In this document: piece after piece, positions 1-33,367 of the stretch
Position numbering within the stretch: position 1 is the first letter of the stretch
Layout: every line of letters begins with the position of its first letter
Source: a virus
IMG/VR virus record: IMGVR_UViG_3300035661_000212
Span: 1-33,367 of that record
Length of the DNA stretch: 33,367 bases
Reading direction: 5' to 3' (one strand)
Notes under the pieces: model-generated
Told to the model about the DNA's origin: nothing
The model's database searches: none
What the model saw: only the letters and a program-made list of their open reading frames with translations
Position numbers and translations under genes: made by a program

Positions 1-325
1 TAATGGTATTAGTTCATTTGTTAGATTTGTTCCACCAGTAACAATGACTACAAATACATTTTATCAATATTCTGCAATCGGATCAACCATGACTGGTGAT
101 GGTGCAACTGGAAGCATGTATATCACAAATGGATATCCAGACCAAGTACAATCAGTATATCGAGTTGGAATAGGCGGTACTTTTGGTTTTTCATTAGATT
201 ATACTGCCGGCAAACCATCATTTATGTTTAAACTTTTAGTTCTGTGCTTTGATGTTGGTCAAGGTCAAGTAAAACGAGTAATAGATTTGAACGATTCAGG
301 AACATTCTTAGGCCTTTGGGAGTAA
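1..325 (+). CDS. Tail fibre A, C-terminal part (gene continues from the right end of the window)
   Basis: The reading frame is open from base 2 to the TAA at 323-325, with no convincing start or ribosome site inside. It is the frame in which the fibre gene starting at 32106 would continue: that gene leaves the window as AAT GG and this one begins T AAT GGT. Both sides also carry the peptide VTMTTN, fitting one beta-rich fibre tip. Joined, the protein would be 526 or 528 residues, depending on whether the six shared end bases are counted once. This C-terminal part has no repeats and is rich in G, T, S and aromatic residues, as expected of a globular receptor-binding tip. Its role in host recognition is inferred. 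Confidence 0.8.
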   Translation, partial: NGISSFVRFVPPVTMTTNTFYQYSAIGSTMTGDGATGSMYITNGYPDQVQSVYRVGIGGTFGFSLDYTAGKPSFMFKLLVLCFDVGQGQVKRVIDLNDSGTFLGLWE

Positions 326-331
326 CAAATA

Positions 332-1789
332 ATGGCGCAAGCAACTTCATTAACATATGGCGAGATTAAACTTGCTGGAGATTTAGCCGGTAATAATAAT
401 GCGTTAGCTCCTGAGTTAACCAATACTGGTGTAACTGCCGGTAACTATATTTTACCGAAGTTAACAATCGATTCAAAGGGTAGAATAACTGATGCAGTCA
501 ACTCTACTTGGGTGGATATTTTACCACTTGTAACTACAGCAACAACTTCCGTAAAAGGTATAGTTCAGATTGGAACAAATATTGACATAACGAGTGGTGT
601 TATTAGTATTCCAGTGGCAACATCATCTACACTTGGTGCCGTGCAAGTTGGTACCACTTTGACTGTAAGTTCTGGTGTCTTAAATGCACCGACTGCATCT
701 GGTTCAGTTCTTGGATTGATTAAAGTTGGCAATGGACTTTCAATAACTTCTGGGGTATTAAGTCTTAATGCTCCTTTAGCAACAACTTCTGTTCCTGGTA
801 TTGTACAAGTTGGATCTAACTTAACTGTTTCAGGTGGTGTGATTAGTGCTCCGTTAGCAACTACTTCTACTGCTGGTGCGGTAATCGTTGGATCTAATAT
901 CTCAGTTAGTTCTGGCACAATCAGCATTCCTATAGCAACAGCTTTAGTGTTTGGTGTTGTAAAACCTGGTGCAGGCATTTCAATAACGGCAGGTGTTATC
1001 AGCACAACAGGTAGCGCTGCAACAACTTCAGCTTTAGGTTTAGTTCAAGTTGGTACGAATATCAATGTCAGTGCTGGTGTGATCAGCGTTAATACTGCAA
1101 CAACTTCTGTTTTAGGCGTTGGATCTGTTGGTTCTGGTTTAACAGTGAGTGCCGGTGCAATATCTGCAGCATTAGCGACTGCATCTACAGTTGGTGTTGT
1201 AAAACCTGGAACAGGAACAACTATTAGTGCTGGCGTTTTAAACTTGACAAACTCAGGTATTGCGTCAACTTCAAATCTTGGAACGGTAAAGATTGGTGCT
1301 GGACTTAATATTGCTGTAGATGGTACGTTGAGTTTATCATCTTCATCTATAATGATGACAGGATCAGGACTTGAAGTAACTAGTGCTGGTGTATTGCAGT
1401 TAACTCAAACAGGTTACATTAGTCAAATGTCTAACTATAGTGATTATGTTTCTGGAGCAACTTTATCTTTACAATGGGGTAATGGTGGTTCAGCGTTTAT
1501 CTGTGTTAATGTTGGTGGTGCAACAAATGCAACGGCTATTGCTGCGGTTACTACAGCAACAATACCTGCATATGCAACAAATGCTGGTTCACAGTTTTGG
1601 TTGTTTTACAACACTACTGGTGCATCAATAACATTTAAAATACCAAATAATGCAACATTTTATTCAGCAACATTAAATGGCACTACCGAAAAATACCTTT
1701 TAGTAAGATATGATTTCTTACCATCAGGTTCTGCAGTTTACCCACTTGGTATTCCAGATATCACTAAAGTAATGTGGAAGTTCGCATAA
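332..1789 (+). CDS. Tail fibre B with tandem beta repeats (paralogue of fibre A)
   Basis: 485 residues, starting six bases after fibre A ends, with a GGGAG ribosome site. The N-terminus resembles fibre A (MAxAT...GxIxLxGDxxGxNxA.AP.L...GVTxG, then a short KGR segment), probably the attachment domain. Residues about 70-330 are eight to ten repeats of roughly 25-32 residues on the theme TTSxLGxVxVGxxLxVSxGVIS, a beta-solenoid or shaft pattern seen in phage fibres. The last 150 residues or so are non-repetitive and should form the tip. An apparent reading frame on the opposite strand across 565-1005 only mirrors the repeats. Fibre function is well supported by composition and position after the tail-tip genes; receptor type is unknown. 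Confidence 0.85.
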   Translation: MAQATSLTYGEIKLAGDLAGNNNALAPELTNTGVTAGNYILPKLTIDSKGRITDAVNSTWVDILPLVTTATTSVKGIVQIGTNIDITSGVISIPVATSSTLGAVQVGTTLTVSSGVLNAPTASGSVLGLIKVGNGLSITSGVLSLNAPLATTSVPGIVQVGSNLTVSGGVISAPLATTSTAGAVIVGSNISVSSGTISIPIATALVFGVVKPGAGISITAGVISTTGSAATTSALGLVQVGTNINVSAGVISVNTATTSVLGVGSVGSGLTVSAGAISAALATASTVGVVKPGTGTTISAGVLNLTNSGIASTSNLGTVKIGAGLNIAVDGTLSLSSSSIMMTGSGLEVTSAGVLQLTQTGYISQMSNYSDYVSGATLSLQWGNGGSAFICVNVGGATNATAIAAVTTATIPAYATNAGSQFWLFYNTTGASITFKIPNNATFYSATLNGTTEKYLLVRYDFLPSGSAVYPLGIPDITKVMWKFA

Positions 1790-2067
1790 TGTCAATATTA
1801 AATATTCTACTAAAGCTCTCACCTGCCCTTGAACAAGGCGAATCACTGGCAAATGCAAGTACTTGGACAAATGTTGTCCAAGCTAAAAATGCCATAATCA
1901 CGGTTCTTGGTTTTAGTTTGGTAATCATTAAGCAACTTGGTTACGACTTACCAATCAGTGACTACCAACTTGTAGAACTTGCTGGTGCGGTAGCGTCGAT
2001 TGGCGCGGTAGTTAACGGCTACTTTCATGTAGCCCTCAATAAAGAAGTAGGATTAAAACGACATTAA
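1789..2067 (+). CDS. Putative holin (two membrane helices)
   Basis: 92 residues. The ATG at 1789 overlaps the fibre B stop (TAATG), so translation is probably coupled; an upstream GTG at 1774 is less likely. Two hydrophobic segments, about residues 35-50 (IITVLGFSLVIIK) and 62-78 (ELAGAVASIGAVVNGYF), are separated by a short polar loop and followed by a basic tail ending LKRH. Size, the two helices, charged C-terminus and position just after the fibres match many small phage holins, which form the inner-membrane hole at lysis. No endolysin lies beside it, so the assignment rests on topology. It overlaps the converging minus-strand gene by four bases. Confidence 0.6.
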   Translation: MSILNILLKLSPALEQGESLANASTWTNVVQAKNAIITVLGFSLVIIKQLGYDLPISDYQLVELAGAVASIGAVVNGYFHVALNKEVGLKRH

Positions 2068-2645
2068 GACGTATAGTCTTTTGTCACCTTTTTGAACTGG
2101 AAAAATACCGGTTCTACTTCTATGAAGAATGGCTTATGGAATCGGACATTTTTCGTTTCGATTCCATACTGCTTTCTTACGTGTCTTTGAAAAGCATTTT
2201 CTCGTCTTATGTCTTGCTCTTCCTTGTATTTCTGATCTTTTAGCTTAGAGGTCTTCAACCTTTCAGCTAACAAAATCTCGTGCTCACTTACCAGTTCGTC
2301 ATACTTCTTCCGCAGATCAGTTACCCTTTGCTCGGCCTCTCTAATCTGCTTGTTTATCTCAGTCGAGTTATTCTTGTCATAAGAATAAAGTACTTTTAAA
2401 GTCATCCGTTCTTCTCTAATGTCAGCTAGACATTGCTTTTTTTCTGAAAGGAGTCGTTTGCCTTCATCGATTAGGTCTTTATGTTTAGCTTTTGCATTTT
2501 CTTTCTCCATTTGCTTTTTCCTATTTTTCCGACGAAACACTTCAATCTTCAACATCAAGGTCATTGCTAATCTGTCAAGTCGGAAGTCAGTTTGTTTACG
2601 TGGTGTAAAACTGGCCAAGACAAGTTCTAAGTGATAAGCAGTCAT
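2064..2645 (-). CDS. Unrecognised coiled-coil protein
   Basis: 193 residues on the minus strand, with a good AGGAG site before the ATG. The middle (about residues 35-155) is highly charged and rich in K, E, R, Q and L, strongly suggesting a long coiled coil; the ends (residues 1-30 and 160-193, with a basic, aromatic FHKPFFIEVEPVFFQF stretch) look folded. I recognise no family. It is one of only two convincing minus-strand genes, is transcribed toward the holin, and is divergent from the early gene at 2779. Its upstream region contains a 23-bp palindrome shared with three other gaps, so it may belong to the same regulatory circuit. A regulatory or structural role is equally open. Confidence 0.75.
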   Translation of the reverse strand: MTAYHLELVLASFTPRKQTDFRLDRLAMTLMLKIEVFRRKNRKKQMEKENAKAKHKDLIDEGKRLLSEKKQCLADIREERMTLKVLYSYDKNNSTEINKQIREAEQRVTDLRKKYDELVSEHEILLAERLKTSKLKDQKYKEEQDIRRENAFQRHVRKQYGIETKNVRFHKPFFIEVEPVFFQFKKVTKDYTS

Positions 2646-2706
2646 AAAGTCACTCCTATGTGCGCTTTTTTACTTATTTATGTTATCTAGTTATCATTTT
2701 TATGTC

Positions 2707-2743
2707 GTTTACCTGTATACAACTTACAAAACCTATTATAAGA
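2707..2743. promoter_or_regulatory. Divergent regulatory region with palindromic element, copy A
   Basis: Bases 2721-2743 hold an imperfect palindrome (AACTTACAA...TTATAAGA) that matches copies at 5238, 7184 and 9531. Read on the minus strand, TTGTAAGTT is followed by GTATAC and AGGTAAAC; copy C at 7199-7215 has TTGTAAGTT directly followed by AGGTAAAC. The element sits between the divergent genes at 2645 (minus) and 2779 (plus) and probably controls one or both. No clean sigma70 -35/-10 pair is visible for either direction; TTGTAA (minus strand) is the best -35 candidate. Confidence 0.55.
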
Positions 2744-2778
2744 TATCCACATATTCTAAATACCAAGGAGAAAATCAT

Positions 2779-3246
2779 ATGGCCACTTCAAAACAAATCA
2801 AGCACTTCATGTCACAAAACAATGTTTCACGTGACGAAGCAGTCCGCCACTTCAGAGAAAACAAAGTTGATGAGACCACCAAAATGGTTTCATTGATTGA
2901 AGATTTACTGGAACATCACATCAACAAGATCTACAGAGAAAGCGCCGTCACTAAGCCAAATGGCTATGTGCTAAACCCAATCATTGCCGACCAAGTTGAC
3001 CGTGTCATCAAACATGTCTGTAACACAGATCCAACTATCCTGCACAACTTTTTCAACAGCAAATATTCTGAAGCATGGGTAAGTTCATTTGAAGTCAGAA
3101 ATAACACAAAAGCAATCACTGAACTGGCTGACATTACAAAGTTGGACAAACGCGAACAACTCAAACTTGGTATATTTGACTACATTGGTGGTTGGTGCAA
3201 ACTTAACGACAGTGACACAGTGACACTGATTAAAGCAAGAATGTAG
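2779..3246 (+). CDS. Early protein of unknown function
   Basis: 155 residues. The ATG at 2779 has an AAGGAG site eight bases upstream; an in-frame ATG at 2680 would run through the palindromic element and lacks such a site, so it is not used here. The protein is largely helical and mixed charge, with the motif SRDEAVRHF near the N-terminus that resembles a short helix-turn-helix-like segment, but no family is recognised. It is the first gene of the rightward early block. A hairpin 30 bases after its stop may end or reduce the transcript. Confidence 0.75.
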   Translation: MATSKQIKHFMSQNNVSRDEAVRHFRENKVDETTKMVSLIEDLLEHHINKIYRESAVTKPNGYVLNPIIADQVDRVIKHVCNTDPTILHNFFNSKYSEAWVSSFEVRNNTKAITELADITKLDKREQLKLGIFDYIGGWCKLNDSDTVTLIKARM

Positions 3247-3278
3247 GAACCACAATCTTTTTTCACAAGTGATCCCAG

Positions 3279-3305
3279 AGGTGATCTGCTTCATTCAGAT
3301 CACCT
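3279..3305 (+). terminator. Perfect 10-bp hairpin in an intergenic gap
   Basis: AGGTGATCTG, a 7-base loop CTTCATT, then CAGATCACCT. The stem is perfect, but the sequence after it (TGTAACTAAAA) has no T tract, so it is a weak intrinsic terminator at best. It might be an RNA processing or protein-binding site. Its left arm contains the 13-bp word CAGAGGTGATCTG (3276-3288), which recurs at 4025-4037 and, inverted, at 7318-7330. Confidence 0.5.
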
Positions 3306-3333
3306 TGTAACTAAAATGTAATGAGGACTTTAT

Positions 3334-3447
3334 ATGCAAACCAATCAACTGACACCTGACACACAAAAGTTTATCGACGAGATCAATAAAACGAAGACTG
3401 TCGAAGAACTGATAGCCATCTTTGAAAAACAATCTTTGGATCATTAA
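3334..3447 (+). CDS. Small early protein (37 residues)
   Basis: ATG at 3334 with GAGG seven bases upstream, ending in TAA at 3445-3447; the next gene's ATG follows directly at 3448. The peptide (MQTNQLTPDTQ...VEELIAIFEKQSLDH) is acidic and probably two helices. No family is recognised. Evidence for coding is the ribosome site, the tight stop/start packing with its neighbour and the normal composition. It could act as a small host-takeover or adaptor peptide, but nothing in the sequence shows that. Confidence 0.6.
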   Translation: MQTNQLTPDTQKFIDEINKTKTVEELIAIFEKQSLDH

Positions 3448-3684
3448 ATGGCTAAGGCTATTCTGGTAGACTATTGGCCTATACGAGTTATGAAGTTAAC
3501 TCAACATAAAAATAACCCAAAGAAAGTCGCCTTCTGGAACTCAGTCGGATCTCTCATCTGGTGGGCACGTCAGTTTGAATATGACTTAAGTCACATTGAC
3601 ATAAAACTACTGTCTAAAAGCGACTTCAAAGATGACTCGATCATTGATGACTTAATCTTACACTTATCACAGGTAAAAAAATGA
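3448..3684 (+). CDS. Early protein of unknown function
   Basis: 78 residues, starting on the base after the preceding stop (TAAATG) and overlapping the next gene by four bases (ATGA), so the three genes 3334-3956 form a translationally coupled set. The protein is rich in W, K, D and I, with a basic first half (MKLTQHKNNPKKVAFW) and an acidic C-terminal half (KDDSIIDDLILHL). No family or catalytic motif is recognised. No membrane segment is evident. Confidence 0.65.
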   Translation: MAKAILVDYWPIRVMKLTQHKNNPKKVAFWNSVGSLIWWARQFEYDLSHIDIKLLSKSDFKDDSIIDDLILHLSQVKK

Positions 3685-3956
3685 AAACACATTCACACAT
3701 CGTTCCGCATCTAAAAAGAAGATACTATGACTTGCTACTTTGGATCAAGCGTAATGATCCAGACTTCAGTGTCGAGGTCATGGTTGAAAACTGCCACAAT
3801 GATCAAATCACCAAAGCAGGTTGCGCAACTTGGCTCAACATTTATTATTCAGACTGGTTAACTAATCGACTTGTTGATGACGACCTTTCTACTGAAGATT
3901 TCAAAAAACTTTGGTTGGGATTCAGAGAAAAGTTAGATGAGTGCTACAATACGTAA
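3681..3956 (+). CDS. Early protein of unknown function
   Basis: 91 residues, ATG overlapping the previous stop. It is helical and aromatic-rich (YYDLLLWIKR; WLNIYYSDWL; KKLWLGF), with three cysteines (one in VENCHND, one in KAGCATW, one in the C-terminal DECYNT) that are not arranged as an obvious zinc site. I recognise no family. It is the last member of the coupled set starting at 3334; an 82-base gap with a copy of the word CAGAGGTGATCTG separates it from the next gene. Confidence 0.65.
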   Translation: MKTHSHIVPHLKRRYYDLLLWIKRNDPDFSVEVMVENCHNDQITKAGCATWLNIYYSDWLTNRLVDDDLSTEDFKKLWLGFREKLDECYNT

Positions 3957-4024
3957 AGCTGATCACATCTCGTCTTTATAAACTTCAAACTTGAATGTAC
4001 CTACATCCATTCCACAAAAGTGCA

Positions 4025-4037
4025 CAGAGGTGATCTG
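4025..4037 (+). repeat. 13-bp word CAGAGGTGATCTG, copy 2
   Basis: The same 13 bases occur at 3276-3288 on this strand and at 7318-7330 on the opposite strand. Here the AGAGGTG part lies just upstream of the GTG at 4039 and could serve as its ribosome site. Confidence 0.6.
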
Positions 4038-4038
4038 A

Positions 4039-5106
4039 GTGACACATAAAATGTTGAAGAAATCAAAGCCATATGCCCCTATACCTGGTGATCCACGATC
4101 AATAGCTCGCTGTAAAAAGGCGTTAAGCTTTTGTCTAAAGTACCTTAAAGAATCAGAGCCAAGACAGGTTCATCGTAACACTTTAGATCTGTATTTTGGA
4201 GCTCATTCAAAAAATCTTAGCGATTGGCTGAGACGCAGACTGCTACTCAAGTTCAGTCATTATGAAGTTGGTGTTGAATGTAAAAGCTATCTGCTTAATA
4301 CTGAACGCCTGTCTGACGTAGTTGACTACATCAAGTCAGTTGGTAAAAGAAACAGAAGTGCAGTCTCTATTGTTGATTACAAGTTGCACGACTTTGTTGA
4401 TTTCGATGAAGAGTTAGTTTTGTACAAACCTGAGCTTGTCGCCGGCGTATTTCAATATAAAGAAGTTGACAATCGCTTTTATCACCCGCTGATATTTCTG
4501 TCAAAATCAGTCAAATCAAAGTTCTGGTCAAGTGTTGGTTATAACTTCAACTATGACGTTTCGACCTGTGCTCCTACTCTACTAGTTCAACTTGCCATTC
4601 GACATGGATTTAAAAAAGCTGAACCAATACTCGACTTCATCGAAAATAAACACGTCTATCGAGAACTTGTTTCTTCAATCACTGGGTTCGATGAAAAGCA
4701 AAGCAAAGATTTAATCAACGCGTGGTTCAATGGAGCTCGACTTTCAAGTCATCATCAATGTGCTACATTTAGACATCTACAATATGATGAAGAAAAAATG
4801 AGTGAGCTAAAGACAAATGAAAAAATAGTCGACTTAAGAAAGTCAATCGCGTTGATGTGGCAGCAAATAAAAAAAGCGAGACATATAAGTTGTCGTCTCA
4901 ATGGAAAGATAAAGATGAACTTGTACTTCAATGAAGAAAGAAAAGTGATGGATGAAATATGTAATGAAGTTGCTCAACAAGAAATATTATTTTTCAGAGA
5001 ACATGATGGATTTAGGACAAATGAAAAAGCGGATAAAAAGAAGATTGAAGAAAAAGTGTTGATGAAAACAGGTTACAAGATAAAGTTAAAAGAGGAAGAA
5101 ATATAA
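4039..5106 (+). CDS. Possible divergent nucleic-acid polymerase (palm-like motifs)
   Basis: 355 residues from a GTG at 4039 (AGAGGTG upstream); an ATG at 4051 is the alternative start. Three features recall palm-domain polymerases of the family A / single-subunit RNA polymerase group. (1) YDVSTCAPTLLVQLA, with D173, in motif A position. (2) About 50 residues on, KDLINAWFNGAR (K223, N231, G232, R234), like a motif B helix. (3) A helix RKVMDEICNEVAQQ leading into FFREHDGF (H322, D323), like the HD of motif C. Their order and spacing are right, but the protein is short, with only about 170 residues before motif A, and it lacks any visible exonuclease. I infer a replication or transcription enzyme of an undescribed or poorly known family. 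No other replication gene is recognisable. The motif match is by eye and could be chance. Confidence 0.45.
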   Translation: MTHKMLKKSKPYAPIPGDPRSIARCKKALSFCLKYLKESEPRQVHRNTLDLYFGAHSKNLSDWLRRRLLLKFSHYEVGVECKSYLLNTERLSDVVDYIKSVGKRNRSAVSIVDYKLHDFVDFDEELVLYKPELVAGVFQYKEVDNRFYHPLIFLSKSVKSKFWSSVGYNFNYDVSTCAPTLLVQLAIRHGFKKAEPILDFIENKHVYRELVSSITGFDEKQSKDLINAWFNGARLSSHHQCATFRHLQYDEEKMSELKTNEKIVDLRKSIALMWQQIKKARHISCRLNGKIKMNLYFNEERKVMDEICNEVAQQEILFFREHDGFRTNEKADKKKIEEKVLMKTGYKIKLKEEEI

Positions 5107-5237
5107 CTGCTGTGTGGGGGGCCATCCTTGTGGTGAACAAGTTGCACTAGTATCATAGATTAGTTTAAGAAGTTGTTCTAAGTTGTTGATGTTGTGTTCG
5201 TCATAGTGCAGACACATGGGGGTACTTCAAGTGGCAT

Positions 5238-5260
5238 CACTTATAAAACGTTTTATAAGA
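5238..5260. promoter_or_regulatory. Palindromic element, copy B
   Basis: The core CTTATAAAACGTTTTATAAG (5240-5259) is a perfect 20-bp palindrome. Over 23 positions it matches copy A (2721-2743) at 19. Located in the gap upstream of the 5324/5574 gene pair. Interpreted as an operator for a dimeric DNA-binding protein. Confidence 0.6.
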
Positions 5261-5273
5261 GTGTAAATAGAAG

Positions 5274-5295
5274 GTGACATATTTTATAATGTCAC
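5274..5295. promoter_or_regulatory. Inverted repeat around a TATAAT box
   Basis: GTGACAT (5274-5280) and ATGTCAC (5289-5295) flank eight bases; TATAAT at 5285-5290 overlaps the right arm. A TGTAAA at 5262-5267, 17 bases upstream, could be a poor -35. This fits a promoter whose -10 is covered by an operator. The following T-run (about 5302-5309) means a weak terminator is the alternative reading. Confidence 0.4.
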
Positions 5296-5323
5296 TGTGT
5301 TGTTTTTTTGGAGGATAAGCACA

Positions 5324-5544
5324 ATGAACATGTCATTGTCATCAAGGTGATTAGTGTTACGCACGACACAGTCGAATATTGATATGCCAATCAGAAAAGA
5401 AATAACTATGGGTTCTTCTTTTTTTATTACTTTGACATAAAACCTGGTCAACCTGTTTTTGAATCAATGAAAAGCTATCAAATAAATCGATTTCGACAAG
5501 GTAGTCAATGGGTATTTGACTGGACTACCGTTAAGCAAATCTAA
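5324..5544 (+). pseudogene. Decayed copy related to the 5574 gene
   Basis: A strong GGAGG (5310-5314) precedes ATG at 5324, but that frame stops after eight codons (TGA 5348-5350). In the neighbouring frame the sequence reads as sensible protein (HVIVIKVISVTHDTVEY), meets an in-frame TGA at 5380-5382, then continues (GFFFFIYFDIKPGQPVF ... RFRQGSQWVFDW) to TAA 5542-5544. The last part aligns with the intact neighbour's RIKQGSRWDWDEST: shared are Y, R, QGS, W, D and T at matching places. One missing base after the ATG (AA for AAA) would restore the frame. So this looks like a paralogue broken by one frameshift and one nonsense mutation; sequencing error cannot be excluded for the former. Confidence 0.6.
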
Positions 5545-5573
5545 ACTTTTTAACCCAATAGAGGTAACCTTTT

Positions 5574-6179
5574 ATGAATAAAATCGTAGTCACTATCACA
5601 AAAAAACCAGATCTTTCAGGCACTTCATGCACAATATGGTTCCGTAGAAATGGATCACCGGCAGGTTATAACCAGTACAACAAAGCTCACCGTAGCTATG
5701 GAGAAAATCTTCTTCAAATGGGCCCTGGTGTTTATCGCCTAACAACCGAAAGAGGCGAAAATGGCAAGTGGTTTACAACTGACCTTGAGCTCATCAAACA
5801 GTTCAACCAAGAATGGAACGCAGTTGAAGAAACAGATACATATGAGTTTACCTGTGTCACCTTGGTCGGGAACAAACTCAACTATTGCTCAAGCTTTGCC
5901 TTAACTGACGAAGTTAGATCTGAACCTGAACTTTACACAAAGTCATTAAGAACTGACATTGGTAACAAGCTCATCGAAGGCGAACTATACAATGTAGTCA
6001 GGATAAAACAAGGTAGTCGTTGGGACTGGGATGAATCAACCATTATCCCTACACCAAATGACGTCATCCGTCGTAAGTCACAATGGTTCCGTGATTTGTT
6101 TAATGACGGTAAACTTAAGTCACAAAAGATCATTTGCCCATATGACAAGCCAAGTGGGCCAACAATCATAGTATGGTAA
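5574..6179 (+). CDS. Early protein of unknown function with a decayed paralogue upstream
   Basis: 201 residues, ATG with AGAGGT upstream. Mixed beta-rich sequence: N-terminal strand MNKIVVTITKK, a central part rich in aromatic and charged residues, the motif RIKQGSRWDWDEST near residue 145, then a basic helical segment (RRKSQWFRDLF) and a C-terminal PYDKPSGPTIIVW. No family recognised. The QGSxWxxD motif is repeated in the broken gene just upstream, suggesting a duplicated small family under divergent selection, as is common for phage anti-host genes; that role is speculation. The next gene begins five bases after its stop. Confidence 0.7.
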   Translation: MNKIVVTITKKPDLSGTSCTIWFRRNGSPAGYNQYNKAHRSYGENLLQMGPGVYRLTTERGENGKWFTTDLELIKQFNQEWNAVEETDTYEFTCVTLVGNKLNYCSSFALTDEVRSEPELYTKSLRTDIGNKLIEGELYNVVRIKQGSRWDWDESTIIPTPNDVIRRKSQWFRDLFNDGKLKSQKIICPYDKPSGPTIIVW

Positions 6180-6183
6180 CTAA

Positions 6184-6381
6184 ATGAAACAACGTCAAGA
6201 AGGACTTTGGTATTTGACTGAAGAGACCCGCGAACGGATGTCTAAGTCAAAGATGGGTAAAGCCACGCCATGGAATGAAGGCAAACAAGAAAGAATCCCT
6301 TGCCCTCATTGTGGTCGACTCATTGGCTATAAGCAACTTAAAAAACATGAGAGTTATTGTGATGCCAAAGTTTCGGAGTAA
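6184..6381 (+). CDS. NUMOD3-like / zinc-finger peptide linked to an endonuclease
   Basis: 65 residues. Residues 11-34 (LTEETRERMSKSKMGKATPW and on to NEGK) match the NUMOD3 DNA-binding module pattern of homing endonucleases. Residues 40-59 form a C-x2-C-x11-H-x3-C zinc finger (CPHCG...HESYC), a type also common in phage homing nucleases. There is no catalytic domain in this frame; it ends 20 bases inside the following endonuclease gene, which is in the +1 frame. The two may be separate coupled proteins, or halves of one enzyme joined by frameshifting or split by a mutation. It probably supplies sequence-specific DNA binding. Module matches are by eye. Confidence 0.65.
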   Translation: MKQRQEGLWYLTEETRERMSKSKMGKATPWNEGKQERIPCPHCGRLIGYKQLKKHESYCDAKVSE

Positions 6382-6736
6382 GTTTGAAGCAACCTTTGCC
6401 AGGCAACTTAAAGATGCCAGCATAAAATATGACTATGAGCCAGAGAAGATCTTGTATTCGATCGTTCATAACTATACACCTGACTTTAAACTTGCTGAAA
6501 ATGTCTTTATTGAAACAAAAGGCCTTTGGACTGGAAATGACAGGAACAAGCACAAGCACGTTCGTGATCAGAACCCCGACATAAAGATTTTACTTGTTTT
6601 TCAAGATCCTTTTAGATCACTTTCTAAAAAAAGCAAGACCACCTATGTAAGTTATTGTGACAAGCTTGGGTGGGCTTGGTCAAGTTCTAACATGGCCGAC
6701 GTAAAAGCGGCCTTAGACAAACTTTTAAATACCTAA
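6362..6736 (+). CDS. T7 endonuclease I-type Holliday junction resolvase / nuclease
   Basis: 124 residues from ATG 6362; an ATG at 6275 lies within the upstream gene and gives an N-terminus unlike the family. The family pattern is clear: FRSKFE with E9, YTPDF with D41, and FIETKG with E51 and K53. These correspond to the four catalytic residues of T7 gp3 (E20, D55, E65, K67). GNDRNKHKHVRDQNPDIKI and the SKTTYVSYCDKLG segment also match. T7 gp3 is about 149 residues, so this is a compact full-length core. It should cut branched DNA, resolving replication and recombination intermediates before packaging. Because a NUMOD/zinc-finger peptide overlaps its start, a homing-endonuclease role (as for the related cyanophage enzyme F-CphI) is a serious alternative. 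Confidence 0.88.
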   Translation: MPKFRSKFEATFARQLKDASIKYDYEPEKILYSIVHNYTPDFKLAENVFIETKGLWTGNDRNKHKHVRDQNPDIKILLVFQDPFRSLSKKSKTTYVSYCDKLGWAWSSSNMADVKAALDKLLNT

Positions 6737-6939
6737 CTTTTGGAGGGGGTAATGCATATGGGACGTCTAATACTCTGTTAAATCAGACTGCCGAAGAACT
6801 CAGTCGTATGAAAACTATTCCACTTAAGTGTGCCCCTCCTTAAATCAAGAACACACTTAAGAAATCTCCTTGTTCATGTAGCGCCTGCCTACATATAAGC
6901 TCTCAGCAGGCACTTACTCATTTTTAAAAAAGGACATTT
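6737..6939. other. Structured gap with a strong ribosome site and no intact gene
   Basis: GGAGGGGG (6742-6749) precedes ATG 6752, but that frame gives only nine codons. The adjacent frame reads on from GGG at 6760 (TSNTLLNQTAEELSRMK...) to TAA at 6841-6843 with no start of its own, so a frameshifted remnant is possible. CTTAAGTGTG (6823-6832) pairs perfectly with CACACTTAAG (6852-6861). CCCCTCC (6833-6839) is complementary to the GGAGGGG site and could mask it. A further stem GCCTGC/GCAGGC lies near 6884-6909. This could be a regulatory leader RNA or gene debris. Confidence 0.4.
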
Positions 6940-7185
6940 ATGCCAACGTCACTATGGACAGTACTCAGCTACATAGCTGACATCTACAGAAGACAAGATA
7001 ATGAATCAGAGTTTGACTTCCACAACCTATTCACCGTCGCCAACAAATACTGTGCAACCGTAGAGCTTGACGAAGAAAAAGACCTTACTGAACTCTTTTT
7101 AATCTTTATGGAAATCAGCAAAATCGGCCTAGGACTTGCTGAATCAACTGACAATATCTTAAAACAAGAAGAATCTTCTGGATAA
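6940..7185 (+). CDS. Small acidic early protein
   Basis: 81 residues; ATG at 6940 with AAGGA upstream. Strongly acidic (many D/E), mostly helical, with FHNLFTVANKYCATVELDEEK and LTELFLIFMEISKIGLGLAE. No family recognised. Acidic small phage proteins often bind host enzymes or mimic DNA, but nothing here shows that specifically. The palindromic element copy C starts at its stop codon. Confidence 0.65.
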   Translation: MPTSLWTVLSYIADIYRRQDNESEFDFHNLFTVANKYCATVELDEEKDLTELFLIFMEISKIGLGLAESTDNILKQEESSG

Positions 7186-7228
7186 CTTACAAAAAGTATT
7201 GTAAGTTAGGTAAACTTTATGATATGAT
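7184..7228. promoter_or_regulatory. Palindromic element, copy C, with promoter
   Basis: AACTTACAA (7184-7192), six bases, TTGTAAGTT (7199-7207): perfect 9-bp arms. TTGTAA (7199-7204) is an acceptable -35, with TATGAT at 7223-7228 as -10 at an 18-base spacing, so the operator would overlap the promoter. AGGTAAAC (7208-7215) follows, as it does, six bases further on, in copy A on the minus strand. It drives the 7249 gene and probably the block after it. Confidence 0.6.
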
Positions 7229-7248
7229 GATTTCCATTGGAGGTAGTT

Positions 7249-7485
7249 ATGTTGAAGATTTTGGTTTTAGTTCTATTAAGTCAGAGTGTATTTGCAGAAG
7301 TGTTGTACGTGACACCTCAGATCACCTCTGGGACACTTAGTTACAGGGTTAGTAATAACCCACAACCTTATTCAATAACACCCCCAAAGGTTCCTGATCT
7401 TAAGCCAATCTGTGCTAACTTCGGAAAAGATTTTGCAACAACTCAATGGTTGAAGTGCGCTGAAGCCGGTCAACTTAGGAAATAA
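7249..7485 (+). CDS. Small secreted protein with signal peptide
   Basis: 78 residues from ATG 7249, chosen over a TTG at 7237 because GGAGG (7239-7243) sits five bases before the ATG. Residues 1-16 (MLKILVLVLLSQSVFA) are a typical signal peptide with a likely cleavage after SVFA. The mature part of about 62 residues has beta-type N-terminal sequence, a proline-rich middle (NPQPYSITPPKVPDLKP) and two cysteines that could pair in the periplasm. No lipobox, so it is not an obvious Rz1-type outer spanin. An exported early phage protein might block superinfection or modify the envelope; this is inference. The inverted third copy of the word CAGAGGTGATCTG lies in its coding sequence (7318-7330). 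Confidence 0.7.
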   Translation: MLKILVLVLLSQSVFAEVLYVTPQITSGTLSYRVSNNPQPYSITPPKVPDLKPICANFGKDFATTQWLKCAEAGQLRK

Positions 7486-7486
7486 A

Positions 7487-7804
7487 ATGATTATTCTTGA
7501 TGATTTACTCTTTTTTCAAGAAAGTATTTAACCAGTTCATGGCAAGGTAAAAGGTAAAAAACGAACCATTAAAACCGTGCTGGCTCAGCAATGAAGATAT
7601 CTTTCAATAGGTCAAGTCAGGAATCGAATCTTTGGAAAAAACCAAGCAAGGTTTTGCGTAATGCCTGTCTATGATCACTCAATCTCAGAAAGATATGACA
7701 GCTTATCCAGAGCCATGTCTGCTGATGACGTTGCTCAAGAAATCGAATACTTGATTAACCATCCACTAAAAGCAAGTGCATTAACAATGAAGAGAACAAA
7801 ATGA
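7487..7804 (+). pseudogene. Interrupted reading frame with an intact 47-codon 3' part
   Basis: From ATG 7487 one frame reads 14 codons to TAA (7529-7531), then a basic stretch (KVKGKKRTIKTVLAQQ) to TGA (7592-7594), then LSIGQVRNRIFGKNQARF and on without a stop. The last part contains ATG 7661 and runs to TGA 7802-7804 as MPVYDHSISERYDSLSRAMS..., 47 codons, overlapping the next ATG by the usual ATGA. The 47-codon product is the likely expressed gene now. The protein-like sequence upstream of ATG 7661 in the same frame, with no start codon of its own, suggests loss of the 5' part by nonsense mutation. Basic residues in the lost part would fit DNA binding. No family recognised. Confidence 0.45.
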
Positions 7805-8265
7805 ATGACAGGCATTTTATTGAAATGAAAAAACTTTTTAGTAATGGAACAGTTACTATAAAGACGAACAAAGGCGATGTACTTGAAACCAAGGTTGTTG
7901 ACGGCGTCGTTGAAAAATCAACGCTGACCCGACCAGTTGTCACACCAAGTTTACCAAAAGACATCCTAGATCTACTCCACCAAGACGTCAAAAACAGCAT
8001 TGTGGCCGATATAGATGAAGAATGGCTTGACCCAACCCTCAGAGAAGATTTTCGTGATGACAAAAAGCTCTACAGAGATGTTATCTCACATCTCTGTGTT
8101 GCTGAACTTGTCTTTGGTCCGGGCATTAACAAATATCTACTCAAGTCAGGTGCAGCAAGAAAAGATGTGACACTTTTAAAAGTCATGAAAAACGTTAGAT
8201 CCGTTCTGACTGAAATGTTACGCTTTGGTTCTATTGAAGAACTAAAAGAACTAATCAAATCATAA
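7801..8265 (+). CDS. Early protein of unknown function
   Basis: 154 residues, ATG overlapping the preceding stop (ATGA). An N-terminal beta segment (NGTVTIKTNKGDVLETKVVDG) is followed by a helical, charged domain with a conspicuous ADIDEEWLDPTLREDFRDDKK stretch and a C-terminal helix rich in L and E. No family or catalytic motif recognised; no membrane segment. The next gene starts 15 bases after its stop, so it is probably co-transcribed with the membrane protein and zincin that follow. Confidence 0.7.
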   Translation: MNDRHFIEMKKLFSNGTVTIKTNKGDVLETKVVDGVVEKSTLTRPVVTPSLPKDILDLLHQDVKNSIVADIDEEWLDPTLREDFRDDKKLYRDVISHLCVAELVFGPGINKYLLKSGAARKDVTLLKVMKNVRSVLTEMLRFGSIEELKELIKS

Positions 8266-8280
8266 AGGAAGAAAAAACAA

Positions 8281-8493
8281 ATGACTGAACTATTACTATT
8301 TTTATTACTTGCATATTTTGTTGTAAAAGACATATCAAAAGGCCTGCTTATTTCTAACATTAGATATCATTTTGATAAGTACTTCAATAAAGTTTCAAAA
8401 TACTTTAAGAAATCAAATCAACTCACAGATGAAGAGTTCGTTTTTTCCTGTTTAACACAAAAATATATGTCAGTTCACAATAACCTGCAGTAG
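8281..8493 (+). CDS. Small membrane protein
   Basis: 70 residues, AAGGAAG upstream of the ATG. Residues 3-17 (ELLLFLLLAYFVVKD) form an N-terminal membrane helix; the remainder is basic and probably helical (RYHFDKYFNKVSKYFKK), ending with an acidic stretch. Topology is single-pass with a small soluble tail. No family recognised. The helix-plus-charged-tail design resembles small phage proteins acting at the membrane, including spanins and exclusion proteins, but the tail is too short for a typical spanin. Confidence 0.65.
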   Translation: MTELLLFLLLAYFVVKDISKGLLISNIRYHFDKYFNKVSKYFKKSNQLTDEEFVFSCLTQKYMSVHNNLQ

Positions 8494-8500
8494 TCAAGTA

Positions 8501-8830
8501 ATGCAACTTAATACTGGTTTCTTTCCCTTTACTGTTGATCTATTCATTAGTAAAACTGGAATACATGACTGCATTGTCTGGGCTACAGTTCGTAACAGTG
8601 ACATGTCAGACACTTTCTTTCATGCCGGCAAAGCACTTCATGTCGAAAATCAGTTTGTCATCCGGCTTAAAAGCAAATCAGATGTGTCAGTCATCTATCA
8701 TGAAGTCAATCATATTGTCTTTTACATACTTGACCTACTGCACATTGAAATAACTTCTTATAACTCAGAGGTATTCTGCTACATCAGTCAATATTTGGTA
8801 AAACAAATATGCAACAAGTCATCATCTTAA
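8501..8830 (+). CDS. Putative zincin-type metallopeptidase domain (HExxH)
   Basis: 109 residues. H67-E68-V-N-H71 is a HExxH zinc motif in a hydrophobic helix (VIYHEVNHIVFYILDLL), and E90 in NSEVFCYISQYL is placed like the third ligand of gluzincins. The layout (short beta domain, metal helix, then an E-containing helix) matches small phage proteins of this type found in many genomes, whose substrates are unknown. Cysteines at 24, 93 and 104. No signal peptide, so it should act in the cytoplasm. With no endolysin seen, a lysis role crosses the mind but the lack of a wall-binding domain and export signal argue against it. Ribosome site weak. Confidence 0.6.
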   Translation: MQLNTGFFPFTVDLFISKTGIHDCIVWATVRNSDMSDTFFHAGKALHVENQFVIRLKSKSDVSVIYHEVNHIVFYILDLLHIEITSYNSEVFCYISQYLVKQICNKSSS

Positions 8831-8856
8831 TCATTTTGTTCTTGCTGCTTCTATAA
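8809..8856 (+). CDS. 15-residue hydrophobic micro-ORF
   Basis: ATG 8809 to TAA 8854-8856, reading MQQVIILIILFLLLL, one uninterrupted membrane helix. It overlaps the 3' end of the zincin gene in another frame and the TATAAATA box at 8852. No good ribosome site, so expression would depend on coupling. A random frame this hydrophobic is unusual but possible in T-rich sequence. Listed as a candidate only. Confidence 0.25.
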   Translation: MQQVIILIILFLLLL

Positions 8857-8859
8857 ATA
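8852..8859 (+). promoter_or_regulatory. TATAAATA box upstream of the 8894 gene
   Basis: TATAAATA 42 bases before ATG 8894; no good -35 upstream. Same octamer precedes the terminase (9495) and scaffold (12931) genes. This is the -10 form used by T4 late promoters, which lack a -35; here it may equally be an ordinary weak -10. Confidence 0.35.
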
Positions 8860-8893
8860 ATCATTTAATACAACATAACAGAGAGAGAAATAT

Positions 8894-9127
8894 ATGTCAC
8901 TCCCAGTAATCGCTTCACAAATCCACAACCACGCTTTATTTGACCAACTTGAGTTCGTCGTCAACCCTGACGCCTATGAACGAGCTCCAGTCAATGAAAA
9001 AGATTCAGTAAGTTTTGACAACCAAACACCTGACGGTGTTGCTAAGTTACACTTTGTTAGAGTAAAACATAAACTTACCGGCAGCATTGCTTGGGTTCAA
9101 GCTTTTCCTGAACCAGAAGCTGCATAA
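8894..9127 (+). CDS. Small protein of unknown function
   Basis: 77 residues with GAGAGAG before the ATG. Beta-rich (FDQLEFVVNP; DGVAKLHFVRVKHK; GSIAWVQAFPEPE), probably a compact beta domain. No family recognised. It stands alone between a TATAAATA box and a possible terminator, so it may be a separately expressed gene at the end of the early region. Confidence 0.65.
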   Translation: MSLPVIASQIHNHALFDQLEFVVNPDAYERAPVNEKDSVSFDNQTPDGVAKLHFVRVKHKLTGSIAWVQAFPEPEAA

Positions 9128-9141
9128 CAAAGTAACCTAAG

Positions 9142-9171
9142 CGACTGATTGTTTTTTTGTGCGACCAGTCG
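9142..9171. terminator. Possible terminator between convergent genes
   Basis: CGACTG (9142-9147) pairs with CAGTCG (9166-9171) across a loop of 18 bases that contains a run of T's. It lies between the end of the 8894 gene and the converging minus-strand gene. The long loop makes it a weak candidate. Confidence 0.3.
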
Positions 9172-9225
9172 TATTACAACTTAAGACTGCGAAGTAGTTC
9201 GACTCTGACTTTTTATTCCTTTTTG

Positions 9226-9444
9226 TCAAGTCGTTCTACTCTTAAGTTCACAAACAACAAGCTCAATAGCTAGATTCACATCACTGGTCTCTTGATCCAG
9301 TTCATTCTTTACCCAAGCCCTCTTACCCGCTCCAGTCAAAGTCTTCGGAGCTTTCTCGACTAATCTTCTCACTTTAGTCAGCAACTTATCCCCAATCAAC
9401 ACCCTACTTAGAGCACTTACTGCCACCATTTTTGATTCGGTCAT
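9226..9444 (-). CDS. Small minus-strand protein at the early/late boundary
   Basis: 72 residues on the minus strand. The ATG at 9444-9442 is chosen because GGAGG lies just before it; an upstream in-frame start would run across the palindromic element into the terminase gene. Helical throughout, with a basic centre (KLLTKVRRLVEKAPKTL; GKRAWVK) and a hydrophobic C-terminal helix (DVNLAIELVVCELK). No family recognised. Divergent from the small terminase gene with operator copy D between them, so it is a natural candidate for the regulator of the early/late switch, though no clear helix-turn-helix can be seen. Confidence 0.65.
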   Translation of the reverse strand: MTESKMVAVSALSRVLIGDKLLTKVRRLVEKAPKTLTGAGKRAWVKNELDQETSDVNLAIELVVCELKSRTT

Positions 9445-9494
9445 ATTTCCTCCATTAAATAGCTTAAAAGTTATTATTTGCCTATTTAAAACAC

Positions 9495-9553
9495 TATAAA
9501 TAGGGAAGTAGTACTTATAAAACAAAGAGAAACTTACAATACTTTTTATAAGT
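9495..9553. promoter_or_regulatory. Terminase-side control region: TATAAATA box and palindromic element, copy D
   Basis: TATAAATA at 9495-9502. AACTTACAA...TTATAAGT at 9531-9553 matches the reverse complement of copy C (7184-7206) at 22 of 23 positions. A further arm ACTTATAAAA at 9513-9522 pairs with TTTTATAAGT at 9544-9553, so the region carries one and a half copies. It separates the divergent minus-strand gene and the terminase operon. Confidence 0.6.
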
Positions 9554-9566
9554 GTAGGAGAAATAT

Positions 9567-9920
9567 ATGCCGAAGGGCGATAATGTAAGAGGAAAGCCAA
9601 AGCAAGCCGGTTCAGGTCGTAAGCCAGGCGTTCCTAGTTATAAGACACGACTGATGGAGGAGATTTTATCTTATCCAAAATGGCGTGAGCTTTATGAACG
9701 AGATGAACTTGTCACGCCAGGTTTATTTTGGATCGAAGTCTTGAATGATCCGTTAGAAAGCAGAGCAATGAAGCATGAGGTAGCTAAGGCAATGGCAAAA
9801 TATGTACATAGTCCTGCGCCACAGTTTACTGAAACTAAGTTGACAGCCGACAGCTCATTGGCTGGATTTACAATAACGTTAATCAAAAAAGAAGAGACTA
9901 ATGAGTCAACCGAATCTTGA
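9567..9920 (+). CDS. terS: Terminase small subunit
   Basis: 117 residues; TAGGAG six bases before the ATG. The basic N-terminus with GSGRKPGVPSYKTR resembles the start of many phage small terminases and suggests DNA binding. A helical middle (MEEILSYPKWRELYERDE; KHEVAKAMAKYV) should form the ring, with a disordered C-terminal tail rich in T, E and S. Family match is moderate, but it overlaps the large subunit gene by 20 bases, the classical arrangement. It would recognise phage DNA and load it onto the packaging motor. Confidence 0.75.
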   Translation: MPKGDNVRGKPKQAGSGRKPGVPSYKTRLMEEILSYPKWRELYERDELVTPGLFWIEVLNDPLESRAMKHEVAKAMAKYVHSPAPQFTETKLTADSSLAGFTITLIKKEETNESTES

Positions 9921-11145
9921 TGTTCTTCAACATCAACTTGACTTTATCCTTGACACGACTCATCGATTCATCGGCCTTGTCGGAGGATTTCGCTCAGGGA
10001 AAACTTATGCGCTCTGCATAAAAGCTCTTCAACTTGCAGCGGCAAATGAACTACCTGGTTTAATCTGCGAACCAACCAATGGCATGATTACTAGAACTCT
10101 TATTCCGACAATGAGTCCACTGTTAGAAAAGCTCGGAATAGAGTACAGCCTTAATAAGTCTGAAAGCTCATATGACTTAGTACTTGGCGGAGCAACAAGA
10201 AAGATCTGGCTTCTTTCCGCTGAAAACTATGAAAGAGCTGCCGGTATCTCAGCCGGCTACTTCCTAATGGACGAAGTCGACTTAATGCCAAAGCATATTG
10301 CTCGAGCGGCATTTAACATGATGGCTTCTCGTCTTACAAGAGGTAATCAACTACAGGGTTGCGTAGTCAGTACTCCTGAAGGATATAACTTTCTTTATGA
10401 GTTCTTTGTCGAACAAGCCGCTGACAATAAAGCTCTTTACCAAGCAAGAACACTTGATAATCCATTCATCACATCTGAGTACTTTGACTTAATGAAGTCA
10501 ACTCATACTGAACAACAACTTCAAGCTTACCTTGACGGCGAGTTTGTTAACTTGACTTCCGGCAATGTCTATTACTCATTTGACCGAAATGTAAATGCAA
10601 CAAACTTAACCCTTGCTGACTGGCATGAATCGCATACCATTCATTGTGGAGTTGACTTCAACGTAAACAACATGGCCTGCGTTTTAGTAATGCTTGACGG
10701 AACCGTAGCTCATGTTGTCGATGAGATCGTTGGTTGTCGTAATACCGAGCATTTGATTACGACGCTACTTGAACGCTTTCCTAATAGGACGATTGCCATT
10801 TATCCTGACGCTTCAGGCTCAGCTGATAAAACTTCAGCTTCAGCCAGTGACATTGCTCTACTTCGACAGGCAGGTTTTATTGTCAATGCAAAAAGCAAGA
10901 ATCCACCAGTAAAAGACCGAGTTCAAGCGGTAAATGCTAAGTTGTGTAACTCTAATGGAAAGCTTGGTCTTTTTGTAAATATACTGAACTGCCCTATCTT
11001 AACGAAAGGCTTAGAGCAACAGGGCTATGATAAGACTGGCGCTCCAGACAAATCAACTGGACTTGATCATGCCCTTGACGCACTTGGGTATTTCATTTAT
11101 TATAGCTTTCCGCTTACTGGAAAGCCTACCGCATATATCCATTAA
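9901..11145 (+). CDS. terL: Terminase large subunit (ATPase and nuclease)
   Basis: 414 residues, complete. ATPase domain: Walker A GGFRSGKT (residues 28-35) and Walker B FLMDEVD with D124/E125, followed by the STPEG coupling motif at 157-161. RNase H-like nuclease domain: D252 in HCGVDFNV, D303 in IYPDASG, and D389/D393 in LDHALDALGY, the three expected acidic positions. It pumps DNA into the prohead through the portal and cuts it. The start overlaps the small subunit gene. Packaging strategy cannot be read from the sequence alone, but a circularly permuted record suggests headful cutting or a circularised assembly. Confidence 0.95.
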   Translation: MSQPNLDVLQHQLDFILDTTHRFIGLVGGFRSGKTYALCIKALQLAAANELPGLICEPTNGMITRTLIPTMSPLLEKLGIEYSLNKSESSYDLVLGGATRKIWLLSAENYERAAGISAGYFLMDEVDLMPKHIARAAFNMMASRLTRGNQLQGCVVSTPEGYNFLYEFFVEQAADNKALYQARTLDNPFITSEYFDLMKSTHTEQQLQAYLDGEFVNLTSGNVYYSFDRNVNATNLTLADWHESHTIHCGVDFNVNNMACVLVMLDGTVAHVVDEIVGCRNTEHLITTLLERFPNRTIAIYPDASGSADKTSASASDIALLRQAGFIVNAKSKNPPVKDRVQAVNAKLCNSNGKLGLFVNILNCPILTKGLEQQGYDKTGAPDKSTGLDHALDALGYFIYYSFPLTGKPTAYIH

Positions 11146-11158
11146 GAGAGGGTAACTA

Positions 11159-12643
11159 ATGGCAACAAACCTTTTTGACTTGCTTGAATCTGAAGATGCA
11201 AAGTTAGCACGTAAGATAACCGACTACTATGACGGTCGTCAGTTAAAGTACCTTGAGAAAATGTTGGAGGAACCAGGCTCAGGTAGAAAGAACCATGTAG
11301 CTCGTGGTATTGTTCCTCGCGAAAGAAACTTATTCAAAGCAATCATCAGCAAAAGCGGCTTGATCAGTAATGACAAACTCCCACTTTTTGAAGTATATGA
11401 TCAAGCTGGAAAAGAGATCAATGAAGTAGAGACAGAGAAACTAAATCAAATGTTGAAAGACGCTGACATTGAAGATCTGATCAAGAACAATGACCCAATG
11501 ATCCGCTCTCTTGCAAGCACGAAGGTACTTACTCAGTATGATTTCGAAAAGAAAAAGTTTGTGTATGACATCTTAGGCCTGCATAACAGTTACTTGACCT
11601 TAGACGAATACCATAACCCGAACATGCTGCTCTATATCACTGGCACTGACGGCAAGTATACTCGTTTTAGAGTTTACACTAATGACTTGGTTGAAGATTA
11701 CAAGGTAGACACAAAGACTGGTGTTGAGACAAAGATCAACTCACAGCCAAATGTGTATGGCTTTATCTCAATCAGTAACTTCAATGACACGATTAAACCT
11801 CGTTGTTCAGCATTCCATACTCCGCCAACTGACTTGATTCAGATAAATGACATCTACAATCTGCATTTAACTGACTCAGAATATGCATTAAGCTATATGA
11901 AGTATGGAACTTGGGTTACTAACTGCACGATATTAGCAACTGATGCAGCTCAAATCGGACGAACCTTGAGAGAGGTAAAAGACCGATCTACTCCAGTGAT
12001 GACTAACAACGCAACCGGTACTACTCTTACGTTGGGACCAGGTCAAGTCATCCAGCTTGACAGTTCTAAAGTCGATTCAGTCTTCTTCGACTTTAAATCA
12101 CCAAACATCGACTTAAAACCACTTGACGAAGTTGTTTGTCAATGGGTAGACAGCTTTGCCAATGACTGGTCAGTTGTTGTCGATCAAGGTGGTTCAGCTG
12201 ACAGTGGCTTCAAGCTTATCGTAAAAGAGCTACCAAATATTGACATGAAGAAAGCAAGAGCCAAGATGCAAGAATGTGGCTATGAGCAGCTTGCCAGTCA
12301 GATGATGCGCATTGCAAACATCTTTGCTCCTGGTACTTTTTCAGAAGGTTCTAAACCACATGTTAAGTTCTATGATCCGATTTTACCGGTTGACGAAGCT
12401 GCCGATGAAGCTACTTGGAGCCTTCGTATACAAGCAGGTCGTGCAACTCGTCTTGACTATTTCATACAGAAATACGACATGACAAGAACTCAAGCTGAAG
12501 AAAAGATCGCTGAGATAGATGAACTTAGAAATGCCTCTCAAGTTGCAACACTGACTGACATGAGAAATGTTCCTAATGTATCGTCAGCTCTGAAAATGAC
12601 TATGACTGGGGGCGACATCGTAAAGACCGATCTTGGTAACTAA
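11159..12643 (+). CDS. Portal protein
   Basis: 494 residues, a usual portal length, following the large terminase with a GAGGG site. Mixed alpha/beta with an N-terminal acidic domain, long helical segments (VCQWVDSFANDWSVVVDQGG region) and a C-terminal part of repeated helices (TRLDYFIQKYDMTRTQAEEK) typical of portals, where the last segment is the incoming N/C crown. Assigned from position, size and these patterns; subfamily not resolved. It forms the dodecameric channel at one vertex for DNA entry and exit and joins the neck. Overlaps the next gene (TAATG). Confidence 0.85.
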   Translation: MATNLFDLLESEDAKLARKITDYYDGRQLKYLEKMLEEPGSGRKNHVARGIVPRERNLFKAIISKSGLISNDKLPLFEVYDQAGKEINEVETEKLNQMLKDADIEDLIKNNDPMIRSLASTKVLTQYDFEKKKFVYDILGLHNSYLTLDEYHNPNMLLYITGTDGKYTRFRVYTNDLVEDYKVDTKTGVETKINSQPNVYGFISISNFNDTIKPRCSAFHTPPTDLIQINDIYNLHLTDSEYALSYMKYGTWVTNCTILATDAAQIGRTLREVKDRSTPVMTNNATGTTLTLGPGQVIQLDSSKVDSVFFDFKSPNIDLKPLDEVVCQWVDSFANDWSVVVDQGGSADSGFKLIVKELPNIDMKKARAKMQECGYEQLASQMMRIANIFAPGTFSEGSKPHVKFYDPILPVDEAADEATWSLRIQAGRATRLDYFIQKYDMTRTQAEEKIAEIDELRNASQVATLTDMRNVPNVSSALKMTMTGGDIVKTDLGN

Positions 12644-12924
12644 TGCCAGCTATTCATATCACCGTCAATAATACCTCTTGGACAGTTGATGAGTTTTACT
12701 CGTTATGTCAAGAGGCATTTACTCGAATAGTAAATGAAACACCGGTCAACACCGGTGCCTGTCAAGATGCATGGCAGTTTGACTTTGCTGAAGACAGTTG
12801 TGAGATGTGGAATGACACTGAATATGTTTCGTACTTAGAAGAAGGCTGGTCAAGTCAAGCAAGTTCCGGCTTTATTGAAAGTATCTTATATGACGTCTTT
12901 GCGTCAAACTTTAGTGTCACTTAA
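12643..12924 (+). CDS. HK97 gp10-like head-tail/neck protein
   Basis: 93 residues, ATG overlapping the portal stop. The pattern ETPVNTGACQDAW ... WNDTEYVSYLEEGWSSQASSGF matches the HK97 gp10 family: a TPVxTG motif, then Y...LE.G.S.QA..G. Members are usually tail-completion or neck proteins and usually lie after the head connectors; here it sits between portal and scaffold, and a second related protein is encoded at 20865. Role at the neck is inferred. Confidence 0.65.
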   Translation: MPAIHITVNNTSWTVDEFYSLCQEAFTRIVNETPVNTGACQDAWQFDFAEDSCEMWNDTEYVSYLEEGWSSQASSGFIESILYDVFASNFSVT

Positions 12925-12930
12925 AAATCG

Positions 12931-12938
12931 TATAAATA
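12931..12938 (+). promoter_or_regulatory. TATAAATA box upstream of scaffold and capsid genes
   Basis: TATAAATA in the 84-base gap before the scaffold gene, 71 bases before its ATG. No TTGACA-like -35 is seen. A promoter here would raise transcription of scaffold and major capsid. Confidence 0.45.
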
Positions 12939-13008
12939 GAGTTGCGTAAGACTGCAAAACTTGCAATAAACACATACAACATATCATATCCTGTAGGAGT
13001 ACTTCTGT

Positions 13009-13653
13009 ATGTCAACAGAAACCAATGCTGAGTCAGCCACTCAGACCTCTGTAGAGGAAACAAAAGGTGATGTAGCAACTAAATCGTATACTGAGGAAGC
13101 TTACCTGAAGGTATTGTCTGAAAAAGATACATTAAAGCAAAAGCTACGCCAACTGGAAGCTTCAAGTAAAGAAGCACCTAACTTTAAAGCTTCGCTTGAT
13201 GAAGCACTTACTGAAAAGAGTAAGTTGTTTGAAGCATTAAAGGAAGAGAGAGAGAAGTTCGAAAAGCTACAAGCTTCACTGAAAGAAACTAAACTTCAAG
13301 CTGCGTTATCTACCGCTCTGGATGCCGCAGGTGCATTGAATAAAGGGACTGTTAGTAAGCTGTTAGACCGAAACTCCATCCAGTTCGACGAAAATGGAGA
13401 GATCGTCAATGAGTCAGTTGTCACTGTAGTGAAAGCGATTCAGGAAAGTGATCCATACTTATTCGGAAAAATAGATGACCCAAAGTCATCGCTCACTGGG
13501 ACGACACCCCCTGGTTCGGGCTCCTTCGGGCAAGATGCCAAACGTGCCGGTGAGAATAATGTAACTCAGACATTGTATTTGACTAAGTTAGCTGCCTGTA
13601 AAACGACAGCTGAAGTTAATGCGTTGGCTAAAGAGTTCAACATTTTTAAATAA
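13009..13653 (+). CDS. Capsid scaffolding protein
   Basis: 214 residues with AGGAG before the ATG. Charged coiled coil over about residues 25-95 (KDTLKQKLRQLEASSKE; KSKLFEALKEEREKFEKLQ), then a helical region, a disordered glycine/proline/serine linker (GTTPPGSGSFGQ) and a short helical C-terminus ending in EFNIFK that should bind the capsid protein. This architecture and the position immediately before the major capsid gene are standard for scaffolds that shape the prohead and then leave. No protease domain is visible. Confidence 0.85.
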   Translation: MSTETNAESATQTSVEETKGDVATKSYTEEAYLKVLSEKDTLKQKLRQLEASSKEAPNFKASLDEALTEKSKLFEALKEEREKFEKLQASLKETKLQAALSTALDAAGALNKGTVSKLLDRNSIQFDENGEIVNESVVTVVKAIQESDPYLFGKIDDPKSSLTGTTPPGSGSFGQDAKRAGENNVTQTLYLTKLAACKTTAEVNALAKEFNIFK

Positions 13654-13679
13654 ACAAATAACAAAAGAGGTTCATTAAA

Positions 13680-14603
13680 ATGGCATTCGTAAATCTTACA
13701 GGAACTGCTCAAATCGACGACAGCATCATCGCTACCTTCGATCAATCATTTATCTTAGAAGTAGGTCAACTTGACGTACTTGATCCGTTTGTAACTAAAA
13801 GACTTAGCGTAGCCGGTGCTTCAGTTAAGTTCCCACGTTATGGCCAACTGTCTATTCCATCTCCTTTGTCAGAAACTGCTGAGGTTACTAAACCACAGAT
13901 CGTTGACACTGGTATTACCTTGATTCCACAAGAAGAAGGTACCGCGGTTACTTTGACCCAACTTGCTTCATTGCAATCTGCTAGTTTGATTGATGCTGCT
14001 TTGCCAGTAATCGTTGCAAACAATGCCGCTTCAACAAGCAATAAACGTGCAGCTGACGCTTTGTTGGCTTCAAGCAATGTATTAACCGTAACTGGTGGTG
14101 CAGTTTCAGCTTTGACTGCGACTGACATCGTAACTCCTGGTTTCTTGAATAAGTTGTATAACAAGTTGTCAAGAAAAGGTTCTGGCGTTGCAACCTTCGG
14201 TGGTTTCTATGTCTTACAAGCTCATGAAGACGTAATCGCTGACATGCGTGCTGACACATCTGTAGGTTCTTGGACCTCAGTAAGCCAGTACTCTAATGTA
14301 CAAGCTGTTTATGCTAACGAAATGGGTATCTACAAAGGTTTCCGCGTTATCAAAAACAACGCTTTAGGCCCTGATGCAGACGCAGGTGCAGGTGCAGTTG
14401 ATGCATACCCAATCATAGCTTTAGGCTTCAATGGTTTGGGTAAAGCAACCAGCTTCGAAACTCAAATGCGTTTCACTGGTCCATTTGACGACTTAGGTCG
14501 TTTGATCAACGTTGGTTGGTACGGCGTATGGAAATACGGTATCGTTGAGCCTGACGCTGTTTGGGTTGGTTATGTAGCTTCTTCAATGGGCGCTAACGTC
14601 TAA
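13680..14603 (+). CDS. Major capsid protein, N4 gp56 family
   Basis: 307 residues, AGAGGT eight bases before the ATG. The family's features are present: an N-terminal arm, a beta region (RYGQLSIPSPLSETAEVTKP), a spine helix with NKRAADALL, and the P-domain stretch with FYVLQAHEDVIADMRAD, then SQYSNVQAVYANEMGIYKGFRVI. That EiGxixGFRvi motif is the signature of N4 gp56/P22-type capsid proteins with the HK97 fold. It forms the icosahedral shell. Codon use looks more G/C-rich at third positions and regular than its neighbours, as for a highly expressed gene. A strong hairpin follows 35 bases after the stop. Confidence 0.9.
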   Translation: MAFVNLTGTAQIDDSIIATFDQSFILEVGQLDVLDPFVTKRLSVAGASVKFPRYGQLSIPSPLSETAEVTKPQIVDTGITLIPQEEGTAVTLTQLASLQSASLIDAALPVIVANNAASTSNKRAADALLASSNVLTVTGGAVSALTATDIVTPGFLNKLYNKLSRKGSGVATFGGFYVLQAHEDVIADMRADTSVGSWTSVSQYSNVQAVYANEMGIYKGFRVIKNNALGPDADAGAGAVDAYPIIALGFNGLGKATSFETQMRFTGPFDDLGRLINVGWYGVWKYGIVEPDAVWVGYVASSMGANV

Positions 14604-14605
14604 TA

Positions 14606-14809
14606 ATGGCGAAACGAGTAGTTAAAACTACAAAAGAAATAGAGCCAGCGGAAACTGGCTCTATTCTTATCACCAGCAAGTTTTTAGTAACTGAAGACAT
14701 TATTGGTCAGATTAATAATAAACTGTTTGATTATAAAGCTGGACAAGTCATTGACTTAACAGCTGATGAAGCATTTATCCTTCGCTACAAAATCAAGGAG
14801 AAAGTTTAA
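14606..14809 (+). CDS. Small protein after the capsid gene
   Basis: 67 residues; ATG two bases after the capsid stop and no ribosome site of its own, so translation must be coupled. Basic N-terminus then a small beta-type domain (GQVIDLTADEAFILRYKI). Small proteins here are often head decoration or structural-completion proteins, but I recognise no family. A perfect 11-bp hairpin lies inside codons about 11-20, constraining its N-terminal sequence. Confidence 0.6.
   Translation: MAKRVVKTTKEIEPAETGSILITSKFLVTEDIIGQINNKLFDYKAGQVIDLTADEAFILRYKIKEKV
14638..14665 (+). terminator. Perfect 11-bp hairpin after the capsid gene, inside the next gene
   Basis: AATAGAGCCAG, loop CGGAAA, CTGGCTCTATT, followed by CTTATC. 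Strong GC core and A/U flanks as in an intrinsic terminator, but only a short U-rich tail. Placed so close after the major capsid gene it could act as an attenuator or protect the 3' end of the capsid mRNA. Confidence 0.6.
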
Positions 14810-15321
14810 TGACAATAGACGCTACAGTCGGAACTTCGACAGCAAATAGCTATGTCACCTTAGTTGAAGCAGACGCATATCTTGCAACTCGAGTCGGTGC
14901 AGCCACATGGGTTGATTTAGAGCAAGATCAGAAAGAAGCATATCTTCTGACGGCAAATCGTCAACTTGAAATCGCGTTATGGAATGGTCTTAAGCAATAC
15001 CCAAGCGTTCAAGCTTTAAGTTTCCCAAGAACTGGGCTTGTTGACTATGATTCGCAGGTAATAACTGGTATTCCGAAAAAGTTGAAGGAAGCTCAACTTG
15101 AACTTGCATATTGGTTACTGACTGAAGGTGACAGATATATGTCTGACACTGACCTTCAGCAAATCAGCAAGTTAAGTATTGGGCCATTAAACTTAGAAGT
15201 TAGTAAAAGTGCCGCGATCTTTCCACTACTTGTCGATCAGTTAATGCAGGCGATTGGACCTGGAGTTCTGATGAAGTCACCAGGTGCAAATACCGCTTCA
15301 GCAGTGAGCTTTGTTAGATGA
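14809..15321 (+). CDS. Head-tail connector (DnaT-like/adaptor family)
   Basis: 170 residues. The pattern NSYVTLVEADAYLATR ... W ... AYLLTANRQLEIALWNGL ... LSFPRTGLVDYD ... IPKKLKEAQLELAYWLL is that of phage adaptor proteins annotated as DnaT-like or gp6-type connectors. They sit under the portal and form the first neck ring. Length and position right after capsid and decoration genes fit. Starts by overlap with the preceding stop; overlaps the next ATG by four bases. Confidence 0.8.
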   Translation: MTIDATVGTSTANSYVTLVEADAYLATRVGAATWVDLEQDQKEAYLLTANRQLEIALWNGLKQYPSVQALSFPRTGLVDYDSQVITGIPKKLKEAQLELAYWLLTEGDRYMSDTDLQQISKLSIGPLNLEVSKSAAIFPLLVDQLMQAIGPGVLMKSPGANTASAVSFVR

Positions 15322-15887
15322 CAGTAGTGACTGAGATCTATGAGGTTACAGGACCGACTGGTTCTCCAGTTAGTACGGCCGTTGACAACTTGAACTTTAA
15401 AAGTTCTAAAGCGCTGACTGATGAGTACTTTTATTTCCCAATGCGTCGGCCAAATACCATTCATGATGACTTGACATATTCGTATTACAAGACTTTCTAC
15501 TTTACGCTTAACTCAACTACAAGTGTAAAGAACCTGAAGATAAATGTAATGTCAGTTGACACGCAAGATGTAATATTTGACGGAGCAACTGATGATGCGA
15601 CTGGATCTCAACTATTCTATAAGTTTACAAATACGTATGTTGAACCTGTTGATATGCACGGACTTCATTCAGGAACTTATATGACTGATTATCCGACGGC
15701 TTTAACACTATTTCCATTTGTTTCTAGTAGTTCACCAAATGCAGCAACAAGTCGTATCATAACATTGTCACCAAATGTTACTTATTATACTAACTACTTA
15801 GTAATGCAAATGAGAGTTCCATATGGTGATCAAACAGTAAAGAATGGAAAGTCATTTGGCATCCAGTTCACATTTGATTCATTTTAA
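15318..15887 (+). CDS. Virion protein of unknown type
   Basis: 189 residues, coupled by ATGA overlap. All-beta appearance, rich in T, S, Y and F, with few charged clusters: FYFTLNSTTSVKNLKINVMS; FKFTNTYVEP-like strands; and a C-terminal SFGIQFTFDSF. Looks like a beta-sandwich structural protein, for instance a head or neck decoration or an adaptor for the fibres that follow. No family recognised. Confidence 0.7.
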   Translation: MTVVTEIYEVTGPTGSPVSTAVDNLNFKSSKALTDEYFYFPMRRPNTIHDDLTYSYYKTFYFTLNSTTSVKNLKINVMSVDTQDVIFDGATDDATGSQLFYKFTNTYVEPVDMHGLHSGTYMTDYPTALTLFPFVSSSSPNAATSRIITLSPNVTYYTNYLVMQMRVPYGDQTVKNGKSFGIQFTFDSF

Positions 15888-15898
15888 GAGGTACTAAA

Positions 15899-16237
15899 AT
15901 GTCAGCAGGCACATGGGTTATTTTATTGGAGAAGGGAGCTGACTTCATTCTCCCAATGCTGTTCAGAGAACAAGAAACAAAAGGCATAATCGATTTGACT
16001 GGCTGTGTTTTGACTCTTCCTGTTGCAGCAAAGCAAGGTGGACCAACTTTATTTGAGATTCCAGTAACTATTTCAGCAACCCCTACCGATGGAACTTGCG
16101 TAGCAAACTATCCGAAAGAAGACATTGATTTGTTGACTATAAAAGAAGGTTGGTCAAACCTATATGTTACTTGGAGTAATGGAACCGTTGAACGACTTGC
16201 TGAAGGCAGAGTAGTTATTAGCAAGGGAGTTGAATAA
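15899..16237 (+). CDS. Small beta-sandwich virion protein
   Basis: 112 residues with AGAGGT upstream. LEKGADFILPMLFREQE...IDLTGCVLTLPV resembles the N-terminal pattern of phage appendage/baseplate-associated beta proteins (GxDFxLxxxxxxxxxxxxDLTG). Likely part of the fibre or adaptor cassette. Overlaps the next start as TAATG. Family assignment tentative. Confidence 0.65.
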   Translation: MSAGTWVILLEKGADFILPMLFREQETKGIIDLTGCVLTLPVAAKQGGPTLFEIPVTISATPTDGTCVANYPKEDIDLLTIKEGWSNLYVTWSNGTVERLAEGRVVISKGVE

Positions 16238-16563
16238 TGACAACGCAAATCATAGTTAGTTCAGGTCAAAACTACATAATCGAGGTTGGTCTACAAGGAC
16301 CACCTGGTTCAAGTGCTGTACAAGGAGCCATACAAGTTCCATTTACACCTTACCACACGATAACAGCAACAAATGCACAAGCCGCCATTGAGCAACTGGC
16401 CGATCAGTTATTCAAATCAGCAACTGCACCGACTGGTAATGTTGAAGAAGGCGATCTTTGGTTCGACACTTCTGCTGACAAGTTAAAAACATACATCAAT
16501 GGCGCTTGGTCGATCATTGAAACGGATCTCTCAAATGCCCAGCTTAATGGAGGCTACTTCTAA
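16237..16563 (+). CDS. Fibre-associated protein with collagen-like motif
   Basis: 108 residues. Contains GLQGPPGSS, a short collagen-like turn, followed by FTPYHTITATNAQAAIEQLADQ, a segment widely repeated at the start of phage fibre and appendage proteins, and GDLWFDTSADKLKTYINGAW, a common fibre motif. Probably a trimeric adaptor or short fibre. Coupled by overlap to both neighbours. Confidence 0.7.
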   Translation: MTTQIIVSSGQNYIIEVGLQGPPGSSAVQGAIQVPFTPYHTITATNAQAAIEQLADQLFKSATAPTGNVEEGDLWFDTSADKLKTYINGAWSIIETDLSNAQLNGGYF

Positions 16564-17534
16564 TGTCAAATATGATTCAAATCAAACGTAGTAATGTTAC
16601 TTCAACGCCTTCTTCATTGGCTGAAGGTGAGTTAGCCTACTCTTTAGTCAGCAAGAACCTGTTCATCGGTACGGCTGGCGGTTCAAATATTGAAGTCATC
16701 GGTGGTAATACCGACCACGTCAAGTTAGCTGGCATTGAAGCCGGTGCTCAAGTCAATACTGTCACTTCAGTTGCCGGTAAAACAGGAACAGTGACTCTTG
16801 CTTTGACTGACTTGACTGACTATTCAGTAAGTAACTTCGTTCATACTACTGGAACTGAGTCAATCGGTGGTGACAAGACCTTTAGCAATAATGTCATTGT
16901 AACCGGTAACTTAACGGTCAATGGAACCGTAACAACCGTTAACTCAACTACCGTGAGCATTGCTGACAATATTGTTGAACTTAACAGTGGAGTTACTGGT
17001 ACCCCTTCATTAGACGCCGGTCTTGGTATTATTCGTGGATCTTCTGACACAGCGTTCTTGTTGTGGAATGAGACGACTGACAAATGGGGTGTTAAGTTAG
17101 GTACTGGTTCGCATACAGCCTTCAGCCTTGCTGGTCATACGCATACCGCATCAGAAATCACTGATTTTAGTACCGCGGTTGGTAGCTTAATCACTACGGC
17201 AGCGGGTTCATTGACTTTAGTTGGTTTGTCAGACGTCAATGTTACCTCACCAACAAATAACCAGATCTTGAAATATGATTCAGCAACCAGTAAGTGGATC
17301 AATGGTACATCTTCAGGCGGTGGTGCTTCAACATTTACCAGCTTGACTGACGCGCCGTCAAGTTATTCAGGAGCCGGTGGTTATTTCGTCAAAGTAAACT
17401 CAGGTGCAACCGCCCTTGAGTTCGTCAGTGGAGTTGCTTGGTCAGCCATTGGTTCTACACCAACCACATTGTCTGGTTATGGAATCACTGACGCACTGTC
17501 AAATACAGCGACGATTGACGGCGGCAGCTTCTGA
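16563..17534 (+). CDS. Fibre/appendage protein with tropism-determinant-like N-terminus
   Basis: 323 residues. N-terminus MIQIKRSNVTSTPSSLAEGE..., LFIGTAGG..., matches the head-binding start of several phage fibres and of major tropism determinant proteins. Then VIVTGNLTVNGTVTTVNST, a beta-helix module common in marine-phage structural proteins, an SLAGHTHTASEITD motif, and a C-terminal VEFVSGVAW/GITDAL tip. Likely a trimeric appendage reaching from the neck or capsid. A terminator hairpin follows. There is no reverse transcriptase in the window, so no diversity-generating system is implied. Confidence 0.8.
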   Translation: MSNMIQIKRSNVTSTPSSLAEGELAYSLVSKNLFIGTAGGSNIEVIGGNTDHVKLAGIEAGAQVNTVTSVAGKTGTVTLALTDLTDYSVSNFVHTTGTESIGGDKTFSNNVIVTGNLTVNGTVTTVNSTTVSIADNIVELNSGVTGTPSLDAGLGIIRGSSDTAFLLWNETTDKWGVKLGTGSHTAFSLAGHTHTASEITDFSTAVGSLITTAAGSLTLVGLSDVNVTSPTNNQILKYDSATSKWINGTSSGGGASTFTSLTDAPSSYSGAGGYFVKVNSGATALEFVSGVAWSAIGSTPTTLSGYGITDALSNTATIDGGSF

Positions 17535-17546
17535 TAAATAGATCAA

Positions 17547-17575
17547 AGTGCTGGTAATATTACCAGCACTATTTT
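17547..17575 (+). terminator. Intrinsic terminator after the fibre gene
   Basis: AGTGCTGGTA, loop ATAT, TACCAGCACT: a perfect 10-bp stem, then ATTTTCATT. It is the clearest factor-independent terminator in the structural region and splits the late transcript inside the fibre cassette. GATAAATA (17533-17540), a variant of the TATAAATA box, lies just upstream. Confidence 0.75.
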
Positions 17576-17605
17576 CATTGCTACATAGCTTATTAGGTAA
17601 GTCAT

Positions 17606-17824
17606 ATGACTCAAACAGTTCAACTAAAGCGTTCAGCCACTCCAGGCAAAGTTCCTACAACTTCAGATTTGTCATTAGGTGAGCTTGCAATCAATACCTA
17701 TGACGGCAAGCTTTATATCAAGAAAGACAACGGTGCTGCTTCTATCGTTCAGGTAGGTGCCAGTTCTGGTGGTTCTAGTTCAAGTCTAGATCTTGTTTCA
17801 TATTCTCATTTTGGAGGGCTTTAA
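17606..17824 (+). CDS. Short protein with tropism-determinant-like N-terminus
   Basis: 72 residues: VQLKRSATPGKVPTTSDLSL, GELAINTYDGKLYIKKDNG, then a serine/glycine linker and a short end (SYSHFGGL). The first 40 residues parallel the start of the 16563 gene, so it is a stand-alone attachment domain, either a truncated fibre or an adaptor on which the next proteins assemble. The next ATG follows directly (TAAATG), with GGAGGG upstream. Confidence 0.7.
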   Translation: MTQTVQLKRSATPGKVPTTSDLSLGELAINTYDGKLYIKKDNGAASIVQVGASSGGSSSSLDLVSYSHFGGL

Positions 17825-18244
17825 ATGGCTGTCACATCTACACCTATCTTTCCTCAGACCATTCAGAACTGGGGTGTTCAAATCTTACCTGCTGACACTA
17901 CTGCTAAGAAAACCTTAGTGACAGGTGGTACAAATGGAACTAAGATTGAATCAATCAATGTTGCTTCAGATGACACTGCAGCAAAAAACTTAATCTTGTA
18001 TTTGTCTGACGGAACAACTGATTACTTGTTGACATGGATTAACATTCCAGCAACTTCTGGTTTTACAACTTCAAATCCGTCTGTTGCTGTTTTACAAAAT
18101 ACTCAGTTACCAAGTACTGACTATGATTCAAATGGAAATAAAGTTTTCTTCTTGAAGTCAGGTTGGATCATTAAAGTTGCTGTTTCAGCTGCTGTTACTA
18201 CTGCAAAAACAATACACATCACAGCAAGTGGAGCAGATTTCTAA
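17825..18244 (+). CDS. Fibre-cassette virion protein
   Basis: 139 residues. Resembles the small beta-structured proteins often found next to phage fibre genes: an N-terminal TPIFPQTIQNWGVQIL, a threonine/alanine-rich central region (DTTAKKTLVTGGTNGTKIES), and FFLKSGWIIKVAVSAAVT near the end. Probably a structural or tip-adhesin component. Stop overlaps the next start. Confidence 0.7.
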   Translation: MAVTSTPIFPQTIQNWGVQILPADTTAKKTLVTGGTNGTKIESINVASDDTAAKNLILYLSDGTTDYLLTWINIPATSGFTTSNPSVAVLQNTQLPSTDYDSNGNKVFFLKSGWIIKVAVSAAVTTAKTIHITASGADF

Positions 18245-19527
18245 TGAACATTGCACCTAGACTTACTGGAGTAAATGGAAAAGTTCCAGCTGATGCACGT
18301 ATTGCGTCAAGCCAGTTTAGTGCAATGCCGTCAGTTGGTGGTGCTACTTCAATAGCTATCGGTGATGCAGCATTTTCTGGTAATGGATATGACATTATCA
18401 CTATTGGTAATGGTAAGTTACCATCTGTAGCTGCTGGATCTTCAGCAAATGGTGTTGTAAGCATTGGTAACTCAATGACTTTCAACGGATCATATGTCAC
18501 TACATTTTCAGTGCAGATTGGTTCAAACATAACAAATACAAATAACAATGCTGTTGTTATTGGTTATGGAGCTTTAGCAAATGGATTTGGTAACTCACAG
18601 TCAGTTACAATCGGTGCGGCATGTCAAGGAAATGGAACAAATAGTGTTTCTATTGGGTATAGTGCAAATAATAGTTCTAGTGGTGGAATAGCAGTTGGAG
18701 CTTTTGCAGCAATATCTGGTACTTATGGTATTGCTATTGGTGTAAGTTCATCAGCTGCTAGTTCGTCTATTGCTATTGGCCGTTATACTACTTCAGGAAC
18801 AAATGCGATCAGTATTTGTGGTATTAACTCAAGTGGTTCTTCAAATAGTGTTACTGGAACTGGTACAGTAAACCTTAACTGGTTACATAATAGTGGTGGC
18901 AACACAACTGCGACTAACTGTATTTTAATAAACGCAACAGGTAGTACCGTTGGATCAGGGTTTTTATCAGGAACTCCATCACAATCAATCTATTTTGCAA
19001 CAGGTGGTAACACTGATATTTCTACAACTGAGTCAAACCAGATTATTTTTGGTACAAACATTAAACCAAGACTGTTTGGTCAAGTTCAGTTCCGCGGAAC
19101 AAAAGGTTTTGAAAATGCGGCTGGCGACTCACAATATTATTATATAGAAGCACGTACTAAAACTACAAATGCAACTGCAACTAAGCTTTGGTTAAACTAT
19201 ACAGACTACGTTACTGGTACCAAAAGTCTTTTACTTCAAGCAAGCTCACTCTGTTATTTTGAAGCTTTTATTACTGCAAGATCTTCTGCAGACAAGAAAG
19301 TTTGGAAAATAACTGGAGCAATCGGACAAGATGGATCAGTAGCAACTACAGCATTTGTTGGTACGCCAACCGTAACTGAAATAGGTGCAACTGCCGGAGC
19401 AAGTGCTTGGGCAATAAGCGCAGACGCAAATACAACACTTGGCTCACTTGATTTTACTGGAACTGGTGTAGCAGCAACTACAATACATTGGTATGCTAAA
19501 GTTGATGTAGTGGAACTCGCAAACTAA
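18244..19527 (+). CDS. Fibre with YadA-head-like beta-roll repeats
   Basis: 427 residues. Residues about 35-205 carry repeats of the type SxAIGxxAxAxxxxSxAIG (for example NSVSIGYSANNSSSGGIAVG and GIAIGVSSSAASSSIAIG), the left-handed beta-roll pattern of trimeric YadA-type adhesin heads, about 14-16 residues per coil. The C-terminal half is non-repetitive beta (KVWKITGAIGQDGS; IHWYAKVDVVELAN), probably a trimer-capping and tip domain. Such proteins bind surfaces, so a receptor- or matrix-binding appendage is inferred. Confidence 0.8.
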   Translation: MNIAPRLTGVNGKVPADARIASSQFSAMPSVGGATSIAIGDAAFSGNGYDIITIGNGKLPSVAAGSSANGVVSIGNSMTFNGSYVTTFSVQIGSNITNTNNNAVVIGYGALANGFGNSQSVTIGAACQGNGTNSVSIGYSANNSSSGGIAVGAFAAISGTYGIAIGVSSSAASSSIAIGRYTTSGTNAISICGINSSGSSNSVTGTGTVNLNWLHNSGGNTTATNCILINATGSTVGSGFLSGTPSQSIYFATGGNTDISTTESNQIIFGTNIKPRLFGQVQFRGTKGFENAAGDSQYYYIEARTKTTNATATKLWLNYTDYVTGTKSLLLQASSLCYFEAFITARSSADKKVWKITGAIGQDGSVATTAFVGTPTVTEIGATAGASAWAISADANTTLGSLDFTGTGVAATTIHWYAKVDVVELAN

Positions 19528-19539
19528 TAGGAGCAATAC

Positions 19540-19803
19540 ATGGCTTTACAAATAAACTATAACTCAGATCAGTTCGGCATTTTAGCAAACGGTGCTTATG
19601 CAAAGATTGATTCATTCCGTGGAAATATTAGCAGAGTAACCTTTGATGTCAGTTACTATGTTTCCCAAGAGGCAAGACTTGAAGGTAAAAGCCCAATCGG
19701 CACATTTATCTTTTCAGTTCCATATTCAGACAGTATGACATATGCATCTGTCTACAACTACTTAAAAACTCTTCCTGAGTTTTCTGGCGCTTTAGATGTC
19801 TAA
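19540..19803 (+). CDS. Small virion-associated protein
   Basis: 87 residues; AGGAG before the ATG. Beta-rich (GAYAKIDSFRGNISRVTFDV; PIGTFIFSVPYSD), ending with a small helix (SVYNYLKTLPEF). Resembles the small proteins that follow fibre genes in other phages but no family is recognised. Overlaps the next gene by eight bases. Confidence 0.65.
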   Translation: MALQINYNSDQFGILANGAYAKIDSFRGNISRVTFDVSYYVSQEARLEGKSPIGTFIFSVPYSDSMTYASVYNYLKTLPEFSGALDV

Positions 19804-20230
19804 TCAACCTTTTCAAGGACCTGAAAGACGAGTGGCGCCATACTGTAACTATGACGAAGAGTTGATGAAAGAGGTTATTGCTTTGCGTGCTCAACAAGCA
19901 CAACAAAGTTTATTACAGCAAAATAACTATAACCCAATGAAAATGAACAACAATAACAATAAACCTGAGTTTGGTATTTGGCTGCAGATTATTACCATCA
20001 TTGGCTCTGCCGCGGTGTCTGGCTTCGGGATCTATATGTCACTTCATGACGAGCAACTTGCCCTTAAGTTGAAAGTAGACAACTTTCTTGAAAAGTATGG
20101 AGAGGCTGACATACGTCATTTAAAGCTACATGAAGAGCTACAACATCAAGTTGACAGGTTGATAGCAAAGTATGACTCACTTGAATCTTCAGTCGATCAG
20201 ATCATGTCATCAGCAAGAAGGATTAGATAA
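19796..20230 (+). CDS. Membrane-anchored coiled-coil protein
   Basis: 144 residues. Polar N-terminus starting with FQGPERR, glutamine/asparagine-rich to about residue 58; one membrane helix about 62-82 (WLQIITIIGSAAVSGFGIYM); then a charged helix with heptad pattern to the end (ELQHQVDRLIAKYDSLESSV). This is the topology of inner-membrane spanins and of small holin-linked proteins, but the gene lies inside the head/tail block and the N-terminal part is longer than usual. Lysis accessory and injection-related membrane protein are both possible. Confidence 0.65.
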   Translation: MSNQPFQGPERRVAPYCNYDEELMKEVIALRAQQAQQSLLQQNNYNPMKMNNNNNKPEFGIWLQIITIIGSAAVSGFGIYMSLHDEQLALKLKVDNFLEKYGEADIRHLKLHEELQHQVDRLIAKYDSLESSVDQIMSSARRIR

Positions 20231-20868
20231 TGTCAGGAAGTGCAATAAATGCTAAAGTTCAAAAAGCTTATTCTAAGTTAGGTAATAAGCTTGGTTATCA
20301 GTTTGCTGTTTATCGATCACTTGACTACTTGAACCCGATTCAACCAAGGAACTTTTTAAAGCATGTCAACTTAAGCTTTTCGCTTGACGACAAGTTTACA
20401 CAGCAACAAGGTTATTCGTTTGACCTGTTTGACTTATTTGCTGACATGACTACCGCAAAAAAAGGTGACATTTATGTCAATGATGACCTCGGTCACAGGT
20501 TTACGTTAGTTGGAAATGATCCGATCGCAACACCAAAGGGCATCTTGTCTACAAGTCGCATTTCAATCTATCGACCTGTCTATTCTACGGTTGGTGGATT
20601 TAAACCGACAAGAACTGCAGTCTTTATGTTGGTTCCAGCTCAGGTCTTGTCAACAAGTTCTAGCTCAGCTACACCGACAACCGGTAGCATTACCGCGATT
20701 AAGACTGGTAACACGGTTCAGGAATGGGATATTTGGACTTGGCTTCCATTGGGATCAGTCAAGCCACATGATGTGATTGTAGATGAACAAGGAAATGACA
20801 TGTTTATTACTTCTATTGAACCAAGTGATCTTGGCTATAAGTTCCACTGTGTGAGTACCAAGCAATGA
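20230..20868 (+). CDS. Neck/tail-region virion protein of unknown type
   Basis: 212 residues, start overlapping the previous stop. Mixed beta (GDIYVNDDLGHRFTLVGNDP; HDVIVDEQGNDMFITSIE) with a serine/threonine-rich linker in the middle. The C-terminal part resembles small beta-barrel adaptors. Four-base overlap with the tail-completion gene suggests a joint function at the head-tail junction. Confidence 0.65.
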   Translation: MSGSAINAKVQKAYSKLGNKLGYQFAVYRSLDYLNPIQPRNFLKHVNLSFSLDDKFTQQQGYSFDLFDLFADMTTAKKGDIYVNDDLGHRFTLVGNDPIATPKGILSTSRISIYRPVYSTVGGFKPTRTAVFMLVPAQVLSTSSSSATPTTGSITAIKTGNTVQEWDIWTWLPLGSVKPHDVIVDEQGNDMFITSIEPSDLGYKFHCVSTKQ

Positions 20869-21299
20869 AGGTAACGATCAGGTCAGAAGACTTAATCAAC
20901 AACCTAAACAAGTTAATCACTCGACTTGCAGACAGGAAAGTAGTTCTTAGACAGGTCGGTGAGCTTTATAAAGACGATATTAATCGTCGGATCATCTTTC
21001 AAAAGACAGATCCAGATGGCGTGCCTTGGGCTCCTTGGGCTAAGAGTACCGCAAGAGCAAGGTTATTAAAGGGGACTGCCGGTCGTGGCCTCTTGTATGA
21101 CGGAGGAAAGCTCGCAAGATCTTTTCGTGTCGTCGTAGGTAAAGATGAAGTTAGTGTCGGGACTAACGTGTCTTATGCCCCATACCTTGAGTTCGGAACT
21201 GGTCGTATGCCAGCACGTCGATTTATGGGTTTGAGTAAAGAGGCTGCGGCCAGTATCTCAGACACCTTACGAAACTATATTGGTATGGAGAAGTTATGA
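20865..21299 (+). CDS. Tail completion / virion morphogenesis protein
   Basis: 144 residues. Matches the phage virion morphogenesis (Mu gpG, P2 gpS) pattern: RRIIFQKTDPDGVPWAPWAK, GLLYDGGKLARSFRV, VSVGTNVSYAPYLEFGTG, and PARRFMGLS near the end. These proteins cap the tail and allow head joining. Second protein of a related fold after 12643. Overlaps neighbours on both sides by four bases. Confidence 0.85.
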   Translation: MKVTIRSEDLINNLNKLITRLADRKVVLRQVGELYKDDINRRIIFQKTDPDGVPWAPWAKSTARARLLKGTAGRGLLYDGGKLARSFRVVVGKDEVSVGTNVSYAPYLEFGTGRMPARRFMGLSKEAAASISDTLRNYIGMEKL

Positions 21300-21475
21300 A
21301 AATAGTTTTACAACAGTCACTTGAGTACAATGGCATCTCATACGAACCAGGTGAAGAAGTTGACGTTCCAGAGAACATTTATGACTGGCTCGTTGACGAA
21401 TACACAAAAGAGCGCATCCCTGATGTAGTTGACGCTTTTTTCTTTCCAGAACTGAACGTTATAAATAGTCAATGA
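21296..21475 (+). CDS. Small acidic protein between tail genes
   Basis: 59 residues: ATG 21296 overlapping the previous stop (ATGA), and ending at TGA 21473-21475 overlapping the next ATG (21472). Both overlaps are the coupling type used elsewhere in this operon, strong evidence that it is translated. MKIVLQQSLEYNGISYEPGE then an acidic helical end. Short connector-type proteins with a similar start are often found at the head-tail junction; no family recognised. Confidence 0.65.
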   Translation: MKIVLQQSLEYNGISYEPGEEVDVPENIYDWLVDEYTKERIPDVVDAFFFPELNVINSQ

Positions 21476-21906
21476 TTGCAGAACTTACAAAAGACTTAAT
21501 AGCAAAGCTAAACACTGTAACTGAGTTTCAAGGGCGAGTTGGAACACAGACTGGTGGAACTGACACTGACAACCAGATGAGCGAAGCACCGATTCCATTT
21601 GCATGGGTAATATTTTCTGGTAGTACGCCACGCGAACCAGAGCAAAGTGGTGCAAAAAAATATTTACAAGCCGATAATCACTTTATTGCGATTATCGCTT
21701 TTAGTTATGGTGACTCATCAGATGATGACTTTGCAGAAGACCAACTTTCCCTCATTGACAAATGTATAGTAGCGGTGCATTCGTCGACTGAGTTAAGCAA
21801 TGCAGGCTTATGGCAATATAATGGGTGTGATTTACACACCGTTTACCCAAACAGGCTTGTCTACCAGTTATCTTTCACTGCTGTTGGACATCAACGAATC
21901 TCATAA
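21472..21906 (+). CDS. Tail terminator-like protein
   Basis: 144 residues. A conserved layout of helix (MIAELTKDLIAKLNTV), beta, then the AWVIFSG and FIAIIAFSYGD strands and a long helix with DQLSLIDKCIVAV matches the tail terminator fold (lambda gpU / gp37-type). Position, immediately before the tail tube gene, is the usual one. It would set and cap the end of the tail tube. Confidence 0.75.
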   Translation: MIAELTKDLIAKLNTVTEFQGRVGTQTGGTDTDNQMSEAPIPFAWVIFSGSTPREPEQSGAKKYLQADNHFIAIIAFSYGDSSDDDFAEDQLSLIDKCIVAVHSSTELSNAGLWQYNGCDLHTVYPNRLVYQLSFTAVGHQRIS

Positions 21907-21919
21907 GAGGTAAAAACAA

Positions 21920-22660
21920 ATGACAGACAAATACTTTGCCGTTCCACAAGGTAAACTTTACATCGCATTGCGCAACTCAACTGGTTTAGCCGGTGGATAT
22001 GAGTACATTGGCGACACTGATGGTTTTACCATTACTACAGCACAGCAATACCTTGACGGCTATGAATCATATTCTGGTAATCGTTCTATTGCGTTCCACA
22101 TCCCAACTCAGACCGACGTTTCAGTTGAACTTAGTATTGCTAATATTGACGCGGTTAACTTAGCTCGTGCTTATAATGGTGACACTGTTGTAACCGCCGC
22201 AGGTTCAGTAGTTGCTGAGTCAGCAAAAGCTTACAAAGGCAAAACCATTCCATTGAAATATGCTAGTGTTAGTTCAGTTGTTGTTAAGAAAGGTGTAACC
22301 ACTTTGGTTCTTAACACTGACTACACTGTAAATGCAGCAAAAGGTTCAATCAACATCTTGTCAAGTGGCGATACAATCATTGACGGTGACACCATCACGG
22401 TTGACTACACCCACACTGGTGGTACTAAGATCCGTAGTTTGGTTAACTCTGGTTCTAACTACTCGTTGTATTTCGAAGGTGCATCTAAGTTTGACAACTT
22501 GGCTCAAAAAGCATACATCCACAACGTTGCTCTCGACTTAGCGAAAACTTTGTCATTGATTGGAACTGGTGTAAACAAGTTGGTTGTTACAGGTAAAGTT
22601 TTACCTGCCGATGAACAAGTCGCTGGCGAATCACAATACTTTACTTACTTTCAAGAGTAA
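21920..22660 (+). CDS. Major tail (tube) protein
   Basis: 246 residues, AGAGGT before the ATG. Beta-rich with PQGKLYIALRNSTGLAGGYE, EYIGDTDGFTITT near the N-terminus, a second Ig-like or insert part in the middle (KGVTTLVLNTDYTVNAAKG, DTITVDYTHTGG) and SLYFEGASKFDN later, consistent with siphovirus tube proteins. Many copies form the tube. A strong hairpin 15 bases after the stop lies between this gene and the chaperone genes. Confidence 0.85.
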   Translation: MTDKYFAVPQGKLYIALRNSTGLAGGYEYIGDTDGFTITTAQQYLDGYESYSGNRSIAFHIPTQTDVSVELSIANIDAVNLARAYNGDTVVTAAGSVVAESAKAYKGKTIPLKYASVSSVVVKKGVTTLVLNTDYTVNAAKGSINILSSGDTIIDGDTITVDYTHTGGTKIRSLVNSGSNYSLYFEGASKFDNLAQKAYIHNVALDLAKTLSLIGTGVNKLVVTGKVLPADEQVAGESQYFTYFQE

Positions 22661-22674
22661 GGTTTAAAACAAAG

Positions 22675-22696
22675 CAGTGAGGAGAAATCCTCACTG
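22675..22696 (+). terminator. GAAA-tetraloop hairpin after the tail tube gene
   Basis: CAGTGAGGA, GAAA, TCCTCACTG: perfect 9-bp stem with a stable tetraloop, followed by TACTTTAATAT. A partial terminator that would lower expression of the downstream chaperone and tape measure relative to tail tube. Confidence 0.7.
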
Positions 22697-22726
22697 TACT
22701 TTAATATCAAATAACAGGACAGTAAT

Positions 22727-23098
22727 ATGACTTCCGAACTAGAAACTCTATTCCCAACTGGCGTGCAGGTCGAGCTACAAGGTAAACAGTTTAACATTAG
22801 ACCGTTTAACTTTGGTCAGTTCCCAAAAGTGATTAAAGCCATCACAAAAGCCAGTGCTACGGCTCAAGAACTCAAAGTAACTGACGGCAAGATAACACCT
22901 GAAGCCGCATTAACTATCCTTTCAGAAAGCGGTGAAGACTTAATCGTCTTACTTGCTGAAATGCTTGAAGTAGAAAAATCATTCATCGAAAAGCTACCAA
23001 TGGACGAAGCAGTGGTATTGATTAGCGCGTTCTTTGAGGTGAACGCTGATTTTTTTACAAAGCGAGTGCTGCCACTGATCGTCAAGGCGATGCATTAA
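22727..23098 (+). CDS. Tail assembly chaperone, short form (gpG-like)
   Basis: 123 residues, ATG with AGGAC upstream. Helical, acidic (ALTILSESGEDLIVLLAEML; FIEKLPMDEAVVLISAFF), in the place between tail tube and tape measure that holds the tail assembly chaperone in siphoviruses. It binds the tape measure during tail assembly. The seven-T slippery site lies at its codon 108-110 region and gives a long form by -1 frameshifting; this zero-frame product ends after a further 14 codons. Confidence 0.85.
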   Translation: MTSELETLFPTGVQVELQGKQFNIRPFNFGQFPKVIKAITKASATAQELKVTDGKITPEAALTILSESGEDLIVLLAEMLEVEKSFIEKLPMDEAVVLISAFFEVNADFFTKRVLPLIVKAMH

Positions 23099-23298
23099 GC
23101 TATTGTGACATTATTGTCAAGCTTAAGAAGTACAACTTTACCCTTGAAGAGATTAAGAACTGCACTATGGCCCAACTTAATATCTTTCTTGAAGCAGCTT
23201 TGAAACAAGAGAACTTCGACTACAAGTTGATGACTTCTGCGTCATTGGTTGGCTCAAGAGGTGATGAAGGTACAATAACTAAAGCATTGAAAGGATAA
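22727..23298 (+). CDS. Tail assembly chaperone, frameshifted long form (gpGT-like)
   Basis: Reading zero frame to 23056 and then slipping back one base gives a further 80 codons (YKASAATDRQGDALSYCDII ... ending KALKG) to TAA 23296-23298, a protein of about 190 residues. The -1 frame has no start codon of its own after TGA 23047-23049 that would give this C-terminal part with a ribosome site, and the new reading is clearly protein-like (KKYNFTLEEIKNCTMAQLNI). gpGT-type extensions in other phages bind the tape measure and tail tube protein. Frameshift frequency is unknown. Confidence 0.85.
23050..23056 (+). promoter_or_regulatory. -1 ribosomal frameshift site (T TTT TTT)
   Basis: In zero frame GAT TTT TTT ACA: seven T's from 23050 to 23056, an ideal X XXY YYZ heptamer. 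Slippage leads into TAC AAA GCG and the 80-codon extension. Confidence 0.85.
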
Positions 23299-23303
23299 GC
23301 GTA

Positions 23304-25796
23304 ATGGCAACAGACAACTTTTTACTAAAGATCAAAGGTGAGTTTGAAGATCACATAACGGACGCCCTCAAAGGTCTTACTACAGGCACGGTTCCTGGCC
23401 TTATAACGGCCCTTGGAGCTTTAGCCGGCGCATTTGCTGTAGAAAAGCTTGTCGAGTTTACCAGAGAAGCTATCAATGTAGGTGATGAACTAGACGAACT
23501 TTCTCAAAAGATTGGCATCACCGTTGAGCAACTTTCAGCATTCAGCCTTACTGCCCACATCGAGGGCATTAGTAATGAGTCATTTGCCACCGCTATTAAA
23601 AAGCTTTCAAAAGCGATGGTCGAAGCTGGCGACGAAACCAACAAACAAGCAAAAATATTCAAAGAACTTGGAGTTGAAGTAGCTGACTCACAAGGAAAAC
23701 TCAGATCTGCCGGTGATGTCATGGCGGACCTTGCTGATGTATTCAAGAACTCAGAAAATGGAGCAAATAAAACCGCTCTTGCTATGGAGTTGATGGGCAA
23801 ATCAGGTACCGACTTGATCCCAATGTTGAATAATGGCAAACAAGCACTTGCTGACATGAACAAACAGGCAGAACTGTTTGGCCTTGTCTGGTCAGGTGAT
23901 CAAGCTGCCCAGGCAGCGGAGTTCAAAGACAACTTGAACTTAGTAACTGGTGCAGCAAATGGTTTATGGGAGAAAGTTGCAAAAGACTTACTACCAGTTT
24001 TACTCGAGATAAGTCGCTCCTTTGCTGATTCAGTAAAAGAAGGCGGCATCATGCGTGACTTCTATGATGGCTTTGCTCAGATCTTAACATCTGTAGTTAT
24101 TCCAGTCATTAAGTTTGCCGCAGACACGATCGAGTTGTTAAGTACAACCATGCACATTGCAGCCTATGCCGCTGCCGGCTTTGTTGCTACGTTGGAGCGA
24201 GTTGCTAACTTAGATTTTAGCGGTGCAGCGGAAGTCATCAAGTCAATGAGCGCTGATATTGCAAAGGCAGTTAATGACTATGAAGAGTATGGTAAAAAAC
24301 TTGACAACCCAGGTCAAGGTGGAAAAGCTCTTGAAGAACAGAAGAATGACTTAAAAGGTATTGGCACGATCTTGTCAAGTAATACTGACAAAGCGGAAAA
24401 GCTGACCGATGAATATGCAAAGGCAGAGACAAGCTTAATGCAATCGCTTTACCAAGTCAATGCTGCCGGTAAAACAGCGGAGGTCACTTGGAATACCGCA
24501 AATGGCGAATACAAAAAGTTCAATGAAGAGCAGAAACAACAACTAATCAGCATTGCTCGAGAGATTGACCTACAAACTCAGTTAGTTGAGATCTATAAGC
24601 TAAAAGGTGAGTGGTTTGATAACTTAGCTCAGAAACAACGCGCCTCTCAAGATGCATTGATTGAGGCGGCTACCACTGATCCATTTGCTCGTGCCGGTCA
24701 ACAAAATGCTGATCAGCATGTAGCGGAAGTAAACAAGTGGGCTCAAGCTCAACGCGAAGTAGTAAAGAACTATGAAGCGGAAGCTAAAGCTGTAGCTGAA
24801 AAGAACATTGCCGACCTTGTTGCCAGTGAGACTTCTGCAGAACGACTTCAAGTCTATAAAGACATGGGTGAAGCAGTTGCCAGGTCAGCTCAGCAACTTG
24901 AAGTTTGGAATGAAGCGACTAGTAAAAACAAAGACACTGCAGCAAAGCTTAACTTTGAAGTTGCAGAACTAAATCGTCTTTTAGCTCTTGGTAAGATCAC
25001 CCAAGAAGAGTACACCAACGTCATTGAAAAGAACAGTAAAGCTCAGTTGGAGTTATGGGCAAGTCAAAGCTCTTCAAATGCAAGGTTTAAATCACTCATT
25101 TTAGACGACAGAAAAGCCATTGAAGACTTGAAGAAGTCTCAAGAAGAGCTTAATGCAGCCTTTAGCAACGGAACTATTTCTTCTGCAGAATATCAATACA
25201 AGTTAAAGCAAGTTGGTGATCAGATCAGAAATATTAATCCAACCTATCAGACTGACATGGTTGGCAAACTGAATGATCAGATGAAATCTGCAGCAGCAAG
25301 TTTTGAAGGAATGTTTAGTGACTACATCTTCAATGCAATGCAAGGCAAGTGGGAAAACTTTGGCAACATGGTGAAGCAGATCATTGACCGAATGGTTGCA
25401 AATATGTTAGCTGCTCAACTTCAGTTTGCTTTGTTTGGTGACATTGGTAATACACCTTCAGGCAAGACTTCTGGCTCAACAGGGGCGATCGGAGGCATCT
25501 TCAACAGCATCTTTGGTGGATCTAGTTCTGGCATTTTAGCTGACATGTTTAAAGCAGATGGTGGACCTGTACGTGCTGGTCAAGCATACATAGTTGGTGA
25601 GAATAGACCTGAGCTTTTTGTACCAAGTTCTTCTGGCACGATTGTTCCGTCAGTTCCCAATGGCAATAATGTCACCTTCAATATTTCTGCTCTTGACGGA
25701 GCTGATCTGATGAGGACTTTGTCAAATAAACAACGAGAGATTTCAGAGATGGTTTTCTCGACTGGTTCAAAATATAACTTAGCTGGAGCTCGATAA
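23304..25796 (+). CDS. Tail tape measure protein
   Basis: 830 residues; the family's length predicts a tail of roughly 120 nm if the usual 0.15 nm per residue holds. N-terminal helices with a hydrophobic segment about residues 30-52 (GLITALGALAGAFAVEKL), the motif GDELDELSQKIGITVEQLSA typical of tape measures, long charged helical regions (345-660), and the C-terminal signature GGPVRAGQAYIVGENRPELF that ends many of them. It sets tail length and helps deliver DNA. Stop overlaps the next start by one base (TAATGG). Confidence 0.95.
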   Translation: MATDNFLLKIKGEFEDHITDALKGLTTGTVPGLITALGALAGAFAVEKLVEFTREAINVGDELDELSQKIGITVEQLSAFSLTAHIEGISNESFATAIKKLSKAMVEAGDETNKQAKIFKELGVEVADSQGKLRSAGDVMADLADVFKNSENGANKTALAMELMGKSGTDLIPMLNNGKQALADMNKQAELFGLVWSGDQAAQAAEFKDNLNLVTGAANGLWEKVAKDLLPVLLEISRSFADSVKEGGIMRDFYDGFAQILTSVVIPVIKFAADTIELLSTTMHIAAYAAAGFVATLERVANLDFSGAAEVIKSMSADIAKAVNDYEEYGKKLDNPGQGGKALEEQKNDLKGIGTILSSNTDKAEKLTDEYAKAETSLMQSLYQVNAAGKTAEVTWNTANGEYKKFNEEQKQQLISIAREIDLQTQLVEIYKLKGEWFDNLAQKQRASQDALIEAATTDPFARAGQQNADQHVAEVNKWAQAQREVVKNYEAEAKAVAEKNIADLVASETSAERLQVYKDMGEAVARSAQQLEVWNEATSKNKDTAAKLNFEVAELNRLLALGKITQEEYTNVIEKNSKAQLELWASQSSSNARFKSLILDDRKAIEDLKKSQEELNAAFSNGTISSAEYQYKLKQVGDQIRNINPTYQTDMVGKLNDQMKSAAASFEGMFSDYIFNAMQGKWENFGNMVKQIIDRMVANMLAAQLQFALFGDIGNTPSGKTSGSTGAIGGIFNSIFGGSSSGILADMFKADGGPVRAGQAYIVGENRPELFVPSSSGTIVPSVPNGNNVTFNISALDGADLMRTLSNKQREISEMVFSTGSKYNLAGAR

Positions 25797-26173
25797 TGGC
25801 ATTTCAGGATATTTTCTTTCCGGCCCCAAAGTTGATTCATGGAATGAAGAAAACGACGTTGAAGCCGACTAACATTGTAAGTAATGGTTACACTGAATAT
25901 CGACTTCAACGTCAATCAGGTAAACGATTTAAGTGGACAATACCAAGCAATGTAATGCGATCTGCGGACGTAGACGCCATTGCTTCATTCTTAGACACAG
26001 TAAACTTTGGCCTTGACAGCTTTAAGTTCACCTGCCCAAAAGACGGAATCATTTATCACGTCAGGTTTGACGGAGTTGGTTTTGAAGAGGTATTTGAAGG
26101 ACTTAACTCGACAAATACCCCTGTCTATGAAACAGTGTCTGAAATAGTTCTAGTTCAAGTTCTAGGTGAATAA
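25796..26173 (+). CDS. Distal tail protein, gpM-like by position
   Basis: 125 residues. Follows tape measure and precedes the gpL-like gene, as lambda gpM does. Beta-rich with FKWTIPSNVMRSADVDAIAS and FKFTCPKDGIIYHVRFDG, compatible with the small ring proteins at the tail end. No sequence family recognised; the call rests on order, size and fold type. Confidence 0.7.
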   Translation: MAFQDIFFPAPKLIHGMKKTTLKPTNIVSNGYTEYRLQRQSGKRFKWTIPSNVMRSADVDAIASFLDTVNFGLDSFKFTCPKDGIIYHVRFDGVGFEEVFEGLNSTNTPVYETVSEIVLVQVLGE

Positions 26174-27006
26174 TGCGCACGATTAGCAACAACTTAAAGA
26201 CTGAAATAGCAAATGGTCGAATCAGTAACTTAATCAAACTGACAACAAAAACGGGTGTAGTTCATGCATTTACCGACTGTGAGATCAACCTAACCGTCAG
26301 TGGAACGACTTATGCACCAGCAGCAGGTTTACAAAGGCTTCGCTTGACCGTGACGGCAAATGCAGAGGTTAGTAACCAAGAGTTTGGTTCAGCTTGGCTT
26401 GACGTGCCAGAGTCAGATCTGAAAGGTGGAGTATTTGACAGCGCTGAAGTAGAAGTCAGTTGGGCAAGTTGGGCTCATCCAGAATATGGTAAAGTGATCA
26501 TCTTTACTGGAACTCTTGGTGACATCACTTGGACCGATGAAGGCTTTAAAGCAGACGTTGTTTCTTTCATGAAGAACTTGGAACTTATCGTTGGCAATAC
26601 CTACACAGCTCAATGTCGTCATCAACTGTTTAGTACCAGCAAGTCAGGGGTTATAGGTAAGTGCGGACTTAGTTTAGCAAGTTTTACCAGTTCTGGTTCA
26701 ATCAGTTCCGTGGTAACACCAAAGTGGAAGTTTGGAATCAGTGTCAGTCAAGCCTACGCATATTATTCAAATGGACGGATCACATTTACCTCAGGCTTTA
26801 ATAATGGCTTAAGTTATGTCATTAAGGTGCATTCTGCAAATACCGTCGAGCTATTTTTGCCGACTTCATTTGTTGTAAATGCCGGTGACACGTTTACGAT
26901 TCAAACTGGTTGTGACAAAACATTGGAAACTTGTAAGACAAAGTTCAATAATGTAGTCAACTTCGGTGGATTTCCACATATCGTTCCAGATGTTAACTTC
27001 AGATGA
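26173..27006 (+). CDS. Tail tip/hub protein, DUF2163/BR0599 type (gpL-like)
   Basis: 277 residues. The beta-rich N-terminal two thirds (INLTVSGTTYAPAAGLQ) and the C-terminal GCDKTLETCKTKFNNVVNFG match the DUF2163 plus BR0599 layout known from gene-transfer agents and siphoviruses. Four cysteines, C148, C164, C247 and C254, are placed like those that bind an iron-sulfur cluster in lambda gpL and the GTA hub. It should form the ring where tube, tape measure and central fibre meet. Overlaps the peptidase gene by four bases. Confidence 0.85.
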   Translation: MRTISNNLKTEIANGRISNLIKLTTKTGVVHAFTDCEINLTVSGTTYAPAAGLQRLRLTVTANAEVSNQEFGSAWLDVPESDLKGGVFDSAEVEVSWASWAHPEYGKVIIFTGTLGDITWTDEGFKADVVSFMKNLELIVGNTYTAQCRHQLFSTSKSGVIGKCGLSLASFTSSGSISSVVTPKWKFGISVSQAYAYYSNGRITFTSGFNNGLSYVIKVHSANTVELFLPTSFVVNAGDTFTIQTGCDKTLETCKTKFNNVVNFGGFPHIVPDVNFR

Positions 27007-27428
27007 AGTTAATCGAAGAGGCATTAACCTGGCTTGACACACCATATCACCACCAAGCCTGCTTGAAAGGTGTTGGTGTAGATTGCGTCAACTTGATTGT
27101 CGCAGTTGGTCAGGAAGCAGGAGTACTTGGTGCTGTTGTCATAGAGCCATATAACTTGCAGTGGCAGTTACATTCACGAGACGAACTGCTGCTTAACCAG
27201 CTCAAAAAGTATGGTTGTAGGTCAGTTGAACTTGTCGATCCAGAGCTCATTGAGCCTGGGTTAATCGTGACATTCAAATATGGCCGGGCTGATTCACATG
27301 CTGGCATTACTATTGGTAACGGTGAGTTCATACATGCAGCGATTGATTATGGTCGCGTTGTAAGATCACCTATTTCCGGTTTATTCTTAAATAGACTAAG
27401 TCATTTATTCAGATACCCAACTTTATGA
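27003..27428 (+). CDS. NlpC/P60-type tail peptidase (gpK-like)
   Basis: 141 residues with catalytic C28 in GVGVDCVNL, H99 in DSHAGI and H111 in FIHAA, the cysteine-histidine pattern of NlpC/P60 enzymes. Lambda gpK and GTA gp14 are equivalents. It would cut peptide cross-links of the cell wall locally during DNA entry. It is the only clear cell-wall enzyme in the window. Very short compared with endolysins and lacking a wall-binding domain, so I keep it as a virion enzyme. Confidence 0.9.
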   Translation: MKLIEEALTWLDTPYHHQACLKGVGVDCVNLIVAVGQEAGVLGAVVIEPYNLQWQLHSRDELLLNQLKKYGCRSVELVDPELIEPGLIVTFKYGRADSHAGITIGNGEFIHAAIDYGRVVRSPISGLFLNRLSHLFRYPTL

Positions 27429-27670
27429 CAACAGACATCATACCTTCATATGTAACAACTGACATTTTGCTGGCAAGTGTTCTTCGACTACTTGACTACA
27501 AGTTAGAGCTAATCAAAACGGTTGGTAAAGGCAGAGCGGCATTCTATTTTGTCAATGTATCAAGACAAGTTCTATTTGACTTTGATGCACAACAGCTTTC
27601 AGTTGAGCCAATAGCATTTAATCAAATGCGTGTCAATCTTTCAATCGCCGTAAAAAGGATTCAAGAATAA
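27425..27670 (+). CDS. Small tail-tip protein (DUF5659-like)
   Basis: 81 residues, four-base overlap with the peptidase gene. YVTTDILLASVLRLLDYKLE ... GRAAFYFVNVSRQVLFDFDA ... VEPIAFNQMRVNLSI follows the pattern of DUF5659 (STDLYLAAAL..., VxFxF..., PxxFxxxLRxLK). Function unknown; these small proteins are common next to tail or early genes of siphoviruses. Confidence 0.6.
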   Translation: MTTDIIPSYVTTDILLASVLRLLDYKLELIKTVGKGRAAFYFVNVSRQVLFDFDAQQLSVEPIAFNQMRVNLSIAVKRIQE

Positions 27671-28266
27671 TGGCAAACTTAATCATACCGGCCGGTAGTG
27701 CAATAGTTGGTGCGTTCTTCGGCGGACCGACAGGTGCAAGCCTTGGTTGGATGCTTGGTTCAGCACTTACTGGTTCTGACAACCAGAATACACAGCAGCC
27801 ACTCGTAGGTGACCTACGTGTCCAGACTTCGCAGTACGGTGGAGCTATTCCATTCGTTATTGGTAAGCAGCGAGTTGCCGGTAATATCATATGGGCCGCA
27901 AATAAAACGACCTATAACATACACAACAATGTCAGCAAGTATGGTTCTACTTCAGGTGACAATATTGGTTATAAAGTGAGTATGTTGATCAGCATTTGTA
28001 AGGGACCAATCTTAGGGATAAGTCGAGTTTGGGCAAATAACAAAGTGATAATCGACTGTACCAGTTCAAGTAAACCACTCATTGGTCAGTTATATCTCGG
28101 AAATGAAACCCAAAACCCAGATGCGACATATGTTGCTCATGTAGGAGCAGGTAATGCACCGGCATATCGTGGGTTAGCATATATTTCACTGACAGACTTT
28201 GACTTAGGGCCAAGTGGTCAACTTCCGCAGTTTAGTTTTGAAGTTATTAGCGAGAGCATACTATGA
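27670..28266 (+). CDS. Hub/central fibre N-terminal piece (GTA gp15-type)
   Basis: 198 residues. Starts with a glycine-rich hydrophobic stretch (PAGSAIVGAFFGGPTGASLG), then DLRVQTSQYGGAIPFVIGKQ, RVAGNIIWA, and later YRGLAYISLTDFDLGPSGQL, PQFSFEV. These are the landmarks at the start of the central fibre (host-contact) protein in GTA-like tails and lambda gpI/J-like proteins. Here they stand alone as a short gene; the matching C-terminal part is at 29648, after a separate beta-propeller-like gene. So the normally single protein is split in two or three. Confidence 0.8.
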   Translation: MANLIIPAGSAIVGAFFGGPTGASLGWMLGSALTGSDNQNTQQPLVGDLRVQTSQYGGAIPFVIGKQRVAGNIIWAANKTTYNIHNNVSKYGSTSGDNIGYKVSMLISICKGPILGISRVWANNKVIIDCTSSSKPLIGQLYLGNETQNPDATYVAHVGAGNAPAYRGLAYISLTDFDLGPSGQLPQFSFEVISESIL

Positions 28267-29648
28267 GCTTAATCCCTTCATTAAAGTTTGAAAAAGTTTG
28301 GAGTAAAGATGTAAGTTTACCCATTGACGTTGTTAATGACAGTAGGTATGTGTATGTGTTGACTTCAGCAAGTGTAACTGCATATGAATGGTGGGGAGAA
28401 GAATCACAGCACGAGCCTCTTTGGCAGAACTATGGATCATTAGAATGGCAAGAGAAAAAGTTCATCTTGAAAGCTACTTTTCCATGTACCGGTATGCAAT
28501 GGTTATTTTTAGATTACAACTGTCTTTGGGTAGTTGGTTCAACCACAATACAAAGAATAGACTTAGACCCAGAGGAAATACTAAAAGCTCCTACTGACGG
28601 GTGGTCTTCTGGGTTAACAATGGACAAAACTTTATTGAGTAACCCTTGTTTTGTTAACAATAAGCTTTGGGCTCTTTGTGTAAGAGACAACGACAAGCTT
28701 CAATATTTAAAAATCGTTGACTTACCAACAAAGTCACAGACTAATGTTGAGTTTATTACTAGATCTCAAAATGTAAGAGCTGATTTAACGCAGGCATATA
28801 ATGACTATGTCTATGTTACCGCATGGAATAGTGGTGCAGTATTAAAATATAATGCAACTACTGGTTCTTTTGTATCAATCATTCCAGTAAATGCAAACCC
28901 ATATAAGTTACGAGTTGACAAGTCAAATAGACGCATCTATGTAGCAAGCTATGGTGGAATGATTAGCTATATTGATCCAGATACTGACGCAGTTACTCAC
29001 GTGCATAGCTCTATTCAGTCATATGGTGATGCGCCTACAACTTGGAAAAATGACGGTCTTCTTTTAGATTTTGATTTTACTTCTGACGGTAAGCTTTGGT
29101 ACTTAACCTTAAATGAAGATCCGACAAGTTTTTCAAATGCTTCATTTCCTACACCAGACCCAACTGAAGTATTTGATCAAAACTTTAACCCGGCTGTGCC
29201 TGAAAGTGGTGCTGCAACTTCTCTTGGCAGAATAACGATGTCTAACAATCAACACGTCTTTACGACATTGATTGACAGTATTACAAAAGCTGGTTCAGCA
29301 AACAATGCGTCTTTTTTATTAAGAAAAGCTGGCTCTGAAACAACTGATTCTTATATTGGAACTTATACAAATATACCAACTACAGAACTTGAAGACAAAG
29401 ACTATTTTATTAGAAGATTTTCTACTTCTTTAGATAAGTTGACTATTTCAAGAAGTTTTACTTATTCAAGTTGGGACGGTTCAAGTATTAACTCAGTTAC
29501 AGTTTCTCCTTATTTGTTTTTACTTTCAAGTGATAAACTTTATGGAATAAGACTCATAAATGAACTTTGTAGAGAAAACTATGTCAAGGTTACTATGCAT
29601 CATATGGTAAGTAATGGCCAATACGACTATACAGGAGATTCGATCTAA
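28263..29648 (+). CDS. Putative beta-propeller protein inside the tail-tip operon
   Basis: 461 residues, ATGA overlap with the upstream hub piece. Residues about 20-330 contain six or so spaced segments of the type RYVYVLTSASVTAYE / CLWVVGSTTIQRIDLD / DYVYVTAWNSGAVLKYNATT / RRIYVASYGGMISYIDPDTD / KLWYLTL, the four-stranded blades of NHL/quinoprotein-like propellers. The C-terminal part (YFIRRFSTSLDKLTISRSF) is another domain. Propellers bind proteins or sugars, so a receptor-binding role at the tail tip is inferred. No catalytic residues seen. Confidence 0.75.
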   Translation: MSLIPSLKFEKVWSKDVSLPIDVVNDSRYVYVLTSASVTAYEWWGEESQHEPLWQNYGSLEWQEKKFILKATFPCTGMQWLFLDYNCLWVVGSTTIQRIDLDPEEILKAPTDGWSSGLTMDKTLLSNPCFVNNKLWALCVRDNDKLQYLKIVDLPTKSQTNVEFITRSQNVRADLTQAYNDYVYVTAWNSGAVLKYNATTGSFVSIIPVNANPYKLRVDKSNRRIYVASYGGMISYIDPDTDAVTHVHSSIQSYGDAPTTWKNDGLLLDFDFTSDGKLWYLTLNEDPTSFSNASFPTPDPTEVFDQNFNPAVPESGAATSLGRITMSNNQHVFTTLIDSITKAGSANNASFLLRKAGSETTDSYIGTYTNIPTTELEDKDYFIRRFSTSLDKLTISRSFTYSSWDGSSINSVTVSPYLFLLSSDKLYGIRLINELCRENYVKVTMHHMVSNGQYDYTGDSI

Positions 29649-31954
29649 TGTCAGCTTGCCCAAGACCAAGTGTTAAAGTTAAACATCAAGCACCAAGTTC
29701 AACTGGATCGTATACAGCCGATCACCCAACTCCACGTGAAGCAGCTTGTAATGCAACTAACTCTACAGTTGAAAAACAAGGTTCTGGAAGTACAACTATA
29801 ACTAATACTTCTCCAGACTATCCAACTCTTCCTACTCAACCTTGCGTTCTAGGCTTTAAGTTTGAAGGTGCTTGGGAAGCAGGTAAGGCATATAAGAAAC
29901 AGACTTGTTTTATCAACCCAAATGGATCAGTTGTTCGTCATGGCGGTTCAACTTGGTTGTGTATTGCTGATCACACGTCTGGCACAGGTCTTGAACCAAC
30001 GATTGACGACCCAACCCCACCGTCAGTAAATGGCTCTCAGTACTGGGAGATCTGGGCTGAAGGTCAGTCTGATCTTGACAAAGAAAAGGCAAAGGTTGAA
30101 GCTGAAAAGTCATGGCTTGACAAAGTAACTGACTGGGTAAAAGACATGGACATCTGGGATTGGCTCAAAGTAGCCGCAGTCGCCGGTGGCTTGATCTATG
30201 CAGGTGTTAAGTTACTTGATCAGATGGACGCTAATGGAGAAGGCGACGGAAATGCCGATCAACGTTACAATGGATCACCTGGCTATTCTGGTACTTATAC
30301 CAAGCCTACTTTACGTGCTGTTCTGACCACACTATGTGATTATGGCTCTATCGACAGCGATGTGTCGGCAATCAGTTCTACCGAGACGGTTGAGTTTACC
30401 ATTGCAAGTACAACTTCAGTTCGAACTGTACTTCAGCAACTGTCAATCGCCTTCAACTTCGACATGGTAAACTCAGGTGGAATCTTAAAGTTCGTACCAA
30501 GAACCCCAAGCATTGTTGAGACTTTGACGATTCAAGATCTTGGTTTTTCAGCAAATGCACTGCCGCCTGCTCCTTATACCAGTAAAAGATTTCAAGGCAT
30601 TTCGCTACCCAGAAAGATCAATGTCACGTATTTCAGCCCAAGCCTTGACGGCAACAACTATACACAGTCGGCTGAGTTGTTTACATATGCCGAAGGGAAT
30701 GAGATTTCAGTCAATATCCCAATCGCATTGACTGACGCTCAAGCAAGAAAGATCGCGGAACTTTCATTGACAAATGCTCATTTAGAAAGAATGAACTACA
30801 AGTTCACAACAAGCTATAAGTTTATCCACTTAGAGCCAAGTGACACCGTTGATTCACCAATGGGAATCATTCGAATAACCAAAATGAATGAAGTTGAAGA
30901 TGGCTTACTTCAGTTTGAAGCCTGTGACGCTGGGGAACCAAGCGCCTCTGCGTTGAGTAACCTTGCATACAGCACACCAAATGCAACAGGCAACACTGAC
31001 GCAACCTTGGGTTATTCAGCCAGTATCTTCATTGATCCGCCATGGACTGATGTGTCAGACACTGGTATTCGTCTATTCAGTGTAGTTCATGGCTATGGCA
31101 AGCCAAACTGGCCAGGTGCAATGATCTACGTAAGTCGTGACAATGGTTCGACCTACAACCAAATGTTGACTGTTACAAATGAAAGTACGTTTGGCAAAGC
31201 AAATGCTGTTTTAGCTGCACCAAACATTACTACTTCTGGAGCCGACACTGGCTGGGACGTTGCCAATACACTGTCAGTCACATTGAAAACAGGAACTTTG
31301 ACTTCAACTTCAGACGCAGATGTAGTTGCCGGCGCAAATCGACTTTATGTTGGACAAGAGTTGATTGCCTTTGGTGTTGCAACTTTAACGGCGCCAAATA
31401 CGTACACCCTGTCTAGGTTAAAACGTGGTCTTACTGGAACACTTCAGTTTGGATCAACTCATGGTGCCGACGAACTTGTAACTCTTGCCAGCACCTTAGT
31501 TCGAGTTCCATTACTTGAAAGTGACTATAAGAAAACGCTGAAGTTTAAAACGGTGACCGTTGGTTCAACTCTTGCCGTTGCCGATGAAGACACCGTCGAA
31601 GTTGTCTCTAACAACAATAAACTTTGGGCGCCAACTTTGTCAAGTGCGACATTTAACTCAACTGATAACTCATGGGTTCTTGTTTGGACTGAAAATATTC
31701 GTTCACCTGACGTCTTTAATAATGGAGCCAGTACATTGACACAGGTTGACGCCGATCAAGCAGGTTGGGGTGTAGCAATATTAGATTCGAGTTCAAATGT
31801 TGTAAGTACGAGACCAGTTGGTTATAAGACATACACCTACACCGCCGCGGAGCAAGCTGCAGATTTTGGATCAGTTCAGTCGCATATTAAAGCGGTGGTT
31901 GTGCCAATGCATACGCGTTATGGTGGTGGCTATCCGTTAACTATAAATACATAA
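29648..31954 (+). CDS. Central tail fibre/host-specificity protein (gpJ/GTA gp15 C-terminal type)
   Basis: 768 residues. Residues 72-139 are a small W/C-rich domain (FEGAWEAGKAYKKQTCF; HGGSTWLCIADHTSG; YWEIWAEG) in the pattern of chitinase-type carbohydrate-binding modules. A hydrophobic segment follows (173-190, LKVAAVAGGLIYAGVKLL). The long middle matches the Phage-tail_3 / GTA gp15 region, including LPRKINVTYFSPSLDGNNY, and near 590 the LSRLKRGLTGT motif typical of those proteins. Final part is beta. It should form the tip spike that contacts the host. It seems to be the second half of the hub that begins at 27670. Confidence 0.85.
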   Translation: MSACPRPSVKVKHQAPSSTGSYTADHPTPREAACNATNSTVEKQGSGSTTITNTSPDYPTLPTQPCVLGFKFEGAWEAGKAYKKQTCFINPNGSVVRHGGSTWLCIADHTSGTGLEPTIDDPTPPSVNGSQYWEIWAEGQSDLDKEKAKVEAEKSWLDKVTDWVKDMDIWDWLKVAAVAGGLIYAGVKLLDQMDANGEGDGNADQRYNGSPGYSGTYTKPTLRAVLTTLCDYGSIDSDVSAISSTETVEFTIASTTSVRTVLQQLSIAFNFDMVNSGGILKFVPRTPSIVETLTIQDLGFSANALPPAPYTSKRFQGISLPRKINVTYFSPSLDGNNYTQSAELFTYAEGNEISVNIPIALTDAQARKIAELSLTNAHLERMNYKFTTSYKFIHLEPSDTVDSPMGIIRITKMNEVEDGLLQFEACDAGEPSASALSNLAYSTPNATGNTDATLGYSASIFIDPPWTDVSDTGIRLFSVVHGYGKPNWPGAMIYVSRDNGSTYNQMLTVTNESTFGKANAVLAAPNITTSGADTGWDVANTLSVTLKTGTLTSTSDADVVAGANRLYVGQELIAFGVATLTAPNTYTLSRLKRGLTGTLQFGSTHGADELVTLASTLVRVPLLESDYKKTLKFKTVTVGSTLAVADEDTVEVVSNNNKLWAPTLSSATFNSTDNSWVLVWTENIRSPDVFNNGASTLTQVDADQAGWGVAILDSSSNVVSTRPVGYKTYTYTAAEQAADFGSVQSHIKAVVVPMHTRYGGGYPLTINT

Positions 31955-31967
31955 AAGTGAGGGCTAT

Positions 31968-32012
31968 ATGGCTAAAGGGAAGGGAAAAGATGGAGGCGAT
32001 AAAAAATGCTGA
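31968..32012 (+). CDS. 14-residue lysine/glycine-rich peptide
   Basis: ATG 31968 with GTGAGGG a few bases upstream; reads MAKGKGKDGGDKKC, ending TGA 32010-32012. Tiny glycine/lysine-rich peptides are often found just after tail-spike genes in phages. Overlaps the next tiny frame. TATAAATA (31942-31949) lies just upstream. Short, so coding is uncertain. Confidence 0.4.
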   Translation: MAKGKGKDGGDKKC

Positions 32013-32122
32013 ACGCTACGTTTTCAAAAAGACAGAGAAATAAACGCAGAGACGCAGACAAGACCCTTAGTCTGTCAGTTTTCGTAGCCTTTCGGGAGTT
32101 AAGTAATGGCATTAGCAACTAA
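32006..32122 (+). CDS. 38-residue basic peptide
   Basis: ATG 32006 with GGAGG (31992-31996) nine bases upstream; ends at TAA 32120-32122, overlapping the fibre A start by 17 bases. Basic N-terminal half (FSKRQRNKRRDADK) and hydrophobic C-terminal half (LSLSVFVAFREL). Good ribosome site is the main evidence. Could be a short translational lead-in to the fibre gene. Confidence 0.4.
   Translation: MLNATFSKRQRNKRRDADKTLSLSVFVAFRELSNGISN
32057..32083 (+). terminator. Possible hairpin before the fibre A gene
   Basis: GACA-(A)-GAC (32057-32064), loop CCTTA, GTCTGTC (32070-32076), then AGTTTTC. Seven pairs with one bulged A and a short T run. Weak terminator or attenuator between tail tip and fibres. 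Confidence 0.35.
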
Positions 32123-33367
32123 TACAGATTTAGGCACGATCGTGCTAAGTGGTGACTTTTATGGTGACAATGCTGCAGCACCCAGCCTTGTAGCAAGTGG
32201 TGTCACTCCTGGTGTTACTTCAAACTTTTATTCGCAAGTCATTGACACAAAGGGTAGAACTGTTTATAGAGCAGAATATGATCAGTTATCGCCTGCTGAT
32301 TACAATGTAATCTATAACTTGCTTGGTGGTTCTTCATTACCGACGGCAACAACTTCAAACTTTGGTATTGTTCAGATTGGTAGTGGATTTTCTATCAGTT
32401 CAGGAACTCTTTCTGCAGCTATTGCCACTTCATCAAATACAGGTATCGTTCAACCAGGATCTGGTTTGACTGTGAGTAGTGGCGTTATTGATTTAGTGAC
32501 AGCTTCAGCTTCAGTACTTGGTGGAGTAAAGATTGGTTCTGGATTGACAAATACTTCTGGAACAATAAGCGTTAGCTTAGCAGCTTCAGATGGATCTTCA
32601 CCTGGCTTAATACAAGTAGGTTCAAGACTTAGTGTCACCGCTGGAGTAATAAGTTTCCCTGTTGCAACAACTTCAACCGCTGGCCCTGTAATAGTTGGCT
32701 CAAACTTTTCTGTTTCGTCAGGAACAATAAGTGGAAATATTGCAACTGACACGATTCTCGGTTTAGTAAAAGTAGGAAGTGGACTTGATTCAACTGGTGG
32801 CGTTATTACCCCATCTATTACTTCAACTTCAAATCTTGGTGTTGCTCAAGTTGGTACGAATATAAATGTTAGTGCTGGTATCATAACAGTTCCTACAGCA
32901 ACTACGTCCGCAAAAGGTGTTTTTAAAGCTGGGACATACACTACTATTGATGGTAGTGGTTCATTAAGTATTCAAACAGCAACTTCAACTACATTTGGGG
33001 TTATTCAAGTTGGTACAGGTTTAGAAATAGATGGTGCCGGTGCAATAACTTTAGTAAAAGCTACTACAACTCAACTTGGTGCAATCATTGCTGGCTTAGG
33101 CATTTCTGTTGCTGGAGATGGAACCTTAAGTGTTGGGTATGCAACAAGTATGACCGTTGGAACATTTGATTCAGTTGGAAATGGATTGACTTTTTCTGGT
33201 GGCATCGTAAGTCGCACAAGATCAAGTATTTGGGGTATTTCACAAAATGCCAGTGGAACTTGGACACATTTAAGTGAATCTTTTAATGCTACTTCTACTG
33301 GTACTGTTTCTTTTCAAATGAGTTCTGAAACAGTTAGAAAAGCATTTGTGACAATGACAACTAATGG
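32106..33367 (+). CDS. Tail fibre A, N-terminal part (continues at the left end of the window)
   Basis: 420 codons to the window edge, with GGGAG upstream of the ATG. N-terminal attachment domain about residues 1-75 related to fibre B, then at least nine repeats of the TTSxLGxVxVGxxLxVSxGxIS kind (for example ATSSNTGIVQPGSGLTVSSG), then a less regular part (SIWGISQNASGTWTHLSES). The frame is open at the last base and joins the frame at bases 1-325. The tandem fibres share near-identical DNA inside the repeats. Confidence 0.88.
   Translation, partial: MALATNTDLGTIVLSGDFYGDNAAAPSLVASGVTPGVTSNFYSQVIDTKGRTVYRAEYDQLSPADYNVIYNLLGGSSLPTATTSNFGIVQIGSGFSISSGTLSAAIATSSNTGIVQPGSGLTVSSGVIDLVTASASVLGGVKIGSGLTNTSGTISVSLAASDGSSPGLIQVGSRLSVTAGVISFPVATTSTAGPVIVGSNFSVSSGTISGNIATDTILGLVKVGSGLDSTGGVITPSITSTSNLGVAQVGTNINVSAGIITVPTATTSAKGVFKAGTYTTIDGSGSLSIQTATSTTFGVIQVGTGLEIDGAGAITLVKATTTQLGAIIAGLGISVAGDGTLSVGYATSMTVGTFDSVGNGLTFSGGIVSRTRSSIWGISQNASGTWTHLSESFNATSTGTVSFQMSSETVRKAFVTMTTN

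Follow-up and report, generated by a model that had tools for sequence, protein, structure and literature searches.

A compact phage polymerase of the TV-Pol group and its predicted role in starting DNA synthesis

P0001, a gene of a small tailed phage, encodes a protein that sequence comparison places in TV-Pol, a known but barely studied group of polymerases, and it is almost certain that this protein has the DNA polymerase I fold and belongs to that family. The gene lies in a stretch of 33,367 nucleotides of phage DNA, which was analysed as a whole and is called the window. TV-Pol has been described as a minimal family A polymerase of transposons and viruses, with the Microcystis phage Ma-LMM01, Thauera and the Sputnik virophage (V13) among its listed sources and with genes for a D5 helicase or a resolvase/integrase as neighbours, and primase-polymerase activity has been predicted for it (Iyer, Abhiman and Aravind 2008; PMC2579912). 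We propose, with a probability of roughly 70%, that P0001 is a TV-Pol pared down to the palm and fingers with a short N-terminal part, and that it would start phage DNA synthesis as a primase-polymerase with help from the host.

A first-pass annotation of the window had suggested that polymerase-like motifs in this short protein might mark a new compact replicase, primase-polymerase or transcriptase. The kind of enzyme is not new, being TV-Pol (PMC2579912), whereas the compact phage branch that contains P0001 is apparently undescribed; among the titles and abstract openings of the open-licence TV-Pol literature, none describes a compact TV-Pol of small tailed phages.

The gene and the family to which it belongs

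The open reading frame of 355 residues that had been annotated at this place is confirmed, as are its three motif strings, at residues 172-186, 223-234 and 318-325, and the numbering of D173 and D323 (Table 1). Searches with the single sequence found no Pfam family over the 355 residues, PF00476 (DNA_pol_A) included; the best matches in PHROG and NCBIfam (E 0.03 and 0.036) were taken as chance, those in the PDB were at chance level, and tblastn against 50,697 phage records returned nothing up to E 1. The near-identical contig L001, which matches the window at 98.6% over 9.5 kb, encodes the same protein with 5 nucleotide changes, all of them silent. The large gene that follows P0001 likewise has no Pfam match, and its best PHROG match is at E 0.052.

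Table 1. Positions in the window of the polymerase gene, its motifs and the next large gene
Feature	Position	Strand	Description
P0001, compact TV-Pol-type family A polymerase	4039..5106	+	355 aa; GTG start, GAGGTGA 5 nt upstream
R146, hairpin arginine	4474..4476	+	Corresponds to R668 of E. coli DNA polymerase I, within GRLSS-PNLQNIP; kept in all 20 rows of A3 and all 13 covering rows of A7
Motif A YDVSTCAPTLLVQLA, residues 172-186	4552..4596	+	D173 = D705 (putative metal-binding Asp), A178 = E710 (steric gate); model strand 170-174
Motif B KDLINAWFNGAR, residues 223-234	4705..4740	+	K223 = K758, N227 = F762, N231 = Y766
E300, invariant	4936..4938	+	Matches the Glu in the QGxE motif that other TV-Pols carry; the Gln of that motif falls on Q849 of DNA polymerase I
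Motif C FFREHDGF, residues 318-325	4990..5013	+	HD = H881-D882 via homologue L034, at a low-confidence alignment end; model strand hairpin 318-321/324-327
TGY, residues 344-346, C-terminal motif	5068..5076	+	T and G invariant in the 14 rows of A7, Y kept in 13
Downstream large gene, 201 aa	5574..6179	+	Next after P0001; candidate polymerase partner by position only

The family was reached through a plasmid search, in which residues 170-350 of P0001, holding all three motifs, matched a 501-aa protein of the Polaromonas plasmid pH8NP1 at E 5e-5. From the Polaromonas protein, tblastn led to a second Polaromonas plasmid (7e-58), to Microcystis phages including Ma-LMM01 gp030 (about 1e-4) and to Vibrio phage GR11A (2e-3); an E. 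coli plasmid matched at E 0.5 only and is backed by a reverse match of 1e-4 and by the motifs. Later search steps added Vibrio phage GR7B and jumbo phages of Erwinia, Dickeya and Yersinia. A DNA pattern for QGxE and HDG(F/V) gave 91 stretches in genome contigs, from which the profile picked 15 ORFs at E <1e-3, and, shortened by its last residue, the pattern picked out 24 stretches in viral contigs, four of them with a family member: L115 (identical to L056), the near-duplicates L126 and L119, and L113. The pattern NYD..CH..I(L) gave 11 stretches in viral contigs and no member, and related-locus searches started from the E. coli plasmid protein or from the two-plasmid alignment were empty. The family is sporadic, with members in 7 of 247 genomes in L054's order and in 2 of 250 in that of L028 (the centre genome counted each time), and none of 35 TerL relatives at 33-40% identity had a TV-Pol in the stretch examined. 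Matches in Citrobacter and Enterobacter plasmids were dropped as pilus-type ATPases, judged by annotation and gene neighbours. A Clp_N match in the Polaromonas protein (E 0.00083, under the cut-off), seen in one member of 20 and located after motif B, was also rejected.

The 20-row alignment of the family (A3) leaves out the Microcystis duplicates L009 and L010, the partial L103 and the genomes from the two order surveys; L115 and L119 were left out as duplicates, and the alignments used for folding omit L055, which has an unknown residue, and loci taken from annotated regions. A tree of 24 core sequences, built before the compact relatives were known, put P0001 on a long branch with weak support (0.62) and was not used.

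The family takes in Ma-LMM01 gp030, which adjoins transposase genes, and the Thauera protein L063. From its transposase neighbours, gp030 would be the Ma-LMM01 protein meant by Iyer et al.; since these authors list both sources, the family is of a kind already known. Their account gives TV-Pol a conserved hairpin arginine, an RRM-like palm with two aspartates, an RxxxK motif in the fingers and a thumb of two antiparallel helices, with neither a fused nuclease domain nor linked nuclease genes, and it also reports an N-terminal helical domain found with a resolvase, integrase or transposase (PMC2579912). P0001 resembles this description in being minimal and without an exonuclease, in its invariant hairpin Arg, two Asp and fingers Lys, and in its phage or mobile-element setting; within its 355 residues Pfam recognises no fused nuclease domain. 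It departs from the description in that a gene for endonuclease I is linked to it, 1.3 kb downstream in the window. RxxxK, read as Arg at K-4, is absent from P0001 and from the Ma-LMM01 row and is found in 1 of 20 rows of A3 and 1 of 14 of the compact-branch alignment (A7), although the published alignment may place the motif elsewhere. P0001 is also shorter than the 23 TV-Pols outside the compact branch (465-657 aa, with unverified starts), and in the 24-member set that predates the compact relatives its stretch before the Arg ends at 146, against 216-407 in other members. Other TV-Pols have CH after the motif A Asp, where P0001 has CAP, and P0001 has no Tyr at K+8. It lies upstream of the packaging genes of a small tailed phage, and the D5 helicase or recombinase context of TV-Pol, which concerns gene neighbourhood and not the fold itself, was not found there.

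Recombinase, integrase or rve genes accompany several relatives of P0001, and the two small Polaromonas plasmids carry, beside the family protein, a separate gene annotated as a recombinase family protein. In the Erwinia and Yersinia jumbo phages and in Vibrio phage GR11A the TV-Pol is annotated as a hypothetical protein (L199 5191-6768, L200 3155-4750 and L006 3951-5804), and the two genes upstream of it in the Erwinia and Yersinia phages seem similar in size and order. The E. coli plasmid pF16EC0470-1 (L008 4380-5774) and L158 (G421) have closely related TV-Pol genes, that of L008 having a site-specific integrase and an AlpA-type regulator close by, an arrangement like that of an integrated element or a phage satellite.

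Evidence for a family A fold and conserved residues

Profiles built from the homologues set the motifs beyond chance. A 19-row profile that includes Ma-LMM01 gp030 but not P0001 recovered P0001 alone among the 171 ORFs of the window (E 5.9e-18 at a search space of 100,000), and a 13-row profile of closer phage homologues, also without P0001, recovered it at E 4.8e-88; the alignments behind both had originally been made with P0001 included, so that the two results are not wholly independent. In hhalign comparisons the TV-Pols, P0001 included, aligned with 27 classical family A (DNA polymerase I/T7) sequences at E 1.4e-4 to 5.5e-5, where the best of 20 column-shuffled nulls reached 0.17, and at E 7.2e-5 when P0001 was left out; the probabilities of these comparisons were 52-66. 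R668, D705, K758, Q849, H881 and D882 stand in line in this register, motif C being reached only via a forced path; along the forced full-length path, which is of low confidence, Q420, H443 and D444 of homologue L034 fall on Q849, H881 and D882. When a 20-row profile was searched against the PDB, the best sensible match was to residues 475-566 of T7 DNA polymerase (E 0.16); the motif A helix and the AKTFIYGFLYGA segment were in register, and two unrelated chains ranked higher.

The predicted structure points the same way, and the reading of the motifs as palm motifs A, B and C of family A is supported there. An AlphaFold2 model of P0001, made with 15 homologues, is confident over fingers and palm, with ten-residue confidence means of 83-96 from residue 171 to 355, except for 65-75 at 231-250 and 281-300. 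The N-terminal half is of low confidence, with residues 35-157 under 50; here helices that may form the thumb are predicted before the palm, mostly at pLDDT <50, and hairpin strands 139-141 and 146-148 lie around R146, also in a low-confidence region. Foldseek alone gave no match to the model at E <0.001 (best 0.11). When the Foldseek candidates were re-checked with VIA-align, the best reached Z 11.2 at 4.5 A over 214 residues, and 50 of the 50 structural matches listed were family A DNA polymerases, at 6-12% identity. No RNA polymerase is among these 50 listed matches, which excludes nothing. The model of homologue L034 (pLDDT 83, pTM 0.83) matched the Klenow fragment by Foldseek at E 4.3e-8 and reached Z 16.5, all 50 of its listed matches again being family A. 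Matches in a viral library include uncharacterised Dickeya jumbo-phage proteins and virophage replication proteins.

R146, D173, K223, E300, H322, D323 and G324 are present in all 20 rows of A3 and in every covering row of A7 (13 or 14 of 14); the two aspartates, whose conservation the first-pass annotation had proposed to check, are thus among the invariant residues. P0001 shares palm, fingers and motifs A, B and C with T7 DNA polymerase and bacterial DNA polymerase I, and a PNLQNIP-like segment occurs in the family, but it has no exonuclease domain and carries Ala in place of the steric-gate Glu. At A178, N231 and F297-N298 it is changed where other TV-Pols are conserved. E710 and Y766 of E. 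coli DNA polymerase I, to which A178 and N231 correspond, govern sugar choice and fidelity, and altered sugar choice is predicted for the compact branch from these sequence positions.

The compact branch and the genomes that carry it

Scans of viral contigs for HDGF and TGY separated by 18 residues (32 stretches) and for NYD(I/V/M)...CAP..L (5 stretches) yielded closer relatives of P0001, up to phmmer E 2.6e-52 with the L001 contig set aside. Aligned, they make up the 14 rows of A7, of which L230 and L238 represent a longer form. Left out of it were L240 (the same contig as L001), L241, L247, L248, L246 and L257 as duplicates, together with L250 (split), L231 (partial), L244 and L245 (weak) and L260 (of another branch). 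The branch carries the signature YDIxxCAPTLL...HDGF...TGY, and its full-length members have 352-413 aa, except for L256 with 481. Most rows of A7 show R..H.LQN, YDI..(C/A)AP(T/S), a Lys with Gly nine residues on, Y...E, HDG(F/W) and TGY, the LQN of the R..H.LQN segment having been lost in P0001. The steric-gate position lies five residues beyond the motif A Asp; of the 13 covering rows, 11 have Ala there and all have Pro next. In other TV-Pols the same position holds His (15 of 20), Gln or Asn. Tyr at Lys +8 is found in 15 of 20 rows of A3 and in none of the 14 of A7.

With P0001 removed from both alignments, A7 matched the other TV-Pols at hhalign E 3.5e-27 (probability 99.7). The compact branch alone gave no match to DNA polymerase I by profile (E 0.096), so that it connects to that enzyme by way of the other TV-Pols. 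None of the 14 rows of A7 matched PHROG at 0.001, and two branch members found nothing at E 0.01 among the 50,697 phage records. A longer related form of about 500 aa with the same CAP signature (L230, L238, L241, L247 and L248) lies on contigs with a DnaB-type helicase.

The window is that of a tailed phage, with terminase, scaffold, capsid, tape measure and tail genes and a weak portal match; the terminase is identified by a Pfam match and by tblastn matches in 974 phage records, all at <60% identity. L001 spans the two ends of the window, with an ORF of 522 aa across them, and joining the ends over 6 shared bases leaves 526 codons open; joins elsewhere that keep this frame are open as well. 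Flanking synteny and the open reading frame across the join make the window a probable near-complete genome, about 33.4 kb long. Across the join itself, blastn of 721 against 703 nt gave no match, the roughly 700 nt between being unalike.

The absence of a helicase, primase or normal polymerase from the window, as first annotated, holds at the sensitivity of Pfam for its 42 ORFs and seven further ORFs. DnaB_C, DNA_pol_A, D5_N and IstB/DnaC have no match in the record, and no D5 helicase, resolvase, recombinase or integrase was found by Pfam. The sole replication-like name is DnaT_2, putative DnaT-like ssDNA binding, at 14809-15321 (E 7.1e-21); this gene sits between capsid and tail genes, the usual place of a head-completion protein, and from that position the name may mislead.

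With 12 further viral records the window makes up a set of 13 for the branch, of 10.5 to 39.6 kb, several of which may be fragments. Each has one compact gene by profile search, that of L250 being split by stops. DnaB_C is found in none of the 13, its five matches among 18 records searched being the five of the longer form, and DNA_pol_A, D5_N and IstB/DnaC are likewise found in none; the Pfam search for other helicase and primase families covers the window, and the helicase searches leave L242 and L257 aside. ResIII helicase matches in two of the 13, both under the family cut-off and one in the reading frame of the terminase-like gene of L236, were rejected. A terminase of the window's cluster is visible in eight loci, in seven of which it follows the polymerase gene on the same strand, 1.9 to 5.0 kb downstream; in L262 the terminase is on the opposite strand, 1.8 kb away. 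No widely conserved neighbour in the branch loci suggests a partner like MP, the protein with which the TV-Pol CCPol works.

Four similar 22-nt palindromes, ACTTAYAA...TTRTAAGT, lie between gene blocks of the window, at 2722-2743, 5239-5260, 7185-7206 and 9532-9553, and occur in L001 as well. The pattern, which was derived from these very copies, has 8 matches on both strands against 0.03 expected, and the palindromes are likely phage operators or other regulatory sites.

Candidate functions and nearby sequence elements

Of the three functions offered in the first-pass annotation, that of a primase-polymerase suits the family best; a replicase is possible, and little positive evidence favours a transcriptase. 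For catalysis, priming, sugar choice and host dependence we infer the following steps. D173 and D323 would hold two metal ions, K223 would bind the incoming nucleotide and R146 would contact the template strand, while the small Ala178 at the steric gate may let the enzyme use or tolerate ribonucleotides in making the first primer. P0001 would thus prime phage DNA and then either elongate or pass the product to the host helicase and replicase. As no phage helicase or primase was recognised, the host DnaB machinery or strand displacement by P0001 would have to open the duplex.

Priming itself is somewhat favoured, by analogy with one tested relative, CCPol, which needs MP. CCPol, a protein of SCC elements that is counted as a TV-Pol, is reported to prime de novo with this partner (PMC7581432), and P0001 resembles the CCPol-MP and PolA-SSB primases (PMC7581432, PMC10061031) in being a small family A polymerase of a mobile element. 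CCPol differs in working with MP and the Cch2 helicase, of which no equivalent was identified near P0001. The proteins divPolA1 and divPolA2 are likewise divergent phage family A polymerases without a working exonuclease, which P0001 resembles in this, and the phages encoding them are reported to encode a regular DNA polymerase as well (PMC11348598); the TV-Pol profile, searched to E 100, did not report divPolA2 (AUR84708).

The main rival to this proposal, which we consider unlikely, is that P0001 is a non-priming family A-like DNA polymerase for repair, recombination or gap filling, the genome being copied by the host replisome. Many relatives do have the look of accessory genes: a gene annotated RepA is present separately on the two Polaromonas plasmids, and TV-Pol occurs in large phages such as Ma-LMM01 and the Erwinia jumbo phages, jumbo phages being reported to have their own polymerases (PMC7824862). 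The T7-type endonuclease I gene near P0001 would also suit a recombination role, but that gene is found in 1 of the 13 compact records, the window, so that no shared recombination module is seen, and the lack of any DNA_pol_A, DnaB_C or D5_N match across the same 13 records speaks against an accessory part. That P0001 is a decayed polymerase, inactive and retained to bind DNA or to regulate, is very improbable. Decay would account for the changes at A178, N231 and F297-N298, the missing Arg at K-4 and the splitting of L250 by stops; however, both Asp, R146, K223, E300 and H322 persist in every covering row, the odd residues are largely common to the branch (11 of 13 rows have Ala, and none of 14 has Tyr), and the changes relative to L001 are silent only.

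That P0001 might instead be a single-subunit RNA polymerase transcribing the phage genes, with the palindromes at the heads of gene blocks as its promoters, is improbable, if less so than decay. The fold is common to family A and the T7-type RNA polymerases, and the small steric-gate residue and the four similar 22-nt elements between gene blocks agree with such a role. Yet the elements are palindromic and suit a dimeric regulator better than a directional promoter, Pfam finds no known promoter-binding domain in the 355 residues, and the 19-row profile matched T7 DNA polymerase weakly (E 0.25) and did not report T7 RNA polymerase up to E 100.

Within the preferred reading as a host-assisted primase-polymerase, a bolder version is doubtful: that the compact branch is a one-protein primase-replicase of 350-400 residues with its steric gate removed, which would make mixed ribo/deoxy primers and copy the genome by strand displacement. 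If true, it would be the only replication enzyme of helicase-less tailed phages of roughly 33-40 kb. The compact gene assigns a replication gene to phages whose replication would otherwise look empty. The branch also offers short, expressible proteins with which to probe the minimum that lets a family A enzyme start DNA synthesis, and it lets sugar selection be studied with the steric-gate Glu and the O-helix Tyr both gone.

Several smaller elements lie around the gene. The endonuclease I gene of T7 type (PF05367, phrog_945) occupies 6362-6736, and a small ORF at 6184-6381 that overlaps it has weak matches of homing-endonuclease type. An open stretch at 5400-5545, short and with no clear start, resembles at its end the C-terminal part of the 201-aa gene (shared DNA repeat D12) and is perhaps a partial duplicate of that gene. 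The sequence CAGAGGTGATCTG occurs exactly three times, at 3276-3288, 4025-4037 and 7318-7330 (minus strand), and three times in L001 too; its copy at 4025-4037 ends one base before the start codon of P0001 and overlaps the likely ribosome-binding site.
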